This document shows, piece by piece, positions 1 to 64,000 of a DNA stretch of 64,000 bases (positions are counted from its first letter, which is position 1; each line of letters opens with the position of its first letter). The notes beneath the pieces were generated by a model, which did no database searches, had not been told where the DNA came from, and saw nothing but the letters and a program-made list of their open reading frames with translations. Source of the stretch: Spirochaetaceae bacterium (GTDB lineage: Bacteria; Spirochaetota; Spirochaetia; DSM-27196; PWMO01); assembly GCA_007693325.1 (NCBI GenBank), contig REDW01000049.1:1-64000 (forward strand). Reading direction: 5' to 3'. The position numbers and the translations under genes are program-made.

Positions 1-141
1 GCAGTCGCATGAGTGCACCGGGGGCCTCAACCTTCACAAGGTTCGTAACAGTAGATAAATCTTTACTTGTGTCTGAGCGAAACCGTGGTACCATAAGCTG
101 CACCATTTATTTCGACTATCTGCAAGTGACAAGGAGGTTGT
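1..141. other. Non-coding leader region at the window edge
   Basis: No convincing coding sequence is visible here. A short perfect inverted repeat (AACCTT-CAC-AAGGTT, 29-43) could be an operator or the end of an upstream transcript. A plausible promoter for the symporter pair follows at 67-94, and a strong Shine-Dalgarno (AAGGAGG) lies just before the ATG at 142. Confidence 0.5.
67..94 (+). promoter_or_regulatory. Putative sigma-70 promoter of the symporter operon
   Basis: TTGTGT (67-72), a 16-bp spacer and TACCAT (89-94). The predicted start near 101 gives a leader of about 40 nt that carries AAGGAGG. TACCAT recurs as the predicted -10 of the sugar kinase operon at 25315-25320. Confidence 0.4.
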
Positions 142-450
142 ATGAGCCAGAAACACTTGACCACCGAGGCGGCGTACGAGCGGCGCAAGTCGGCAATCGG
201 TATCCGAATGACGCTGATTTACTCGCTGATTTACGCCGGTTTTGTTGCCCTCAGTGTGTTCCAACCGGCCTGGATGGGCGTCCGTGCGCTGCTGGGTCTG
301 AATCTCGCGGTGACGTACGGACTGGGACTGATCCTGGTCGCAATCCTTTTTGCCATAGTTTACAACCAGCTCTGCCGTGTTCCAGCCACCGGTTCAACGC
401 CGGAGGCGCAGTCGGGGTCCGGTGCTGATAGCGGGAATCAGGAGGCATAG
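142..450 (+). CDS. Sodium/solute symporter small subunit (DUF485-like)
   Basis: A 102-aa protein with two predicted membrane helices (about residues 24-44 and 57-78), a charged N-terminus and a polar C-terminal tail. This size and topology, directly before an SSS-family transporter, fits the small-subunit family paired with VC_2705-type sodium:solute symporters (compare YjcH-ActP). The start follows a strong AAGGAGG Shine-Dalgarno. The stop codon TAG immediately precedes the ATG of the next gene, so the two are co-translated. The transported solute cannot be read from the sequence; acetate or another short carboxylate is the usual guess for this group. Confidence 0.85.
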   Translation: MSQKHLTTEAAYERRKSAIGIRMTLIYSLIYAGFVALSVFQPAWMGVRALLGLNLAVTYGLGLILVAILFAIVYNQLCRVPATGSTPEAQSGSGADSGNQEA

Positions 451-2553
451 ATGGCGATTGCGGTATTTGTAGTCTTTGTAGCGCTGGTGCTCACGATATC
501 GGCACGCGCTAGCCGTCGTGCGCGCAGCGTAGGCGGCTACTTCGTGGCAAACAGCTCAATCCATTGGGGCGTCAACGGAATCGCGTTTGCGGGCGGCTAT
601 CTTTCGGTTGCCAGTTTTCTGGGCATTGCCGGTTTGATTGCGTTCTTTGGCTATGACGGGTTTCTCTACTCAATCGGCTTCCTGGCCGGCTGGATCGTGG
701 CACTGTTCGTGATCGCCGAACCTATGAAGCGAATGGGAACGTTTACGTTTCCCGACGCTTTGAACCGTAACTTCAGTCACCCCGGCATTCAGCTGGCTGC
801 GGGGCTGAGCGTTCTGGTTGTGTCGCTGTTCTATCTGGTGCCGCAGATGGTTGGCGCCGGCGTTCTGGTAGAGCCCCTGCTGGGAATAACGCATTTCTGG
901 GGCGTGATCATCGTAGGTACGGTGGTAATCATCCTGGTAGCCGGTGGCGGTATGACCTCGACAACCTGGGTCCAGTTCTTCAATGGAGGACTGTTGTTGA
1001 CGTTTGCCACTGTGCTGACGATCGCGGTATTGTTTCGCGGAGTCAGCCCCGACGTACAACTAACCGAGGAGGGAGATCCGGACCTGGTGAGCTACCGCTA
1101 TGAGCACCTGGCGGTGACCATAGAAGGGGCCGAGGCGCGGGTGGATCTTGACGGAGCTCAGACGGTCGGACGTCACGCGATAATCGATCCCAATACCGGT
1201 GCGGAACGTGCGGTCTTCTACCGGCTCTCACGTCCGGTTCCCGCGCTTGCTGATGGACAGGGCGGCTATAGCGCCGAGATAAAAGGGCGCACAGCCCATT
1301 TTGAGACTGCCAACACTGCCCATTGGCAGGTTGAGCAGATCGATGGACAGCCGCACGTTCGCATCGAGGACTGGTGGAGGCTTCTGCGGACTGAAGACGG
1401 CAGTGGGGTCCTGAGGGAGGCTCAGCATCGCGCGGTGCTGCCGGATGGCAGGGTTCTGGTAAACGGCGCCCCGGAGAGCGCCGATAACCGCCTGCGCCAG
1501 ATGGGCGGAGTTTCCCAGCTGCCGTCAGACTACGGCGAGAGCACCGGAGCGGTAGGTCCGTTGCGCCTGCTGAGCGTATTATCCGACCGTTCCACGGTGG
1601 TGGAGCGGCCTATGGCGGTGCGCTTCACCGCCGATGCCGCAGAAGAAGTCACCATCCACTATCAGCAGCCGACAGCCGGCTCAGAGTTTATGCGTCCTGG
1701 GCTGATGTTTCCGCTTGAGGCGCGCGAGGGTGAAGCGCCGATCAGGACATTGCTGAACCGGCTCAACTTCATCTCGCTGATGCTGGCGCTGTTCCTGGGA
1801 ACCTCGGCCCTGCCGCATATTCTGATCCGCTACTACACGGTTCCCAGCGCCGAGGCGGCGCGCAAGTCTACTATAGTAGCGATAGCCGGTATCGGACTGT
1901 TCTACGTGCTTACCATGTACCTTGGCGTAGGAGCGCTAACCGGTGGCGCCATCAATCCCGAGACCAGTAACATGAGTGCGCCGCTGTTGGCGCGCAGCTT
2001 CGGAGAAGTGCTGTTTGCTATGATATCGGGCATTGCTTTCACAACGGTGCTGGCAACCGTCTCAGGGCTGATTATGGCGGCTTCCGGATCGGTTGCGCAC
2101 GATCTGATGGGTAACCTGCTGCGGCGCGAGTTCTCGGACCGGGCCAAGGTACTCACGGGACGCATCGTTGCGGTCGTGGTTGGTGTAGTGGGGATCGTGC
2201 TGGGTATCGCCTTCCGCGACATGAACGTATCGTTTCTGGTGGGATGGGCCTTTGCTGTAGCCGCATCAGCAAACCTGCCGGCGCTGCTGTTGATGCTTTT
2301 CTGGAAGAAAACCACCGCGGTGGGCATCATAGCCTCGATTCTGGTGGGTATTGTGTCATCGGTAGGGTTGATCCTGCTGAGTCCCGACATGTGGGCGCGC
2401 TACGGGCTTGATCCGGCTGCGGCTCCGATGCCGCTCAACCAGCCCGGAATTGTATCGATTCCGCTGAGCTTCCTGGTGCTGATTCTGGTATCGCTGGCCA
2501 CGGCCAAAGGCAATGGAAAGGGAGCCGTTGCGGCCATAGCGTCGAGTGATTGA
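451..2553 (+). CDS. Sodium:solute symporter large subunit (SSS family) with a large soluble insert
   Basis: A 700-aa integral membrane protein of the sodium/solute symporter family, closest in appearance to the VC_2705/ActP-like branch. SSS-type features include GGYLSVASFLG near residue 50, MGTFTFPDAL near 90, SALPHILIRYYTVPSAEAARKS near 450-470 and a run of C-terminal helices. It is longer than typical relatives (550-600 aa) because residues about 195-430 form a hydrophilic, beta-rich-looking insert between two helices. It probably imports a small organic anion with Na+. It starts directly after the stop of the DUF485 gene, with the Shine-Dalgarno CAGGAGG inside that gene's end. The function is confident at family level only; the insert's role is unknown. 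Confidence 0.85.
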   Translation: MAIAVFVVFVALVLTISARASRRARSVGGYFVANSSIHWGVNGIAFAGGYLSVASFLGIAGLIAFFGYDGFLYSIGFLAGWIVALFVIAEPMKRMGTFTFPDALNRNFSHPGIQLAAGLSVLVVSLFYLVPQMVGAGVLVEPLLGITHFWGVIIVGTVVIILVAGGGMTSTTWVQFFNGGLLLTFATVLTIAVLFRGVSPDVQLTEEGDPDLVSYRYEHLAVTIEGAEARVDLDGAQTVGRHAIIDPNTGAERAVFYRLSRPVPALADGQGGYSAEIKGRTAHFETANTAHWQVEQIDGQPHVRIEDWWRLLRTEDGSGVLREAQHRAVLPDGRVLVNGAPESADNRLRQMGGVSQLPSDYGESTGAVGPLRLLSVLSDRSTVVERPMAVRFTADAAEEVTIHYQQPTAGSEFMRPGLMFPLEAREGEAPIRTLLNRLNFISLMLALFLGTSALPHILIRYYTVPSAEAARKSTIVAIAGIGLFYVLTMYLGVGALTGGAINPETSNMSAPLLARSFGEVLFAMISGIAFTTVLATVSGLIMAASGSVAHDLMGNLLRREFSDRAKVLTGRIVAVVVGVVGIVLGIAFRDMNVSFLVGWAFAVAASANLPALLLMLFWKKTTAVGIIASILVGIVSSVGLILLSPDMWARYGLDPAAAPMPLNQPGIVSIPLSFLVLILVSLATAKGNGKGAVAAIASSD

Positions 2554-2579
2554 CGCTTCATAGGCCACGCGTGCGTGAC

Positions 2580-2604
2580 CCTGCAGGCGTGGTTATCCTG
2601 CAGG
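2580..2604. terminator. Hairpin between convergent genes
   Basis: Two copies of the 8-bp palindrome CCTGCAGG (2580-2587 and 2597-2604) are separated by 9 bp, so the transcript of either strand can fold into an 8-bp stem. It sits exactly between the symporter and the end of the PHP-fusion gene. There is no clear T-run, so it may be a weak bidirectional terminator or an RNA 3'-end stabiliser. Confidence 0.4.
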
Positions 2605-5600
2605 TTAGCCGCTGGTGCGAAACTCATGAGTCACCTTCTTCTGGATCATCGAGATCTGGGAGAAGGTGTTTTTCAGCGTGCCGGTCTCGATCTGGGTCAG
2701 CGAGCGCGGATCGATGGAATTGTCCGGTTCCTGCTCCAGTCTGATCATTTCGACCTGATGGCGATAGCGCAGCTGCATCAACTGTTGGTATGCCTGCGAC
2801 ACCGCGCGGTAGCTGTCCTCCTGCAACACATCGAGAGCGAACAGCTCCTCGAGGCGATCGAATGTGTTGGCTGCCTCCAGCTGGTGTTTGAGCGCGTAGA
2901 GTCGCGCAAAGTTGACAATCGGTAGCATTGCTTCTTTGATATTGAAGGTGTGCGCCGCGTCACCGGAAGACTCGGTTACGATCTTGCCAAACAGTCCTAT
3001 CGGCGGTTTATAGCGCACCGTGTTGAGGGCCAAATACGAGAAGAACGCCGGGCGGGCCGCGAGTGCCTGTGAGACGTGATTCCACAGGTCGCGTACCAGC
3101 GCGCTGTCGCCGTATATGCAGCGCAGGTCAAAAAAAACGTTGCAGTGTGCCAGCGCGGTTTGGTCCGGTTCGGCAATCCACGAGCTGAAGTACTCTTTCC
3201 ACTGCTTAAGCGGCTGGTTCCAGCGGCGGTCTCTGGCCATAGCCTCATTGCCACAGTAGCGGTAGCCGGCGCTGTCCAGGCGGGCGCACACGAGTTCACC
3301 CAGCTTCAAGAAGTACTGCTCGACTTCGGATAGAGGTTGCTCATCGGCCGCAAACAGCAGAGCGTTATCCTGATCGGTGGCCAGTGTCTGTTCCTGGCGG
3401 GCTTCGCTGCCCAGCGCAACAAAGGCGAAACGCGCCGGAGCCGGACCCAGTTCTTCCAGGGTCAAGGCGATAATCCGCTGAGCGATGGAATCCGCAACCG
3501 CACTGGTGACGTGGCAGATATTGCGCGGCAGGGCTCCGGAATCCACCAGCGAGCCAACCAATGCCGGCAGGCGGTCGTGGCAATCCGCCAGCTCTTCTAC
3601 GCTCTTCGCGCGGTGGATCTGCTGTGTCAACACCACCGGTGAGTAGCGGTCAGGCTGCAGCGTTCTGCTGCTACGGATGATGCCCACCAGCGCCTGGCCG
3701 CTGTCGGTTACCGCCAGATGATCGACGTTGCGTTCGCGCTCAAGCAAAAACGCTTCAAAGATGGGCGCGTTTTCGTGGATGGTCACAACCGGTGCGCTCA
3801 TGATGCGGGAGATCGGCTGTGATACGTCGAGACCGGCAACTACCACGCGCTCACGGATATCGTGGTCGGTAACAATCCCCAGCAGGTCGCCGTTGTCTGC
3901 GGTTACCGCTACCGCGTCCGCATTGTTGCGGCTCATCAGGCGCACTGCGGTATTGATCGAGGAGTTCAGACCACAGGTAAGCGGCGGTGACATGGAGCTG
4001 CGGACCGGCTCGGTCAGGAACAGCAGTGAAGTCTGCAGCTGAGATATCAGCTGTTCGCGGGCGGCGCCCGATTGCATTGCCCGATGACGCGTGATGTCCT
4101 GAACGCTGACGATCATGCCTTTCCGCCCGGAGAAATAGACCGCGGTCGAAGAGAGCAGAACCGGAACGGACTGGCCGTTCTTGCGCTGCAGACGCGCCTC
4201 AAACGGCTCGCGAACCTCGCCGCCGGACGCAAGCAATTCCAGACTGGCGGCTGCCGGGCCGTGGTCGTCGGTCAGCACTACGTCGTGGATGTCCAGAAAC
4301 GCAAGCTCGGATGCGGAGTATCCGAGCATCTCCAGCAGCGAGCGGTTGGCGTAGGTGCAACGCCCATCGATTACCAGCATTGTCCCACCGGTGGATGACT
4401 CCACCAGGGACTGGTAGCGCTCGTGCGACAGGCGGAGCTCACGCTCGGCTGCGGTGCGCCGGCGCTCGACTTTCAGGCTCTGGTAGGCAATGCTCAAGAG
4501 CAATACTGTGGCCAGCAGCGTAACCACAAACGAGGCGTCGACCATGCGTCCGGTTATGGCGCGTATCTCCTGCTGGACGTCGTCCTCGTAGAGGCCGGTG
4601 CCGATTATCCAGTTCCAGGGTTCAAAACGGCGTACGTAGGACTCCTTGGCTTCCAGACGTTCAGGATCATCCTGCCACTGCCAGACGTAGCGCACGTATC
4701 CCGACGGGGCGTCTTGTACAGCGGCAACAAACTGCACAAATGGTCTTACACCTTCAGGATCGGTGAAATCGCTCAGATCGGCGCCTTCGAGGTCGCTGCG
4801 ATAGGGGTGCATAACCATGCGCGGGTGCATATCGGTAATCCAGAAATAGTCTTTGCCGTCGGGGCCGTAGCGCATTCGGCGGATGCGCTGGATCGCCGCC
4901 TGCTGTGCTTGTTCCAGCGAGAGTTGCCCATCCTGCACCTCGCGGTGATAGTCCGACAGGATACTCCACGCCGAATTGGTGAGTTCGGTGGTCATTTGGC
5001 GCTTGCGGTCCAGCAGGCGGTCCTCCATGGTCGGAATCAGTACGGCAAACAGGAGCGCGATGAACGCGCCGATGACCAGCAGCGAAGGCAGTACGATGCG
5101 CAGAAACAGCCATTGCCAGTTTATGCTGCCCTGGTGCAGCAGCGGTTGTCTTTCCGCGGTCGGGTGGTCGGTCAGGTCGGCTTGACCGTTCAGAGCGTGT
5201 TCGCCCAGCGCCGCTCGAAACTGTTTCCAGCGAGATACCGGCATCATCACGCCCGGAGTCGCCGGACCGGTCTGCTGTTGTCCGTGGTAATCGCTGCCGG
5301 CAGAGGTGAGAATTCCAACGCGGTCAGCAATTGCGGCCAGCCGCTGCTGAACGTCAGCGGGATAGGGTTTGTAATACGCTTCGATGCCGTCCAGACCGGT
5401 CTGCACCATCTGCGAGATTGCGTTCTCGAGCGCACTCCCGGACCAGCCGGTCTGCAGCGGGTGCGCCAGAAAGACAAGCCCACCGGCCTCGTGTACCGCG
5501 CTGATAACCTGCTCGACATTCAGTGATTCTCTTGCGGTGGGCCCCAGCAGCTGCTGGACAGCATCGTTTGCAGGGTTGAATCCGTAGGCCAACAGGTGGA

Positions 5601-5865
5601 CTTCGGTACCGTTGAAGTTGGCATGCAGCTCCGCTCCGGTAACCTGCGCTATACCGTGGCGCAAAGTGGCACGCCCAAACGACGCGGTTCCGGCAACAGA
5701 GTGGTGGTCGGTCAGCGCGGCGTAATCGACTCCGGCCTCGGCCAGCTTGTCCGCAACAATAGTGGCCGAGAAGTAACCGTCGCTGGAGTCCGAATGACAG
5801 TGCAGGTCCACCAGCACAACCGGCTCAGCGGGCGCTACGACGTTATTGGAATCCGATTCGAGCAT
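2605..5865 (-). CDS. Membrane sensor fusion: PHP phosphoesterase - Cache - PAS - CBS pair - DUF294 nucleotidyltransferase
   Basis: A 1086-aa multidomain protein. Residues 18-225 are a PHP phosphoesterase domain of the TrpH/RNase AM type with apparently complete metal ligands: HCHSD (22-26), LTDHH (51-55), GAELHA (77-82), LAHP (133-136) and GSDYHG (190-195). A membrane helix (about 255-278) and a second (about 443-463) flank a single Cache sensor domain (285-432, including YFWITD and GTGLY). A PAS domain (about 480-592), two CBS motifs (about 615-735) and a DUF294/GlnD-like nucleotidyltransferase region follow, with GSEARQEQTLATDQD (819-833) and the helical DUF294 C-terminal part to about 1080. 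The topology places PHP and PAS-CBS-DUF294 in the cytoplasm and Cache in the periplasm. No Shine-Dalgarno is visible; TATAAT lies 5 nt before the ATG. It follows fusA by 30 bp on the same strand. Confidence 0.85.
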   Translation of the reverse strand: MLESDSNNVVAPAEPVVLVDLHCHSDSSDGYFSATIVADKLAEAGVDYAALTDHHSVAGTASFGRATLRHGIAQVTGAELHANFNGTEVHLLAYGFNPANDAVQQLLGPTARESLNVEQVISAVHEAGGLVFLAHPLQTGWSGSALENAISQMVQTGLDGIEAYYKPYPADVQQRLAAIADRVGILTSAGSDYHGQQQTGPATPGVMMPVSRWKQFRAALGEHALNGQADLTDHPTAERQPLLHQGSINWQWLFLRIVLPSLLVIGAFIALLFAVLIPTMEDRLLDRKRQMTTELTNSAWSILSDYHREVQDGQLSLEQAQQAAIQRIRRMRYGPDGKDYFWITDMHPRMVMHPYRSDLEGADLSDFTDPEGVRPFVQFVAAVQDAPSGYVRYVWQWQDDPERLEAKESYVRRFEPWNWIIGTGLYEDDVQQEIRAITGRMVDASFVVTLLATVLLLSIAYQSLKVERRRTAAERELRLSHERYQSLVESSTGGTMLVIDGRCTYANRSLLEMLGYSASELAFLDIHDVVLTDDHGPAAASLELLASGGEVREPFEARLQRKNGQSVPVLLSSTAVYFSGRKGMIVSVQDITRHRAMQSGAAREQLISQLQTSLLFLTEPVRSSMSPPLTCGLNSSINTAVRLMSRNNADAVAVTADNGDLLGIVTDHDIRERVVVAGLDVSQPISRIMSAPVVTIHENAPIFEAFLLERERNVDHLAVTDSGQALVGIIRSSRTLQPDRYSPVVLTQQIHRAKSVEELADCHDRLPALVGSLVDSGALPRNICHVTSAVADSIAQRIIALTLEELGPAPARFAFVALGSEARQEQTLATDQDNALLFAADEQPLSEVEQYFLKLGELVCARLDSAGYRYCGNEAMARDRRWNQPLKQWKEYFSSWIAEPDQTALAHCNVFFDLRCIYGDSALVRDLWNHVSQALAARPAFFSYLALNTVRYKPPIGLFGKIVTESSGDAAHTFNIKEAMLPIVNFARLYALKHQLEAANTFDRLEELFALDVLQEDSYRAVSQAYQQLMQLRYRHQVEMIRLEQEPDNSIDPRSLTQIETGTLKNTFSQISMIQKKVTHEFRTSG

Positions 5866-5870
5866 AGCAG

Positions 5871-5879
5871 ATTATAACA
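5871..5879 (-). promoter_or_regulatory. Extended -10 promoter giving a predicted leaderless mRNA
   Basis: On the minus strand TGTTATAAT (extended -10, TGn-TATAAT) is followed by CTGCT and then the ATG at 5865. The expected transcription start falls on or next to the start codon. No convincing -35 is seen. The element lies in the 30-bp gap after fusA, so read-through from fusA is also possible. Confidence 0.5.
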
Positions 5880-5895
5880 CGAGAGCGCATCTGGA

Positions 5896-7929
5896 CTACG
5901 TGTCGCTTTTCCTGGCAAAGTGCGCAAACTCCATCGCGTATGTGCCGCGGCCCTGGGTCATGCTGCGAAGCGAGGTGGAATAGCCGAACATGTTGCGCAA
6001 CGGAATCTCAGCGCGAATATGCTCGCGCATTGCACGCGATTCAACGCCTTGAACCGTTCCGCCGCGCATGCTCAGCGCGTTGATCACATCGCCCATATAC
6101 TCCTTGGGGCTCATGACGTCAACACGCATGATCGGTTCCAGCAACACCGGTTCAGCGTGTTTGCAGGCGTTATCGAAACCCAGCGACGCGGCAGCTTCAA
6201 AGGCAAAAGCCGTGCTGGTAGCAGGGTTGTGCACCGCGTCGAGCAGCGTTACGCCAATATCAATGGTGGGGTAGCCGTAGCTGATGCCTGAGCCAAATGC
6301 ACCTTCAACTCCACGTTCCACCGCTTGCTGACACTCTGCCGGCAGAACCGCCTTGGAAACCTGAGTGGAAAAGCGATTGCCGCTGCCGCGCGGCAGCGAC
6401 TCAACTTTGAGCGTGATCTCGGCGCTGTTCTCCTTACCCGCCAGCATCCGGTGAAACTTCTCGACATGGGTGGCGCTGCCGGCGATCGATTCGCGGTAGG
6501 TGACCTGCGGCGGGCCGACTTTGGCCTGCACGTTGAAGTCCTCAATCATACGGGTCACAAGCACTTCCAGGTGCAGTTCACCCATGCCGGAGATAACCAG
6601 CTCGCCGGTGTCCTCGTCCTCGCGGCTGAAGAACGTCGGGTCCTCTTTGGCCAGGATGGTCAAGACCTCTTTGAGGCGGTCGCGCTGCGACAGGGTCTGA
6701 GGCTCAATTGCAACGCTAATTACGGGTACCGGAAACTGTAGACGTTCCAGCATCACCGGGAAGCCCTCGCTGCCGACTGTATCACCGGTCTGGGCAAGCT
6801 TGAACCCGACCGCTACCGCGATATCGCCGGCTTCGACCGAATCGATCTGCTCGGTGCGGTTGGCGTGCATTCGCAACAAACGGTGAACGCGCTCGCGCTT
6901 CTTCTTGTCGATGTTGTAGACTGCGGTACCGGACTTCAGCGTGCCCGAATACATTCTGATAAACGACAGGTCGCCGGCCTCGCGCTCGCTCTGAATCTTA
7001 AACACAAAGCCTACCGGCTGGCCGTCGGTGGTGCGCTCGATCTCGACGTCAACATCCTTCGTGGCGTGGTGCGCCACAACAGGCGGCAGCTCTTCGGGCG
7101 CCGGCAGGTAGTTGAGGATCGAGTCGAGCAGAGGCTGCACACCGATATTGCGCAGGCTGGCGCCGCACATCACCGGTACCAGGCGGCGCTCTATGGTCTC
7201 CTTGCGAAGGGTGCGGTCCATCAGGTCGGCGGGTATCTCGCTGCCCTCGAGGTAGAGCTCAGTGATTTCATCACAGACCGCGCCAAGTTGGTCGATAAGT
7301 GCCTGTCGCCACGTATCGGCTAGTTCGCGGTACTGCGGCTGTATCTCGGAGGCCTCGAAGTTGGTGCCGTAGTTGTCTACGTCCCAGTGCATCTCGCGCA
7401 GGTTAATCAGATCGATAATGCCGCTGAACTGTGACTCGCTGCCGATCGGCAGATGTGTTACCACCGGCGTTGCGTGCAGTTTCTCGCGGATTTCTTCGAC
7501 GACGGCAAAGAAATCAGCACCGGTACGATCCATCTTGTTGACGTAGGCGATCCGCGGCACCTGGTAGGTGTCGGCCTGATGCCAGACCGTCTCTGACTGC
7601 GGTTCGACACCACCCACGGCGCAGAAGACTGCTACAGCGCCGTCCAGAACGCGTAACGAGCGCTCTACCTCAGCGGTGAAGTCAACGTGGCCGGGAGTGT
7701 CGATGATGTTGATCTGATGGTCCTGCCAGAAGCAGGTGGTGGCAGCCGAGGTGATAGTGATACCGCGGTTCTGCTCCTGTACCATCCAGTCCATGGTTGC
7801 TTCGCCATCATCTACCTCGCCCATGCGGTGGCTCTTTCCGGTGTAGAAGAGAATTCGCTCAGTAGTCGTGGTCTTGCCCGCGTCTATGTGGGCCATGATA
7901 CCGATATTGCGGATCTTGCGTAGTTTCAT
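5896..7929 (-). CDS. fusA: Elongation factor G (EF-G paralogue)
   Basis: A 677-aa translational GTPase that would drive ribosome translocation or recycling. G1 is AHIDAGKT near the N-terminus, followed by the switch region ([10 protein letters not shown]), G3 DTPGH, G4 NKMD and CGAS as G5, then domains II-V ending in [13 protein letters not shown]. It is shorter than the usual 690-700 aa, so it may be one of the duplicated EF-Gs known in spirochaetes rather than the main copy. I chose the ATG at 7929 because it has GGAG at the right spacing and the EF-G homology starts there; a longer frame opening at 7977 would run through the promoter (7949-7977). Translation apparatus genes are not adjacent. 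Confidence 0.9.
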
Positions 7930-7948
7930 CGATGCTCCGTGGGCACAG

Positions 7949-7977
7949 ATAGTAGCAAAATCGCGGCGCTTGATCAA
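7949..7977 (-). promoter_or_regulatory. Sigma-70 promoter of fusA
   Basis: On the minus strand TTGATC (7972-7977), an exact 17-bp spacer and TACTAT (7949-7954). The predicted start near 7942 leaves a 13-nt leader containing GGAG. This supports the 7929 start of EF-G. Confidence 0.65.
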
Positions 7978-7983
7978 ACCGGC

Positions 7984-8012
7984 TTGACGATTGACAGGGC
8001 TTGTGGTAGCTT
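7984..8012 (+). promoter_or_regulatory. Putative promoter of tRNA-Val
   Basis: TTGACG (7984-7989), a 17-bp spacer and TAGCTT (8007-8012), ending 11 nt before the mature tRNA. A second -35-like TTGACA lies at 7991-7996, so the exact register is uncertain. Confidence 0.4.
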
Positions 8013-8023
8013 TTGGCTCGTCG

Positions 8024-8096
8024 GGGCGCTTAGCTCAGTTGGGAGAGCGCTTGCCTTACAAGCAAGATGTCGGCGGTTCAAGCCCGTCAGCGCCCA
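8024..8096 (+). tRNA. tRNA-Val (anticodon TAC)
   Basis: A 73-nt cloverleaf can be folded by eye. The acceptor stem is GGGCGCT/AGCGCCC (8024-8030 with 8089-8095). The D-stem is GCTC/GAGC. The anticodon stem is CTTGC/GCAAG with loop CTTACAA and anticodon TAC at 8057-8059. The T-stem is GGCGG/CCGTC with one G-U pair and loop TTCAAGC. The discriminator is A8096 and the CCA end is not encoded. UAC reads valine GUN codons. Confidence 0.95.
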
Positions 8097-8181
8097 GTCT
8101 TCGTAGTACGCTGCAGCCACGCCGCTATTCACAAAAACCGACAGTCGCCAGGCCTCGGTGCGCAAGGGAGAAGCCGGCTGC

Positions 8182-9342
8182 ATGAAACCCAGTGCCGAAA
8201 GTTCCAGATTTGACTGCGTAGCAACCACACTGCCCGGATTGGAGGCGGTGCTGCAGAGCGAGATACAGGCGCTCGGCGCCGCAGACGCTGAGCCAGGCCA
8301 TCAGGCCGTGCGCTTCAGCGCTGACCGCGAGCTGCTCTATCGCGCCAATCTCGAGCTGCGCACCGCGTTGCGCGTGCTGGTTCCGCTTGCCGAGATTCGC
8401 GCCGCTGACACTGAGGCGCTCTATCGTGGTGCGCGTGAGCTGCCGTGGGAGCGCTACCTGACACCGCAGATGACGCTGGCGGTGCGTGCGGCTGCCGGTT
8501 CGCCCACCTCGGACGATCCGCGCTTTGCTGCGCTGAAGATCAAGGATGCGATCGTGGACCGCCTGCGAACCAGGTACGGGCGCCGGCCGAGCGTGGACGT
8601 GCGTAATCCGGATCTGCAGGTCAATCTGTTCTGGAGCCGGGAAGCAGCGGTTATCAGCCTGGACAGTTCCGGCGAATCGCTGCACCGGCGCGGCTATCGC
8701 GCTGAGCAGACTACTGCCCCCCTGTCCGAAGTGCTGGCCGCGGGTATGGTGCTGCTCAGCGGCTGGGACCGCCGCTCGACGTTCTATAATCCGATGTGCG
8801 GTTCGGGTACTATCGCCATTGAGGCCGCACTCATCGGCTGTGGAGTAGCCCCGGGGCTGCTGCGCCGACAGCTGGGATTCCAGCGCTGGCTCGATTACGA
8901 CAGCAAACTGTGGCAACGGCTGCACGCAGCGGCAGAGCAGGATGCACGCGAGCGGACGGCGTCGCCTGCGCCGGTGGCAGCCGGTGACATCGATCCGTCG
9001 GCGGTGCGCATCGCGGTGCGAAATCTGGAGCGCACCGGCTTTGCCGACCTGGTACGCGTAATGCGGCGCGATTTCCTGGCCGATGAGCCACCGAAGCCGC
9101 GTGGCGAGACGCCGGTGGTGTTAATCAATCCACCGTACGGTAAACGTCTGCACGAACCGCAGATAGATCAACTCTACGCTGCAATTGGAGACCGCCTGAA
9201 GCAGTCCTACGCGGGCTGGAAGGCGTGGATTATCAGCGGCAACCGGCCGGCACTGAAGCACATTGGCCTTCGCGCAGAGACAAAAACCTCGTTGTACAAT
9301 GGTCCAATCGAGTGCAGTTTTCGCTGCTACGCCGTCTACTGA
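8182..9342 (+). CDS. THUMP-domain class I SAM RNA methyltransferase (RlmL/YpsC type)
   Basis: A 386-aa methyltransferase that probably makes N2-methylguanosine in 23S rRNA, as RlmL does. The N-terminal THUMP region contains the family-type opening DCVATTLPGLEAVL. The C-terminal Rossmann-fold domain has the SAM motif NPMCGSGTIAIEAALI and the catalytic NPPYGKR motif typical of base-amino methyltransferases. The ATG at 8182 follows GGGAG by about 11 nt and starts just before THUMP homology; a GTG at 8158 is possible but adds residues that do not look conserved. It lies right after tRNA-Val and converges with the hemolysin-III gene. It lacks the second (RlmK) half found in E. coli RlmKL. Confidence 0.88.
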   Translation: MKPSAESSRFDCVATTLPGLEAVLQSEIQALGAADAEPGHQAVRFSADRELLYRANLELRTALRVLVPLAEIRAADTEALYRGARELPWERYLTPQMTLAVRAAAGSPTSDDPRFAALKIKDAIVDRLRTRYGRRPSVDVRNPDLQVNLFWSREAAVISLDSSGESLHRRGYRAEQTTAPLSEVLAAGMVLLSGWDRRSTFYNPMCGSGTIAIEAALIGCGVAPGLLRRQLGFQRWLDYDSKLWQRLHAAAEQDARERTASPAPVAAGDIDPSAVRIAVRNLERTGFADLVRVMRRDFLADEPPKPRGETPVVLINPPYGKRLHEPQIDQLYAAIGDRLKQSYAGWKAWIISGNRPALKHIGLRAETKTSLYNGPIECSFRCYAVY

Positions 9343-9362
9343 GCTGTATCAGATCGAGCGTA

Positions 9363-9983
9363 TCAGATTATCGTCCAGATTCCGCAGTAGTGGCAGGCGC
9401 TGCCGGCGAGCACAAACAGGTGCCAGATCGAGTGGCCAAACCGCAGGCGCCGGCTGAGGTAAAACAGAGTGCCGGCGGTGTAGCAGATACCGCCGGCTGC
9501 CAGCCAGAAGAGTGTCCACGGATCGAGCGCCCGTAGCAGCGGCACCACGGCCACCAGCACCACCCATCCCATGCCTACGTAGACCGCGGTTGAGAGCCGC
9601 CTGAATCGGCCGATGAAAAGCAGCTTGAACACTACGCCCAGAACAGCCAAAGCCCAGACAACCGCCAGGATACTCCAGCCCCAGCTGCCGCCGAGCCCCA
9701 CCAGCGTAAACGGGGTATAGGTGCCGGCGATCAGCAGGTAGATTGCCACGTGATCGAGCAGCTTCAGACGCTGTTTGGCGCCGTGAGACTGTATTGCGTG
9801 GTACAGCGTTGAAGATGTGTAAAGCAGAACCAGCGTTGCCGCAAAGATAGAAACCGTCACCACGTGCAGCGCACTGCCCCGAACGGCTGCCCGAATAATG
9901 AGCACAACGCCGCCGGATAGTGCCAACAGCGTACCGGCGGCGTGTGTTACGCTGTTGGCTAATTCTTCGCGCAGGGTACTCAT
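9363..9983 (-). CDS. Hemolysin III family membrane protein (YqfA/PAQR-like)
   Basis: A 206-aa, seven-helix protein of the bacterial hemolysin-III/PAQR superfamily. Family features are the N-terminal EELANSVTHAAG, SSTLYHAI, LDHVAIYLLIAGTYTPF and the C-terminal SIWHLFVLAGSACHYCGI. The conserved Ser-His/Asp-His residues in these motifs bind zinc in PAQR homologues. The physiological role of bacterial members is not settled; membrane-lipid homeostasis is a common suggestion. Its ATG overlaps the stop of the DUF1667 gene (ATGA), so it is the last cistron of the glycerol-3-phosphate-dehydrogenase-like operon. Confidence 0.88.
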   Translation of the reverse strand: MSTLREELANSVTHAAGTLLALSGGVVLIIRAAVRGSALHVVTVSIFAATLVLLYTSSTLYHAIQSHGAKQRLKLLDHVAIYLLIAGTYTPFTLVGLGGSWGWSILAVVWALAVLGVVFKLLFIGRFRRLSTAVYVGMGWVVLVAVVPLLRALDPWTLFWLAAGGICYTAGTLFYLSRRLRFGHSIWHLFVLAGSACHYCGIWTII

Positions 9984-10366
9984 CGGCCGTGATCATCCAG
10001 GCTCATGCTGGCTAGTACGTCTACTCCGGTGCCGCGGTAGTTCTCAATCAGAGGCTGGCCGCGCTTGACCGGCAGCGCAACGGTCATGCGGTAGAGTTCA
10101 CGCAGCAGGTCGTCGATGTACTCGATTGGTATCGCAGATAGAGTCCGCACCGGCAGACGCGGAAACTCTTGACTGTCGGTGCGGCAGGTGCAGGTCAGCA
10201 TGCGCTTTGGCGCGAGGTACTCTTCCTCTCCGTATACTTTGCCGCGGGCGCACTTGTTGCCCGTGACGGTGATGTTCTTATCTTGGTCCTGGCTGACCGT
10301 GAGACGACAGCCGATCGGACAGCTGATGCAGATCATCTCTTTTGGGTTGCTGTCTGATACGCTCAT
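9980..10366 (-). CDS. DUF1667 small cysteine-rich redox partner
   Basis: A 128-aa protein with a CISCPIGC...KCARG cysteine pattern near the N-terminus, matching DUF1667. Members are usually encoded beside a GlpA-like dehydrogenase and an FAD/NAD oxidoreductase, exactly as here. A role as an iron-sulfur or redox subunit is inferred. The ATG at 10366 overlaps the upstream stop (ATGA) and follows GAGGTAAG. A longer frame reaching 10408 lies inside the upstream gene and is not needed. Confidence 0.85.
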   Translation of the reverse strand: MSVSDSNPKEMICISCPIGCRLTVSQDQDKNITVTGNKCARGKVYGEEEYLAPKRMLTCTCRTDSQEFPRLPVRTLSAIPIEYIDDLLRELYRMTVALPVKRGQPLIENYRGTGVDVLASMSLDDHGR

Positions 10367-11619
10367 TGGATGCTTACCTCCAGCACGGTATTGGCGGATA
10401 GTTGCCATTTCTCGAGGTCTCGTTGGGTGAGCGTTACGCTGACCATCTCCGACGGTTGCACGTGCGGCAGCTTCTTCTGCTTGACAGTCAGATTATCGAG
10501 CTTCATCGTCAGTTGGGCATTATTCTTGACGATCAGCGCGCGCAGGTAGAGTTTGTCCGGCTGTTCGGGGTTCATTTTCGGCGGGCTGACGTAACGGACG
10601 TTGGCACCGGCTCTGATGGCAACCTGCTGCCGTGGTGGTCTGTTCTGCAACCACGCGGCGGCGTAGGCTCCCGTGCGCCTGGCCTCTTCGGCGGCGTAGT
10701 CTGCAAGATCGTGAACGTGCAGCACATTGCCGCACGAGAAGATCCCGGCTACGGATGTCATCATAGTCGAGTCGACCAGTGCCCCGTTGGTCTGAGCTGA
10801 GAGTTCAATCCCGGCCGCCTGCGCCAGTTCATTCTCCGGCACCAGTCCCACCGACAGCAACAGCGTGTCACACGCGATATGAAACGTGCTGTCGTGATCC
10901 GGGATACCGTCTTTCAGCGGGGTTATCTCCACCATTTCTAGCCGATCTTTGCCCAGGATCCGCGACACCACGTGGGACAGGTAGAGCGGGATATCGAAGT
11001 CATTGAGACACTGAACGATATTGCGCGTCAGACCTGAGGGGTAGGGCTGGATCTCGACCACCGCATGAACCCTGGCTCCCACCCAGGTCATGCGGCGCGC
11101 CATGATCAAACCGATATCACCGGAACCCACAATTACCACGTCTTTGCCGGGAATATAGCCCTCAACGTTGACCAGGCGCTGTGCCAGACCGGCGGTATAG
11201 ACGCCGGCAGGACGCGTACCCGGGGTGTGTATGTTGCCACGGTTGCGCTCGCGACAGCCCATCGCCAGGATGACGGCGCGCACAGTGAGTCTTGTGATTC
11301 CATGGTGCTGCGAATAGCAATAGAGCTGCTTGCCGTTTTCTGAGTCTTCGATACTGGCAACAGTGGTATCGAGGAGGACCTCCACGCCGCAATGGCGTAC
11401 TTGCTCGATGAACTCCTCGGCAAATTCGGGTCCGGTAAGCTCCTGTTTGAACTCCTGCAGGCCAAATCCGTTGTGGATGCACTGCATCAGGATTCCGCCG
11501 AGCTGGTTCTCGCGTTCCAGTATGACGCAAGAGTACCCGTGGCGGCGGACCTCCACCGCAGCAGCCATACCCGCAGCGCCGCCGCCGATCACGGCGATGT
11601 CGTACTGTTTCTCCTGCAT
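10363..11619 (-). CDS. NAD(P)/FAD-dependent oxidoreductase, partner of GlpA-like dehydrogenase
   Basis: A 418-aa two-dinucleotide-binding flavoprotein. It has an N-terminal FAD site (IGGGAAGMAAAVEV), a second Rossmann motif (VVIVGSGDIGLIMA) and a C-terminal FAD-binding element (GIFSCGNVLHVHDLADYAAEE). The gene order GlpA-like / this protein / DUF1667 recurs in anaerobes, where the trio is thought to oxidise glycerol-3-phosphate or a similar alcohol and pass electrons on. The ATG has GGAGAG upstream and the gene starts 11 bp after the GlpA-like stop. Its own electron acceptor is not evident. Confidence 0.85.
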   Translation of the reverse strand: MQEKQYDIAVIGGGAAGMAAAVEVRRHGYSCVILERENQLGGILMQCIHNGFGLQEFKQELTGPEFAEEFIEQVRHCGVEVLLDTTVASIEDSENGKQLYCYSQHHGITRLTVRAVILAMGCRERNRGNIHTPGTRPAGVYTAGLAQRLVNVEGYIPGKDVVIVGSGDIGLIMARRMTWVGARVHAVVEIQPYPSGLTRNIVQCLNDFDIPLYLSHVVSRILGKDRLEMVEITPLKDGIPDHDSTFHIACDTLLLSVGLVPENELAQAAGIELSAQTNGALVDSTMMTSVAGIFSCGNVLHVHDLADYAAEEARRTGAYAAAWLQNRPPRQQVAIRAGANVRYVSPPKMNPEQPDKLYLRALIVKNNAQLTMKLDNLTVKQKKLPHVQPSEMVSVTLTQRDLEKWQLSANTVLEVSIQ

Positions 11620-11630
11620 GATTGTCTCTC

Positions 11631-13091
11631 CTACAGTCTACCGCTGAGCACCACGCTGCCGCGGCCGCGTTTGGTGATCTGATCGTAGTCCATTCCAGTT
11701 TCACGCATGATCAGTTTGATGATCCTGTAGGTGCAGAACCCGCCCTGACAGCGGCCCATCTGGGCGCGCGTGTAGTACTTTATGCCGTCGAGCGTAGTGT
11801 GTCCGCGTCGAATCGCTTCAACTACTTCAGCTTCGGAAATGGTCTCACAACGGCAGACCAGATTGCCGTACGCCGGATTGCTCTGCAGCAGTTCGTCTGC
11901 CTCAAAGGGCCTAAAATCGCGGATTCTTGGCACCTTGGTCACAGAAGGATCGTAATCTGATTTCTCGGTCAGGCGGCAACCGGCCTTTTTGAGCAGATCC
12001 TTGACGTATTCGCCAATTGCCGGTGCTGCAGTGAGCCCCGGTGACTGGATGCCGGCAACCTGGATCAGGTTTGGGGCCTGCTGCGAAATATCGATGTAGA
12101 AGTCCGCGTCCTGTAGCGCAGGACGCAGGCCTGAGAAGGCGGCGATAACGTCAGTCTGCGATACAACGGGTATCATCTTGCGCGCCTGATCGAAGATCTG
12201 GTTGAGTTGTTCGGCGTTTGTAGATAGATCGCTCTTATCCTGGATTTCCTGGGCGGTAGGTCCAATCAAGACGGTTCCTTCGGCGGTAGGTATGACCAGC
12301 ATGCCCTTGGAAATCCGGGTGGGAACCGGGAAAAGCACCCGTTGCGGTGCTGCCTTGGTCATGCGGTCCAAGAGGTAGTACTCGCCTTTGCGCGGCGAGA
12401 TTGTAAACTCTTCGGCCCGGAACAGCCGTGAGACTTCATCGGCGTGCAGGCCCGCGGCATTGACAACGTAGTCGGCCTGCACAACGCGTCCGTCCTGAGC
12501 GTGAATGACGTGTCTGTCATTGCGACGCTCTGCGGCTACAACATTGAAGTCGGTCATCAGTTGCACGCCGTTCTTGCACGCCGATTCAACCACCGAGAAC
12601 ACAAAGCGGTACGGCTCAATAACACCGCCGCCGGGTGCGTGCAGGCCACCGACGCAGTCGCTGTTGAGCTTGGGTTCCAGTTCAAACATGCGTTCTCGCG
12701 AACACATCTCGATGCCGATGGCGCCGTTTGCGACACCCTGCGTGTAGAGGTGATCGATGTACTTCATCTCCTCGTCGCTGAGCGCAACAACCAGGATACC
12801 ACAGCGCAGAAATGGAAAGTCGAGTTCGCGCTGCAACCGATCGAACATCTGGTTGCCGCGGATCTCCAGACGCGTCTTGAGGTATCTTGGGCTATGATGG
12901 AAACCGCCGTGAATAATTCCTGAGTTGGCCTTGGACACTCCAAAGGAGACATCGGCCTCGCGGTCCAGCAGTACAATATCGGTTTCATAGGCCGATAGCT
13001 GCATGGAGATGCACGCGCCGCTGACCCCGGCGCCGATAACCGCAATGGTCGGGCGCGCGCGCGACTGCGTTGTTGTGGCGTTGTCAGACAT
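11631..13091 (-). CDS. GlpA-like FAD dehydrogenase with C-terminal BFD-type [2Fe-2S] domain
   Basis: A 486-aa flavoprotein of the DAO/GlpA class. The N-terminal FAD motif is VIGAGVSGACIS, followed by a substrate-binding fold (SGIIHGGFHH). The C-terminal BFD-like domain carries CRCETIS and CQGGFC cysteines for a [2Fe-2S] cluster, as in anaerobic glycerol-3-phosphate dehydrogenase. I chose the ATG at 13091 because GAGG lies 8 nt upstream and homology begins there; the frame stays open to 13142 but through the promoter. It is the first gene of a four-gene operon. No glycerol kinase or transporter is nearby, so the substrate could differ from glycerol-3-phosphate. Confidence 0.87.
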   Translation of the reverse strand: MSDNATTTQSRARPTIAVIGAGVSGACISMQLSAYETDIVLLDREADVSFGVSKANSGIIHGGFHHSPRYLKTRLEIRGNQMFDRLQRELDFPFLRCGILVVALSDEEMKYIDHLYTQGVANGAIGIEMCSRERMFELEPKLNSDCVGGLHAPGGGVIEPYRFVFSVVESACKNGVQLMTDFNVVAAERRNDRHVIHAQDGRVVQADYVVNAAGLHADEVSRLFRAEEFTISPRKGEYYLLDRMTKAAPQRVLFPVPTRISKGMLVIPTAEGTVLIGPTAQEIQDKSDLSTNAEQLNQIFDQARKMIPVVSQTDVIAAFSGLRPALQDADFYIDISQQAPNLIQVAGIQSPGLTAAPAIGEYVKDLLKKAGCRLTEKSDYDPSVTKVPRIRDFRPFEADELLQSNPAYGNLVCRCETISEAEVVEAIRRGHTTLDGIKYYTRAQMGRCQGGFCTYRIIKLIMRETGMDYDQITKRGRGSVVLSGRL

Positions 13092-13120
13092 AACCGGTAC
13101 CTCTTTATGATGGACTCCTG

Positions 13121-13150
13121 AGTTTACAGTTGTGCAAAGCAAAACAACAA
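13121..13150 (-). promoter_or_regulatory. Promoter of the GlpA-like operon
   Basis: On the minus strand TTGTTG (13145-13150), an 18-bp spacer and TAAACT (13121-13126). The expected leader is about 23 nt and contains GAGG. Confidence 0.5.
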
Positions 13151-13157
13151 TTGTGCA
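13130..13157. promoter_or_regulatory. Tandem TTGTGCA repeats, likely operator
   Basis: TTGTGCA occurs at 13130-13136 and again at 13151-13157, a 21-bp phase equal to two helical turns. One copy lies between the -10 and -35 of the GlpA-like operon and the other directly upstream of the -35, in the divergent intergenic region. A regulator binding one DNA face is a reasonable inference. Confidence 0.45.
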
Positions 13158-13217
13158 GGAATGGCTTTACTATAGCACGCACGATCGGTAGACGCAAATG
13201 GTTATTTCAACTCTCTT

Positions 13218-14768
13218 ATGATAGACTGCACTACGATGGCTGAACGATGCTTGGTTCACGGTGAGGAAGATTTTCGCAGCATGGTCAGATGCATGCTGCG
13301 CCATACGTTAAGGCTTGCAGAGCACGTCCTTGATGTATCACCGCAGCACCCAGGTCGCACTGCATTGGGACTGCTGCTGCAGGAAATCGGGCGACTCGAA
13401 GAGCTGGCCGACGCCTACGGCGCGCGAACAAATCAATACTGGATTCCGTTTCGCCGCGGAGTTGCCGCGGTCAAGCTTTTTTCGGATGTGCACTACAAGC
13501 TGCTGCACCTCAAGTACAGCATTCCGCTCTACGCGCTGATGCAAGTCGAAGAGGACGTTGACCAGGCAACAAGCACGGCGCTGGAGTGCAGCAACCGTCT
13601 ACTGACCACAGTCCTGCACACCTTTGTAGGCCTGGCGCAACAGTACGGTCTCTACTCGGAGTTTCCCGCCTACGAGCCTCGCTGCGTCGAGAGCGAAGAG
13701 GTCACATGGCGGCTTCCCAACGACCTGGTGCGTAACACCGTACATCGTAAACCCGATGAGACCGTTGTCAGCCTGGCTACCGCGTTTCTGAACGAGGTTG
13801 AAGGCAGCGATTTTCGCGGAGTGTATGCTGCGCTGCAGGAACGGGGATTCTGTGATTGTGTACCGGCTGTTGCGTGCGAGAAAGACTTCCGTCGCTTCGA
13901 GGATGTGTTTCACAATCTGCAGGCGCTGTACGATTCCTATATCGGTGGAACCGATCTCGAGCAATCCAACGAGAAACTGAGCTTCCTGCGCGGACACGCT
14001 ACTATCGTTTACCATCTGCTGGAAGTCATTACCGGTCTGACTCATCATTACGAACGTCATATGATCGGTGCCGACTCATCGTACCGCGAAACCTTTGCAG
14101 AGATGCAGCGGGACATGTCGTGGATCGTCACATCGTACGCCATGGAGTTCGCGATGCTCTACGCAACCAGCGCGCAGGATCTTTGCCGCGAGCTGATCCG
14201 CCAGTATACCGAGAATACCACAATCACCTTGCCGGCACCGGCCTATCGGGGCTTTCACGTACGCCCCTCAACGCTGATTGCGCGTATTGTACGTCACTAC
14301 GGCAGCGAGGTCACGCTTGAACTCGAGGGCGAGCGCTGCGACGCTTCCGCCCCGCTGGAGATTATCCGCGTCAATGAACGGATTAATGCGATAAAGCGCC
14401 GTACAATCGGCCGGGCGCTCGTGAAAATGAGCGATCCCGACGGCCAAGAGGGCGACTATCCGGGAGCGTTATACGAGATGCTTCTGGCGCTATTCCGCCA
14501 GAAGAAGCTGGTCATCTATTCGCAGGACATAAGTCTGGATGACATCAGTGTGGCCGAGGGCGAGTCGCTGGGCGAGTACGCCAGACGGGCAGTGGCACAA
14601 CTACTGGCCGAAGGAGCTATCGACATTCGTGCCGATATCGGTGTCACGTTCCACGGAGACAAGCGCGCCCTGGATGACCTGAAACTACTTGCCGACAACG
14701 GATACGGCGAGGATCAGTTCGGTAACAATGTCCCCCTGCCGCGGGAACTTGGTTATTTGAAGCGCTGA
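13218..14768 (+). CDS. Unknown helical protein with C-terminal HPr-like domain
   Basis: A 516-aa protein. Residues about 1-330 are mostly helical with no domain I recognise. Residues about 335-425 resemble HPr phosphocarriers, with GFHVRPST (345-352) in place of the canonical GLHARPA; H347 and R349 correspond to the phospho-histidine and its arginine. The regulatory Ser46 region is not evident and the fold carries extra residues. It is divergent from the GlpA-like operon, which suggests a carbon or redox sensing role, but this is inference. The start is uncertain: ATG 13218 or ATG 13236, neither with a Shine-Dalgarno. TATGAT at 13217-13222 could be a -10 for the later start. A 7-codon ORF (13198-13221) ends in an ATGA overlap with the first ATG. 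Confidence 0.65.
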   Translation: MIDCTTMAERCLVHGEEDFRSMVRCMLRHTLRLAEHVLDVSPQHPGRTALGLLLQEIGRLEELADAYGARTNQYWIPFRRGVAAVKLFSDVHYKLLHLKYSIPLYALMQVEEDVDQATSTALECSNRLLTTVLHTFVGLAQQYGLYSEFPAYEPRCVESEEVTWRLPNDLVRNTVHRKPDETVVSLATAFLNEVEGSDFRGVYAALQERGFCDCVPAVACEKDFRRFEDVFHNLQALYDSYIGGTDLEQSNEKLSFLRGHATIVYHLLEVITGLTHHYERHMIGADSSYRETFAEMQRDMSWIVTSYAMEFAMLYATSAQDLCRELIRQYTENTTITLPAPAYRGFHVRPSTLIARIVRHYGSEVTLELEGERCDASAPLEIIRVNERINAIKRRTIGRALVKMSDPDGQEGDYPGALYEMLLALFRQKKLVIYSQDISLDDISVAEGESLGEYARRAVAQLLAEGAIDIRADIGVTFHGDKRALDDLKLLADNGYGEDQFGNNVPLPRELGYLKR

Positions 14769-14798
14769 TGCAGACAATCAGCCAATACGCCGACCGCC

Positions 14799-16109
14799 CT
14801 ATGTGATGCGCTGACCTCGCTCAAGAATAGCGTAGAAATCCTGCTCCGGCAGCATCGCGCCACCGGTCAACCAGCAGATGTGGGTTGCGCTGCCGGCATC
14901 AGCGTCACTGTCCGGCTGAAGGGCACGCAGCAGCGGACCGGCAAGCGCCGCGGTAGCCGAGGGTTCGGCGCGGACACCTTCGGCCTGCCACAACAGGAAA
15001 GCCAGTCGCATGAGCTGCTGGTCAGCGCAGGTGTAGCAGCCGTCAAGCAACTGTTGCATCATTGGCAGGACCAGAGGTGACGGCATGCCGACCGCCAGCC
15101 CATCGGCAGCGGTGAGCCCATCGAGTCCGTACTCCGAGACGTGCAGCCCGCTGCGTCCGCTCAGCATTCCCAGCAGGAAACACGGTGCGTGCGTTGGTTC
15201 GGCAAAGTAACAGCGGGCGCGGTCCTGCAGCACGTGCTTCAGACCAAAGGTTACGCCGCCCGGGCCGCCGCCAACACCGCACGGAAGATAGAAGTCCAGC
15301 GGCGCATCGCGGTATTGAGCGCCCTCCAATTGCAGAAGTTGCTTCTGCAACCGCAGAGCAGCAACACTGTATCCCAGAAACAGCTCCTGCGAGCGTTCAT
15401 CGTCGACAAAGTGAACACGAGGCTGGGCCTGGCCGGCTTCACGTGCGGCAAGCACGGCGGCACTGTAGTCTCCGCGATGTTCGATGACGCCGGCACCGCG
15501 TTCGCGCAGCAGACGCTTTTTCCACGTTTTGGCATCGTGCGACATATGCACTTCCACTTTGAATCCCAGCGCACGGCCGGTGATGCCTACGCTGAGTCCC
15601 AGGTTGCCGGTTGAGGCAACGGTGATAGTGTGCTGCGAAAACAGCTGATGCGCATTGTCCTGGTTGAACAGCCGGTAGTCTGCCGCGGCAAGATCGGCTG
15701 CGTTGAGCAAACCGGATTCAACTGCAAGACGCTCGGCGTAGCACAGCACTTCGTACACGCCGCCGCGAGCTTTGATCGAACCGGCTACTGGCAGCTCGTT
15801 GTCGCACTTCAGCACGATGCGCGGCGTAAACGGCAGGCGATACTCGCTCTGCAGCGTTGCTGCCAACGTGGGCGCTGGTCGTAGCGGACTCTCAATGATG
15901 CCATTGCTGGAGCGAGTGTCGGGGAACAGCTGCTTGACCACCGGTGCAAAACGCTCCAGGCGCGCCTGGGCAGCGTACATATCGTCAGCTGTCAGCGCGA
16001 GTTTCGGCAGCGCGGCGGCGGCGGAAACCCGGTTGGGATTACGCCAGAACAGCGGCTTGGCGGCTCTTATGTCATCGAGCAGCGCTGTCCGGGGTGGATC
16101 GAGGTGCAT
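14799..16109 (-). CDS. dsdA: D-serine ammonia-lyase
   Basis: A 436-aa fold-type II PLP enzyme converting D-serine to pyruvate and ammonia. The length matches DsdA (about 440 aa). Recognisable parts are WRNPN near the N-terminus, KCDNELPVAGSIKARGG with the PLP-binding lysine, the phosphate/PLP loop GVGGGPGGV, VASTGNLGLSVGI and EPTHAPC. It is monocistronic by position, converging with the HPr-like gene. The ATG has no Shine-Dalgarno; TATACT ends six nt before it, predicting a leaderless transcript. It could support detoxification or use of D-serine from peptidoglycan or the environment. Confidence 0.93.
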   Translation of the reverse strand: MHLDPPRTALLDDIRAAKPLFWRNPNRVSAAAALPKLALTADDMYAAQARLERFAPVVKQLFPDTRSSNGIIESPLRPAPTLAATLQSEYRLPFTPRIVLKCDNELPVAGSIKARGGVYEVLCYAERLAVESGLLNAADLAAADYRLFNQDNAHQLFSQHTITVASTGNLGLSVGITGRALGFKVEVHMSHDAKTWKKRLLRERGAGVIEHRGDYSAAVLAAREAGQAQPRVHFVDDERSQELFLGYSVAALRLQKQLLQLEGAQYRDAPLDFYLPCGVGGGPGGVTFGLKHVLQDRARCYFAEPTHAPCFLLGMLSGRSGLHVSEYGLDGLTAADGLAVGMPSPLVLPMMQQLLDGCYTCADQQLMRLAFLLWQAEGVRAEPSATAALAGPLLRALQPDSDADAGSATHICWLTGGAMLPEQDFYAILERGQRIT

Positions 16110-16115
16110 GAGCAG

Positions 16116-16144
16116 AGTATAGCGCGGTTTTGCTGCCCAGTCGA
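16116..16144 (-). promoter_or_regulatory. Leaderless-type promoter of dsdA
   Basis: On the minus strand TCGACT (16139-16144), 17 bp, TATACT (16116-16121), then CTGCTC and the ATG at 16109. The predicted +1 coincides with the start codon. The 12-mer TATACTCTGCTC is identical to that before the PEGA-protein gene at 46018-46029. Confidence 0.6.
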
Positions 16145-16148
16145 CGAC

Positions 16149-17075
16149 TTAGCGAATTCCGGCATCGCGCCAGCGCGACAGCAGGATTACCTCAGGACGG
16201 TACTCGAAGTGGATCGGATCAAACGATAACCACTTCCCGCCCCAGATGAAGCCGTGCTTCTCAAAAGAATCGATGACCGGCTGCGGCATGCTCCAGCGCT
16301 TCTCCGCAGGCAGGTCCCACCACTCTTCAATCCCGGACTGCATTGCCCAGCGCCAGTAGCCAAAACGGTTACGGTAGGTACGCGGGATGAGGTCGACGGC
16401 TACGCCGTAACTGTGGTAGCTGCGACGGTTGGTTCCGGCGATCTCGCGCCAGGAAAAGGTGCTGACCTGCTGAAGATCTGCAACGGCATCACGCACCGTC
16501 TGGTCTGTGATCATCAACGAGCGGATTTCACGTTCTACCCGCGCCAGCGGTTCGACAATCATGCGGTGTGCGCGAGTCTTCATGCCGAGGAAGGTGATCT
16601 CAACGATATGCTGCGAAGCGTCACGGTAGCTCGAGATGCCGTACAGCGAGTCCAGGAAAGCGTTATGGCGCGGAAGGCCCTGCGCAGCCGGTGCCTGACT
16701 GCGTGCGCGTAGTCGCTCGGCGGTTTCGTCATCAACCCGGCGCTGCTGCAGCGGACCGAGCGTGTAGTTGTAGAAACGAATCGGGGTGTACAGCCGGCTG
16801 TTGAAGCGCTCCGGTTCGGGAAGCAGCCGGCCGTCGGCCCAGTAGAACCACGTCTCATCGATGCGCAGCGCCCATTCACCGTCGCGGAACGCGGTTTCCG
16901 CGATGCGATCGGGGTAGGCGGCTGCCAGCGCGCGTATTTGCAACCGCCCGGCTGCGCTCACCCGCGTGACAACGTTGGCCTCAAGCGGTTGCGCCGCCGG
17001 TTCTTGAACATAGCCGGCTACAGCACCACATATCAGGAGCATCAGGTAGAGCGGTAACAATCGAAGCCTGAGCAC
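16149..17075 (-). CDS. Exported M15-family D,D-/L,D-peptidase (VanY-like)
   Basis: A 308-aa protein with an N-terminal signal or anchor (LRLRLLPLYLMLLICGAVAG) and a C-terminal M15 metallopeptidase domain. The zinc motif SYHSYGVAVDL (H and D) and the second motif DPIHFEY (H, with nearby acidic residue) match D-Ala-D-Ala carboxypeptidase/endolysin types. It probably trims peptidoglycan peptides in the periplasm. I prefer the GTG at 17075: it gives a clean signal peptide and has TTGGCG-17-TATCTT ending 7 nt before it. A TTG at 17132 would extend the frame through that promoter. The domain assignment is solid, the exact start less so. Confidence 0.8.
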   Translation of the reverse strand: MLRLRLLPLYLMLLICGAVAGYVQEPAAQPLEANVVTRVSAAGRLQIRALAAAYPDRIAETAFRDGEWALRIDETWFYWADGRLLPEPERFNSRLYTPIRFYNYTLGPLQQRRVDDETAERLRARSQAPAAQGLPRHNAFLDSLYGISSYRDASQHIVEITFLGMKTRAHRMIVEPLARVEREIRSLMITDQTVRDAVADLQQVSTFSWREIAGTNRRSYHSYGVAVDLIPRTYRNRFGYWRWAMQSGIEEWWDLPAEKRWSMPQPVIDSFEKHGFIWGGKWLSFDPIHFEYRPEVILLSRWRDAGIR

Positions 17076-17082
17076 ACGTGCA

Positions 17083-17111
17083 AAGATAGCACAAACAGGC
17101 AGAATCGCCAA
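17083..17111 (-). promoter_or_regulatory. Leaderless-type promoter of the M15 peptidase gene
   Basis: On the minus strand TTGGCG (17106-17111), an exact 17-bp spacer, TATCTT (17083-17088) and 7 nt to GTG 17075. The same TTGGCG -35 is used before trmJ. Confidence 0.5.
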
Positions 17112-17161
17112 ATATTTGACTCGGCGTTTCAACAGCCAACGACGTCACGCGCGGATTATCG

Positions 17162-17170
17162 TGATACAAT
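17162..17170 (+). promoter_or_regulatory. Extended -10 promoter of the NYN nuclease operon
   Basis: TGATACAAT (TGn-TACAAT) at 17162-17170 with no clear -35. The predicted start near 17177 leaves a short leader with AAGGAG seven nt before the GTG at 17189. Confidence 0.5.
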
Positions 17171-17188
17171 AGCAGCAAGGAGCGTTAC

Positions 17189-18226
17189 GTGGATCTTGAT
17201 CAACCGTCTGTAGCAGTCTTGTGGGATGTCGAGAACGTCAATCCCGGTGACAATAGCGGCACCATTGAGAGCATCGTGGATTACGCCGGCACCCACGGAA
17301 GAGTGACCGTGGCGGTGGCATTTGCAAACTGGACTAACAACCGCGTAACACGCTGCGGCAATCATCTGGCTGCGCTCGGCTTCCAGCTGATCCACGTTCC
17401 CAAAGCGCGCAAGAACTCGGCTGATGTGTCGCTGGTTGCCTACGGAACCGAGCTGCTGATTCTCTACCCGCACGTCAAGGTATTTGTGCTGGTCACCGGA
17501 GACGCGGATTTCCGTCCGCTGCTGGTAACCGTCAGGCGGCGCGGCGCTTCGAGTGTGGTGGTGTGCGATGCGCGCAGTGCAAACGAAGACCTGCTGTCGA
17601 TGGCAGACGAATATGCCGATTTTCGGCAGCTCGAGGACACCGATTCCTCCGAGCCCGAACGCGGCAGTGACGGCGCTGATAGCTCGTCGCGCCTGGCCGA
17701 ACCAGTGGCGCTCAGCCGCGAAGACGCCTTTCTGCTGCTGAAGGAGGCCGCCAACCGCATGTTGGTCGATAAGCGTGTACCGCGGCTGGGGCCGTTGAAG
17801 ATCCGCATGCGCCTGCTGAACGAGGCTTTCGACGAGTCGGCGCTCGGCTACCGCTCCTGGAAGCAGTTTGTACTGGCCGCTGCCAAAGCCGGGTTCGTCA
17901 AAATTGAAGAGGTCGACAGCGATCTCGCAGTGCACCCCGCTGCAGATGACAACGGCGGCAGCCTTCCGCCGCTGCCTGAACCGATAGTTGAGCTGCTGCG
18001 CGCGGTTGCCGCGCGCGAGGGCAAGAGGAGCGCCGGTGATGAATGGAAGTCTTTCGGCCAGGTCAACCAGGAGTTGCTGCAGCGCGGGGTCGACTACAAA
18101 ACCCACGGTTACCGCCAGTTCAAGAAGCTCGTTGAAGCGGCGGAAAAGCGCGGTGTGGTGGAGACCAGCAATCGCAAGCTGGACTGGTTCATCCGACTGT
18201 CCAGCGATGGCGAGTCTTACCTCTAG
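17189..18226 (+). CDS. NYN-domain ribonuclease with two OST-HTH/LOTUS domains
   Basis: A 345-aa cytoplasmic protein. Residues about 5-150 form a NYN (PIN-like) nuclease domain of the LabA/DUF88 type with acidic residues in LWDVENVNPG (D13, E15) and VTGDADFRPL. Two winged-helix OST-HTH/LOTUS RNA-binding domains follow at about 170-240 and 260-340; the second contains GYRQFKKLVEAAEKRG. This architecture occurs in bacterial homologues of the MARF1/Limkain type, which act on RNA. Start is GTG with AAGGAG seven nt upstream. It is followed after 24 bp by a polynucleotide-kinase-like gene, suggesting coupled RNA cleavage and end repair. Confidence 0.85.
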   Translation: MDLDQPSVAVLWDVENVNPGDNSGTIESIVDYAGTHGRVTVAVAFANWTNNRVTRCGNHLAALGFQLIHVPKARKNSADVSLVAYGTELLILYPHVKVFVLVTGDADFRPLLVTVRRRGASSVVVCDARSANEDLLSMADEYADFRQLEDTDSSEPERGSDGADSSSRLAEPVALSREDAFLLLKEAANRMLVDKRVPRLGPLKIRMRLLNEAFDESALGYRSWKQFVLAAAKAGFVKIEEVDSDLAVHPAADDNGGSLPPLPEPIVELLRAVAAREGKRSAGDEWKSFGQVNQELLQRGVDYKTHGYRQFKKLVEAAEKRGVVETSNRKLDWFIRLSSDGESYL

Positions 18227-18250
18227 CCGGCGCGATGGAGAGCAGCAACC

Positions 18251-18754
18251 TTGAAACTTGAACCGTTTTACGAGCTGGATGTAGTACTGGTCTGCGGGCT
18301 TCCGGCATCTGGAAAGTCTCATTTTTCACGGCGTTTCTTCAATCGCGATAATCGCAAGCGCGTTAACCGCAAAGAAATCCGCCGCAACCTGCACCAGATG
18401 ACCGAGTTTGGCCAGGAGTGGAAAGAGGAATACTTTGACAATAGCGATGAGGGACTGGTCAAGCACGTCGAACGGCGTATTCTGGAGCACCTGCTGCACA
18501 ACGGCAAGCGAGTGCTGGTAGATAATACCAGCGTTTCGGTTGCGTCACGCAAGAGTTATCTGGCCCTGGCACGCCAGATGCGCAAATCGATTGGAATCAT
18601 ATTCCTCAATACTCCGTTGAAACTCTGCATCCAACGCAACAGCCAGCGGACACAACACGTTCCCGACGTTATCATAGCTAACCTTTCGGCGGCAGTTGAG
18701 CTGCCGCGGCCCGAGGAAGGCTTCGACGAGTTTCTGATTATCAACGAGTACTGA
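18251..18754 (+). CDS. P-loop kinase related to T4 polynucleotide 5'-kinase
   Basis: A 167-aa P-loop protein. Walker A is GLPASGKS (16-23). VNRKEIRRNL aligns with the NRDDYR element of T4 PNK, VDNTSVSVASR with its DTNLNPERR strand, and RNSQRTQHVP strongly resembles its lid RNSKRGTKAVP. The T4 general base Asp (D35) appears to be Lys here, with Glu in the next position, so catalysis may be altered or use another acid. It starts with TTG, GGAGAG lying about 14 nt upstream, and probably shares a transcript with the NYN nuclease. RNA/DNA 5'-OH phosphorylation is the likely activity; a small-molecule kinase is the alternative. Confidence 0.72.
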   Translation: MKLEPFYELDVVLVCGLPASGKSHFSRRFFNRDNRKRVNRKEIRRNLHQMTEFGQEWKEEYFDNSDEGLVKHVERRILEHLLHNGKRVLVDNTSVSVASRKSYLALARQMRKSIGIIFLNTPLKLCIQRNSQRTQHVPDVIIANLSAAVELPRPEEGFDEFLIINEY

Positions 18755-18764
18755 GCGTGCGTGT

Positions 18765-19220
18765 TCAGCGTGCGCCGGCGGCTATCAGGCGTTCAATTAT
18801 CGCCAGGTTGTAGCGGCTCTCGCCGTTGCGGATAGCGTAGTCCAGCGGCGAGCGTTCGACGTGGTTACGCACGTTGACATCGGCGCCTGCGTCAAGCAAC
18901 ATCTCCACCACCGGCTGGTAACGCACTCCCAGATGCAGCGCCGTGTTGTCAAACGCGTCGGTTGCGGACACGTCGGCACCGCTGCGGAGCAGTAGCTGCA
19001 CAACCTCGGGATGGCGCGCACCGCGATGCAGTGCGGTCCGACCGATGAGGTCGCGCTGTTCCAGGTCGGCCCCATTGTGGAGCAGGCGCTCTACGATCGC
19101 GGCATATCCACGGGCGGCCGCCCAGTGCAACGGCGGTGTCCAGGCAGACGGCCGCGTGTCCGCCGGCAGCAACGCGGCGGTTGCCAGCAGCAGCAGTGTT
19201 ACCAGAGATCGTCTGGGCAT
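18765..19220 (-). CDS. Secreted ankyrin-repeat protein
   Basis: A 151-aa protein with a signal peptide (RRSLVTLLLLATAALLPA) and about four ankyrin repeats, shown by repeating patterns such as TPPLHWAAARGYAAIVERLLHNGAD and NTALHLGVRYQPVVEMLLDAGAD. It should act outside the cytoplasm as a protein-binding module. I chose ATG 19220, which begins the signal peptide and has GGAGG 12 nt upstream; an ATG at 19241 is possible. It converges with the kinase gene, only 10 bp apart. Partner unknown. Confidence 0.75.
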   Translation of the reverse strand: MPRRSLVTLLLLATAALLPADTRPSAWTPPLHWAAARGYAAIVERLLHNGADLEQRDLIGRTALHRGARHPEVVQLLLRSGADVSATDAFDNTALHLGVRYQPVVEMLLDAGADVNVRNHVERSPLDYAIRNGESRYNLAIIERLIAAGAR

Positions 19221-19325
19221 CGAAGCAATCAACCTCCGCATACGACAATAGTTTCGGCTTAGCGGAGCAAAAGTGCAAGAAGCACCGCCGAAAACTTCTC
19301 TCGGCAGGGCGGCGGACCAGCGGTC

Positions 19326-20012
19326 TTACGGTCGCGGGAACAGGTCCCACAGTACGTCCGGCGCTGGATCGGCAGTCAGACTCAACAGCTGTCCGCTGAC
19401 AGGATGAGGGAAGCGCAGCGAGCGCGCAAACAGGTAAATCCCCCCGCCGGGATTCGAGCGTCGGGCCCCGTACTTGAGATCACCCTTGATTGGCGCGCCG
19501 GCAGCCGAGAGCTGAGCACGGATCTGGTGGTGGCGCCCGGTGTGCAGATTCACCTCCAGCAGCGTATAACGGTCCGAATGGCCGAGAACGCGATATTCCA
19601 GGTTGGCGCGCTTGCGGTTTTTTGCCGCAGTGCTGTGAACCCGGGCGCGGTTTGTCTGGCGATCGTTTGACAGGTAGTGCTCCAGCCTGCCGTACGGTGG
19701 CGATAGAGCACCCTCGACCACCGCCCAGTAGCGTTTTTCCACTGAGCGTTCGCGAAAGACGCGGTGCAGTCTGCGCAGGGCTTGCTCGGTGCGCGCAAAG
19801 ATTACCAGGCCTGCAACGGGTTGATCGATGCGGTGAACCACGCCCAGAAACCGCTGGCCGTCGCACATCAGCTGTTGGCCGGTCAGGCGGTAGCGCACCG
19901 CGTCAAACAGCGACGGTGTGCCTGAGGGATCGTTCTCAACCGGCATTCCCGACGGTTTACTGACCACAATCAGATACTCGTCCTGGAAGACAACCGTGAA
20001 GGCGTCACTCAT
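19326..20012 (-). CDS. RluA-family pseudouridine synthase
   Basis: A 228-aa enzyme that isomerises uridine to pseudouridine in rRNA or tRNA. The catalytic motif is VHRIDQPVAG, with the aspartate of HRID as nucleophile. LHTGRHHQIRAQL and GDLKYGA are further RluA landmarks. The protein lacks an N-terminal S4 domain, which fits RluA/RluC-short types. Its ATG at 20012 overlaps the stop of trmJ by eight bases, so both RNA-modification genes are translated together. The target nucleotide cannot be assigned from sequence alone. Confidence 0.88.
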   Translation of the reverse strand: MSDAFTVVFQDEYLIVVSKPSGMPVENDPSGTPSLFDAVRYRLTGQQLMCDGQRFLGVVHRIDQPVAGLVIFARTEQALRRLHRVFRERSVEKRYWAVVEGALSPPYGRLEHYLSNDRQTNRARVHSTAAKNRKRANLEYRVLGHSDRYTLLEVNLHTGRHHQIRAQLSAAGAPIKGDLKYGARRSNPGGGIYLFARSLRFPHPVSGQLLSLTADPAPDVLWDLFPRP

Positions 20013-20745
20013 TTGCGTGCTCTGCATCAACGTACTTGGCTTTCATGAACGGTATCTTGTGAAAGATGCGCTGCAGCCGTTCGGCTTCGCGCGGGGACAG
20101 GGCCGCGCGTGCAAAGATGTCGCGAAACAGACGCAGCGTATCACGGCTGTCAAAGGCGCGGAAGAACCCGAGCTGCTCGAAGCATTGCAGAATGACCGCC
20201 ATCAAGTGGTCCAGTTGTTGCTGATTCACCGCTGTGCGGCTGCGCCGGCGATCCTGCGCAACATACAGCGCGTAGGTAATGATCTGTACTGCGTGCGATA
20301 GGTTCAGCGAGGGAAACGTCGGTGCGGTCGGGATGGCGATCACAACCGGACAGAGCCGAAGCTGCTCGGTTGTCAGACCGTGTTCTTCGTTGCCGAACAC
20401 GATTGCGATGTCTGCGCCGGTGACGCCGGCCGCGTAGTGCGCAAAACTCTCTGGTGAGTAGCGCGGCTGCGAGCGGTGGGTGCCCGGACGGCGGCTTGTA
20501 CCGGCAACCAGCACTGCGTCGGATAGTGACTGCGCGAGCGTGTCAAATCGGCGTGCGTTCTCATAGATATCCCAGGCGTGCACCGCGGTTATCCGAACTT
20601 CGTGATCGTTGAGTGGCGCTGCCGGTGATACAATGTCGAGACTGGTGACACCCATGGTCTTCATGGCGCGGCAGACCGCACCCACATTGGCGCTTGTCTT
20701 GGGGTTGCATAATACAATTCTGCTACGAGCTGCAAGAGTATCCAT
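20005..20745 (-). CDS. trmJ: SPOUT RNA 2'-O-methyltransferase (TrmJ type)
   Basis: A 246-aa SPOUT methyltransferase. Motifs are RIVLCNPKTSANVGAVCRAMKTMG at the N-terminus, DIAIVFGNEEHGLT (motif 2) and the trefoil-knot SAM segment IAIPTAPTFPSLNLSHAVQII. Length and motifs match TrmJ, which makes Cm32/Um32 in tRNA. The true start is ATG 20745; the frame stays open to 20931 but homology begins here. There is no Shine-Dalgarno, and TATACT ends 7 nt upstream (promoter 20753-20782), so a leaderless mRNA is predicted. It is followed by an overlapping pseudouridine synthase. Confidence 0.85.
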   Translation of the reverse strand: MDTLAARSRIVLCNPKTSANVGAVCRAMKTMGVTSLDIVSPAAPLNDHEVRITAVHAWDIYENARRFDTLAQSLSDAVLVAGTSRRPGTHRSQPRYSPESFAHYAAGVTGADIAIVFGNEEHGLTTEQLRLCPVVIAIPTAPTFPSLNLSHAVQIITYALYVAQDRRRSRTAVNQQQLDHLMAVILQCFEQLGFFRAFDSRDTLRLFRDIFARAALSPREAERLQRIFHKIPFMKAKYVDAEHANE

Positions 20746-20752
20746 CTGCGCG

Positions 20753-20782
20753 AGTATAGCCAGGGATCGCAGTCGGCGCCAA
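20753..20782 (-). promoter_or_regulatory. Leaderless-type promoter of trmJ
   Basis: On the minus strand TTGGCG (20777-20782), an 18-bp spacer and TATACT (20753-20758), then seven nt to ATG 20745. The predicted +1 is at the start codon. Confidence 0.55.
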
Positions 20783-20790
20783 CCACCGGC

Positions 20791-20808
20791 ATGCAACCGA
20801 CGTTGCAT
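20791..20808. promoter_or_regulatory. Palindromic operator candidate
   Basis: A perfect inverted repeat ATGCAAC-CGAC-GTTGCAT lies between divergent trmJ and the 91-aa gene. Its right arm contains the TTGCAT -35 hexamer of the rightward promoter, so a bound protein would block it. Confidence 0.45.
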
Positions 20809-20832
20809 ATGCTGTGAACCAGATGCTATAAT
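20803..20832 (+). promoter_or_regulatory. Promoter of the 91-aa gene / lipid kinase operon
   Basis: TTGCAT (20803-20808), an 18-bp spacer and a perfect TATAAT (20827-20832). The predicted start near 20839 is followed by AAGGAG and the ATG at 20857. Confidence 0.6.
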
Positions 20833-20856
20833 GGGCAGCGGAGCAAGGAGTACGTG

Positions 20857-21132
20857 ATGCAAGAAACCGGTGTATTTTACGTTCGAGTGAAGCACGATCT
20901 GCGTAAGGCCTTCGAAGACTTTTTTCCGCACATGTCGTCACACTATATCAACATGAGCAAGTTGTTCGACAAGAAGAAGAGCTATCCGGTGCTGGCGGTA
21001 GAGAAGGTCACGGTTTTCACCAAAGAGGGTGCGGAAACCGAGTCTGCGCGCTTCTTGTTGCCCTCGGAGAATGGCAACTTCATCTGGATTCAATGTGAGC
21101 TGTTCACCTTCGATGGATTTGCTCCGAAGTAG
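20857..21132 (+). CDS. Small conserved-looking protein of unknown function
   Basis: A 91-aa soluble protein without signal peptide or membrane segment; I do not recognise a domain. It is rich in aromatic and basic residues (YVRVKHDLRKAFEDFF near the N-terminus) and ends with a beta-rich segment (NFIWIQCELFTF). It has a textbook promoter and AAGGAG six nt before the ATG (a GTG three bases earlier is too close). The lipid kinase gene follows after 5 bp, so the two are co-transcribed. Codon use looks like the neighbours, supporting a real gene. Confidence 0.75.
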   Translation: MQETGVFYVRVKHDLRKAFEDFFPHMSSHYINMSKLFDKKKSYPVLAVEKVTVFTKEGAETESARFLLPSENGNFIWIQCELFTFDGFAPK

Positions 21133-21137
21133 GAGAT

Positions 21138-22286
21138 GTGTCAGGCACGCTGCAGGTCGCTGATTCGGACAATCCGTTTCGCTCCACAACCCTGCTGATC
21201 AATCCCTCTCGTTACCCGCAGTATGTCAAGATCCTGCGCCGCATGCTCAAGCGGGTCACGATACCCGAAGTTATTGAGAGCCGCAGCCCCGAGCATTTTG
21301 TGGAACAGGTGGGTGTCTTCTGCCGCGGCCCGAAGCGTAATCTGCTGGTATGGGGCGGGGACGGCACCGCCCACGCGGCAATCAACGCGTTTATGCGTCA
21401 GAAGGAGCACGGCCACGAGTTGTGGCGCAAGTCGCTTGGGTTTCTGCGCGGTGGCACCGGTAACGGCATACAGGACTCCTACGAAGTACCCTACGGTATC
21501 TGGAAGCAACTGCGGGCCTACGGTGAGAGTCTGCGTAATGGTCATACAATTACGGTTGATCTGATGCGGGTTTCAACCGGCCGGCGGGACTGGTACGGCC
21601 AACTGGCGGGATTTGGTTTTGACGCTCAGGTCCTGCGTGCCAGGGGCGAGAAGACGCGCAAACTCGATGACGGTACCAGAATTTCACCGCGCGGCGGATA
21701 CCATTATCTGTTGTCGGGGCTGGCGGTGTTTCTCAGTCCGATTTCCAGGATCCGCCATCGCTTCTCTTTGCACATGTACAACGGCAAGTACGCTTTTCGC
21801 GGCACGCGCGTCAACGCCGAGTTTGCCTTTAATGAGATTGTGCGTGATGCTGCTCCGGCAATGATCGAGGTTGGCACGCGGCCCTATTACGGCAAACTGT
21901 TCAAGGTGTGCCCGGACGTGGTGTGCAACGACGGCAACATGGACCTCTACCTGTTCAATTTCACGCGCAAAGTGTGGGTGGCACGTAATATTGTAGCGCT
22001 GTGGATGGGTAAACACGATCGCGTAAACCGACGTCTTTTCGGCAAGAATCGCGGTGTGATCGAACGCTACGAGCTTACCAAGCTCGAGGTCTCATCCCCG
22101 GATGCGTTTGTCTTTCACGTGGACGGTGATCTGCACCACGCGGAACAGGAGCCAGGCCAGGACTACCGGGTGAATATATCGGTTCTGCCGCGGGCGGTGT
22201 CTTTCATTGTGCCCGACCACTTCTATCGTCTGTTTCATCCCTTCGATGAGCAGGAAGAATTCGATCAAGGAGCCACTGATGGTTGA
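21138..22286 (+). CDS. Diacylglycerol/sphingosine-kinase-family lipid kinase (YegS-like)
   Basis: A 382-aa protein with the DAGK catalytic fold. The nucleotide site GGDGT (73-77) and the GGTGNG loop are intact, and the C-terminal region carries HVDGDLHH, comparable to the conserved DGE region of YegS/DgkB. It should phosphorylate a lipid or lipid-like alcohol at the membrane. The GTG at 21138 is only two nt from TAGGAG, so the exact start is unsure. The next gene's ATG lies inside its final codons (ATGGTTGA overlap), indicating translational coupling with the FAH-family enzyme. Confidence 0.82.
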   Translation: MSGTLQVADSDNPFRSTTLLINPSRYPQYVKILRRMLKRVTIPEVIESRSPEHFVEQVGVFCRGPKRNLLVWGGDGTAHAAINAFMRQKEHGHELWRKSLGFLRGGTGNGIQDSYEVPYGIWKQLRAYGESLRNGHTITVDLMRVSTGRRDWYGQLAGFGFDAQVLRARGEKTRKLDDGTRISPRGGYHYLLSGLAVFLSPISRIRHRFSLHMYNGKYAFRGTRVNAEFAFNEIVRDAAPAMIEVGTRPYYGKLFKVCPDVVCNDGNMDLYLFNFTRKVWVARNIVALWMGKHDRVNRRLFGKNRGVIERYELTKLEVSSPDAFVFHVDGDLHHAEQEPGQDYRVNISVLPRAVSFIVPDHFYRLFHPFDEQEEFDQGATDG

Positions 22287-22995
22287 ACTGCCGCTTGCGG
22301 GAAGCCGCAACAAGTACCGGGTAGCGCCGAGCAAGATCATCGCGCTTGGCCTGAACTACAGGGAACACATTGCCGAAAGCCTTTCGGTAAACGTGCGTGG
22401 TATGGATGAGAATACACCCGCTGAGCCGGTACTGTTCCCCAAGACTCCGAACGTGCTGATTGGAACCGGCCAGCCGATTGTCCTGCCGCACATCGTGGCC
22501 TCGTACGGCTTCGAGGCGCCACGCACCGACTACGAAGGCGAACTGGCGCTGATCATCTCGCGGCGTGCGCGCAATATCAACGAAAGTGACGCGCACGATT
22601 ATGTCTACGGTTATACTTGTATGAATGACGTCAGCCAGCGCAATATCCAGAACGGCGATCGCTCGGGCTGGTTCCGCGGTAAGTCATTCGACACGTTTGG
22701 CCCGATCGGTCCGGTTGTAGTTCCTGCGGCACAATTGGGCGATCCTCAGGCGCTTGCGCTGCAGACCAGGCTCAACGGAAAAGTGGTTCAACAGGGCAAC
22801 ACCGCTCAGATGATCTTTGGCATAGCGCAACTACTGACGTTCATTTCGCATAACTTCACCCTTGAACCAGGGGATATCATTCTCACCGGTACTCCAAGCG
22901 GTGTCGGACCGCTTGCCGCGGGCGATGTGGTTGAGGTGGAGATCGAAGGAATCGGCGTGCTGCGCAATCCGGTTATAGACGAAGCACTGAACTGA
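22279..22995 (+). CDS. Fumarylacetoacetate hydrolase (FAH) family protein
   Basis: A 238-aa enzyme of the FAH superfamily. Features include IALGLNYREHIAES, DYEGELALII with the metal-binding glutamates, YGYTCMNDVSQRNIQ and LTGTPSGVGPLAAGDVVEVEI. Such enzymes are Mg-dependent hydrolases, decarboxylases or isomerases of 2-oxo or beta-keto acids; the substrate is not predictable. The ATG at 22279 has AAGGAG six nt upstream and overlaps the lipid kinase stop. It converges with the trehalose gene with a 21-bp gap and no clear terminator. Confidence 0.87.
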   Translation: MVELPLAGSRNKYRVAPSKIIALGLNYREHIAESLSVNVRGMDENTPAEPVLFPKTPNVLIGTGQPIVLPHIVASYGFEAPRTDYEGELALIISRRARNINESDAHDYVYGYTCMNDVSQRNIQNGDRSGWFRGKSFDTFGPIGPVVVPAAQLGDPQALALQTRLNGKVVQQGNTAQMIFGIAQLLTFISHNFTLEPGDIILTGTPSGVGPLAAGDVVEVEIEGIGVLRNPVIDEALN

Positions 22996-23016
22996 TCCGC
23001 GTGGCGTGCGACGCCG

Positions 23017-25212
23017 CTACTGCGGTGCGCGAGAGTGGCGCGCGAGCTCACCCAGCAGTTTGCGTACATCCTCGGTGGAGTGGACAAAGAAGCGCGCCTG
23101 CGACAGGTCGATACCGACTTTTATCGTATACTGTTCATCCGAAAGCATGGCAAACATGTCCTCATCGGTCCAGTCGTCGCCAATAGCCATCACAAAGTCC
23201 CAGTTGCCGCCTTCGTACCACGCCACAGCGGCGCGTCCTTTGTTGACGTTGGAGTGCTTGATTTCCAGGATGTAGTTGCGTTCCAGGATCGACAGGTCGT
23301 GATTGGTGGTTAAGCTGATCAGGGCGTCCTTGAGTTCGCCGAGCCGCACCGCCGCCAGTTCAGGTTGTGCGCGGCGGTAGTTCCAGACCAGCGAATAGTC
23401 AGACTCCTCGACCTTGGTGCCCGGGGTCCGATTGCAGTAGAGCCGCAGGATCGGCAGGATAGTCTCTTTCCACTCGCCGTTGACCTGCTCGGTGGTGTGC
23501 CATTTGTCGCTCTTGCCTTTGTACCAGATGCCGTGACCGGCAATGATTCCAACCGGCAGATCACGAAACACTCCCTGCAGGTAGTCCTTGGGTCGGCCGC
23601 TTATCACCACAACCTCGTTGCGTGAATCGGCAGCCAACGCGGCAATGTCATCGATGCTCTCGCTGCTGAGCTTGCCGGCGCGGTGCTCGTGGTCTATCAG
23701 GGTGCCGTCGTAATCCACAAAGATCAGGCGTCTGGAGGCAGCATCATAATCAGCGATCAGGCGCTCCTTCTGCTTCTCGGTAAACGCGCGCTTGGCAAAA
23801 GATTGCTGCATTTCGGCTACTGCCACCAGCTTATCCATGAAATCGCCGGCCCAGTAGTGGATGTCGTACAGCTCGAGTCGCTCGTGCATGAGCCGGTTCT
23901 TCTGCTCCTGTTCTTCAAGCGGCATTTCGAGAGCTTCGCGGATGGCAGCGGCAATCTGCGGCTCGTTGTTGGGGTTTATGGTGATCGCTTCACCGAGTTC
24001 GCGCGCGGCGCCGGCGGTTTCGCTCAGCACAATTGCTCCTCGGTAGTCCTTGCGGGCTGCGACGTACTCCTTGGCTATCAGGTTCATCCCGTCGCGCAGC
24101 GGCGTCACCAACAGTACGTCGGCCTGGGTATAGGCGGCGGTAAGCTGGTCAAATGGGAACGGCCGGTAGAAGTAAGAGATTGGTGTCCACCCGATTCGGC
24201 CAAGGGTACCGTTGGTGATGCTTACCAGCTCTTCGATCTCGCGTTTCAGTTCCTGGTAGTGCGGTACCGCCGTCCGCGAGGGCGCAACAATCAGGATCAT
24301 TGTGACCTTGCCCTGATAATCGGGGTTCTGTTGCAGGAACAGACGATAGGCGCGGATGCGCATCGGGATGCCTTTGCTGTAATCGAGGCGGTCAACCGAG
24401 AGGATAATCTTCTGTCCGTCCAGCTCACGGCGGATGCTCTCTATTTCCTGTTGCACCGCGGGCTTTTCTCGAGCCGAGGCGTACTTCTGATAGTCGATGC
24501 CCATCGGAAAGGCGTCGACTTTGATCATCCGATTGGCATACTTGACGTTGGCCATCTGGTGCTCGGCGCTGAGAATTCTGCGGACCGCGCTCAAGAAATG
24601 GCGAGCGTAGTCGTAGGTGTGAAAGCCAACCAGGTCGGAACCCAGGATGCCGTCCAGAACCTGTTCACGCCACGGTAAGAGCCGGAATACTTCGTATGAC
24701 GGAAACGGAATATGCAGGAAAAAACCGATGCGCGCGGTGGGCAGCGCTCGCTTGAGCATCTGCGGCAGCAGCATCAACTGGTAGTCGTGGACCCAGATGA
24801 AGTCGTCTTCCTCGGCAACTTCGAGTACCTTGTTGAAATACTTCTCGTTAACGCTGCGATACGCCTGCCAGAGCTCCTCGCTGTAGTCAGCGTAGGTAGG
24901 AAAATAGTGAAACAGCGGCCAGACGATGTTGTTGCAGAACCCGAAGTAAAACTGCTCGATCTCGTCCTCGGTCAAGGCTACCGCCACACTTTTGTGCTCC
25001 TGGCGCAAGCGGTCGGAGATGACCTGGTTCATTTCGGTAGAAAGGCTCTCCGATGGAACTCCGGTCCAGCCGACCCACAGACTGTTTTCCTGTTGGTGAA
25101 GCGAACTCAGTCCGGTAGCCAGGCCACCCATGCTGGGTGAGAAATGCGGTCCGTCGGCATCGAGGCTGACCGAGGTGGAAAGACGATTGGAAACAAGCAG
25201 TACTTTTCCCAT
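23017..25212 (-). CDS. otsA: Bifunctional trehalose-6-phosphate synthase / phosphatase (OtsA-OtsB fusion)
   Basis: A 731-aa fusion. Residues about 1-465 are a GT20 trehalose-6-phosphate synthase (VSNRLSTSV, MGGLATGLSS, WVGWTG, HDYQLMLLPQML, SVDRLDYSKGIPMRI, TPLRDGMNLIAKEYVA). Residues about 490-731 are a HAD-type trehalose phosphatase beginning with VDYDGTLIDHE and ending with AIGDDWTDEDMF. It would make trehalose from UDP-glucose and glucose-6-phosphate in two steps, an osmolyte and stress protectant. It is monocistronic and has no Shine-Dalgarno before ATG 25212; GATACT ends 9 nt upstream, so a very short leader is possible. Confidence 0.93.
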   Translation of the reverse strand: MGKVLLVSNRLSTSVSLDADGPHFSPSMGGLATGLSSLHQQENSLWVGWTGVPSESLSTEMNQVISDRLRQEHKSVAVALTEDEIEQFYFGFCNNIVWPLFHYFPTYADYSEELWQAYRSVNEKYFNKVLEVAEEDDFIWVHDYQLMLLPQMLKRALPTARIGFFLHIPFPSYEVFRLLPWREQVLDGILGSDLVGFHTYDYARHFLSAVRRILSAEHQMANVKYANRMIKVDAFPMGIDYQKYASAREKPAVQQEIESIRRELDGQKIILSVDRLDYSKGIPMRIRAYRLFLQQNPDYQGKVTMILIVAPSRTAVPHYQELKREIEELVSITNGTLGRIGWTPISYFYRPFPFDQLTAAYTQADVLLVTPLRDGMNLIAKEYVAARKDYRGAIVLSETAGAARELGEAITINPNNEPQIAAAIREALEMPLEEQEQKNRLMHERLELYDIHYWAGDFMDKLVAVAEMQQSFAKRAFTEKQKERLIADYDAASRRLIFVDYDGTLIDHEHRAGKLSSESIDDIAALAADSRNEVVVISGRPKDYLQGVFRDLPVGIIAGHGIWYKGKSDKWHTTEQVNGEWKETILPILRLYCNRTPGTKVEESDYSLVWNYRRAQPELAAVRLGELKDALISLTTNHDLSILERNYILEIKHSNVNKGRAAVAWYEGGNWDFVMAIGDDWTDEDMFAMLSDEQYTIKVGIDLSQARFFVHSTEDVRKLLGELARHSRAPQ

Positions 25213-25290
25213 ATAGTGTAGAGTATCGGGTTATGTTTATTGCGTAAAGTGCTACCCACGCGGTGGCTGAGCCGTATCGGCAATCTGTGC

Positions 25291-25320
25291 TTGCCAGGTG
25301 CAGCGCTATTCTGTTACCAT
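25291..25320 (+). promoter_or_regulatory. Promoter of the sugar kinase/isomerase operon
   Basis: TTGCCA (25291-25296), an 18-bp spacer and TACCAT (25315-25320). The predicted start near 25327 is downstream of an ATG at 25298, which argues for the kinase start at 25364. Confidence 0.45.
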
Positions 25321-25363
25321 CAGCCGCAACGATCGAACTGTTCTTAAACGGTGGACAAAACGT

Positions 25364-26842
25364 ATGCAGTACCTGATGGCATTGGATATCGGCACCTCAG
25401 CAGTCAAGGCCGCACTGTTCGATCTCTCCGGACAGCTTGCAGCACTCTCGACGCAAGAGTACACATTGGATAAGCCGCGTGCGGATATCCTGGAAATTGA
25501 CCCCGAGAAGTACTGGGCCGCAGCCCAGGCGGCTATCGCTGCGATCATCGACAGCTCCGCGGTTTCGGCCTCGGATGTGGTCTCGATCGGTGTTACCAGT
25601 CAGGGTGAAACCCTGATCGTTCTCGACGAAGCCGGTAACCCGTTGCGCAAAGCAATCGTGTGGCTGGACAATCGCGCTGTCGAGGAGGCAGACCGGATTG
25701 CGGCGGCTTTCGATTCCGATGAGGTTTATCGGCGTACCGGTCAGCACGAGATCGTGCCGGGATGGACTGCGGCCAAGATTCTGTGGATCCGCAATCACGA
25801 GCCGGAGGTCTTTCGCCGCGCCGCTGTCTTTCTGATGGTGGAGGATTACATCATCTACCGGCTTACCGGTGAGTACGTAACCGACCATGCCATCAATCCG
25901 TCGACGCTATACTACGATCTGACGCGTTCAGATTGGTGGGACGAGATGCTGGCGTTTCTTGGCATCTCGCGCTCGCAGCTGCCTCAGCTGCGGTTTTCCG
26001 CAATCCAAGGGATCAGGCTCCGCGCTCAGATTGGCCTGAAAGCCGCTACCACGGTAGTGACTACCCCGATAGACCAGGTCACCGGGGCGGTCGGCGCCGG
26101 CAACGTGGTGCCGGGATCGATTACCGAGACCACCGGTACGGTGCTGGGGATCTGTGCCACCTCCAGCAAACCACTCTACGATCCGCAACGGCGGGTCGGA
26201 CTCTATCGTCACGCGCTGCCCGGTTCGTTTGTGGTTTTGCCGTGGGTTCCAACCGCCGGGATGATTCTGCGTTGGTTTCGCGATGAACTGGGCGCAGGAG
26301 CCGCATTCGACCAGCTGGGTCGCGAAGCGATGCAGGTACCGGTCGGCAGTGAGGGATTGATCGTGCTGCCGCATTTCAGCGGTGCGGTCAGCCCACAGGT
26401 CAATCCCGCTGCGCGCGGTGTCATCTATGGACTGACCCTGGGGCATACACGGGCGCATATTGTGCGGGCTATCATGGAATCGGTTGCATTCATGCTGAAG
26501 GAGAACCTGGATATGCTGGAATCCCTCGGCCTGACCTCCAGGTGGGTATGCTCACTGGGTGGCGGCGCTCGTAACGATTTCTGGCTGCAGATCAAGGCCA
26601 ATGTTCTCAATTGCACTATCGTGACACCGGAGGTGCAGGAGTCAACCTGCCTGGGCGCGGCGGTTCTTGCATCGGTAGGGGCCGGTATCTACGCAAGCCT
26701 GGATGAGGCGGTGGCGGCGATGGTGAGAATGCGCGGCGAATTCGCGCCGCAGCCGGAACTGGTTCAGAGCTACGCGGACACGTATCAGCAATACCTGAAG
26801 TTGAACACGATGCTACTACCAACGTTTGGGGGAAAATCATGA
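25364..26842 (+). CDS. FGGY-family carbohydrate kinase (xylulokinase-like)
   Basis: A 492-aa sugar kinase. The N-terminal phosphate loop is ALDIGTSAVKAALFD, with GVTSQGE substrate contacts, TTGTVLGI as the adenosine/phosphate-2 region and the FGGY signature around CSLGGGARNDFWLQIKAN. It phosphorylates a pentulose, hexulose or polyol. Its stop overlaps the ATG of a fucose/arabinose-isomerase-like gene, so isomerisation and phosphorylation of one sugar are likely linked. I chose ATG 25364 because it starts the conserved fold and lies after the predicted promoter. The exact sugar is not known; L-fucose, L-rhamnose or a pentose are candidates. Confidence 0.85.
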   Translation: MQYLMALDIGTSAVKAALFDLSGQLAALSTQEYTLDKPRADILEIDPEKYWAAAQAAIAAIIDSSAVSASDVVSIGVTSQGETLIVLDEAGNPLRKAIVWLDNRAVEEADRIAAAFDSDEVYRRTGQHEIVPGWTAAKILWIRNHEPEVFRRAAVFLMVEDYIIYRLTGEYVTDHAINPSTLYYDLTRSDWWDEMLAFLGISRSQLPQLRFSAIQGIRLRAQIGLKAATTVVTTPIDQVTGAVGAGNVVPGSITETTGTVLGICATSSKPLYDPQRRVGLYRHALPGSFVVLPWVPTAGMILRWFRDELGAGAAFDQLGREAMQVPVGSEGLIVLPHFSGAVSPQVNPAARGVIYGLTLGHTRAHIVRAIMESVAFMLKENLDMLESLGLTSRWVCSLGGGARNDFWLQIKANVLNCTIVTPEVQESTCLGAAVLASVGAGIYASLDEAVAAMVRMRGEFAPQPELVQSYADTYQQYLKLNTMLLPTFGGKS

Positions 26843-28203
26843 ACAATCAAACACGAGTGATGGCTGGATTTGTCGGTTTTGGTGAAGTCAATACTCCGCG
26901 CGAGTTCATCGATACGCGCTGTGCAACGGTTATGGCACAGCTCGAGCAGGCCGGTTTAGAGCTGTTGTCCACCGCTGCAGTGGCCGATGATCCGGGCGGA
27001 CAACAAGCTGCGCGCGCGGTTGCCGAACTGTCTCAGCAGGATTTCAGCGTACTGATTGTCTGCATAGCCGGTTGGATTCCCAGCTGGGCAGTTATCTCGG
27101 TGATTGAGCCTTTCAAGCATAGACCGATGATTCTGCTCGGGCTCAGCGGCTGGCAGGACGGCGAGCGATTTGTCACCACGGCTGATCAGGCCGGGACTAC
27201 TGCACTGCGTAAACCGATGTCCGATATGGGCTTTACGTTCAAGTATGTGCTGACCCGCCGCGGACAGGAGCTTCCCGTGGACAGCATCGTGTCTTACTGC
27301 CGTGCCGCGGATGCTGCGCGTAAGCTACGCGGTGCGCGGATCGGTATGGCCGGGTTTCGTGACATGCGGCTCTACGGCACGCTGTACGACGGGGTGTCGC
27401 TGAAGAGCCGCATCGGCCCGGAGATAGAGCACTTCGACCTGCTCGAAATTCAGCAGATGATGGAGCACCTCGATACGTCCTTGGTTAGACAGGTCGTACA
27501 GGATGTCAGCCGGCGCTGGGTCTTCAAAAAGCAACCAGCACCGGATACGCTGGAGCACTCGGTCAGGCTCTATCTGGCGATTCGTAACAAGATCGAAGAA
27601 CGGGGCTACGGCGCCTTTTCTTACAGCGATGTAGACGGTGTCAAGAAACTGCTGGGTTTTGCCCCGGCGGGAGCTATGACGCTGTTGCATGACGAGATGA
27701 GCGTCTGTAGCGTGCCGGAGAACGACAGCATGGGCGCAGTTACGCAGCTGATGGTGCACTATCTGACGGGGCAGGTGGCTGCGTACCTCGAGTTCTACGA
27801 GTTTTTCGACCGCGGAGCCCTGATGGGAGTGCCGGACTACGTCCCGCGCGAGATAGTGGATGGAGAGGTGACAATCTTCCCCAACGCTTTTGGCGATTTC
27901 GGGGAGGGGCTGTTGAATGTTTCCAAGCTCAAGACCGGTCCGGCTACCATTGCTCGCCTGGGCTATAGCGGTGACCGCTACGCGTTGCACATCATGAACG
28001 TGACCGCTCAGGATCCGATCCGCTGGGAAGAGGCCGGGTGGGCACCTCCGGCTCCGCAACTGCCGAGTCTTGACCTGGTCTTCGACGGCAATACCGATGA
28101 CTTCATCCAGCAGGTATTGAGCCAGCACTACATCATTTCCTACGGTGACAACCGTTCGTTGCTCGAGGATCTCTGCTCGATCCTCGATATCGAGGTAATC
28201 TGA
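26839..28203 (+). CDS. L-fucose/L-arabinose isomerase family protein
   Basis: A 454-aa protein of the sugar-isomerase family that includes L-fucose isomerase. Supporting features are the N-terminal Rossmann-like domain (VLIVCIAGWIPSWAV), GARIGMAGFRDMRLYGTLYD and the C-terminal CSVPENDSMGAVTQLMVHYLTGQ with acidic metal ligands. It would interconvert an aldose and ketose for the co-encoded FGGY kinase. The ATG overlaps the kinase stop (ATGA). No transporter or aldolase gene is adjacent. A strong hairpin (28206-28239) lies two bases after its stop codon. Confidence 0.8.
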   Translation: MNNQTRVMAGFVGFGEVNTPREFIDTRCATVMAQLEQAGLELLSTAAVADDPGGQQAARAVAELSQQDFSVLIVCIAGWIPSWAVISVIEPFKHRPMILLGLSGWQDGERFVTTADQAGTTALRKPMSDMGFTFKYVLTRRGQELPVDSIVSYCRAADAARKLRGARIGMAGFRDMRLYGTLYDGVSLKSRIGPEIEHFDLLEIQQMMEHLDTSLVRQVVQDVSRRWVFKKQPAPDTLEHSVRLYLAIRNKIEERGYGAFSYSDVDGVKKLLGFAPAGAMTLLHDEMSVCSVPENDSMGAVTQLMVHYLTGQVAAYLEFYEFFDRGALMGVPDYVPREIVDGEVTIFPNAFGDFGEGLLNVSKLKTGPATIARLGYSGDRYALHIMNVTAQDPIRWEEAGWAPPAPQLPSLDLVFDGNTDDFIQQVLSQHYIISYGDNRSLLEDLCSILDIEVI

Positions 28204-28205
28204 GT

Positions 28206-28239
28206 GACGCGCGTTGCAAAGCGTGTTGCAACGCGCGTC
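28206..28239. promoter_or_regulatory. Perfect 14-bp inverted repeat between isomerase and TK-like gene
   Basis: Arms GACGCGCGTTGCAA (28206-28219) and TTGCAACGCGCGTC (28226-28239) are separated by six bases. As RNA it would form a very stable hairpin right after the isomerase stop, but no T-run follows. As DNA its right arm contains the TTGCAA -35 of the next promoter. It could be a terminator, an operator, or both. Confidence 0.65.
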
Positions 28240-28269
28240 GTTGCTGCGGTATAAGGGAGTTTCGCAGCA
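28226..28269 (+). promoter_or_regulatory. Promoter of the TK-like gene flanked by a second inverted repeat
   Basis: TTGCAA (28226-28231), 18 bp, TATAAG (28250-28255). Arms TGCTGCG (28242-28248) and CGCAGCA (28263-28269) symmetrically flank the -10, forming a candidate operator that covers the transcription start. AAGGA lies at 28271-28275 before ATG 28280. Confidence 0.45.
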
Positions 28270-28279
28270 GTAAGGATTC

Positions 28280-29152
28280 ATGGTGCCCGATCACGCGTTC
28301 GATTCCGACACGGCGTTCTTCCTCAAGAGTCTGGGATTTCCCGAACTCAAGATTCACCACGCATTCAATCACTTTGACTTTGTACGGAGTTCGAGGCGCA
28401 TATTGGTTATCGGGCCGATGGGTTCGGGAAAAACCGAGTACTCGTCGCGGGTATGGCGCGAGTCGCAGCAGCGTGGCCTGATATTCATCTTTCCTACGCT
28501 GATTCTCAATTTTCGCAAATCATTTTTCAACGCTTCCGCGAGGCTTCTGCTCGACCTTGCTACCGATGTATTTCCGCTGACCGCGTATTGCGAGCACAGT
28601 GACTGCACGACGGACTCATTCTACATTTATCGCTACTACCATGTGGACGGCCGCGAGTGCCCGGCGCTCTACTTTGATCCCTTGATAATCGTCGGCGGTG
28701 ATGCCCGACGCGAAGACTCGCGCGAGCCAAACTACTGCACCCGCTGCGATCTGCATCACTATCTTCCCGGCAAAGAGTACACATTTCTGGTGTTGAAGCC
28801 GTTGGGTGCAGCAGCCGCTCGCGGAGATCTGCAAGGCTTGCGCGAGGAGCTGTACGCTCTGCACGGTGATCTGTCGGCGTCACAGCTGCAGCGCAGTTTC
28901 GCTGAGCATTACAACAGCGGCAGGCCGTCGGACGAGATCAATAATAACGCACTGAGGGTTGCCTGCATCGCAGAGCGTGCGCTGCTGTTTCTCTTTGTCG
29001 AAGAGAATCTGGTCAGTGAAACGCAGATGCAACAGCTGGTAGGCGAGCTTGACCTGGATCGTGACTTCCTTGTACGCCGCCTGCGCGATGCGCGCAGGGC
29101 GTGCCGACTCGATATTTCGATTGACAGCGCAGAACCAAGGGACTTACGTTGA
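28280..29152 (+). CDS. Divergent thymidine-kinase-like (TK1-type) P-loop protein
   Basis: A 290-aa protein. Walker A is VIGPMGSGKTEYS, matching the GPMFSGKT of TK1-type thymidine kinases. A C-x-x-x-x-C pair (YCEHSDC) and IIVGG...YCTRCDLHHYLPG parallel the zinc-binding lasso region (VGG..Y..RC..HH..P) of TK1. Its N- and C-terminal extensions are longer than the usual 190-210 aa enzymes. It likely phosphorylates thymidine or a related nucleoside, though substrate residues are divergent. The next gene encodes a nucleoside-receptor-type lipoprotein, which supports a salvage role. Start has AAGGA at good spacing. Confidence 0.7.
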   Translation: MVPDHAFDSDTAFFLKSLGFPELKIHHAFNHFDFVRSSRRILVIGPMGSGKTEYSSRVWRESQQRGLIFIFPTLILNFRKSFFNASARLLLDLATDVFPLTAYCEHSDCTTDSFYIYRYYHVDGRECPALYFDPLIIVGGDARREDSREPNYCTRCDLHHYLPGKEYTFLVLKPLGAAAARGDLQGLREELYALHGDLSASQLQRSFAEHYNSGRPSDEINNNALRVACIAERALLFLFVEENLVSETQMQQLVGELDLDRDFLVRRLRDARRACRLDISIDSAEPRDLR

Positions 29153-29192
29153 CAGCAATGAATCAATACGCTTGCGATGGAGAGGCTCAGAG

Positions 29193-30350
29193 ATGAAGCA
29201 ACGAATGGTGGTGGTGGTGCTTGTGGCTGCGCTGCTGATCACGCTGATCGGATGCGGTGAGCGCGACGCTGCCGCCGAAACCGAGGCCGCTGATTTCAAG
29301 ATTGGAATTGTGCTTGATGTTGGAGGTCGGGGCGACAAATCGTTCAACGATTCGGCGTACGAGGGGCTGGTCCGGATTGCCGAAAGCTACCGCGGATTCA
29401 TTGCGGATGATCCGGACGGTGTAGACTTTGGCAATACGGTCGAGATGAAGTACTTGGAGCCACGTGAAGGTGGGCAGGACCGTGAACAGCTGTTGCGCAT
29501 CCTGGCTGAAGACGGCTTCGACCTGCTGTTTGCTGTAGGGCTTGCCTTTAGCGACGCGCTGGGCAAAGTAGCCGCGGATTTCCCCGACACCCACTTTGCG
29601 CTGATAGACGGGTTCATTCCTGATCTCGAACCGAGCAGCAACATCACCTGTATTTCCTTCGCCGAGCACGAAGGATCTTTCCTGGTGGGCGCTCTGGCGG
29701 GCCTAATGGTCGAGGACATGGGAGGCGGCAGAGTCGGATTTATCGGTGGAATGGATATTCCGCTGATTCATCGTTTCCACGGCGGATTTGCTGCCGGTGC
29801 AATGTACGTCAACCCGGCGCTGCGCGACAGCGGCATGGTGATGGGACAGTACATTGGCCAGGATCCAACCGCGTTCCACGACCCGCAGGCCGCCGAGAGT
29901 ATCGCTATCAGCATGTACAATCAGAATGCCCGGATCATCTACCACGCTGCCGGCGCTTCGGGTAGCGGACTGTTCAAAGCCGCCTACGATATGCGTCGCT
30001 GGGCAATTGGGGTAGACTCTGACCAGGGGCGGGTGTACGCCGAGTCCGACACGGCGCAGGAGCGCGCGATCGGCGAGCATATTGTCACTTCGATGCTCAA
30101 GCGCGTCGACAACTCGGTGTATCTGCTGGCATCAGAGTTCATAGGCGGCGGCGGTTCGGTAGCCGGCGGCTACGAGAGTTACGGCGTGGACGACGCTGGC
30201 GTAGGCTACGCCGTCAACGACTACAATCGCGAGATGGTCGAGCCATATGTGGAGCAGTTGGAAGAGCTGCGCGCTCAAGTTGTCGCCGGGGAGATCACGG
30301 TCCCCGATAGTCATACCAAGCTTGCCGAGTGGCAGGCTGCAACATTCTAA
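29193..30350 (+). CDS. BMP-family nucleoside-binding lipoprotein (PnrA/TmpC type)
   Basis: A 385-aa lipoprotein with signal sequence and lipobox LIGC (Cys21). The mature part is a type I periplasmic binding protein of the Bmp/PnrA family: IGIVLDVGGRGDKSFNDSAYEG at the start, GFIGGMDIPLIHRFHGGF in the middle, and YHAAGASGSGLFKAA and GVDSDQG later. Relatives such as TmpC/PnrA bind purine nucleosides for an ABC importer. The permease genes are not in view. I chose ATG 29193 because it begins the lipoprotein signal and follows GGAGAGG. It lies 40 bp after the TK-like gene. Confidence 0.9.
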   Translation: MKQRMVVVVLVAALLITLIGCGERDAAAETEAADFKIGIVLDVGGRGDKSFNDSAYEGLVRIAESYRGFIADDPDGVDFGNTVEMKYLEPREGGQDREQLLRILAEDGFDLLFAVGLAFSDALGKVAADFPDTHFALIDGFIPDLEPSSNITCISFAEHEGSFLVGALAGLMVEDMGGGRVGFIGGMDIPLIHRFHGGFAAGAMYVNPALRDSGMVMGQYIGQDPTAFHDPQAAESIAISMYNQNARIIYHAAGASGSGLFKAAYDMRRWAIGVDSDQGRVYAESDTAQERAIGEHIVTSMLKRVDNSVYLLASEFIGGGGSVAGGYESYGVDDAGVGYAVNDYNREMVEPYVEQLEELRAQVVAGEITVPDSHTKLAEWQAATF

Positions 30351-30371
30351 AGAGTCGCCGGCGGCGGCTCT
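30351..30371 (+). terminator. Stem-loop directly after the BMP lipoprotein gene
   Basis: AGAGTCGCC-GGC-GGCGGCTCT forms a 9-bp stem with one G-U pair, starting right after the TAA. No T-run follows, so it may be a stability element, partial terminator or attenuator ahead of the leader ORF and transporter. Confidence 0.45.
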
Positions 30372-30401
30372 ATCGTTGCGTAACGGACACGGGGGCGCAA
30401 T

Positions 30402-30482
30402 ATGAGATTACTCTACGGTCTGTACCTCTACCCGCGGCTGCGCGCGGCCGCCGGTAAGCCCTGCCTGAAAGGCGAAGCATGA
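30402..30482 (+). CDS. 26-codon Tyr-rich leader ORF before the queuosine-precursor transporter
   Basis: A short ORF beginning ATG AGA TTA CTC TAC and ending in an ATGA overlap with the transporter start. It encodes 26 residues with tyrosines at positions 5, 8 and 10, all TAC codons, followed by a basic stretch. A G-rich segment lies upstream but no perfect Shine-Dalgarno. The overlap implies that translating it would help start the transporter. Because queuosine modifies tRNA-Tyr, a Q-sensing leader peptide is an attractive but untested idea. It could also be a chance ORF. Confidence 0.4.
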   Translation: MRLLYGLYLYPRLRAAAGKPCLKGEA

Positions 30483-31174
30483 GCAACGAGCTGCTCTGGC
30501 TGCTGCTGCTGCTGGTCAATTTTGCCCTCATTCTGCTGGTGTACCGCCTGTACGGACGCGGCGGCCTCTACGCCTGGACGGTACTGTGCGTCATAACCGC
30601 CAACATACAGGTGGTCAAGACGATTGAACTCTTTGGTATGACCGCTACGCTGGGTAATATCGTCTACGCTGGGGCTTTTCTGATCACCGATATCCTCTCG
30701 GAGAACTACGGACCGCGCGCGGCGCGCAAGGCGGTATTCTTCGGGTTCCTGGCGATTGTGGGTTTCACCGTGTTGATGAACCTGGCGCTGTTGTTTCAGC
30801 CGGCGGCAGGGGATTTTGCGCACGACAGCATGCAAACGATCTTTGGCTTCCTGCCGCGTATCGCGCTGGCCAGCCTGAGCGCCTACGTGGTCTCTCAAAT
30901 GCACGACGTATGGGCCTACGCGTTCTGGCGGCGTCTGTTTCCGAGCCATCGCGCGATCTGGATTCGCAACAACCTGAGCACCCTGGTAAGTCAGCTGTTT
31001 GACTCGCTGGTATTCACGCTGGCGGCATTCCTGGGAGTATTTGCAGCAGACATACTGTTTGAGATCGTGATAACCACCTACCTGCTCAAGGCGATTGTAG
31101 CCGCCGCCGACACACCGCTGGTCTACCTGGCCGGTCGGTGGCACCGCCGGCAGCTGATCCGCGATACGCGCTGA
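30479..31174 (+). CDS. yhhQ: Queuosine precursor transporter (YhhQ/VUT family)
   Basis: A 231-aa membrane protein with about six helices. The conserved core VLCVITANIQVVKTIELFGMTATLGNIVYAGAFLITDILSENYGPRAARKAV is typical of the YhhQ (DUF165) family that imports queuine, preQ0 or preQ1. Further signature stretches include SLSAYVVSQMHDVWAYAFWR and LVSQLFDSLVFT. It would feed tRNA Q-modification. Its start overlaps a 26-codon ORF. No recognisable preQ1 riboswitch is seen upstream. It converges with a membrane protein gene. Confidence 0.88.
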   Translation: MSNELLWLLLLLVNFALILLVYRLYGRGGLYAWTVLCVITANIQVVKTIELFGMTATLGNIVYAGAFLITDILSENYGPRAARKAVFFGFLAIVGFTVLMNLALLFQPAAGDFAHDSMQTIFGFLPRIALASLSAYVVSQMHDVWAYAFWRRLFPSHRAIWIRNNLSTLVSQLFDSLVFTLAAFLGVFAADILFEIVITTYLLKAIVAAADTPLVYLAGRWHRRQLIRDTR

Positions 31175-31199
31175 GCGCAGCCGTCAACCGCGCTATTGC

Positions 31200-31976
31200 T
31201 CACTCTTTCCAGGGGAAGATCATGCCCCTGAACGACCGTTTACCCACTCGCTCGCGGTCGTCGTGCAGCAACTCGTCCCACGGGATATGACGCCGGTTGG
31301 CCGCTGGGTGCTCGTTCAGGTAGTCGTACTTGTAGAGGCGCAGCTTGAGCGCACTGTTAACCCAGATAAGCACACCCATGATACCTGGCAGCAGCAGAGC
31401 GGTGAACATACTCAGCAGCAACACGGTCAGCGCACCGAAGGCTACTACCAGCGCAAACCCGGTATTGTCGAAGACGATCAGGAAGCTCTTCTTAAGGATC
31501 TTTCCAATCTGGCTGTCAAGCTGCGCTCGAATCGGCAGGTAGAAGACACTGGCTACCAGCCAGATGATACTGGCCCAGAAGAGAAAGGCCATCGCTGCCA
31601 GAGAAAGCACGGTACCCATAGCGATGTATACCGGCAGGGCTATCGACAGCAGAAAGATGTGCAGCAGATAGATGAGGGCCAGCGCCACGGATGCTTTCCA
31701 GGTCTGACGTACGTAGAGCGGTATAGTGGCCCACTCGGGGGCCTGATAAGATACGATGTCTCGCGCAATCATAGAGGCTACACCAAGGTAGACGAACGAC
31801 ACCACAACACCAACGGCGAACACCGCCATGCCGAGCTCCGGCTGCAGCTTGCCGACCGCAGCGGGAGCCAGCATAGGTAGCGAAAGCACTACAATGAAGC
31901 CGAGGTTGCACAGAACCGACGGCAGAAAATGGTCCCAGAAATCGAAGAAGGCTTTCCTGATGCAGAAGAGAATCAT
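31200..31976 (-). CDS. Multi-pass membrane protein of unknown function
   Basis: A 258-aa protein with about six hydrophobic helices (near residues 22-40, 50-72, 95-118, 125-150, 172-190 and 192-210) and a polar, charged C-terminal tail. Arrangement and size recall DUF624/YesL-type proteins, but I cannot confirm that family. It is monocistronic and divergent from the aldo/keto reductase; its upstream region has TATAAG 12 nt before the ATG and AAGG very close to the start, so the leader is short. Function unknown. Confidence 0.75.
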   Translation of the reverse strand: MILFCIRKAFFDFWDHFLPSVLCNLGFIVVLSLPMLAPAAVGKLQPELGMAVFAVGVVVSFVYLGVASMIARDIVSYQAPEWATIPLYVRQTWKASVALALIYLLHIFLLSIALPVYIAMGTVLSLAAMAFLFWASIIWLVASVFYLPIRAQLDSQIGKILKKSFLIVFDNTGFALVVAFGALTVLLLSMFTALLLPGIMGVLIWVNSALKLRLYKYDYLNEHPAANRRHIPWDELLHDDRERVGKRSFRGMIFPWKE

Positions 31977-32009
31977 ACCTTGTTCATTCTTATAGCAAAG
32001 CGCCGGGGC

Positions 32010-32038
32010 TTACAACCCTGCCGCAGATGTGTTATTGT
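32010..32038 (+). promoter_or_regulatory. Leaderless-type promoter of the aldo/keto reductase
   Basis: TTACAA (32010-32015), an exact 17-bp spacer, TATTGT (32033-32038, with an upstream TG), and GCCTGC before the ATG at 32045. The predicted +1 is at the ATG. Confidence 0.55.
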
Positions 32039-32044
32039 GCCTGC

Positions 32045-33031
32045 ATGAATTACAGAACACTCGGCAAGACAGGTATCAAGGTTTCAGAGGTCTCTCTGGG
32101 TACGTGGCAGCTCGGCGGGGGATGGGGCCAGAAATTTGACAACGCCGCCGCGGACCGCATTCTGAACGAAGCAATCGACCTTGGGATCAACTTCATCGAT
32201 ACCGCGGATGTCTATTCGGACGGCGCCAGCGAGGCAGCAGTTGGCCGCGTGGTGAGCAAACGCAGCGAGCGGGTATACGTTGCAACCAAGTGCGGACGCC
32301 TCGTCTCACCGCACGTATCTGAGGGGTATACCGCGCAAGGCATGCGCGGGTTTGTCGACCAGAGCCTGAAGAACAGCGGTCTCGAGCAGATCGACCTTAT
32401 TCAGCTGCACTGCCCGCCAACCGAGGTGTACTATCGGCCCGAGATTTTCGAGGAGTTTGATCGTCTGCGCGCGGAAGGCAAGATCTCGCACCTCGGCGTA
32501 TCGGTGGAAAAGGTAGAAGAAGCGATCAAGGCGATAGAATACCCGAACGTCACCACAGTCCAGATTATCTTCAACATGTTCCGCCATCGGCCTTCGGAGC
32601 TTTTCTTTGAGCTGGTGCGTCGCCGCGACATCGGCGTGATTGTGCGCGTGCCGCTCGCCAGCGGGCTGCTCTCGGGCAAGATGACGCGCGGACAATCGTT
32701 TGCCGAGGGCGATCATCGAACGTTCAACCGTGACGGCAAAGCGTTTGACAAGGGCGAAACCTTTTCCGGAGTGAATTTTGAGCAGGGGCTGCAGGCGGTT
32801 GACGCGCTGAAGGAAATCTTTGGTGACGAGGAGCCATTGGCGTTGTGGGCGATACGCTGGATACTGATGTTCGCCGAGGTCAGCTGTGTTATTCCCGGGA
32901 CCTCGCGCAGTGAACAGCTGCGCCAGAACATCCGCGCCGCAGATCTTCCTGCAATAGATGACAACAAGATGGATGCGGTGCGCGAGGTGTACAATCGCTA
33001 TATACGGCGCGACGTACATCATCGCTGGTAA
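32045..33031 (+). CDS. Aldo/keto reductase
   Basis: A 328-aa NADPH-dependent oxidoreductase of the AKR superfamily. The catalytic tetrad is visible: NFIDTADVYSDG (Asp and Tyr), VATKCG (Lys) and IQLHCP (His). The C-terminal cofactor region is VSCVIPGTSRSEQLRQNIRAAD. The start is taken at ATG 32045 (MNYRTLGKTGIKVS), the standard AKR beginning; an ATG at 32027 overlaps the predicted -10. No Shine-Dalgarno is present. It probably reduces aldehydes or sugar carbonyls; the substrate is unknown. Monocistronic by position. Confidence 0.92.
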   Translation: MNYRTLGKTGIKVSEVSLGTWQLGGGWGQKFDNAAADRILNEAIDLGINFIDTADVYSDGASEAAVGRVVSKRSERVYVATKCGRLVSPHVSEGYTAQGMRGFVDQSLKNSGLEQIDLIQLHCPPTEVYYRPEIFEEFDRLRAEGKISHLGVSVEKVEEAIKAIEYPNVTTVQIIFNMFRHRPSELFFELVRRRDIGVIVRVPLASGLLSGKMTRGQSFAEGDHRTFNRDGKAFDKGETFSGVNFEQGLQAVDALKEIFGDEEPLALWAIRWILMFAEVSCVIPGTSRSEQLRQNIRAADLPAIDDNKMDAVREVYNRYIRRDVHHRW

Positions 33032-33043
33032 CCGCGGTTCAGC

Positions 33044-33072
33044 TTGACAGCCCCAATCTGCGGCGCTATGTT
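33044..33072 (+). promoter_or_regulatory. Strong promoter with near-leaderless spacing
   Basis: A perfect TTGACA (33044-33049), 17 bp, TATGTT (33067-33072) and nine nt to ATG 33082. The predicted leader is at most three nt and there is no Shine-Dalgarno. Confidence 0.6.
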
Positions 33073-33081
33073 TCAATCGGC

Positions 33082-33852
33082 ATGACCGGCCCGGAAACAA
33101 TTCATATCTTTCACCTCATGCGTCACGACGGGTCTGCGCTGTTTCTGCATCCGTTGCGCGGAGATCAGACTACGTTCGAACTGCTGGAGAATTGCCGCAT
33201 TGAAGGCCTCTACGGCGCTGAACCGGAGATTGCCTCGCTGACCAGCTTTCGCAACGAGCTCTATTCGCTGGCAGAGAGCGCTCTGCGAGCGTGGGATTCT
33301 CAGATGCGCTTCCTGCCGCGCTTTGTGCTAAGCGCCGCGTTGTTTGTAGTCAGCTTTCTGTTCCTCTCAATCGTGGTGCGAGACCCGGTGCCGGTGCTCG
33401 ATGAACTGCTGATTTCGCTCGCGCTGAGCATCGCCGCCTATGTAACGCTGCGTGCGCGCGGGCGCGGCAGCGAGCGCGTTGAACGCAAGCGGATCACGCT
33501 GCGCACGCGCATCGACACCATTGTGTTCAGCGAGTCATCGGTGGTACAGCTGCTGGAAGAGGGCTTGCACATGCACGAAGCCGAGCAGGATGCGATAGAC
33601 GCACTGCTCGCGGAACGCGGCAACCCGTTTGCAGAGGCAGAGGGTCCGATTGTCAACGAGGTATTGCAATACCTGTCGCTGCGTTTTCCAGACCGAGGAT
33701 TTCGCCGCCAGGAGCGGCGGCTGCTGCGCGCAGAGCGCGGAGCTGCGGATCAGGTGCGGCAGTGGGCAACGCAGAAGAGTATAGATCTGCCGTTGTTTTG
33801 TTTCTACCTCAGGCTCAAACGCGCACTTGGCTCACGCAAGGTGCACCGCTGA
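33082..33852 (+). CDS. Two-helix membrane protein of unknown function
   Basis: A 256-aa protein. Residues 1-70 are soluble, two adjacent helices lie at about 85-105 and 113-130, and the C-terminal 125 residues are charged and helical (many Glu and Arg). I recognise no domain. It follows the aldo/keto reductase but has its own consensus promoter. The transcript would start at or just before the ATG. The stop codon lies within the loop of a strong hairpin (33843-33860). Confidence 0.75.
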   Translation: MTGPETIHIFHLMRHDGSALFLHPLRGDQTTFELLENCRIEGLYGAEPEIASLTSFRNELYSLAESALRAWDSQMRFLPRFVLSAALFVVSFLFLSIVVRDPVPVLDELLISLALSIAAYVTLRARGRGSERVERKRITLRTRIDTIVFSESSVVQLLEEGLHMHEAEQDAIDALLAERGNPFAEAEGPIVNEVLQYLSLRFPDRGFRRQERRLLRAERGAADQVRQWATQKSIDLPLFCFYLRLKRALGSRKVHR

Positions 33853-33860
33853 AGCGGTGC
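33843..33860. terminator. Hairpin overlapping the stop codon of the 33082 gene
   Basis: GCACCGCT-GA-AGCGGTGC is a perfect 8-bp stem; the TGA stop forms its tip, followed by CTTAG. It sits between convergent genes and may terminate transcription or protect the 3' end. Confidence 0.45.
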
Positions 33861-33908
33861 CTTAGTGCGCTGCAGTATGGTCCAATGCGCGACTTGACGG
33901 CTTCTTCT

Positions 33909-35204
33909 CTACGGCGATGAAGGCTGTTCAGGAACAGCGTCTGTCTCAGCCGGATCGATCGGCAGATCGTTATCTTCTTCACCCAGGCGAATAGCCTCCA
34001 GGCGCTGCTGCAGCGACAGCAGGCGCAGCGCGGTGTCGCGCGTCTCTGCGGCAGGTTCAAAGCGCGGATTCAACTCGAGCGCACGCTCGGCGAGCGCAAC
34101 AGTCGCTTCAAATTCTCCGGCAGCGTAGGCAACCAGGCTGTCCAGGTAGTGCTCTTCGACACGGCGCTGAAGATCGGCACGGCCGCGATCACCGAGATTT
34201 AACGACGCCATAACGCTGAAACGGTCGATGCGGTCGGTCTGAGTGGTCATGTCGAGGGTGTAATTGACCTGGAAGCGCAGATCACTGAGGTCAAGACTGC
34301 CTCCAAGGCTGAGGCGCGGATTGCCACCGCGCAGCAGGAAGCCTGTCTGCGCGCCAAAGAAGTCAGTCACCTGAACCGCAACGCCACCGGCATAGCCCAA
34401 CGGTTCGGCAGGGACATCGCTGAAGGGCATTATCGGCACGCTGAGGTCAAATGCCAGCAGCAGGGGATTGAGCGGAGCGTAGGCGATACCACCCACAATA
34501 CTGGACGGCAGTGGCTCATCGAGAACCGGTGGACCGATGTTGCGCGCGGTCAGGCCTACCGAAAAATTCTTGTCCCGCGAGGGGTAGAATTTGAGCAGGT
34601 TGAACCGCGACAACAGTCCGAAGTCGGCCATAATCCCGAAGGCCGATTGTCCCGGCGCGATAACGGCCGGTATGTTGCGGTGAGCGACTTTGAGTGTCGT
34701 ACCGGCTGCAACTCCGTGAAAATTGAAGCTGTTAAAAAAATTGTAGGAAACGTTGGCGCCGGCAACCACTTCGGTGTAGCGCACTGCGTTCTGTTGCGCG
34801 CCTACAATGTCATATTCGGTGAACGGAACGTGCAGGAACTTGCCACCGGCGGCCAGGCCGAGGTCTCCGTAGCGCAGCGTGTAGACAGCCGATTCCATGT
34901 TGGTATCGGCAATCAGATTGTTATGCATCAGTGAAAGCTCGGTATACTGCAGTCGCGAACTGGCTGCAGGATTGGCATCGAAGAAGGTTGCATCTCTGGC
35001 AACTGCAGTGTAGGCTGTTCCCATCGCTTCGTATTCGCCGCCCATCGGAATGACGAGTGTAGGAAAAACCGTTAAGCCGGTATTGTTGACGCGGGTTGTA
35101 CCGAACTGATCGCCGATACTCCATGGGATGTCGGAAAGGCTGAATCCGGCAACAACGAAAGGCGTAAAGAGTAGTGTCAGGGCCACAAACGCTATCTTTT
35201 TCAT
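33909..35204 (-). CDS. UPF0164/FadL-like outer-membrane protein with C-terminal TPR-like helices
   Basis: A 431-aa exported protein. A signal peptide (KKIAFVALTLLFTPFVVAG) precedes a beta-strand-rich region with glycine- and aromatic-rich strands. GEYEAMGTAYTAVARDATFFDANPAASS is the hallmark start of UPF0164/PorV-like barrels, related to FadL and expanded in Treponema. The last 90 residues are helical and TPR-like (YAAGEFEATVALAERALELNPRFEPA). A role in uptake of hydrophobic molecules or in membrane assembly is inferred. Start ATG 35204 has AGGTGA upstream. It is divergent from the TPR/SpoIIE operon. Confidence 0.8.
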   Translation of the reverse strand: MKKIAFVALTLLFTPFVVAGFSLSDIPWSIGDQFGTTRVNNTGLTVFPTLVIPMGGEYEAMGTAYTAVARDATFFDANPAASSRLQYTELSLMHNNLIADTNMESAVYTLRYGDLGLAAGGKFLHVPFTEYDIVGAQQNAVRYTEVVAGANVSYNFFNSFNFHGVAAGTTLKVAHRNIPAVIAPGQSAFGIMADFGLLSRFNLLKFYPSRDKNFSVGLTARNIGPPVLDEPLPSSIVGGIAYAPLNPLLLAFDLSVPIMPFSDVPAEPLGYAGGVAVQVTDFFGAQTGFLLRGGNPRLSLGGSLDLSDLRFQVNYTLDMTTQTDRIDRFSVMASLNLGDRGRADLQRRVEEHYLDSLVAYAAGEFEATVALAERALELNPRFEPAAETRDTALRLLSLQQRLEAIRLGEEDNDLPIDPAETDAVPEQPSSP

Positions 35205-35336
35205 TACATTTTCACCTAGTAACATACTACAACATCACGCGTTGTTCCATTGATGATCGGCATTTTACGATCGACGTTTATGTGTCGATATGTGATATAG
35301 TTATATAGGGGGGGATTTCTGTCGCCGCAGGTGAGA

Positions 35337-38300
35337 ATGCCACGTGCTGCCTGGCTCATTATCGCGCTGGTTCTGTTGCTCTTGCCGGGTTACGCACTCT
35401 TTGGCGCCGGACAGCGGGAAGATCCGGTTGCTGCAGCGCGCGCACTGATTGCAGAAGGTCAGATCAACGAGGCTATCATGCTGCTGCAGGATACCGTGCG
35501 GCGCAGTCCCCACAGAATCGAGGAGGCCGAACGGTTACTGGCGGAGATCCGCAGTGTGCGAAGCCGGTACAACGATCTGCTGGAACGTCTGGTGACGCAC
35601 CTGAATCAGAATCCCGAAGATATCGTGACCACACTTGCCATCATTGAAGAGATGGAAGCGCTCGACCGCCATCCCAATGTGCGTATTGCGCAACAGGTGG
35701 ATCTGGCGCGCGTGGTTGCACAACTTGCCTACGACCGAAGCGTGGCCGACGGCATCATGACCGAAGCCGCCGAGCTGTTACAGGACGGGCGCTACGCCGC
35801 CGCGGTGCAACGCTACCTTGACGGCTTTGATCTGCAACGCGATGCCTTTGAACGGCGCGACTATCCCGACATGATCGAAGGTTCGGTTGACAGAGCAATT
35901 GCACAGGTGCGCCGGGAGGCGGTGAGTTTCCAGCAGCGTGTTGAGGAGTTTGAAACCGCGTACCAAACGCTGCTGCAGGAAATCGACAGCCTTGCGTTTG
36001 AAGGCATTGAGGGTTCGCTGGAAGTCTTCGGCGAACTGCAGGCCGCGTCACGGCAGGGTGAAATCCTGACCGAGGAAGCCGCCGCAACGATCAGCGGCCA
36101 TCGCGCTACGGTGCCCGCGCTCTTCCCCGATGATCCGGTGGACTGGCACATGGTGCTGCTGGAGCAGTTTATTGCAGGCCGCCGCGGCGTAGAACAGCGC
36201 GAGGGGATACTGGGTGCACAACGGCTGATACGAGAACGCCGGCAGCAACGGCTGAGCGTTGCATTCGAGGCTGCCCGGGAAGATCTGCAAAGCCTGGCGC
36301 AGGCGGATTACTCGGCGCGGCGCTGGAGCGAGGCTCGGCAGCACTACCTCGATATACAGCAGCTGTCGCGGTTTGCCATGGCAATGTCGGTGGCCGGTAG
36401 TGAAGTCCAGCCGGAGGAAGCCGACGAGTTGGAGTTTGCACTGCAGAGCCTGAGCGAGACCGCGCGCGAGGTCTATCTGCTGCATCATGCGGCATATCGT
36501 GGCGCCGAGACGTTAGCTGAGTTTGCCGTGGGGCTGCAATCGATGGACAGTGCGCTGCAGCAGAGCGCTGAGAGCGTCGAAGAGCTCAACCTCAGGCGCG
36601 TTCAGCTGGCTGATGCAGTGGAGGTGCTCGACCAGCAGCGCGAGCAGTGGGACAATACCGTTTCCCGCTACCCGGTTGAACAGCCATCTTTTCCCGATGG
36701 TGCCGCGGAGCTTGTCAGCCGGACCTCCCAACAGCTGGCAGACAGCCATACTGAAGTGAGGTCGGCGGAAATCGAAACAGTGCGCCGCATTGGCTCGCTG
36801 CGCTATGATCGCCTGCGCGAGGGGTATCAGAGCAATCGTGACGGTCTTCAGTTTGCCGTACAGCGCATCGAAGGCGTCGAACAGACCGTCGAGAATCAGG
36901 ATGAGAACGATGAGCAAGCCAGTGTGGTGTATCGCTATCCGCGCGAAGCTCTCGCAGACCTGCAGCAGAGCGCAAGCCGGATTGAAGAGCTGCGCGCGGA
37001 TACCGAGTCGCTGATTCAAGCGCTGGCTGATGAACGCGAATACGTGCGCCGTGATGAAGAGGTGTCGCGTACGCTTGCGGATGCACAGAGGCTGCTCGCT
37101 GAGCTGGAGAGCCTGCAGAACAACGTGGCAAACGCGATTGACACCGCTGAGCAGCGCTTGGCCGGCGCAACCGAGCTTCGAGCGCGCGGGGATCAGCTGG
37201 TTGCACAGACCGAGCAGGCGCTGGCGGCTCTGGACGTTGAACGCGCCGGTGATCTGTGGCAGCAGGCTCGTGAAGCCTACTTTGAGTCGCTGGAGATACA
37301 GCAGGACGAGGATTTTCGGGAACAGGCGGATGCGCGGATCGTAGCGCTTGGCGTGCGATTGCAGGAAGCCGAGAATGAAGTGATTGTTCAGCGTGTACGT
37401 GAGCTGATCGATCAGGCGGACAACCTCTATCGACAGGAAGAGTATCGCTCGGCGCGATCGGTCTTGAACGAGGCTCGCGATACCTGGGCACGGACAAACG
37501 TGGATGAAAACCCCGAAATTGAACGGCTGGACCGGTTTGTGAGCGCTGCTCTTACCATGGAAAGCCGTCGAACACTCATTTCCACCGAACCGCTCTATCC
37601 GGTGCTGAGTAATTACCTGAATCTGGCACAGAACGACTACGACCGAGCGCAGGATCTCATACGCAACAACAGCCTCGCGGCCGCGCAGCCGTTTCTGTCG
37701 CGTGCCGAGCAGAATCTACAGAACGTCACCGCCGTCAGACCCTACAACTGGGAGGCGCGCCTGTTGCGGCTGGAGATTCTGCGTATCGTAGAGGCCGATG
37801 ACTTTGACGCGCTGTTCCGCAATAGGGTTGATGAGGCGTGGGCACGGCGCAACGAAGACCCCACCGAGGCCCTCGTAGACCTTCAGGCGCTGCAGGCAAT
37901 CAATCCGGATTATCCCAATCTGCGCTCACGCATCGAACAGCTCGAGATCAGCCTCGGAATCCGCCCCGATCCGGTGACGCAGGCGCAGATCGCGCGTTCA
38001 AACCAGTTGTTGCAGCAGGCGCAGAATCTCGCTGCGGCCGGTGGTACAGCGCAGGTTCGTGCGGCAATCTCGGTTCTGGAGGAAGCAGTCACGCTGAATC
38101 CGGAAAACAATCAGGCAAAGGTTCTGCTCGATAGCCTGCGCATCGGTAGCGGAGGTCAGGCGGCGGTAGCGCTTTCGTCGGCCGATGAACAGCAGTTTCG
38201 ACGCGCTGAAACGCTTTTTGTGGAAGGCAACGTGGCGCAGGCGTTCGCGATTGTCGAGAGACTGTTGCAGAGCGAGAACAATCGTCTTTACCCTCCGTTG

Positions 38301-38342
38301 TTGAACCTGCGGCAACGTATCGCCAACCGTCTGGGGATCTGA
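35337..38342 (+). CDS. Large exported TPR/coiled-coil protein
   Basis: A 1001-aa protein with an N-terminal signal peptide (PRAAWLIIALVLLLLPGYALFGA) followed by long helical, Glu/Gln/Arg-rich sequence. TPR-like units are visible at the start (AARALIAEGQINEAIMLLQDTVRRSPH) and at the end (LEEAVTLNPENNQAKVLLDSL). The middle is coiled-coil-like. It should sit in the periplasm or at the outer membrane as a scaffold. A GTG at 35331 is an alternative start. The next gene begins four bases after its stop, so it works with the SpoIIE-type sensor phosphatase. No enzymatic motif is seen. Confidence 0.8.
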   Translation: MPRAAWLIIALVLLLLPGYALFGAGQREDPVAAARALIAEGQINEAIMLLQDTVRRSPHRIEEAERLLAEIRSVRSRYNDLLERLVTHLNQNPEDIVTTLAIIEEMEALDRHPNVRIAQQVDLARVVAQLAYDRSVADGIMTEAAELLQDGRYAAAVQRYLDGFDLQRDAFERRDYPDMIEGSVDRAIAQVRREAVSFQQRVEEFETAYQTLLQEIDSLAFEGIEGSLEVFGELQAASRQGEILTEEAAATISGHRATVPALFPDDPVDWHMVLLEQFIAGRRGVEQREGILGAQRLIRERRQQRLSVAFEAAREDLQSLAQADYSARRWSEARQHYLDIQQLSRFAMAMSVAGSEVQPEEADELEFALQSLSETAREVYLLHHAAYRGAETLAEFAVGLQSMDSALQQSAESVEELNLRRVQLADAVEVLDQQREQWDNTVSRYPVEQPSFPDGAAELVSRTSQQLADSHTEVRSAEIETVRRIGSLRYDRLREGYQSNRDGLQFAVQRIEGVEQTVENQDENDEQASVVYRYPREALADLQQSASRIEELRADTESLIQALADEREYVRRDEEVSRTLADAQRLLAELESLQNNVANAIDTAEQRLAGATELRARGDQLVAQTEQALAALDVERAGDLWQQAREAYFESLEIQQDEDFREQADARIVALGVRLQEAENEVIVQRVRELIDQADNLYRQEEYRSARSVLNEARDTWARTNVDENPEIERLDRFVSAALTMESRRTLISTEPLYPVLSNYLNLAQNDYDRAQDLIRNNSLAAAQPFLSRAEQNLQNVTAVRPYNWEARLLRLEILRIVEADDFDALFRNRVDEAWARRNEDPTEALVDLQALQAINPDYPNLRSRIEQLEISLGIRPDPVTQAQIARSNQLLQQAQNLAAAGGTAQVRAAISVLEEAVTLNPENNQAKVLLDSLRIGSGGQAAVALSSADEQQFRRAETLFVEGNVAQAFAIVERLLQSENNRLYPPLLNLRQRIANRLGI

Positions 38343-38346
38343 CAGC

Positions 38347-41300
38347 GTGGCTACCATTTACCGTTGTAAGCAGACATTCTGCACACGGCGCAGCGCCGTT
38401 ACTCTGGCAGTGCTGTTGCTGGCGCTGTTCTTGCTGCCGCCGCTGGCGGCGCAGCAGCTCTCGCTGGAGAACCAGGGACTGTTCTTTGAAGAACCGCGCT
38501 TCCTGGTGGGCGATTCGGCGTACTTCCCGCGTGCTGTGTCAAACGGCAGCATGATAGCGCTGGTTTACCAGGAGGTCAGCGCGCGGCAGAACAACGAAGG
38601 TGAGCTGCACCTCTCCGTGGCGGTCAGCGACGATGGACGAAGCTGGCACCAGAACAGACGGGTGCTCGGTCCGGTACGTTTTCGTCGCGAGTCACCGCCG
38701 GATGCTTTCTCAACAGTGATGACACCGCCGGGTGATATCTACGTTGTTCTGGCGGAGTCACCATCGGAAACACGCGTGGTACGCTCTACCGATCGCGGCA
38801 ACTCCTTTCAAACCGTGGTGGTTTTTGAAACCGAGGTGACAAGCGTTTCGCCAAGACTCTCACTGCGAGAAGACGGCGGCTTGATGCTCTTTGTCAATCA
38901 GAGCATTGGTGCAACGCAATCGGTGCTCTACGCGTATTCGGACAGCGGCAGCGAGTGGAGCGGTCTGGAGCCGCTGCAGAGGGACTCTGATCTCGGCTTC
39001 AGTTTTCTTCCAACGCACGCGTCGTTTGGCGGCCGCGATTACGTTGTGTTCCAGAGCGTCGATCCGCTGCGCCGCGCCACCTACGAGCTTTACAGCAAGT
39101 ACAGCGAAGACGGTGGGCGCAGCTGGAGCGATGCACGGCCGATCAGCAATTTTGTGGCTCCATGGGAAGGCGGTGAGGCGGAGAGCTACGATAATCAGCG
39201 TCCGCATCTGCACGTATCCAACGGCAGATTACTGGTTGCCTGGGAACGCTTCTCCGAAGAGGGGTGGACCAGGATCTATCTCTCGGCGCTCAATCGCGAC
39301 GGGGTGCGTGTCGGGCCCATCGAGAACGTGACGCTGGATTTCCGGGAGGCCAGTTACCCACGGATCATCACCTTTGAGGACCAGACCTACGTACTGTGGT
39401 TCAGCGATCCATTTGGTGAGTCCAACGTCTATATCAGCACACAAGAGCGCGGCGTGTGGCGATCGCGCAACCTGAGCCCGGGGCCGGGTGCGTCAACCTT
39501 TGCTGGCGCGGTGGTCAACCGGGATCGACTGCACCTGTTCTGGCAGCAGCAGCGCGACGCACAACGCACCGCGCTTGTATATCAGGAACCCGATCAGCGC
39601 GCCGCACCGCCGATCGTATTCCCGGAAAATTTTGTGCTCGGCCGCCGCAGTAACAACGAGGTGGCGCGCTTTCGCTGGAACCCCGCCCCCGATCCATCGG
39701 GTATCGCCGGCTACAGTTGGGTCTGGTCGCGCGATCCACAGGCGCCGCTGCCACCTGCCGCGGTAGCCGACGCCGGTGAGCGCAGCGCAGCGTTGCCTAC
39801 CGATGAAGACGGCCGATGGTTCTTCCGCATTGCTGCGGTTGATCGGGCCGGAAACTGGTCGGAGCCGGTCACGCTGCTTTTTGAGCGCGATACCACTCCT
39901 CCCGGCCGGGTGACGTTTGAGCCGCCGCCGCTGGATGCCGCCGGGTTTCTGCGTTCAAATACCTTTACCATCGAGTGGCAGCCACCTGATGACGACGATG
40001 TTGCCGGCTACAGCGTCAGTTTGCAGCGTATCGGTCCCGGCGGGTTGGAGTTCGATCCGCAGACCGTGGCGTTGCGCGATCCGCCGCCAACCATCCAGAC
40101 CAGAGATACCCAACTATCGCAACGCAACATCGATAACGGTCTGTGGGCGCTGTCGGTAGCGGCGATTGACGATGTAGGCAACGTCGGCGAGGCTGAAACC
40201 ATATTTCTGCGCTTGAACAAGTACATTCCGGTAACCGAAGTGCACAATTTGACCGCCCGCCAGGACCGTCTCGGCCGTTATGTGGTTGATATCGCCGGGC
40301 GCGGATTTACGTCGCAAGGTACCGTTGAGCGAATTATTGTGGACCGTGATGGGAGTGAACCCTACGACTACGTATTCAGCCGCGAAGATGGTGATTTTCG
40401 CGTGGAGAATGACCGCCTGATATCGGACCTGATGATTGATCTGGTGCGCACCGGCGAGTACCGTTTTGGTATCGATCACCCTACGCGGGGAATTTATTTC
40501 TCGCCGCGCAGACTTGCGTTTGAGGCGGCCGGGACGGTTACGTTTGGGGACTACACGGTGCGCTTTGTTCCGGAGTACCGCATAACTCCACCGAGTCTGT
40601 TCCACTTCGCAGTAACCGACATCACGACCTGGGTTGTCCTGCTGTTCATGGTGCTGGCGGTGCTGTTTTCGTCGACACGGATTGTGGCGGTGGTTCAGGA
40701 GGGGCGCGCGCTTGAGGTCGAGGCGCACGCGCTGATCACAGGCCAGGTGGGACCGCGAGAATTGCAGGAGAAGAGGATTCGCACAATGAAGCAGAGAGGG
40801 CTCGGGTTACGGGTCAAGTTCGCGTTTTTTGTTGTAGTACTGGTTGCATCTGTGGTGGTTGCGGTGGCGTTCTTTGTCGGCAACGCGGCGCTGCAGCGGC
40901 AGGAGAACATCCTGGCACGGGGGCTGCAACAGCGCATCGAGGTGTTGCTCGAGAGCGTCAGCGGAAGAGCCGAGCAGTTGCTGACAACACCGGCAACAAA
41001 CCGGATCGACCTCGAAGTACTGGCAGATCAGAGCGAGGTCATGGCCGAAGTTGCGTTCATTACGATCAGCGGCCAGGCACAGGACCGCGACGGCTTTGAT
41101 GCGGTATGGGCCACCAACGATCCGTTGATCAGGGGCGGAAACGGACTCGATCCGCTTCCGGATCTACAGCGCACCTTGACAACACCGGTCTTCATCGCCG
41201 GGCAGTCCCGCCTGGAAGACGATGTGGCGGATCGGGTAGAAGAACTCGAGAGCCGGATTAACGAGACGGCGCGCGTTTCGCTTGGAGATGCGCCGCGACA

Positions 41301-42993
41301 ACTGGACGAGGTGACGCAGGAGCTGGCGCAGCTGTTTGGTGCCGGGGTTGATGAGGACGATCCGCGGTTGATCGAGCTCAACAACGCTGAACGTGACCTG
41401 CGCCGCCAGATCAATCAGGTGCTCACCGGTGTAGGGGCGGTAGTCAATAGTGTACCGGCGTTCGACCCGGAAGATCTCAGCCGCGATCAACGCGAATACT
41501 ACTTCTATCGGCCAGTTGTCTTCTATCAGCCGGGAGAAGACCCCGAACTGGCGCGCTATTATCGCGGACTGGTACGCATGGGCGTCTCAACCGATCTCAT
41601 TCTGTCGGAGATTGACGATGCACGGCGAGAGCTGATTATCAGCACCGCATTTGTGGCATTAGGCGCGGTGATTGCCGGTATTCTGGGCGCGATGCTGCTG
41701 GCTACCATCGTTGTCATCCCGATCCGCCGACTGGTGCGCGGGGTGGAGGTAATTCGCGATACCGAGGACAAGCTGCAGCTGGCAAGTCACAGCATCAGCG
41801 TCAAGTCCCGCGATGAGCTCTCGGTACTGGCCGACACAATCAACTCGATGACTCAGGGGTTGGTCAAAGCAGCCGAGGCCAACAAGGATCTCGTCATGGG
41901 CAAAGAGATTCAGCAGATGTTTATTCCGCTCAAGACCGACGGCGGAAGCAAGCTGACTACCGCCTATGAAGATCTTCCGGCTGCGGAGTTTGCCGGTTAC
42001 TACGAGGGCGCCAAGGGAGTCTCGGGTGACTATTTCAGCTACGTCAAGCTCGATGAGAAACACTACGCAATTATAAAGTGCGACGTCTCGGGCAAAGGCG
42101 TTGCCGCCGCGCTCATAATGGTGCAGGTCGCAACCATTTTCAGCACCTGGTTTCGTGATTGGTCGGGGCAGCGGCGCCAGGCTTCACTTTCGGATCTGGT
42201 GGTTCAGATCAACGATACGCTGGAGGAGATGGGCTTCAAGGGCAAGTTTGCGGCGTTCACGCTCGGTATTCTGAACGTAGCCAGTGGCGACATCGTCATG
42301 TGTAACGCGGGTGACAATCAGTTGCACATCGCCGACAGTCAGATGAAGAAGGTGAACCAGATCACGATGCCCGACGCGCCGGCGGCCGGAGTTTTCTCGA
42401 GCGTGATGCTGCCACGGGGATTTCCCGAAATGAAGATACAGTTGAAGTCCGGCGACATACTGCTGTTCTTCACTGACGGGGTCGAGGAGAGTAAGCGCAT
42501 ACTTCGCAATCCTGACTACACGGTTCACGCGGTAACCAGCGAGGACCTGTCGTCAGGACGGGTGCCGCAGGCAGTCGGGGAGGGGGTCGAAGACGAAGAG
42601 TTTGGTATTTCGCGCATCCATGACGTTGCCGCAGCAGTGCAGAATCGGGGCCGTTACTACCTGCACAAGCTTATGGATCCAAATGGAGGAGAGCTCTGTT
42701 TTGACTTCTCGAGTATTGACGTTACCGCTGAGAACATGGTGCTTGCTTTGATTGCGGTGGAGAAAGTGTTTCGGCTGGTGCCTGACCCCAAGGCCGGTCG
42801 GGATGACAGAATCCGGATCGACGCGGTAATCGATGATTTTCTGAAGGTTCATTTCCGGCAGTATGCTGATTACTTCCACCATCCGCTGCAAGGTGGAGAG
42901 TCCGGAGGCAAACAAGCCTACCGTCAGTATTCGTTCATTCGCGAGGACGAGCAGTACGACGATCTGACCATCCTGGCTATTCGTAAGAAGTGA
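38347..42993 (+). CDS. Transmembrane BNR-propeller / HAMP / SpoIIE (PP2C) phosphatase
   Basis: A 1548-aa receptor-phosphatase. After a signal anchor (17-35), residues about 45-415 hold sialidase-type Asp-box repeats (SDDGRSW 94-100, STDRGNSF 147-154, YSDSGSEWS 197-205, YSEDGGRSWS 252-261), predicting a beta-propeller. FN3-like domains follow (about 430-625). Helices at about 755-775 and 822-845 and a second periplasmic region lead to a helix at about 1097-1121, HAMP, and a SpoIIE/RsbU-type PP2C domain (about 1200-1548) with metal-binding motifs GDYF (1227-1230), CDVSGKG (1245-1251), GDNQ and FTDGVEE. It should dephosphorylate a cytoplasmic anti-sigma antagonist-like partner in response to an extracytoplasmic signal. 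Start is GTG, four bases after the TPR gene. Confidence 0.85.
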   Translation: MATIYRCKQTFCTRRSAVTLAVLLLALFLLPPLAAQQLSLENQGLFFEEPRFLVGDSAYFPRAVSNGSMIALVYQEVSARQNNEGELHLSVAVSDDGRSWHQNRRVLGPVRFRRESPPDAFSTVMTPPGDIYVVLAESPSETRVVRSTDRGNSFQTVVVFETEVTSVSPRLSLREDGGLMLFVNQSIGATQSVLYAYSDSGSEWSGLEPLQRDSDLGFSFLPTHASFGGRDYVVFQSVDPLRRATYELYSKYSEDGGRSWSDARPISNFVAPWEGGEAESYDNQRPHLHVSNGRLLVAWERFSEEGWTRIYLSALNRDGVRVGPIENVTLDFREASYPRIITFEDQTYVLWFSDPFGESNVYISTQERGVWRSRNLSPGPGASTFAGAVVNRDRLHLFWQQQRDAQRTALVYQEPDQRAAPPIVFPENFVLGRRSNNEVARFRWNPAPDPSGIAGYSWVWSRDPQAPLPPAAVADAGERSAALPTDEDGRWFFRIAAVDRAGNWSEPVTLLFERDTTPPGRVTFEPPPLDAAGFLRSNTFTIEWQPPDDDDVAGYSVSLQRIGPGGLEFDPQTVALRDPPPTIQTRDTQLSQRNIDNGLWALSVAAIDDVGNVGEAETIFLRLNKYIPVTEVHNLTARQDRLGRYVVDIAGRGFTSQGTVERIIVDRDGSEPYDYVFSREDGDFRVENDRLISDLMIDLVRTGEYRFGIDHPTRGIYFSPRRLAFEAAGTVTFGDYTVRFVPEYRITPPSLFHFAVTDITTWVVLLFMVLAVLFSSTRIVAVVQEGRALEVEAHALITGQVGPRELQEKRIRTMKQRGLGLRVKFAFFVVVLVASVVVAVAFFVGNAALQRQENILARGLQQRIEVLLESVSGRAEQLLTTPATNRIDLEVLADQSEVMAEVAFITISGQAQDRDGFDAVWATNDPLIRGGNGLDPLPDLQRTLTTPVFIAGQSRLEDDVADRVEELESRINETARVSLGDAPRQLDEVTQELAQLFGAGVDEDDPRLIELNNAERDLRRQINQVLTGVGAVVNSVPAFDPEDLSRDQREYYFYRPVVFYQPGEDPELARYYRGLVRMGVSTDLILSEIDDARRELIISTAFVALGAVIAGILGAMLLATIVVIPIRRLVRGVEVIRDTEDKLQLASHSISVKSRDELSVLADTINSMTQGLVKAAEANKDLVMGKEIQQMFIPLKTDGGSKLTTAYEDLPAAEFAGYYEGAKGVSGDYFSYVKLDEKHYAIIKCDVSGKGVAAALIMVQVATIFSTWFRDWSGQRRQASLSDLVVQINDTLEEMGFKGKFAAFTLGILNVASGDIVMCNAGDNQLHIADSQMKKVNQITMPDAPAAGVFSSVMLPRGFPEMKIQLKSGDILLFFTDGVEESKRILRNPDYTVHAVTSEDLSSGRVPQAVGEGVEDEEFGISRIHDVAAAVQNRGRYYLHKLMDPNGGELCFDFSSIDVTAENMVLALIAVEKVFRLVPDPKAGRDDRIRIDAVIDDFLKVHFRQYADYFHHPLQGGESGGKQAYRQYSFIREDEQYDDLTILAIRKK

Positions 42994-43016
42994 AGCGCCG
43001 GAGCAGGAGTGCCGAT

Positions 43017-44012
43017 ATGAAGAACATGAAACCGATCCTCAACGCAGCGGCCATTATGCTGTTTACCGCGGGCGTATTGTTCCCGCTGGCAGCTGACACG
43101 GTTACGTTGCAGAACGATGAAGATGCGCCCTTCTTTTTTACCGTGGTGCAACGCCAATCCGACGCTTACGAGCGTCTGACCGCCTCGCTTGCCGGAGCGC
43201 TGGCGATCCTGCGCGATACCGCGGAACTGGAACAGATGGTACCACCTGGAGGGGTCAGTCCGCTGCTTGGCAGTCGGCACAACGCCTATCTGGTGGGCGT
43301 CTTTGTCCGTCCCGGTCAGCCGGCGTATCCGGTTGCTGCAGTAGAGGTGGATTCGCACGCCGGCACAATCGTGATCTCGCGCAAACACGTGCTGCTCGAC
43401 GAAGCCGGGCAACAGCTCAGCATTCGGCCGTGGCATGCACGTATCGGTGACGAGCCGATTATCCTCGATAATCGCTATCTTGACTGGGAGCCGCATCTTC
43501 CACTGGTTCGCTTTGCGCAACCGATCCAGCCTGCAGAATTTGTACTGCAAACCGAAGACGGACGCGATCGCGTCGCGCTCAGCAGGTCGCATTTCTGGGG
43601 GCGCGGTGGTACACAGTTGGATACCGTCAAGGCAGTAGCGGGAAAGCGGGCGGTCTATCTGAAACTGTCCAGCCACTCGCAGCTGACACCCGGGATGTCG
43701 CTGTTCCTCTTTTTCTACCGGGACGGTCGGCAGCCGAGCGCCCGCTATACCGTTGAGATTCCCATCACCGACGGTTCGGGGTGGGTCTTACTCTGGACTG
43801 AGGGCAGCGATGAACCGCGGGTTATCGGCAATTATGTTTCCGACAGGTTTCTGCTGGAGGCTCAGATGCGCTACGATCTGGTTCCGCAAGCAATCCTCGG
43901 CCAGCGTTTACCCAACGCCTTTGCCGACATTGCGACCGGGTTTTCTGGTGCCGGCCGCCACGAAGAGTTCTATCACGCGAGGATCTACCTGAGCTCGATC
44001 GACGGGCTGTGA
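43017..44012 (+). CDS. Exported protein of unknown function
   Basis: A 331-aa protein with a signal peptide (MKPILNAAAIMLFTAGVLFPLAAD) and a largely beta-type mature part. No domain is recognised. The start ATG 43017 follows GGAG and lies 23 bp after the SpoIIE-phosphatase stop, so it belongs to that operon. Conserved-looking features include RHNAYLVGVFVRPGQPAYP and LDWEPHLPLVRFAQP. It may be an envelope partner of the sensor phosphatase; that is inferred only from position. Confidence 0.75.
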   Translation: MKNMKPILNAAAIMLFTAGVLFPLAADTVTLQNDEDAPFFFTVVQRQSDAYERLTASLAGALAILRDTAELEQMVPPGGVSPLLGSRHNAYLVGVFVRPGQPAYPVAAVEVDSHAGTIVISRKHVLLDEAGQQLSIRPWHARIGDEPIILDNRYLDWEPHLPLVRFAQPIQPAEFVLQTEDGRDRVALSRSHFWGRGGTQLDTVKAVAGKRAVYLKLSSHSQLTPGMSLFLFFYRDGRQPSARYTVEIPITDGSGWVLLWTEGSDEPRVIGNYVSDRFLLEAQMRYDLVPQAILGQRLPNAFADIATGFSGAGRHEEFYHARIYLSSIDGL

Positions 44013-44025
44013 AAGCCGGCTCAGT

Positions 44026-44394
44026 ATGAAACGCAGTCGTTTCTACTGCGAGAACTGCGCCGCGGAAGTGAAAGCCAACGCCAAGCTATGTCCAGCGTGC
44101 GGGCGATTCTTCTCGGCGGTCAGATGTCCCCAGTGCCTGTATACCGATGAGGCTCGTATGTTCACCTTTGGCTGCCCCAGGTGCGGCTACGCATCGGGCA
44201 ACGCATCCGGCACTGCGGCAGCAGGTGCCGGTGATTGGGAAATTGTCGGCGACGTTGCCGGCGATGAGAGCCCCCCCCGGCGTGGACGCCGATACTACAG
44301 AGCGCGCGAGATTCCCGGTTGGGTGTGGCATCTAACAGCGGCTATACTGACGGTGATATTTGCAATCCTGGTGATTATGTATATCAACCTGTAA
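44026..44394 (+). CDS. Double zinc-ribbon protein with C-terminal membrane anchor
   Basis: A 122-aa protein. Cysteines C8/C11/C22/C25 and C34/C37/C50/C53 form two four-cysteine zinc ribbons of the DUF-type found in small bacterial membrane proteins. A basic linker and one transmembrane helix (about 97-120) follow, so the ribbons face the cytoplasm. It is the last gene of the operon that starts at 35337, 13 bp after the previous stop. It may bind protein or RNA at the membrane; function unknown. Confidence 0.8.
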   Translation: MKRSRFYCENCAAEVKANAKLCPACGRFFSAVRCPQCLYTDEARMFTFGCPRCGYASGNASGTAAAGAGDWEIVGDVAGDESPPRRGRRYYRAREIPGWVWHLTAAILTVIFAILVIMYINL

Positions 44395-44397
44395 TAG

Positions 44398-46017
44398 TCA
44401 GTACAGAATCCCCAGTCCTGCGCCGAGGAACAGGGTTGGTCCCGAGCCGCGCGTTATCTCTGCGCTGCTGAAAAGACTCAGTACAACAGGTGTACGGGGT
44501 ATACTCTGGTGTAGTTCAACAGCCGTGTAGAGCGGCGCTGCAACGCTCCAGCCGTGCACAAATGGTTCATGGCGCACGGCTGCCGAAAGTGCGGCGCTGA
44601 AGCCGCGATAATCATAAAACAGTGCCGCGCGGGTGTAGCTCCAGAACAACGGGAATCCCGCGGCGGAGTAATCTGTCTTGTCATCAGGGTACGAGTTCGA
44701 AACAACCAGCTCCGGCGCCAATACCAGGCGAAAGTGCGACGATCGCAGACCGACAGGAGACGCCAGGCGCAGCGAGGGCCAGTTGGCATTGGCATCGTAC
44801 GGATTGACGCTCCCGCTGCCGGCGGCGTCCAGCACCAGCGATGCCTGCAATCCTGCTATGAGGCGGTCTGACAGTGACGTAAAAGGGGCGCTGCCGTGGG
44901 AGTAGACCCAGCGCAGAGAAGTGCCCGCCTGCATGTGCGTTGACGTGCCTGAAGCGGATATGAATAGATCCCCTGTTGCAGCCAGTTCCAGGTCCGATCC
45001 GAGACCGAGGCGCAGCCCAAGATGCACAGGCAGCGCCGGGTCGAGTGATGTCGAGCCGCTTGCCACATGTCTCGTTGCCATCGCGTCCACCTGAAAGACG
45101 CCGCGCGGCAATGCTATGACATCCGGTGCCAGCAGAGCACCGGATGCTGAGCTTCGGGTAGTGCGGAAACCGATATCGAGGCTGTGGTCCAGTTCTAACG
45201 GCAGAGAGCGCACTATTCGCTCGGTGTGATCGGCGGATTCGGCCTCTACGGTGAGCGTGTACTCTCCCGAGGGCAACGGATTGTTGTAACGGTCCTGTCC
45301 ATCCCACACAAAGCGCTGGCGACGCCGGGTGAAGTCGCTGATCTGATGCCGGAAGACGGTTCTGCCCTCGGCGTTTGCCACGCTCAGAGCGGCTGATCCG
45401 GCAGCAGTCACGTCAAAACGCACGCTTGTTGAGCCTGCGCTTCCCGGATGCAGCGGGTTGAACACTCTGCGCGACAGGTTAAGATTGTGCAGCTCAAACG
45501 GTGCAGGGCTCAGAGTGATGTGGCGTACGGTTGTACGGTTTTCGCGGATTGTGAGCCGCTCGCGGTGGTCGACGTAGCCAAATCTCGTGACATAGAGCGT
45601 GTAGTCGCCCGCCGGTAGCCGCAACACCTCAGCGGTCTTCTGCACGCCGTTGATGTAGATCTCGGCGTCTGCGGGTTCCAGCGACAAGGACAGGATTCCG
45701 ATCTTCTGCTCAAGAACAACGTCAAGCTCGATCCGGGCCTGGTCACGAAGCCGCACCCAGCGCTCTACACTGTGGTACCCCTGGCGCGAAATGTTGACCC
45801 GTACCGTGCCGGGAGTCAGGTCAACAATGGTCAGCGGTGTCCGTCCGACATAACGGCCATTGATTGCAACATCGGCTTGATCGGGCAGGGTGCGAATCTT
45901 CAGCTCGCTACCGCTAGTGGTTGGCAGCTCACTCACTACGGCGCTGGATTGCGAGCACAGCTGCGTTGGGGGTATAATCAACATGCAGAGCATGATCAGG
46001 GCGCCGATGTGCCTCAC
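44398..46017 (-). CDS. PEGA-domain surface protein with FlgD-like and beta-barrel-like C-terminus
   Basis: A 539-aa exported protein. After the signal peptide two PEGA repeats are visible: IRTLPDQADVAINGRYVGRTPL...LTPGTVRVNI and SLEPADAEIYINGVQKTAEVLRLPAGDYTLYV. A FlgD Ig-like segment (FVWDGQDRYNNPLPSGEYTLTVEA) comes next. The C-terminal 250 residues are beta-rich and end in an aromatic residue, like an outer-membrane barrel. It is probably a cell-envelope adhesin or scaffold. Start is GTG 46017, without Shine-Dalgarno; TATACT ends six nt before it. Downstream in-frame ATGs exist at codons 9 and 12. Confidence 0.75.
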   Translation of the reverse strand: MRHIGALIMLCMLIIPPTQLCSQSSAVVSELPTTSGSELKIRTLPDQADVAINGRYVGRTPLTIVDLTPGTVRVNISRQGYHSVERWVRLRDQARIELDVVLEQKIGILSLSLEPADAEIYINGVQKTAEVLRLPAGDYTLYVTRFGYVDHRERLTIRENRTTVRHITLSPAPFELHNLNLSRRVFNPLHPGSAGSTSVRFDVTAAGSAALSVANAEGRTVFRHQISDFTRRRQRFVWDGQDRYNNPLPSGEYTLTVEAESADHTERIVRSLPLELDHSLDIGFRTTRSSASGALLAPDVIALPRGVFQVDAMATRHVASGSTSLDPALPVHLGLRLGLGSDLELAATGDLFISASGTSTHMQAGTSLRWVYSHGSAPFTSLSDRLIAGLQASLVLDAAGSGSVNPYDANANWPSLRLASPVGLRSSHFRLVLAPELVVSNSYPDDKTDYSAAGFPLFWSYTRAALFYDYRGFSAALSAAVRHEPFVHGWSVAAPLYTAVELHQSIPRTPVVLSLFSSAEITRGSGPTLFLGAGLGILY

Positions 46018-46023
46018 GAGCAG

Positions 46024-46029
46024 AGTATA
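46024..46029 (-). promoter_or_regulatory. Leaderless-type -10 of the PEGA-protein gene
   Basis: On the minus strand TATACT (46024-46029), then CTGCTC, then GTG 46017. The 12-mer is identical to that before dsdA. The -35 is poor (TTTCTT, 17 bp upstream). Confidence 0.5.
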
Positions 46030-46083
46030 ACGAGAAGCACGCGCAGAAGAAAGCTGTTCAGCGCCGCAGGAGCGTACGCCGAT

Positions 46084-46623
46084 ATGAGAAGTATGAGATA
46101 CCGGGTTGTATTGCTGGGAATTGTGCTGCTGGTCAGCGCCGCGTTATGGGGTCAGAACCAGACGGTACCGCGTGGTTTCCGCGCCATCCAGCTTGGACTC
46201 CCGCTGGAGGAAGTACAGCAACTGCTGATTGAGGATTCCAATTTTTCGTACCGTGGAGACCCTGATGTCTCGCTGCTGCCGGCCAGTGGAAACCGGGTGA
46301 TCGAAAGCGGCGGCTACACTTTTATTCGCCGTGCGTGGTTCCAGTTTCGCGATGAAGCGCTGTTCAGCATAACGCTCGCATTGAATCCCGATGAACTGGA
46401 CCATTACGGTATGTACACCGCGCTGGTTGAACGCTACGGAGAGCCGCTGTCGCTGAGTCCGCGTATCGTGGTATGGGAGTCCGAACAGACCCGCCTTACG
46501 CTGGAACGGCCGTTGACGGTCAAGTATGTTGACCGAGCAGGCTTCGATGAGCTGCTGGAACAGGGACGGCTGCAGGAATCGGTCCGCGAGCTCAGCAGAC
46601 GGCAGTTTATCGACCAATTCTGA
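46084..46623 (+). CDS. Exported protein of unknown function
   Basis: A 179-aa protein with a signal peptide (MRYRVVLLGIVLLVSAALWG). The mature part has a short helix-strand pattern (GFRAIQLGLPLEEVQQLLIEDSNFSYRGDPDVSL) often seen in small periplasmic proteins with an LpoB/BamE-like or 'YARHG'-type look, but I cannot assign a family. AGGAG lies 11 nt before ATG 46084. It is followed by a DUF192 gene after 20 bp, and is divergent from the PEGA gene. Confidence 0.7.
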   Translation: MRSMRYRVVLLGIVLLVSAALWGQNQTVPRGFRAIQLGLPLEEVQQLLIEDSNFSYRGDPDVSLLPASGNRVIESGGYTFIRRAWFQFRDEALFSITLALNPDELDHYGMYTALVERYGEPLSLSPRIVVWESEQTRLTLERPLTVKYVDRAGFDELLEQGRLQESVRELSRRQFIDQF

Positions 46624-46643
46624 CAAGACGGGGAACGTGCTTT

Positions 46644-47090
46644 ATGACAGCAGCGTGGGTGCAGCAGAGCGTAGTATTGCTGCTGGTGGCAGCTGTTGCG
46701 GCAGCCAGTGGCTGTGCGCGGCACAGCGATTTGGATGAACTCAGAATTGACGGCCACGCTTTCCGTGTTGAGATTGCCGATAGCGCCGAGAGCCGCAGCC
46801 GCGGACTGATGTTCCGCGATCGCCTGGATAAGCGGCACGGTATGCTGTTTGTGTTCGATGACGACGCACCGCGCTCGTTCTGGATGCGAGACACATCGAT
46901 TCCGCTTTCCATCGCGTTTATCAGGCGTGACGGCACAATCACCGAGATCTACGATATGCAGCCATACTCACTTGAACCGGTTAACTCCAGGGCAGCGGTG
47001 CGCTACGCGTTAGAGGTCAACCAGGGTGAGTTTCGGGAGCTTGGTATACGCGCGGGTGACCGCGTTGAACTGCCGCAGCAGTTGCGCTAG
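46644..47090 (+). CDS. DUF192-family lipoprotein
   Basis: A 148-aa protein with a lipoprotein signal (lipobox ASGC, Cys24) and a DUF192 domain: FRVEIADSAESRSRGLMFRDRLDKRHGMLFVFDD, RSFWMRDTSIPLSIAFI and EVNQGEFRELGIRAGDRVEL. The function of DUF192 is not established. It is the second gene after the 179-aa exported protein and converges with xseB across seven bases. Confidence 0.85.
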   Translation: MTAAWVQQSVVLLLVAAVAAASGCARHSDLDELRIDGHAFRVEIADSAESRSRGLMFRDRLDKRHGMLFVFDDDAPRSFWMRDTSIPLSIAFIRRDGTITEIYDMQPYSLEPVNSRAAVRYALEVNQGEFRELGIRAGDRVELPQQLR

Positions 47091-47097
47091 CCGCGGG

Positions 47098-47358
47098 CTA
47101 AGACTGATCATCACCCTGGTTGGAAAGCGAGTCGAGATCAGGAAACAACTCCAGAATTGGTTCTTCATCTTCGGCCTGCGGCTCGTTGACCAGCACCTGA
47201 ACCCTGCGCTCTACCCTGGAAAGGTCACGTTCGAGGGCTCGGGCAAGCTTGACGCCTTCTTCAAAGATTCTGACGGCGTCATCTAGCGGAATCTCGTTGT
47301 CACGGATCTGCTCGCTCAACTGCTCAAGGCGTGCCAGACGTTCCTCAAATCCTTTCAT
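47098..47358 (-). CDS. xseB: Exodeoxyribonuclease VII small subunit
   Basis: An 86-aa helical protein with the XseB pattern FEERLARLEQLSEQIRDNEIPLDDAVRIFEEGVKLAR. It pairs with XseA to form exonuclease VII, which degrades single-stranded DNA in repair. It overlaps the xseA end by 14 bp, indicating translational coupling. Confidence 0.93.
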   Translation of the reverse strand: MKGFEERLARLEQLSEQIRDNEIPLDDAVRIFEEGVKLARALERDLSRVERRVQVLVNEPQAEDEEPILELFPDLDSLSNQGDDQS

Positions 47359-48565
47359 CGGCCTTCTTCTCCACTACGCGGGCATCGGCCGCGCCGTCGT
47401 GAACTCGAATTGTTATCTCGGCCTGCGGTGTCAGTTGCTCGACCGACCGCACAAGCTCACCGTCGCGCTGCAGGCTCACAACCGCAAAGCCGCGTTGCAG
47501 AACCGCCAGCGGTGACACGCTTTGCAGACGGTTGTGCGCCAGCTGCAGACGGTGTCGGCTGTCTGCAAGACGTTGTTGAATGCCTCTGGCGAGTTCTTCC
47601 TTGGCATCATCGAGCCTTTGCAGCGTTGGCTGTAGCAGAGTCATCAGGTTGCGCTCCAGCTCGGCAGCGCTGAACTGGCGTACGTAGAAACGTGCGCGCT
47701 CTATGCGGCCGGAGAATGCGCGGATGATGTCGCGCCCGTGCTGCAGAACGTGACGCCTCAGTTCGGCTCGATCGGCAGAGACCAGTTCGGCCGCGGCCGA
47801 TGGTGTTGGCGCGCGCATGTCGGCCGCAAGGTCAGACAGCGCGACATCGATCTCGTGTCCCACAGCCGAGATAACCGGCGTTGTGCAGGCAGCGATAGCG
47901 CGCACCACACGCTCGTCAGAGAACGGCAGCAGGTCTTCCAGAGAACCGCCGCCGCGTCCCACGATGATTACTTCACCCAGGCGCAGGCGGTCCGCGCGAG
48001 CAATTGCAGCGGCCAGTTTCTCAGCCGCCGTCTCTCCCTGGACCGGTGCCGGTATGACCACCAGCGCGATACCGGCATTGCGCCGCGTGAGAACGTTGAC
48101 GATGTCGCGGATAGCCGCGCCGGTAGGCGAGGTCACTACGGCTACCGTGGCAGGAAAAGGGGGTAACTGCTTCTTGCGCTGCTGATCAAACAGTCCCTCG
48201 GCAGCCAAAGCGTGCTTGCGCTTCTCCAGCAATGCGAGTATGGCGCCGGTTCCGGCAAGCTCTAATTGCTCGCAGATAATCTGGTAGGTTCCGCGCCGGG
48301 CGTAGACCGAGATGCTGCCGCTGGCGCGCACCAGCATGCCGTCCTCCGGTTGGAAGTCCAGCCTGCCTGCGCGGTTGCGGAACATTACCGCCTGAATCAT
48401 CGAGCTTTCGTCTTTGAGAGTGAAGTAGTAGTGGCCGGTGCTCGAGGGACGGAAGTTGGATACTTCGCCTTCCAGCGTCAGCGCCGGAAAACGTGATTCA
48501 AGCGCTGACTTCAACAGCGTTGTCAGCTGGGTAACCGTGAGTACTTCGCTGTTGACCGCGCACAC
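47345..48565 (-). CDS. xseA: Exodeoxyribonuclease VII large subunit
   Basis: A 406-aa nuclease subunit. An OB-fold (LTLEGEVSNFRPSSTGHYYFTLKD) is followed by the XseA catalytic core with VAVVTSPTGAAIRDI and IIVGRGGGSLEDLLPFSDE, VVRAIAACTTPVISAVGHEID and DLAADMRAPTPSAAAEL. I chose GTG 48565, directly before the OB-fold; the frame stays open to 48661 but that part overlaps the predicted promoter and a divergent gene. TTGATC-17-TACGCT ends six nt before the GTG, so the mRNA may be leaderless. Confidence 0.92.
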   Translation of the reverse strand: MCAVNSEVLTVTQLTTLLKSALESRFPALTLEGEVSNFRPSSTGHYYFTLKDESSMIQAVMFRNRAGRLDFQPEDGMLVRASGSISVYARRGTYQIICEQLELAGTGAILALLEKRKHALAAEGLFDQQRKKQLPPFPATVAVVTSPTGAAIRDIVNVLTRRNAGIALVVIPAPVQGETAAEKLAAAIARADRLRLGEVIIVGRGGGSLEDLLPFSDERVVRAIAACTTPVISAVGHEIDVALSDLAADMRAPTPSAAAELVSADRAELRRHVLQHGRDIIRAFSGRIERARFYVRQFSAAELERNLMTLLQPTLQRLDDAKEELARGIQQRLADSRHRLQLAHNRLQSVSPLAVLQRGFAVVSLQRDGELVRSVEQLTPQAEITIRVHDGAADARVVEKKADERI

Positions 48566-48571
48566 GGTTGG

Positions 48572-48600
48572 AGCGTAGCTTGTAACCGTGATAAGATCAA
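48572..48600 (-). promoter_or_regulatory. Leaderless-type promoter of xseA
   Basis: On the minus strand TTGATC (48595-48600), an exact 17-bp spacer, TACGCT (48572-48577), then CCAACC and GTG 48565. The -10 keeps only the key T1, A2 and T6 positions. Confidence 0.4.
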
Positions 48601-48638
48601 CGGGTATATCCGCACCAAGAAAAGGTCGATAACAAAGT

Positions 48639-50141
48639 ATGCCGATGCTCGTATGTGTCAATGCAACCGCCCGATCAGAGTATGTCGAGATGAATCTGGG
48701 CGACGGTCGCAGCGCGATCGACCTGCTGGTTGAGCGTGTTCAGGAACTTCCAGACCTGAGCCAGGTGGTGGTTCTGGTATCTGCCGAGGATCAATTGCGA
48801 TATCCCGAGGGCTGGCAGCGGGTCGTTGTTCGCGACGGTTGCGAGAGTTCGTTGCTGCAGACACTGCTCAAGGCCCACGGCGATTATCCGGACTCAGACG
48901 TGATTCTCTACTGTCAGATTGACGCACCCTTCCTGGATCCGGCACTGTGCGGCGCCATGGTGGAACAGCATAGGCGCTATGCGGCTGAGTACAGTTTTGC
49001 CGACGGCTATCCGGCTGGACTGACGCCCGAATTGCTGGCGCCTGGCGTGTTGCCACGACTGCTGCAGCTGACCGAAGACAGGGAGAACAGCACTTCGCTG
49101 CCGCGAGACGTGCTGTTTCAAATCATTCAGCGTGACATCAACAGCTTTGATATCGAAACCACTCTGAGCGAGCACGATATGAGGATGCTGCGCATCGAAC
49201 TGTATTGCAATACGCGCCGTAACTGGGTGCTGTGCAAGCGGCTGGTGGAGCGCGGTGTTGATCGCGCTGAACCGATAGTCGAGGCTATCCGTGCCGACCA
49301 GGGACTGCTGCGGACGCTGGTGGCCTACGTGATGATCGACGTGGTCGAGGGAACCCTGCAGGATGTGGCGTACAGCCCGTACCGTCTGTTTGGACCCTCG
49401 GGTAAGGGGAAACAGCGGGAGATGGCAACCGCGGATGTTCGCGGCATTGTCGAGCAGCTTGCGCAGTTTTCTCCGCAGAGCGTCGTGTCGTTTGGACTGT
49501 GGGGGGAGCCTGCTCTCCACAGTGACCCGGTTGGGCTTGTGGCTGCAGCCCGGCCGTGTCCGCTGGTAATCGAGACCTCCGGCGTTGGCTGGGATGAGGC
49601 GGCGCTGCAGGGCGCCGTAGAAGCAGGAGGAGCAGATCTTAGCTGGATAGTACATCTGGACGCCATAGACCACGATATCTATAGACGCGTGCGCGGTGAA
49701 GGGTTTGAGCAGGCAATGCGCGTCTGCGAACAGCTGCTGCAGACAGTTCCCTCTCAGACCTATATTCAGACCGTGCGCTACGCTGATATCGAGCAGCATA
49801 CCGAGGATTTCTATCGACACTGGAAGCAACGCACCGAGAATATTATTGTGCAGAAGTACGATCATTTCTGCGGCGTGCTGGAAGACAAGCGCATCACCGA
49901 CATCTCCCCGGTGAACCGATTTCCGTGCTGGCACCTGAAACGCGATCTTACCGTGCTGGTGGACGGTAGTGTTCCTCTGTGTCGCGAAGACATCCACGGC
50001 GAGCACATAGTGGGAAATGTGCTGCACAGTGGGGTACACGCGGTCTGGGAGGCGCTTGAGCCGTATTACCGCAAGCACGTGAATGCCGATTATCCTCCGA
50101 TCTGCCGGAACTGTGATGAGTATTACACCTTCAACTTCTGA
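48639..50141 (+). CDS. Spiro-SPASM protein: NTP-transferase-like domain + degenerate radical-SAM core + SPASM domain
   Basis: A 500-aa protein. Residues about 1-170 resemble the SpsF/CMP-sugar nucleotidyltransferase fold (YCQIDAPFLDPAL 91-103) but lack the usual RxGSxRLPGK substrate loop. Residues about 235-420 look like a radical-SAM TIM barrel (SFGLWGEPALH 284-294, IETSG 311-315) whose cluster-binding CxxxCxxC is replaced by YSPYRLFG (245-252). A C-terminal SPASM cysteine cluster is intact (C430, C448, C489, C492). This fits the spirochaete 'spiro-SPASM' family. It opens a five-gene overlapping block with sugar-activation genes. No clear Shine-Dalgarno; GATAAC lies 5 nt before the ATG. Enzymatic activity is doubtful; a substrate-binding or cluster-carrier role is possible. 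Confidence 0.8.
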   Translation: MPMLVCVNATARSEYVEMNLGDGRSAIDLLVERVQELPDLSQVVVLVSAEDQLRYPEGWQRVVVRDGCESSLLQTLLKAHGDYPDSDVILYCQIDAPFLDPALCGAMVEQHRRYAAEYSFADGYPAGLTPELLAPGVLPRLLQLTEDRENSTSLPRDVLFQIIQRDINSFDIETTLSEHDMRMLRIELYCNTRRNWVLCKRLVERGVDRAEPIVEAIRADQGLLRTLVAYVMIDVVEGTLQDVAYSPYRLFGPSGKGKQREMATADVRGIVEQLAQFSPQSVVSFGLWGEPALHSDPVGLVAAARPCPLVIETSGVGWDEAALQGAVEAGGADLSWIVHLDAIDHDIYRRVRGEGFEQAMRVCEQLLQTVPSQTYIQTVRYADIEQHTEDFYRHWKQRTENIIVQKYDHFCGVLEDKRITDISPVNRFPCWHLKRDLTVLVDGSVPLCREDIHGEHIVGNVLHSGVHAVWEALEPYYRKHVNADYPPICRNCDEYYTFNF

Positions 50142-51069
50142 CAAGGCCTATACCGTAGTCGGCGGCCAGCGCGAAGAGCGTGCGGTAGCGGTTGCGCGCA
50201 ATACGTCGCTGATCGTGCTGCATCGCGGAGGGAAATACCGTCGACACGAGCTGTTCGAAAAGCTGCAGCGGCTGGGGTTCGAGGATGTGCTGTCGTTGGA
50301 GCCTGCCGCGGATACCTATGATGTGGAAGCGCTTTCGCAACAGCACAGCGGGGTCCGCTTTCTGATTCCGCATCAAAAACTCTCAATCGGGGCACAGGTG
50401 AACATCGGCATGCAGGAGGCGCTCGGCCGCGTGGTCTTTGTGGTGTGGAACGATATGGAGCTGGACCGTAACTGTGCTGCCGCGGCGGCGCGCTTGGGCG
50501 ATGAAACCGATCATCTCTGTATCGTGCCGTTGATGCGCTCTGAAAAGGGCGAAACGATCCCAACACTGGCCGCGCCGGCGTTTCACGCCGGCAGACTGCG
50601 CGTGGTGCCGTTGACTCCGGTACGCGACGGCATTCCCAGTCTCTATCCGGTTGGTTACGTGGGACTATACCGGCGCAAGCGCTTCCTGGCACTCGGCGGG
50701 TTTGATGCCCTGATAGAGAACTCGTTCTGGCAGAAGATGGACTTTGGCCTGCGAGCCCATATGTGGGGCGAGCATATCGTGTATCACGGCGTGCTGCGCA
50801 TCACAACTGCCGCTGGGCTTGATGCCGAAGACACCACTCCGGATGACAGCTACCGCCGCTTCTACCTCAAGAATCTCTCGCTGCGGTTTCGCGATGACCA
50901 GGGGATTCTGCCGCTGTCGCGCTTTGCGCGCTTCTTTCTCAAGACCGGTGGTGGACTGTTATCCTCGTGGGCGCTGTTTCGCTCGATTCAGCAGTGGGTG
51001 TTCGACAATCGCTACCGCTTCCGGCAAGACTCACGCCGCATCACCGAGCTGTGGGAGGTCGAAGAATGA
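50116..51069 (+). CDS. GT-A-type glycosyltransferase-like protein
   Basis: A 317-aa protein with a GT2-like (GT-A) pattern: SLIVLHRGGKYRRHELFEKLQRLGF at the N-terminus, VVFVVWNDMELD as the DxD-like region, YPVGYVGLYRRKRFLALGGFDAL and FWQKMDFGLRAHMWG as the acceptor/ED-like region. It probably transfers an activated sugar. The ATG at 50116 overlaps the spiro-SPASM gene by 26 bases and its stop overlaps the SpsF-like start (ATGA). The catalytic aspartates are less canonical than in bona fide GT2 enzymes, so it may be divergent. Confidence 0.72.
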   Translation: MSITPSTSDKAYTVVGGQREERAVAVARNTSLIVLHRGGKYRRHELFEKLQRLGFEDVLSLEPAADTYDVEALSQQHSGVRFLIPHQKLSIGAQVNIGMQEALGRVVFVVWNDMELDRNCAAAAARLGDETDHLCIVPLMRSEKGETIPTLAAPAFHAGRLRVVPLTPVRDGIPSLYPVGYVGLYRRKRFLALGGFDALIENSFWQKMDFGLRAHMWGEHIVYHGVLRITTAAGLDAEDTTPDDSYRRFYLKNLSLRFRDDQGILPLSRFARFFLKTGGGLLSSWALFRSIQQWVFDNRYRFRQDSRRITELWEVEE

Positions 51070-51755
51070 CCGGCATTCTGATACAGGTGCGTCTCGGATC
51101 GACGCGCCTGAAACAGAAAGCGCTGCTGCCATTGGGTGATCGCAGCGTGATCGAGCACGCGATGCTGGCGTTGCGCGTGGTCGACGCCGACGTTTTTGCA
51201 TTGCTGAGCGACCAGCCGAGCGCCGAGCTGCTGCGGCCGGCGGCAGAACGCTGCGGTTATCGGTTGTTTGCCGGCCACGACACAGACGTACTGCAACGCT
51301 ACATTGACGCGGCAGAACAGTTTGGGGTACGCACGATTGTCCGCGCTACCGGGGATAACCCGGTGGTCAGCGGTCCGCTGGCACAGGCGCTGCTGGAAAG
51401 GCATCGTGACAACACCGCAGTGCTCAGCGGTTTTGACGATCTTCCGCTGGGATGCGGGGTTGAGATCGTGGAGCGCAGCGCACTCGAGCAGGCTCACGCA
51501 GCCAGCCAAGATCGGTACGATCGCGAGCACGTCACCGCCTATCTGTATCGCCATCGTGACCGATTCACTGTCGGGCGCTATCCGGCCGACCCGGAGTACT
51601 GCGCGCCCGAGGTCCGCGTTACGCTTGATAGCGCCGAGGATTATCAATTGCTGTGCGATCTCTATGCGCTTCATTATCGTGGGCAGCCGCTGGCCATTGA
51701 ACAGGTAATCCAGTGGTGGCGCAGCCGAACAACAACCATCGGAGCGGCGCGCTGA
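51066..51755 (+). CDS. SpsF-like cytidylyl/nucleotidyltransferase
   Basis: A 229-aa nucleotidyltransferase of the SpsF/KdsB type. The substrate loop IQVRLGSTRLKQKALLPLGD matches IIQARMGSTRLPGKVL (RLP changed to RLK). ATGDNPVVSGPL is the NTP/metal region, and DREHVTAYLYRH and DSAEDYQLL are family features. It likely makes a CMP-activated sugar. It overlaps both neighbours by one to four bases, so it is in the same translational unit as the SpsG-like fusion, mirroring spsF-spsG pairs in polysaccharide loci. Confidence 0.85.
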   Translation: MTGILIQVRLGSTRLKQKALLPLGDRSVIEHAMLALRVVDADVFALLSDQPSAELLRPAAERCGYRLFAGHDTDVLQRYIDAAEQFGVRTIVRATGDNPVVSGPLAQALLERHRDNTAVLSGFDDLPLGCGVEIVERSALEQAHAASQDRYDREHVTAYLYRHRDRFTVGRYPADPEYCAPEVRVTLDSAEDYQLLCDLYALHYRGQPLAIEQVIQWWRSRTTTIGAAR

Positions 51756-53524
51756 TGGCCGGTATCGTTTTTGTTCCCGAGACCGCGCCTGGAGCCGGTA
51801 CGGGTCATGTGCGCCGCTGTATTGAGCTGTACAAGCGCTTTGCCCCCGATGCGGCACTCTACCTGCCGCCCGAGGTACGCCCTGAGCTGTTGAGGTCGGT
51901 CACCGACGAGGTCGGTAGCGACGCGGTTATCCAGTCTACACAAGGCTTCTCAAATTTCCAGGCTATTGTGCTGGACCGTCCGGTGTTGCAGCGGCGCGAC
52001 TTCACGCGCTGGTTACGCCACTCGATCGTGATCGGGATTGACTCCGGCGGCGGCGGCCGCAGATACTGCAGCTATACCATCGATATTATCCCGCGACTGC
52101 GCGACAACCAGCAAGCCAACCTCAAGAGTATCGGATTGCTCGAGCTGCCGCGTACGGTACGTTCAACCGCAGTCACGCAGTATACGCGTGCGTTGGTTAC
52201 CTTCGGTGGTGAGGACCCTGAAAACCTTACTCCCAGAATGGTCAGTGCGCTGCTGCGCAGCGGAGAGTTTGACAGGCAGAATATCACGGTTGTTCGAGGT
52301 CCGTTGGCGCGCTGGCAGACTGTCGCAGACCTGCGCGTTCTTGACCGACCGTCAAACTTGAAGGACGTGCTCAAGGAATTCGATATTGTCTTCACTTCCT
52401 TCGGGTTAACCGCCTTTGAGGCCGCGGCTGCCGGTGCTGCAGTAGTGCTGCTCAATCCGACACGCTACCATGCACGGCTGGGGCGAAGGGTCGGGTTTCC
52501 CAGCATCGGGGTCAAGACGCCGCGCGTCATGCGTTTGCGCGCCGTGCTGAACGACCCGCAGCTTGCGCGGCGCTGCTCGCAACTGATTGCCGGCAAACCT
52601 GGTGCCGACCTTGCTCAGACAATCGGATCGGTGTGCGCCATACGCCACTGGGGCTGTCCGGTGTGCAGGAATACCGGTAATCCGGCAATTCTACGTGATA
52701 GTGAACGAACCTTCTACCGTTGCAGGTCGTGCGGGATACTCTATCGCGAGGCGTTTAACAACAGCGGTATGCCGCGCTACGATGAACACTACTTCTTTGA
52801 TGAGTACCGGCGCCAGTACGGCAAGACCTACCTCGAGGACTACGGTTCAATTCGTAAAGCAGGGTTGCAACGGGCGCAACGGATGAACAGAATACTCAAA
52901 CGGCATCGCAAAGCCGCCAATCAGCGCCGGACGGCGGATCTGCTCGATATTGGCTGCGCTTACGGACCGTTTCTGGATGCCGCCCGCGCGTGCGACTTTC
53001 GTGTCAGCGGTCTTGACGTGGCAGCCGCTGCTGTGCACTACGTACGCTATGAATTGCGGTTTCCGGTAATTCTCGGTTCAATCGAAGATCAGAAGACCCG
53101 CGATCGCTGGAGCCCGGCATCGCTGGATGCTGTGACTATGTGGTATGTGGTCGAGCATATTCAGGACTTGCGGACGGTGCTGCGCTGGATCGGCACGGTG
53201 GTTCGTCCCGGCGGCGCCCTGGCACTCTCCACGCCTAACGGCGCAGGGATCTCGGCGCTCAAGAACCGCTCCGGCTTTCTGGCACACAGCCCTGGAGATC
53301 ACGTCACCGTCTGGACACCGCGAATCGCACGCCGCGTGCTGCGGCGCCACGGATTTCGGGTTATACGGATTGTCGGCACCGGGCATCATCCCGAGCGCTT
53401 CCCGGGCTGCGCTGCGGTCAAACCAGCAACGGCGCTCTATCGGCTGCTCTACGGCGTCAGCCGTGTGTTTCGGCTTGGCGACACCTTTGAAGTCTACGCC
53501 CGAAGGGTTCTGCGAGACAAATGA
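51755..53524 (+). CDS. SpsG-like UDP-sugar-binding domain fused to zinc-ribbon SAM methyltransferase
   Basis: A 589-aa fusion. Residues 1-290 resemble SpsG/PseG-type proteins of the GT-B fold: PGAGTGHVRRC (12-22), IGIDSGG (93-99), LVTFGGEDPEN (147-157) and TSFGLTAFEAAAAGAAVVLLNP (214-235). A zinc ribbon (C301/C304, C323/C326) precedes a class I SAM methyltransferase with LLDIGCAYG (396-404), GLDVA and VVEHIQD. Zinc-ribbon methyltransferases are common in sugar and O-antigen loci, where they methylate sugar carbons. The fusion suggests sugar processing and methylation in one chain. ATG overlaps the SpsF-like TGA; GGAGC lies upstream. Confidence 0.8.
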   Translation: MAGIVFVPETAPGAGTGHVRRCIELYKRFAPDAALYLPPEVRPELLRSVTDEVGSDAVIQSTQGFSNFQAIVLDRPVLQRRDFTRWLRHSIVIGIDSGGGGRRYCSYTIDIIPRLRDNQQANLKSIGLLELPRTVRSTAVTQYTRALVTFGGEDPENLTPRMVSALLRSGEFDRQNITVVRGPLARWQTVADLRVLDRPSNLKDVLKEFDIVFTSFGLTAFEAAAAGAAVVLLNPTRYHARLGRRVGFPSIGVKTPRVMRLRAVLNDPQLARRCSQLIAGKPGADLAQTIGSVCAIRHWGCPVCRNTGNPAILRDSERTFYRCRSCGILYREAFNNSGMPRYDEHYFFDEYRRQYGKTYLEDYGSIRKAGLQRAQRMNRILKRHRKAANQRRTADLLDIGCAYGPFLDAARACDFRVSGLDVAAAAVHYVRYELRFPVILGSIEDQKTRDRWSPASLDAVTMWYVVEHIQDLRTVLRWIGTVVRPGGALALSTPNGAGISALKNRSGFLAHSPGDHVTVWTPRIARRVLRRHGFRVIRIVGTGHHPERFPGCAAVKPATALYRLLYGVSRVFRLGDTFEVYARRVLRDK

Positions 53525-55110
53525 AGCGTACCAGGCACATTCTGATTCTCGGGGCAGGGGTTATGCAGCAACCGGCGTTGCAGCTTGCCCGGCAGCAGGG
53601 CTGGCACGTGGTGGCGGCAGACGGTAATCCCAAAGCTGCAGCACGCGGTTTAGCTGACCGCTTTGTCAACATCGACTTGCGTGACCGTGAAGCTCTCGCG
53701 GCGTTTGCCCGCGAATACCAGGCTGAATCCGGGCTGGACGCGGTATTCACCGCCGGCACGGATTTTTCCACCTCGGTGGCGTTTATTGCCGAGGCCCTCG
53801 GCCTGCCGGGAATTGACTATCAGACGGCGCTTCAAGCCACCGATAAGCAGCGCATGCGGACGCTCTTTATGCAGAAGGGTATTCCATCGGTGCGGTTCCG
53901 CGTACTGCGGCGGGTTCCGCCGAGGCATGAGGCTGAAACGATTGCCGAGCAGGTCGGGTTCCCCGTGGTAGTGAAACCGGTGGATAATATGGGGGCGCGA
54001 GGGGTGCGCTGCGTTCACTCGGGGGCTGACCTCAGCGCTGCGGTTGAGGCAGCGCTTCAGTTCAGCGCCAGCGGAACAGTGCTGGTGGAAGAGTTCATCG
54101 ACGGTGCGGAGTTCAGTATCGATGCCGTAATCTGGCGCGGCAGAGTGTCTGTCTGTGGCGTAGCGGACCGCGATATCCGCTTTGCGCCGTTTTTCATCGA
54201 AGTGGGGCACTGTATGCCCAGTGAACTGCATGAGCACGCGCAGCGGCAGTTGACCGCAGTCTTCACACGGGCCGTAGCAGCGCTGGGAATACGCAACGGA
54301 GCTGCCAAGGGTGATGTGTTCATGAGCCGCCGCGGCCCGGTAATCGGTGAGATTGCGGCACGGCTTTCCGGTGGCTATATGTCGGGTTGGACGTATCCAC
54401 TTTCAAGCGGTGCCGAACCGACGCTGGCTGCGATGCAGGTAGCAATGGGTGAAGCACCCCAGGCGCTGGCGCCGCGCTGGCACAAGGTAAGCGTGGAACG
54501 TGCCGTGATATCGATTCCCGGTGTCATCCGCACGCTGCACGGTTTTGAGGCCGCAGAGCGGGTGCCTAACGTTCGGGCTGTGTTCAGGCGCTGCCATGCC
54601 GGAGAGACCGTTGTTTTCCCGCGCAACAACGTTGAGAAATGCGGCAACGTGATCAGCTGCGCGGACACGCGTGATGCAGCGTTCGAGGCAGCTCTGACGG
54701 GCATACGCGCTATCGAGGTGGACCTGATACCCGGCGATCGGCAGACCATTGAGTTTCTGTTTGGCGCGGATAGTGAACCCGCCGTTGCAGCCTATCCATC
54801 CCTGCTGTCCATCGCCGAAGACTACCGCGGTGACCTCAATGAGTTGTTTCGGACCGCAGCGGACGGAGGCAGCGGCGTTCTCACGGCTGTTGACAACAGC
54901 GAACGCGACTGGAACGGCAGAACCCTGCAGGCCACACTTGCCGCGCTGCAACCGGCCGCGCGCACGATTGAGCTGGATTCGTTGCAACTGCAGAGACGCT
55001 TTCAAGCGCTGATACTACGCGCCGTAGGCAAAGGCGGGCTTCAGGGCGGGCGGTTTCTATTCGATACTATAAAAGAGATACCAGAATGGCGAGAGAGGTT
55101 GCCCGGTTGA
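53521..55110 (+). CDS. ATP-grasp ligase-like protein
   Basis: A 529-aa protein. The N-terminal pre-ATP domain (ILILGAGVMQQPALQLARQQGWHVVAADGNP) and the central ATP-grasp fold (about 105-320: FPVVVKPVDNMGARGV, VEEFIDGAEFSIDAV, GDVFMSRRGPVIGEIAARLSGGYMSG) are clear. The C-terminal 200 residues are mixed and hold a PurK/carboxylase-like extension. ATP-grasp enzymes join a carboxylate to an amine or thiol; here an amide linkage to a sugar or peptide is possible. ATG overlaps the previous stop and its end overlaps the amidase start, so it is the last gene of the glycan block. Confidence 0.85.
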   Translation: MKRTRHILILGAGVMQQPALQLARQQGWHVVAADGNPKAAARGLADRFVNIDLRDREALAAFAREYQAESGLDAVFTAGTDFSTSVAFIAEALGLPGIDYQTALQATDKQRMRTLFMQKGIPSVRFRVLRRVPPRHEAETIAEQVGFPVVVKPVDNMGARGVRCVHSGADLSAAVEAALQFSASGTVLVEEFIDGAEFSIDAVIWRGRVSVCGVADRDIRFAPFFIEVGHCMPSELHEHAQRQLTAVFTRAVAALGIRNGAAKGDVFMSRRGPVIGEIAARLSGGYMSGWTYPLSSGAEPTLAAMQVAMGEAPQALAPRWHKVSVERAVISIPGVIRTLHGFEAAERVPNVRAVFRRCHAGETVVFPRNNVEKCGNVISCADTRDAAFEAALTGIRAIEVDLIPGDRQTIEFLFGADSEPAVAAYPSLLSIAEDYRGDLNELFRTAADGGSGVLTAVDNSERDWNGRTLQATLAALQPAARTIELDSLQLQRRFQALILRAVGKGGLQGGRFLFDTIKEIPEWRERLPG

Positions 55111-56126
55111 TACGCAGAAGCCTGTTTGTGCTCTTGATCAATCTTGTGGTCCTGACAGCGGCTACTGCAGCCGACGGTAGTGTTACGGTAGACGAGGTTC
55201 TCTCCGAAACCGGAGCGCGCCTGCAGTGGGACGCCGCCAGACAGGTTGGGGTGTTCTGGAAAGGCTATACCCGCGTCAGTTTCAGGTACGGGACCGGTTA
55301 CGCGGTGGTCAATGATCGCGATATCATGCCGCTGGTGAGCACTCTTGGGCCTGACGGCACGCTGGTGTTCGACGCTTCGAGCGCCGCTGCCCTGCGCGAG
55401 AGACTGATTCCGCAGGCCGACCGGGAACGGCGGCGCATCAGTGCAATATTCATCGATCCGGGTCACGGTGGACGCGACCCGGGAACCATTGGCCGCCATA
55501 AGGTCGGGGGAGAACTACTGGAAATCCAGGAAAAGGACATCGTGCTCGATGTTTCGTTGCGCCTGCGCGAACTACTGCAGGCCAGCTTTCCGGATCGCGA
55601 TATCGTGATGTCGCGCAAAGATGACGTCTATCTGACTCTGGAGCAGCGTACTGACCTTGCCAACGCAATTCACACCGATGTGAACGAGAGCGTTCTTTTC
55701 GTATCGATCCACGCCAACGCATCGCTCAACAGTCGCGCGAGCGGGGTGGAAGTATGGTATCTCACGCCGGAATTCCGACGCTCCGGGTTGATCGATGCTG
55801 AACGGGTGGGGGTCTCCGACAGCGAGGTTCTCAGTATTCTCAATACCATGCGCGAAGAAGAAATCACTATTGAAAGCGTCCTGCTTGCGCGCAACATTCT
55901 GTCATCGATATACTCTGAAGTTGGGAATCAGTCACCCAATCGGGGGCTCAAGAAGGAAGCGTGGTACGTTGTGCGTGAAGCCAAAATGCCGTCGGTACTG
56001 GTAGAGCTGGGCTTTGTTACCAATCGCGAGGAAGCGCTGCGGTTGGCTGACAAGCACTACTTGCAAAGGCTGGCACACGGTATCTATAATGGCATCGTTC
56101 AATTTATCAGCGGTTTTGAGGAGTAA
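55086..56126 (+). CDS. N-acetylmuramoyl-L-alanine amidase (AmiC type)
   Basis: A 346-aa exported amidase. A signal peptide (RRSLFVLLINLVVLTAATAA) is followed by a small N-terminal domain and an Amidase_3 catalytic domain: FIDPGHGGRDPG (zinc His), the conserved Glu in LEIQEKDIVLDV, VSIHANAS (zinc His) and VLVELGFVTNREE. It cleaves the amide bond between MurNAc and the stem peptide in the periplasm. The ATG overlaps the ATP-grasp gene by 25 bases. Together with the following GerMN and flaA genes it suggests a peptidoglycan-remodelling and periplasmic-flagellum context. Confidence 0.9.
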   Translation: MAREVARLIRRSLFVLLINLVVLTAATAADGSVTVDEVLSETGARLQWDAARQVGVFWKGYTRVSFRYGTGYAVVNDRDIMPLVSTLGPDGTLVFDASSAAALRERLIPQADRERRRISAIFIDPGHGGRDPGTIGRHKVGGELLEIQEKDIVLDVSLRLRELLQASFPDRDIVMSRKDDVYLTLEQRTDLANAIHTDVNESVLFVSIHANASLNSRASGVEVWYLTPEFRRSGLIDAERVGVSDSEVLSILNTMREEEITIESVLLARNILSSIYSEVGNQSPNRGLKKEAWYVVREAKMPSVLVELGFVTNREEALRLADKHYLQRLAHGIYNGIVQFISGFEE

Positions 56127-56153
56127 CGTCTGAGTTTCAGCAAGAACAAACCA

Positions 56154-56606
56154 ATGACCGTCGGTCTTATCCTGCTGGCCGCGGCGTTTGCAATCTCAGC
56201 GGCCTGGATGGTGCTGGCTAATAGCAACCGCGCAGAGCGTGTACTTTTTTTTCCCGGCCAGATTGATCCGGCACTGCAGGGAGAATCTCGTGTGGTGCCG
56301 CGTTACGGCAATACCGAACGCGATATCGAAGTCCTGATCAGTGAGATCTTTCTGGGACCGGCGGATCTATCCAGGACTCGCGTAGTCGACAAGCAATCGC
56401 GCGTCAATGCGGTGATCGTGCGCGAACGCACGGTATACATCGACATAAGTCCCGAGACCATGTTTCTGCAGCAACGCCTGCCGCTGAGTCTGGAGGAAGC
56501 GTTCAGCGCGATCGAGCATACAATCGGCTACAATTTCCGCGGAATCCACAATATCGTGATTACCGTTGGCGGGCAGCTTCCACAGCAGCCGTACTTTGAG
56601 GTATAG
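56154..56606 (+). CDS. GerMN-domain membrane-anchored protein
   Basis: A 150-aa protein with an N-terminal membrane anchor (LILLAAAFAISAAWMVLA) and a GerMN domain (EVLISEIFLGP, TVYIDISPETMFLQQ, LSLEEAFSAIEHTI and IHNIVITVGG). GerMN modules are periplasmic and associated with the cell wall. Start is unclear: ATG 56154 lacks a good Shine-Dalgarno, while a CTG at 56130 has GAGGAG at ideal spacing and would add a basic N-terminus. It directly follows the amidase and precedes flaA. Confidence 0.8.
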   Translation: MTVGLILLAAAFAISAAWMVLANSNRAERVLFFPGQIDPALQGESRVVPRYGNTERDIEVLISEIFLGPADLSRTRVVDKQSRVNAVIVRERTVYIDISPETMFLQQRLPLSLEEAFSAIEHTIGYNFRGIHNIVITVGGQLPQQPYFEV

Positions 56607-56657
56607 TGGGCCCGACCGACGCAGAAGCGCGAGATTCCATAAAAGGAAAAAATCGCA

Positions 56658-56685
56658 TTGACAAATGAGTTTCCATCCATATAAT
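56658..56685 (+). promoter_or_regulatory. Consensus sigma-70 promoter of flaA
   Basis: A perfect TTGACA (56658-56663), 16 bp, a perfect TATAAT (56680-56685). The transcript leader is about 48 nt with AAGGAG before ATG 56740. This fits strong constitutive expression rather than sigma-28 control. Confidence 0.8.
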
Positions 56686-56739
56686 TTGGGGTGGTGCGCT
56701 TTTGAGAAAACTACGGTCTTTGTAGAAAAGGAGCATGGA

Positions 56740-57744
56740 ATGAGAAGGCTTTTCATTCTTGTTGTAAGTTTACTGGCAGTGGTGAGTTTCGCTGCAGTAG
56801 CTGAGCAAGCGGTTCTTATCGATTTTTCCGAGCTGATCGCGGATTGGCCGCCGGATAACCCCAACAATAACGAAGCGACGATCTTCGATTACAGCGAGCA
56901 GGCTGGAACCGGATTCTCGGAAGAGGAACGGCTCATGATGCGCAGCTCGCTGGCAATCGAAAATTGGGAGGTGCTTCTGGCACCTTCATCGCGCTACGTG
57001 CGGTTGCAGGCTGAGAGTTTCGCGCGGCAGGCGTTTGTCCGTGAGGGCGCCAACCGCTATGCCGGAGAAGGCGTCATGGGCGTACGGGTCAATTTCCCGA
57101 TGGGACGTTTCAACTCCTGGGCGCTGATTCGACCGCCGTTCGAAATACCGGCGTACGAGGATGTGAGCGTGATCGAGGATGACGGCACTATCACCACACC
57201 ACAGGATGAGGAAGGCCGCGGGCGCAAGTTTGACGGCTACGGCGTGGTCAAGAACGTTGGTACTCTGCGTTCGCTGTCGATGAACGTACACGGGTTGAAT
57301 TTTCCGCACGGCATCAGCGTTGTGCTGCAGGACGAGAATTTCCGTGAACAGGAGATTTTCCTGGGCTACCTGGACTTCGACGGCTGGCGGACCCTGGAGT
57401 GGCGTAACCCCAATTACATCACCGATGTTCGGATGCGGGACCTGCGACCCGCGCCGCTGTACCCAAATCTGGCTCCAATGCGCAAGCTGATAGGCATCCG
57501 CATCTATCGCGACGCGGAAGTAACCGGCGGTGACTTCATCAGCTACATCAAAGATATCAACGTTACCTATGACCGCGCGGTACTGGAACTTGAACGCGAT
57601 ATCGATGATGAAGCAGTGTGGGGAATCCTGCAGCAGCGTGAAGCAGCGCGGCGCCGCGCCGAGTTGGAACGCGTCGGCAACGTACAGATTCTGCGCTTCC
57701 TCGAGCAGCAACGCATGTTCGATGAAGACAACGGCGATATCTAA
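56740..57744 (+). CDS. flaA: Flagellar filament outer-layer (sheath) protein FlaA
   Basis: A 334-aa exported protein with a signal peptide (MRRLFILVVSLLAVVSFAAVA). The mature part has the FlaA hallmarks: an N-terminal LIDFSEL, RPPFEIPAYED, GVVKNVGTLRSLSMNVHGLNFPHGISVVLQDENFREQEIFLGYLDFDGWRTLEWRNPNYI and YIKDINVTYDRA. FlaA sheaths the periplasmic flagellar filament of spirochaetes and is exported through the Sec pathway, unlike flagellin. Start ATG 56740 has AAGGAG upstream. It has its own strong promoter and a downstream intrinsic terminator. Confidence 0.93.
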   Translation: MRRLFILVVSLLAVVSFAAVAEQAVLIDFSELIADWPPDNPNNNEATIFDYSEQAGTGFSEEERLMMRSSLAIENWEVLLAPSSRYVRLQAESFARQAFVREGANRYAGEGVMGVRVNFPMGRFNSWALIRPPFEIPAYEDVSVIEDDGTITTPQDEEGRGRKFDGYGVVKNVGTLRSLSMNVHGLNFPHGISVVLQDENFREQEIFLGYLDFDGWRTLEWRNPNYITDVRMRDLRPAPLYPNLAPMRKLIGIRIYRDAEVTGGDFISYIKDINVTYDRAVLELERDIDDEAVWGILQQREAARRRAELERVGNVQILRFLEQQRMFDEDNGDI

Positions 57745-57756
57745 CGTCGTCGTCGC

Positions 57757-57772
57757 GGCCGGAGCGCCGGCC
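57757..57772. terminator. Minor hairpin after flaA
   Basis: GGCCGG-AGCG-CCGGCC forms a 6-bp stem just after the flaA stop, followed by ATCTTATCTT. It may act as a weak first terminator. Confidence 0.4.
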
Positions 57773-57840
57773 ATCTTATCTTAGCCGACGGCCCAATCGG
57801 GTGCAGACGCGGTTGGCGCTGAACAAAACGAGATTACTGA

Positions 57841-57871
57841 AAAGCCCTGCCATAAACGGCAGGGCTTTTTT
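57841..57871 (+). terminator. Rho-independent terminator of the flaA transcript
   Basis: An 11-bp stem AAAGCCCTGCC (57841-57851) / GGCAGGGCTTT (57858-57868) with loop ATAAAC, followed by a run of Ts (TTTTTT from 57866). It is the clearest intrinsic terminator in the window. Confidence 0.92.
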
Positions 57872-57932
57872 GTGCGCGGAAGTTATCCCAGCCGAGGGCG
57901 TGAGTGTCGCGAGTCGCGAAAGCGCCGCGCAG

Positions 57933-58835
57933 TCACTCTTTGTGCGCGGCACCCGGGGTGCCGGCGGGTGCCAGCCGGTAGCGCATCCCGGCTCCACTAC
58001 GGAAAAAGAAGCTGCCGCCACCGTCACGGCCAAGCAGTTCCTCGCGGCCAAACGCATAGACAGCGCTCTCCAGCTCCACAAAGAGCGATAGCTGCTGGTT
58101 GACGTCAGCGCTTAGCCGTGTTCCGGCCACCAGGGCGCCGAAGGCCTGCGTTTCATCGCTTGCCAGGAACTCTTTCTGGTAATCATGGTAGCCAAACGCA
58201 AGATCAATGCGGTACGGGACGTTCTTCTGAAATACGTGCGCGCGCAGTTGGTACGTTGTAAACAGATCGGAGACAAAGTCCTCCTCGGTGCGTTCATCAA
58301 AAGCAAAACTACCGTAATAGAGTGACAAGACGACGTTTGGAACAAAGACTCCAAACTCGTACTCCTGTGTCAACTGACGATAATCGCCCACGCTAGTGGG
58401 GTTGTCGTGCAGCGGAGCGCGTGCGGTCAGCGAGAGAAACCCGAAAGTAGCAAGGTTGAACCGCAGCCGTGAGAACACGCCTGGTTGAAGCAGGGCCGGC
58501 TTGTCCTCGGTGTTGTAGATGCCAAGGTAGGGGCCAACGCCCAATTCCACAAAATCGCTGCGGTGCGTCAGTAACAGTTCGGTTGTGTTGCCCGTCACGT
58601 GGTGTCGTCGCAGCGCCATCTCAAAATCGACGGTTTCAAAGGCTGGATGACGGATACCGAAGGAGAAGCCCCAGGGGAATGTGTTGTCGGGCAATCCTTG
58701 ATCTCCTGCTTCACGGCCGCGTGAAAAACCGAGATTTCCAATCGAAAAATCGGAGAATACTTCGGTGGCCGAAACAGGAATGGCACTTGTCAGGATAGAG
58801 ACAAGGGTTAACAGTAAGGTTAGCGCTGGCTTCAT
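57933..58835 (-). CDS. Predicted outer-membrane beta-barrel protein
   Basis: A 300-aa protein with a signal peptide (KPALTLLLTLVSILTSAIPVSA) and alternating hydrophobic/polar strands with many aromatic residues (for example RFNLATFGFLSLTARAPL). No sequence family is recognised. It follows the 376-aa barrel by one base and is translated with it. A role in adhesion or transport is inferred only from architecture. Confidence 0.65.
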   Translation of the reverse strand: MKPALTLLLTLVSILTSAIPVSATEVFSDFSIGNLGFSRGREAGDQGLPDNTFPWGFSFGIRHPAFETVDFEMALRRHHVTGNTTELLLTHRSDFVELGVGPYLGIYNTEDKPALLQPGVFSRLRFNLATFGFLSLTARAPLHDNPTSVGDYRQLTQEYEFGVFVPNVVLSLYYGSFAFDERTEEDFVSDLFTTYQLRAHVFQKNVPYRIDLAFGYHDYQKEFLASDETQAFGALVAGTRLSADVNQQLSLFVELESAVYAFGREELLGRDGGGSFFFRSGAGMRYRLAPAGTPGAAHKE

Positions 58836-58836
58836 G

Positions 58837-59967
58837 TCAGTACTCCGTGCGTATTCCGAGCATGATTTCAAAAGAATCGCTCAGGTCAAATGGATAGATG
58901 CGGCTGCGCAGGCTGAAGTCCCACAGCACTCCGGAGGTTGCCGCACCGATAAAGGGCGCCAGGCTGAATTGCAGCTCTTCATCGCTGTCCGGAGTCAGAT
59001 AGATTCCGTGGTCGATACCACCGTACACGGTAGCCTGATGAGGGTCTCCAAACAGAAGCTTTATGTTCAGGTCGACGGCTCCCTCTTCATCGGTTGGCTG
59101 CTGGTCATAGATTCTGGGATGCCAGAACATGGTCAGGAACAGGCCAAAGGAGTTGACCCGAATTCTTGGCTCGAGCAGGATGAACAGACTGTCCAGGTCG
59201 AGGTCAACATTCGAGTCCCACGGAGACCAGTACGGCAGCCCAAGCTGGGCCAGGAACTCACCACCGGTATTGGTGTCAAAGAACAGCAGCAGACCACCGC
59301 GGTAGACACCCGCTTCAGCTTGTGGAAACGTTGCGCCGGCAAATGCTTCCAGCTTGATATGGGATGTGTTGAGCATTGCGCGCGCATCGGCAGAGAACAC
59401 CCCGGGTTCTACTGCCTGGTCCTGGTAGAGATAAAGATCCAGATTCCAGAGCTCAGAGGAAGCCGGGCCCTGCAGTTGAAGGCCGGTTCCGCGCACTCCG
59501 TAGATTCCATCGTAACGCACACGGTCGGGGAAATAGCGGAATCCGTAGAACTCGCTGTCAAAGGGGCGCGTTCCAAAGCGCTGCTGAAGTTCGCGGCCGG
59601 AGGCAAAACGGTCAGTAGAGCCGGTGAAATAGAGCAGATTGGCGTTGGTTCCAAAGACGCTGCGCGTAATTGCTCGCGCGTAGTGGAAAAGAAGCACCTG
59701 GTCGGGGTGGTCAGGCGGTTCAGTTGGAGAGTCGGTTAGCTCTACGGCAGGATCCAGAAAACGAAACCCGACATCTGCGCCAAACTTGTAACCGCCTTCG
59801 AAGGCAACCTCGAGATCAACCAGGGTGGACAGCTGAAAGGTCTGGTCGGCAACAAAACCGCGTGTGATCATCTCAAGTTTGGGTACCCGAAGATCAGCCG
59901 CAGAGAGCTGCAGAGAATGCGAGACCACTATCAGCATCGCAACAGTAAAGATTCGCAAACGAATCAC
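58837..59967 (-). CDS. Predicted outer-membrane protein
   Basis: A 376-aa protein with a signal peptide (IFTVAMLIVVSHSLQLSAA) and a beta-rich mature part rich in Tyr, Phe and Gly, with multiple strands ending in EIMLGIRTEY. I chose GTG 59967, which has AGGAGG seven nt upstream; the open frame extends further to 60321 but without homology. It forms a two-gene operon with the following 300-aa barrel and is divergent from cheA. Confidence 0.68.
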   Translation of the reverse strand: MIRLRIFTVAMLIVVSHSLQLSAADLRVPKLEMITRGFVADQTFQLSTLVDLEVAFEGGYKFGADVGFRFLDPAVELTDSPTEPPDHPDQVLLFHYARAITRSVFGTNANLLYFTGSTDRFASGRELQQRFGTRPFDSEFYGFRYFPDRVRYDGIYGVRGTGLQLQGPASSELWNLDLYLYQDQAVEPGVFSADARAMLNTSHIKLEAFAGATFPQAEAGVYRGGLLLFFDTNTGGEFLAQLGLPYWSPWDSNVDLDLDSLFILLEPRIRVNSFGLFLTMFWHPRIYDQQPTDEEGAVDLNIKLLFGDPHQATVYGGIDHGIYLTPDSDEELQFSLAPFIGAATSGVLWDFSLRSRIYPFDLSDSFEIMLGIRTEY

Positions 59968-60071
59968 AGAGGAGCCTCCTGCGGAACAGTCTAAATGAAA
60001 TGCAGCAAAAGTCCAGCCAAAGAGACCAACCGGACCTCTAAACCCTACATTATTATCGAACAATACAAGAC

Positions 60072-60099
60072 TTGACTTAAAGGAGTATGTGTATATGAT
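60072..60099 (+). promoter_or_regulatory. Promoter of the cheA operon
   Basis: TTGACT (60072-60077), 16 bp, TATGAT (60094-60099) and nine nt to ATG 60109. TTGGAG lies between the -10 and the ATG, so either an upstream promoter is also used or the leader is nearly absent. Confidence 0.45.
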
Positions 60100-60108
60100 T
60101 GGAGACGA

Positions 60109-62388
60109 ATGAGCGACTACCTCGACCCCAACAATGAGGAGCTGTTGAAGGACTTCTTCGTTGAAGCTGAGCTTCAGGTCGAGGCCCTCGAGAGCAATAT
60201 TCTGGTGCTGGAGAGCAATCCCGGCGATTCCGATGCAATCGACGAGATCTTTCGCGCGGCTCACACACTGAAGGGGGCATCTGCCACCGTTCAGATGAAC
60301 GAATTGGCCGAGTTTACCCACATTGTTGAAGATGTGCTGGATGCTATACGATCGGGAACCGCTGAGGTCAACAGTGAACGCGTGGATACGCTGCTGCGCT
60401 CGATTGACGTCATCAAGGAAATGCTGACCGCTCGCAGTAACGGCTACGTTTCCGAGCTGGACACGCAGCAGTTACGCCATCAGCTGGTAGCGATGCTGAA
60501 GGGAAGCGCAGAACAGCCTGTTGCGACGGAAGGCAGCGCTGCCGGTCTGTCGGAGTACGATTCGTTGGAGCTGGTGCAGGCTGCGGCCGACAATGAGACC
60601 GTCTATCGTGTTGAAGTCAGCTTTAACCGGGATAATCCGATGAACACGGTTGGCGGTATTCAGGTGTTTGCTGCCCTCAAGAAGAGCGGGCGCGTACTCA
60701 AAACCGTACCGGATTTTGAGGCACTTTACGAAGACAACTTTTTTCCGCTGGTTGAGTTTTTTGTGGCCAGCAGCGAAGCTCCTGATACGCTCGAACAGGT
60801 CGGCTCGATTCCAGACGTGACCACCGCGGTCACCGTCTCTCGGCTGGGTGAAGCAGCCCCGGTCTCTGAAAAGGCGAGCGAATTGCCGCCGAGCGAGGCC
60901 CCGAGCGAGGCACGGCAGGAGCCTGCAGCAGCCGCTACCGTTGCGCACCCGCCTGAGAATAGCGTACCCGAGGTTGCTGAAGCCGGCGAGCGCAGATCCG
61001 GGGGGTCGGTACTGCGGGTGGAGAGCAAGCGCGTCGACAACCTGCTGAATCTGGTCAGCGAGACGGTTATCAACAAGGCGGGGTTCAATCAGTTAGCCGG
61101 CGAGTTCAGTGACATTCTGCATCTGTTCGAAACATCCGATCACGATTTCCGTGATACGTTGAAAGCGCTCTTTGACGCGCTGCCGGGTTACCTGGAACAG
61201 ATGCAGAAGGGCGCCACGGTAAAGCAGATACGCAAAGAATTGATTTCTCGTTTCAGCACGTTGTATACGGTGCACGATCAGTTTGAGAGCGATCTCAAAT
61301 CCACGGTGACCAAATTCCGTTCCTACGCGCAGAACCTGGGGCGGATCACCGGTGAGCTGCAGGAGGGCGTCATGCGCATCCGCATGGTGCCGATAGCGCA
61401 GGTGTTTTCGCGCTTTCCCCGCCTGATGCGCGATCTTTCGCGTTCGCTGGATAAGAAGATTCAGCTGGAGATTGAGGGTGAGGACACCGAACTGGATAAG
61501 TCGGTGATCGAAGACCTGCTCGATCCGCTGATTCACTGCGTGCGCAATTCGGTAGATCACGGGGTGGAGGCGCCCGCGCAGCGCATAGAGGCCGGCAAGA
61601 GCGAACAGGGAACCGTCAGTCTCAAAGCCAGCAATGAAGGCAATATGATTGTAATCGAGATTGCCGATGATGGGCGCGGCATCGACGTTGAAAAAGTGCG
61701 CGCGCGCGCGATTGAGCGCGGTGTAATCCACGCCGGGAAGACGCTCACCGATGTTGAGGCGTACAACCTGATTTTTGATCCCGGCTTTTCCACTGCGGCC
61801 ACGATTACCAACGTTTCCGGGCGTGGTGTAGGCCTGGATGTAGTCAAGCGCCAGATAGAAAAACTCAACGGCACGGTCAGCGTCTGGTCTGAGCTCGGAC
61901 AGGGCACGCGCTTCACCATCAAGATTCCGTTGACACTGGCAATTATCCAGGGTCTGCTGGTACGAGTCGGCACTGAGATGTACGCCATCCCGATCACCTC
62001 GGTAATTGACAGTCACCGAATCCGCCCGAGCGAGATCAAATTGATCGACAACTACGAAGTTTTCAATGTACGCGACGATGTTGTGTCGTTGCTGCGGCTC
62101 AATCGGCTGTTTCACATCGCTACCGATGAGAACAAAGACTACTACTTTGTGGTTATTGTCGGGTCCGGTGATAAGAAGATGGGCCTGGTAGTCGACTCAC
62201 TGATTGGCGAAGAGGACGTAGTGATTAAACCGTTGCGCGACCATTATACCAACGCACCCGGCATCGCCGGCGCCAACATAACCGGAGATGGCACGGTTTG
62301 CCTCATTATTGACGTTGGGCAACTGCTGGACCTGGGGCTGAAACATGAAATGGAACAACGGAAACGACAAGCAACAACCATCCGCTAG
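60109..62388 (+). CDS. cheA: Chemotaxis histidine kinase CheA
   Basis: A 759-aa CheA. P1 contains the phospho-acceptor in AAHTLKGAS (His52). A P2-like region (about 190-255) and a Pro/Ala/Glu-rich linker follow. The kinase core has HCVRNSVDHGVE (N box), IADDGRGID (G1), GFSTAATITNVSGRGVGLDVVK (F/G2) and the C-terminal CheW-like P5 domain. It should phosphorylate CheY (and CheB if present) in the chemoreceptor array. It overlaps the next gene by 44 bp. The order cheA-cheW-cheX resembles the spirochaete chemotaxis operon. Confidence 0.95.
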   Translation: MSDYLDPNNEELLKDFFVEAELQVEALESNILVLESNPGDSDAIDEIFRAAHTLKGASATVQMNELAEFTHIVEDVLDAIRSGTAEVNSERVDTLLRSIDVIKEMLTARSNGYVSELDTQQLRHQLVAMLKGSAEQPVATEGSAAGLSEYDSLELVQAAADNETVYRVEVSFNRDNPMNTVGGIQVFAALKKSGRVLKTVPDFEALYEDNFFPLVEFFVASSEAPDTLEQVGSIPDVTTAVTVSRLGEAAPVSEKASELPPSEAPSEARQEPAAAATVAHPPENSVPEVAEAGERRSGGSVLRVESKRVDNLLNLVSETVINKAGFNQLAGEFSDILHLFETSDHDFRDTLKALFDALPGYLEQMQKGATVKQIRKELISRFSTLYTVHDQFESDLKSTVTKFRSYAQNLGRITGELQEGVMRIRMVPIAQVFSRFPRLMRDLSRSLDKKIQLEIEGEDTELDKSVIEDLLDPLIHCVRNSVDHGVEAPAQRIEAGKSEQGTVSLKASNEGNMIVIEIADDGRGIDVEKVRARAIERGVIHAGKTLTDVEAYNLIFDPGFSTAATITNVSGRGVGLDVVKRQIEKLNGTVSVWSELGQGTRFTIKIPLTLAIIQGLLVRVGTEMYAIPITSVIDSHRIRPSEIKLIDNYEVFNVRDDVVSLLRLNRLFHIATDENKDYYFVVIVGSGDKKMGLVVDSLIGEEDVVIKPLRDHYTNAPGIAGANITGDGTVCLIIDVGQLLDLGLKHEMEQRKRQATTIR

Positions 62389-63736
62389 CGCAACCGGGGT
62401 AGCCAGTCGCGGCTTACGCACGCTTGGTTTCGGGTTCGGGCGTGATGACGAGTCTCGCGAGGAGATCGAGCGCATCGACTTCAAGATGGTTACGTTTTCG
62501 CTGGCCGGTAAGGACTACGGAATCGACATTATGAAGGTCAAAGAGATCGCCAAGTTCGAGCGATTCACCTTTGTGCCAAATGCGCGCCCGTTTGTTGCAG
62601 GCGTATATAACCTGCGCGGTGAAATCATTTCAATTATCGATCTGCGGGTGATGTTCAATCTGCCTGCAGAACAGCATAGCGACGGAACCCCTCAAGACGG
62701 TCTGATTCTACGGCTCGAAGATAACCTGATCGGCGTCATCGTTGATCGCATTGACAGAGTGGTGGGCATTTCATCTGAATCTATCCAGCCGCCGCATCCT
62801 ATCTTCGCAGATATCAACATTGGCTACATCAGCGGTGTGGTAGAACACGAGGATCGGCTCTACATTACTCTCGATGTTGACCGCATCTTCACCAAAGAGA
62901 GCGAAAAGGCGCGTGCTGTTGACCAGTCGCGAAGCGTAATGGAGACGCCGCCCGGCGAACCGATAGAAGAGCCCGCTAGGGTAACCGCTCCCGACGAACA
63001 GCAGGAGTTCAGCTTCATTAGCGAAGGATTGGCAACCTTTGACAAGCTCTACGCATCAGCGATCAATCAGCAGTGGTTGCAACAACGTTTTGAACAGTGG
63101 CGCCAGGAGCGCAGCGAGGTACAGAAGCCGATCCAATTTGCCGACGAACACGACGCAGCGGCGTTTGTCAGGCCGTTCTTCTCAGCCAACAGTGAGCAGT
63201 TGTGGGATCGCAGCTACAGCGAAGCGGTGCGTGCGGTATTGCCGCACGCTGAAACAATGGTAGTCAACGCCTGGAACCCGGGCTGCGCCAAAGGCCACGA
63301 GTCGTATTCGCTGGCGGCAATTCTGTCGGCGTACTACAGCGGTAAGCGGGTTAAGATCTGGGCCGGCGACAACGATCTGTTGAGTATCTCAACCGCTCCC
63401 AACTTGATTCTGGCTGAGGAGACGGTACCGGCCCACATGCAGGAGTTCACAGTCGGGACGGCAAACGGCGTTACCTTTTCCGCCGGCATCAAGGAGATGA
63501 TCCTTTTCGAGTATCACGATATTCGCCACGAGAGCGGGGTGCCGCACGCCCATATTGTAGTATGCCGGGATCTGCTTTCGCTGTTGGAGCCGGAGGTTCA
63601 GCAACAGGTGTTAACAAAGTTTTACGAGACACTGGTCAACGGCGGCGTGCTGATTGTGGGCGACAACGAACAGCTTGATGATGATACGCGATGGCAACCG
63701 CTTAGCGATCAGGTACAGGCATATTGCAAAGTGTGA
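62345..63736 (+). CDS. CheW fused to a CheR-like domain
   Basis: A 463-aa protein. Residues about 43-195 form a CheW coupling domain (FSLAGKDYGIDIMKVKEIAKF, YNLRGEIISIIDLR). After a flexible linker, residues about 245-463 resemble the CheR methyltransferase fold (NAWNPGCAKGHESYSLAAIL for motif I, VVCRDLLSLLEPEVQQQVL, GGVLIVGDNE), but the usual GCSTGEE catalytic motif is changed to GCAKGHE. The fusion type has been reported in spirochaete chemoreceptor arrays. It probably links receptors to CheA and may not methylate. The start overlaps cheA by 44 bases; a later start cannot be excluded. Confidence 0.85.
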   Translation: MKWNNGNDKQQPSASATGVASRGLRTLGFGFGRDDESREEIERIDFKMVTFSLAGKDYGIDIMKVKEIAKFERFTFVPNARPFVAGVYNLRGEIISIIDLRVMFNLPAEQHSDGTPQDGLILRLEDNLIGVIVDRIDRVVGISSESIQPPHPIFADINIGYISGVVEHEDRLYITLDVDRIFTKESEKARAVDQSRSVMETPPGEPIEEPARVTAPDEQQEFSFISEGLATFDKLYASAINQQWLQQRFEQWRQERSEVQKPIQFADEHDAAAFVRPFFSANSEQLWDRSYSEAVRAVLPHAETMVVNAWNPGCAKGHESYSLAAILSAYYSGKRVKIWAGDNDLLSISTAPNLILAEETVPAHMQEFTVGTANGVTFSAGIKEMILFEYHDIRHESGVPHAHIVVCRDLLSLLEPEVQQQVLTKFYETLVNGGVLIVGDNEQLDDDTRWQPLSDQVQAYCKV

Positions 63737-63757
63737 CAATCACCAGCTGGAGGAATC

Positions 63758-64000
63758 ATGAGAGTTGAGTACATCAACCCCTTTGTAGAATCGGCGTACA
63801 ACGTATTACGAGAAGTGCTCAATAGCGACGTCAACCGAGGCGAGCTCTTCCTGAAATCAACGGCAATGCCGGTGCTGGGTGTGGCTGCAATCGTCGGGTT
63901 GGCGGGGGACGTAGAGGGCCGTGTAATGTTTGACATGACCCGTGACACAGCCATCAAGATCGCCTCGGCCATGCTCGAAGCAATGGATATGGAGCCCATC
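63758..64000 (+). CDS. cheX: CheX phosphatase (partial at the window edge)
   Basis: The first 81 codons of a CheX-family protein run off the window end. The N-terminus RVEYINPFVESAYNVLREVLNSDVNRGEL and the region VEGRVMFDMTRDTAIKIASAMLEAM match CheX, which dephosphorylates CheY-P. GGAGG lies 6 nt before the ATG. It follows the CheW-CheR gene by 21 bp. The 3' part and the catalytic residues are not visible here. Confidence 0.85.
   Translation, partial: MRVEYINPFVESAYNVLREVLNSDVNRGELFLKSTAMPVLGVAAIVGLAGDVEGRVMFDMTRDTAIKIASAMLEAMDMEPI

Follow-up and report, generated by a model that had tools for sequence, protein, structure and literature searches.

The gene at 2605..5865 on the minus strand of the window, the 64,000-nucleotide stretch of contig REDW01000049.1 (Spirochaetaceae bacterium) that was analysed here, encodes a sensor protein whose PHP-Cache architecture adds a new form to the symporter-linked DUF294 regulators. 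The argument draws on its domains, its intact catalytic and ligand residues, the linkage to a symporter gene, the pairing of DUF294 with a single hydrolase and the fold match of the DUF294 part. From these features we infer both enzyme activities, the target and the direction of control, and tentatively propose a carboxylate receptor with a DUF294 writer and a PHP eraser, whose target is most likely the adjacent Na+/carboxylate symporter or the DUF485 subunit of this transporter.

According to this proposal, the Cache domain would sense a C2/C3 monocarboxylate such as acetate, propionate or pyruvate in the periplasm, and the PAS and CBS domains would relay the signal into the cytoplasm, where the chain carries two enzymes of opposite action. 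DUF294 would act as a GlnE/GlnD-like protein nucleotidylyltransferase and PHP as a metal-dependent phosphodiesterase that removes a nucleotide or short oligonucleotide, filling the place held by a DnaQ-type 3'-5' exonuclease beside ordinary cNMP-CBS-DUF294 proteins. Carboxylate binding outside would shift the balance between addition by DUF294 and removal by PHP on the cytoplasmic target; if that target is the symporter or the DUF485 subunit, uptake would follow both outside supply and inside energy state.

Domain organization and distribution of the sensor gene

The open reading frame is a single, uninterrupted frame of 1086 aa with the order PHP-TM-sCache_2-TM-PAS-CBSx2-DUF294-DUF294_C. All domains scored above the Pfam cut-offs: PHP (aa 20-85, 2.8e-7; with NCBIfam and alignment the domain extends over aa 15-235, 5161..5823), sCache_2 (aa 286-437, 4555..5010; 2.3e-38, 132 bits versus a cut-off of 25), PAS (aa 482-591, 4093..4422; 1e-12), the CBS pair (aa 625-731, 3673..3993; 4.5e-19), DUF294 (aa 765-902, 3160..3573; 1.3e-40) and DUF294_C (aa 939-1082, 2620..3051; 4.6e-39), the last being a helical substrate-binding domain according to Pfam, the structure model and the fold search. 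Hydropathy placed transmembrane helices at about aa 250-282 (5020..5118) and aa 439-466 (4468..4551), all coordinates being on the minus strand. Since these two helices flank the Cache domain, it should be periplasmic, and PHP, PAS, CBS and DUF294 should be cytoplasmic. The preliminary description had recognized this five-domain fusion, with the same domains in the same order and a periplasmic Cache sensor, and on these points the Pfam matches and the flanking helices bear it out; the ligand class, the symporter, the wide occurrence and the DUF294-hydrolase pairing had escaped it.

That description had also considered a frame error at the join and the presence of the architecture in other genomes. 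The same fused, stop-free frame recurs in many genomes, through much of the focal order (some members with a second PAS domain) and in other phyla, which rules out a frame error or chance join. Altogether, the architecture was found at 38 non-redundant loci from several phyla, giving 38 fused rows in the tree; outside the order, fused records carried the names Chloroflexota, Latescibacterota, Armatimonadota (Zipacnadia), Aminicenantes, Victivallis and Clostridia. The three functional residue sets of PHP, Cache and transferase were identical in every covering sequence, at identities as low as about 35%. The CBS pair is absent from several members (L057/L089, L093, L095, L102), and the core thus consists of PHP, Cache, PAS and DUF294. 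At L072, L073, L083 and L087 the gene and its symporter are close to the spirochaete copies (50-59% identity); these bins are named Chloroflexota and Latescibacterota and come from similarly named sediment samples, so the close copies may reflect lateral transfer or a binning error.

The sensor gene is the one DUF294 gene of this Spirochaetota genome, whose closest named relatives are metagenome genomes of Spirochaetales/Spirochaetaceae; a gammaproteobacterial origin was rejected. PADLOC gave no match to a defence system, and PHROG matches to phage genes were weak only and confined to the PHP, CBS and PAS parts. On the minus strand, the sensor gene is closely preceded by a gene for elongation factor G (5896-7977), and a second EF-G homologue was seen close to the corresponding sensor locus at L039.

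Ligand pocket of the Cache domain

Sequence alignment with PscD, using the residue numbering of PMC5062169, matched Y340, W342, H353, F376, Y393, W395 and K407 of the sensor to Y90, W92, H103, F126, Y143, W145 and K156 of PscD, which are all the propionate contacts of that protein (PMC5062169). Because all seven were invariant in every sequence covering them, a C2/C3 carboxylate is strongly predicted as the ligand. PscD, McpP and related sCache_2 C2/C3-carboxylate sensors share the complete set with the protein studied here; the output of PscD/McpP-type sensors, however, is a chemotaxis signalling domain, whereas here it is PHP and DUF294.

Metal ligands and family position of the PHP domain

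All nine predicted PHP metal ligands (H22, H24, D29, H54, E79, H90, H135, D192 and H194) are present, and they were invariant across phyla at 35-40% identity in all sequences covering them. The full ligand set read from the sequence in the preliminary description was thus confirmed, and the alignment left no ligand missing. The nearest families are RNase AM/TrpH and 3',5'-nucleoside bisphosphate phosphatase, with which the domain shares the PHP core and the nine ligands. The scores against NCBIfam nucleoside bisphosphatase (1.3e-27, 96.7 bits) and RNase RNM (9.3e-23, 80.9 bits) were nevertheless far under the respective cut-offs of 400 and 375. Moreover, the NCBIfam match falls into two pieces that adjoin at about aa 107-116, the insertion subdomain being absent, and the domain differs from the RNase AM/TrpH group also in its fusion to a membrane receptor. 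The earlier label 'TrpH/RNase AM-type' therefore holds for the nearest group and the ligands but not for these family-specific features. Hydrolysis of RNA, also suggested earlier, is possible, but removal of a group added by DUF294 is better supported. The genome contains separate stand-alone PHP genes, one of which (291 aa) retains the spacing of the RNase AM group; thus, the PHP domain of the sensor is not the housekeeping copy.

Resemblance of DUF294 to protein adenylyltransferases

The transferase residues G819, S820, R823, D831 and D833 were invariant in every covering sequence. The structure model of the DUF294 part, for which the alignment comprised genome loci only, reached a pLDDT of 94. 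At E<=0.001 it matched four PDB chains only, namely DrrA and three chains of GlnE, one for its N-terminal and two for its C-terminal half. All four are domains for protein adenylyl transfer or removal, and aminoglycoside transferases followed far behind; a sequence search of DUF294 against solved structures had given no meaningful direct match. Since the model matches DrrA and both GlnE halves, a protein is the likeliest substrate. The GlnD-like transferase of the preliminary description, thought to act on a partner protein, accordingly stands as a predicted GlnD/GlnE-like enzyme on the basis of domains and fold search. No demonstrated activity of any DUF294 protein was found in the literature searched, including PMC5715377.

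Glutamine synthetase adenylyltransferase GlnE resembles DUF294 in its transferase fold and helical C-terminal domain (TM about 0.65). Both GlnE and the PII uridylyltransferase GlnD, with its HD domain, carry writer and eraser on one chain, as would the sensor. Identity to these enzymes is nonetheless low (12-14%), the sensor has a membrane receptor part, and PHP would do the erasing that an HD domain or a second transferase half performs in the known enzymes; Pfam detected neither the HD nor the ACT domain of GlnD in the sensor. Two further systems offer analogies to the writer-eraser idea. In MntA/HepT, the GSX10DXD transferase MntA modifies a tyrosine with three AMP linked 3'-5' (PMC7641770); the chemistry would be like that of DUF294 and the AMP tail is of the kind that a 3'-5' nuclease could remove, but this is a toxin-antitoxin pair without sensor domains. 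In PolX, a Pol-beta transferase is combined with a PHP exonuclease/3'-phosphodiesterase (PMC6616362, PMC10721889). The sensor likewise joins a Pol-beta-superfamily transferase to PHP, yet no polymerase-specific domains were found in it, it has a receptor architecture, and its DUF294 fold lies closer to that of protein adenylyltransferases.

The PolX precedent also lends itself to another explanation, in which DUF294 adds a tail to RNA or some other nucleic acid, to be trimmed by PHP or the exonuclease in the manner of a polymerase and its proofreader, giving RNA-level control near the membrane. DEDDh, PHP and Mre11-like calcineurin folds also serve polymerases as 3'-5' exonucleases, and the families closest to the PHP domain are RNase AM and nucleotide phosphatases. 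Against this, the DUF294 fold matched protein adenylyltransferases and not RNA tailing enzymes, Pfam found no RNA-binding domain in the sensor, and the PHP domain is without the RNase AM insertion subdomain. We consider RNA tailing unlikely.

Pairing of DUF294 with a single hydrolase

DUF294 loci were sampled across the phyla Spirochaetota, Chloroflexota and Verrucomicrobiota, and their flanks were inspected. Among the 93 loci flanked by 1 kb or more of sequence in both directions, 88 had exactly one kind of partner: a DEDDh (DnaQ-type 3'-5') exonuclease in 48 and another partner in 40, with both in none and neither, among the families tested, in 5, in a sample where PHP loci were partly found through a PHP search and partner families other than exonuclease and PHP were named after being seen. 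The partner type follows the tree closely, separating a cNMP/exonuclease clade from a Cache clade with 11 label changes in a quick tree, so that the Fisher p of 4e-21 overstates independence and is not a count of independent events. The catalytic D, E, H and D of the exonuclease were invariant in 48/48. RNase_T exonucleases are rare in genomes (27 hits in nine genomes, about 41 Mb), and their adjacency to DUF294 is therefore not due to chance; beside plasmid cNMP-CBS-DUF294 genes, too, a 3'-5' exonuclease was nearly always adjacent and often overlapping. In the alphaproteobacterial plasmid loci L159 (7880-9832), L161 (7376-9316) and L162 (7527-9308), the exonuclease makes up the C-terminal region of a longer protein with a membrane part, whose gene is preceded by a response regulator gene in L159 and L161.

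The 40 other partners comprise a fused PHP domain, a fused EndoIV-like barrel (AP_endonuc_2, L178), a neighbouring metallophosphoesterase and the candidate hydrolase DUF6915, of which PHP, the EndoIV-like barrel and DUF6915 can each occupy the N-terminal slot. A calcineurin-type metallophosphoesterase lies next door to Cache-DUF294 genes without an N-terminal domain in L173, L207 and L220. DUF6915 is fused to the DUF294 gene in L061, L062, L063, L209 and L215, and neighbours or overlaps it in L059 (5936-6280) and L060 (9006-9353). It has many invariant H, D and E residues and is a candidate for an unrecognized metal-dependent hydrolase; its model was of moderate confidence and the PDB fold search gave no match, so the hydrolase role remains a guess. 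At L169, an ARMT1-like damage-control phosphatase (11361-12293) lies directly upstream of a Cache-DUF294 gene without other partner and was excluded from the partner count. A by-eye impression that 12292-12708 of the same locus encodes an exonuclease was dismissed, as it had no Pfam match.

The alternation of partners also bears on whether PHP is simply a passenger on an ordinary symporter-linked DUF294 sensor, the two enzymes working on different substrates and their link being accidental. Cache-PAS-CBS-DUF294 proteins without PHP do exist (L169, L173). However, PHP, the EndoIV-like barrel, metallophosphoesterase and DUF6915 alternate and never occur together with the exonuclease, the PHP ligands are kept across phyla at the low identity given above, and at L094, where PHP-Cache-PAS and Cache-PAS-DUF294 are encoded by separate genes flanking the symporter, both parts are still together. 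An accidental link is quite unlikely on these grounds.

Alternatively, DUF294 could be mainly a scaffold or nucleotide sensor, the output being the action of PHP on a signal molecule (e.g. pAp, a cyclic nucleotide or an oligonucleotide) switched by ligand and energy state. The PHP relatives hydrolyse 3',5'-nucleoside bisphosphates, judging from the family name, and six exonuclease-paired DUF294 proteins of Verrucomicrobiota (L221-L226) have lost the DxD motif while the exonuclease catalytic residues are intact. The latter are possible pseudo-transferase regulators and indicate, against the writer-eraser proposal, that in some lineages the hydrolase works in the absence of a writer. On the other hand, GS..R..DxD was intact in every Cache-type protein with sequence across the motif, and DUF294 stays constant while hydrolase folds of differing substrate preference are swapped. 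We regard this alternative as unlikely.

Returning to the writer-eraser proposal, a wider reading is possible though doubtful: DUF294 could be one half of a widespread, unrecognized system of reversible protein (oligo)nucleotidylation, frequently with sodium/carboxylate uptake under its control. Unrelated hydrolases would have replaced one another as the half that removes the group (DnaQ-type exonuclease, PHP, EndoIV-like barrel, calcineurin-like phosphoesterase and perhaps DUF6915 and an ARMT1-like protein), and in the spirochaete writer, eraser and sensor would form one chain. DUF294 is widespread and unexplained, and the one-hydrolase rule with its interchangeable folds leads to a testable writer-eraser idea in which C2/C3 carboxylates are the named signal and the adjacent symporter is the candidate target. 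If true, it would reveal a new mode of carboxylate-uptake control and predict hydrolase activity for DUF6915. The open papers searched contained no text joining PHP, CBS and nucleotidyltransferase, or DUF294 and exonuclease, which does not prove absence; as far as this literature shows, it has not been described before that DUF294 pairs with a single, exchangeable hydrolase.

Linkage to a carboxylate-type symporter

On the plus strand, the window encodes a small DUF485/DUF4212-type membrane subunit of a symporter (142..450; Pfam DUF485, 6.5e-10), found also beside relatives, and a Na+:solute symporter (SSF; 451..2553) whose family match is nearest to monocarboxylate symporters of the MctC/ActP/VC_2705 type. 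The symporter and sensor genes are convergent, their stop codons being separated by 51 bp. The DUF485-SSF pair adjoins the sensor gene in nearly all relatives with a sufficiently long contig. The orientation, convergent in the focal order, is tandem or divergent elsewhere, and this variation between phyla implies that the symporter link was retained through rearrangement.

The CBS pair, DUF294, DUF294_C and the adjacent DUF485/DUF4212-SSF symporter are features that the sensor shares with other symporter-linked DUF294 systems. The common form of these, exemplified by Pflu5625 of P. fluorescens and a P. aeruginosa locus on plasmid pHPA0698-2, combines a cNMP-CBS-DUF294 protein with a DnaQ-type exonuclease and DUF485/ActP. 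Both forms thus have a partner nuclease and often the same symporter with its small subunit. The cNMP-CBS-DUF294 proteins, however, are soluble and have a cyclic-nucleotide-binding domain where the sensor has PHP-Cache-PAS, and their nuclease is encoded by a separate DEDDh gene whereas PHP is fused. Neither a cNMP-binding domain nor an adjacent DEDDh exonuclease was present in the window. The acetate system CrbS/R controls Pflu5625, a DUF294-type protein, together with actP, and deletion of Pflu5625 gave no clear phenotype (PMC5715377). The joint control of Pflu5625 and actP by CrbS/R fits the carboxylate-uptake proposal, whereas the deletion result speaks against it.

A carboxylate-type symporter lay within 3.5 kb of 36/40 Cache-type DUF294 genes. 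For DUF294 genes without Cache this was so in only 19 of 53, whereas 48 of the 53 had the exonuclease, meaning that the constant partner is the hydrolase and not the symporter. Such numbers would agree with a writer and eraser as proposed that act on another target, e.g. a regulator of transcription or metabolism, the symporter being only co-regulated; given that the symporter is nearly always there in the Cache branch, we regard a different target as improbable. The symporter or its DUF485 subunit is the preferred target, but inspection of both sequences for an obvious modification site gave nothing decisive. Two membrane helices of the symporter are separated by a long hydrophilic stretch (residues 200-440, about 240 residues; window 1050-1770), which interrupts the family match.
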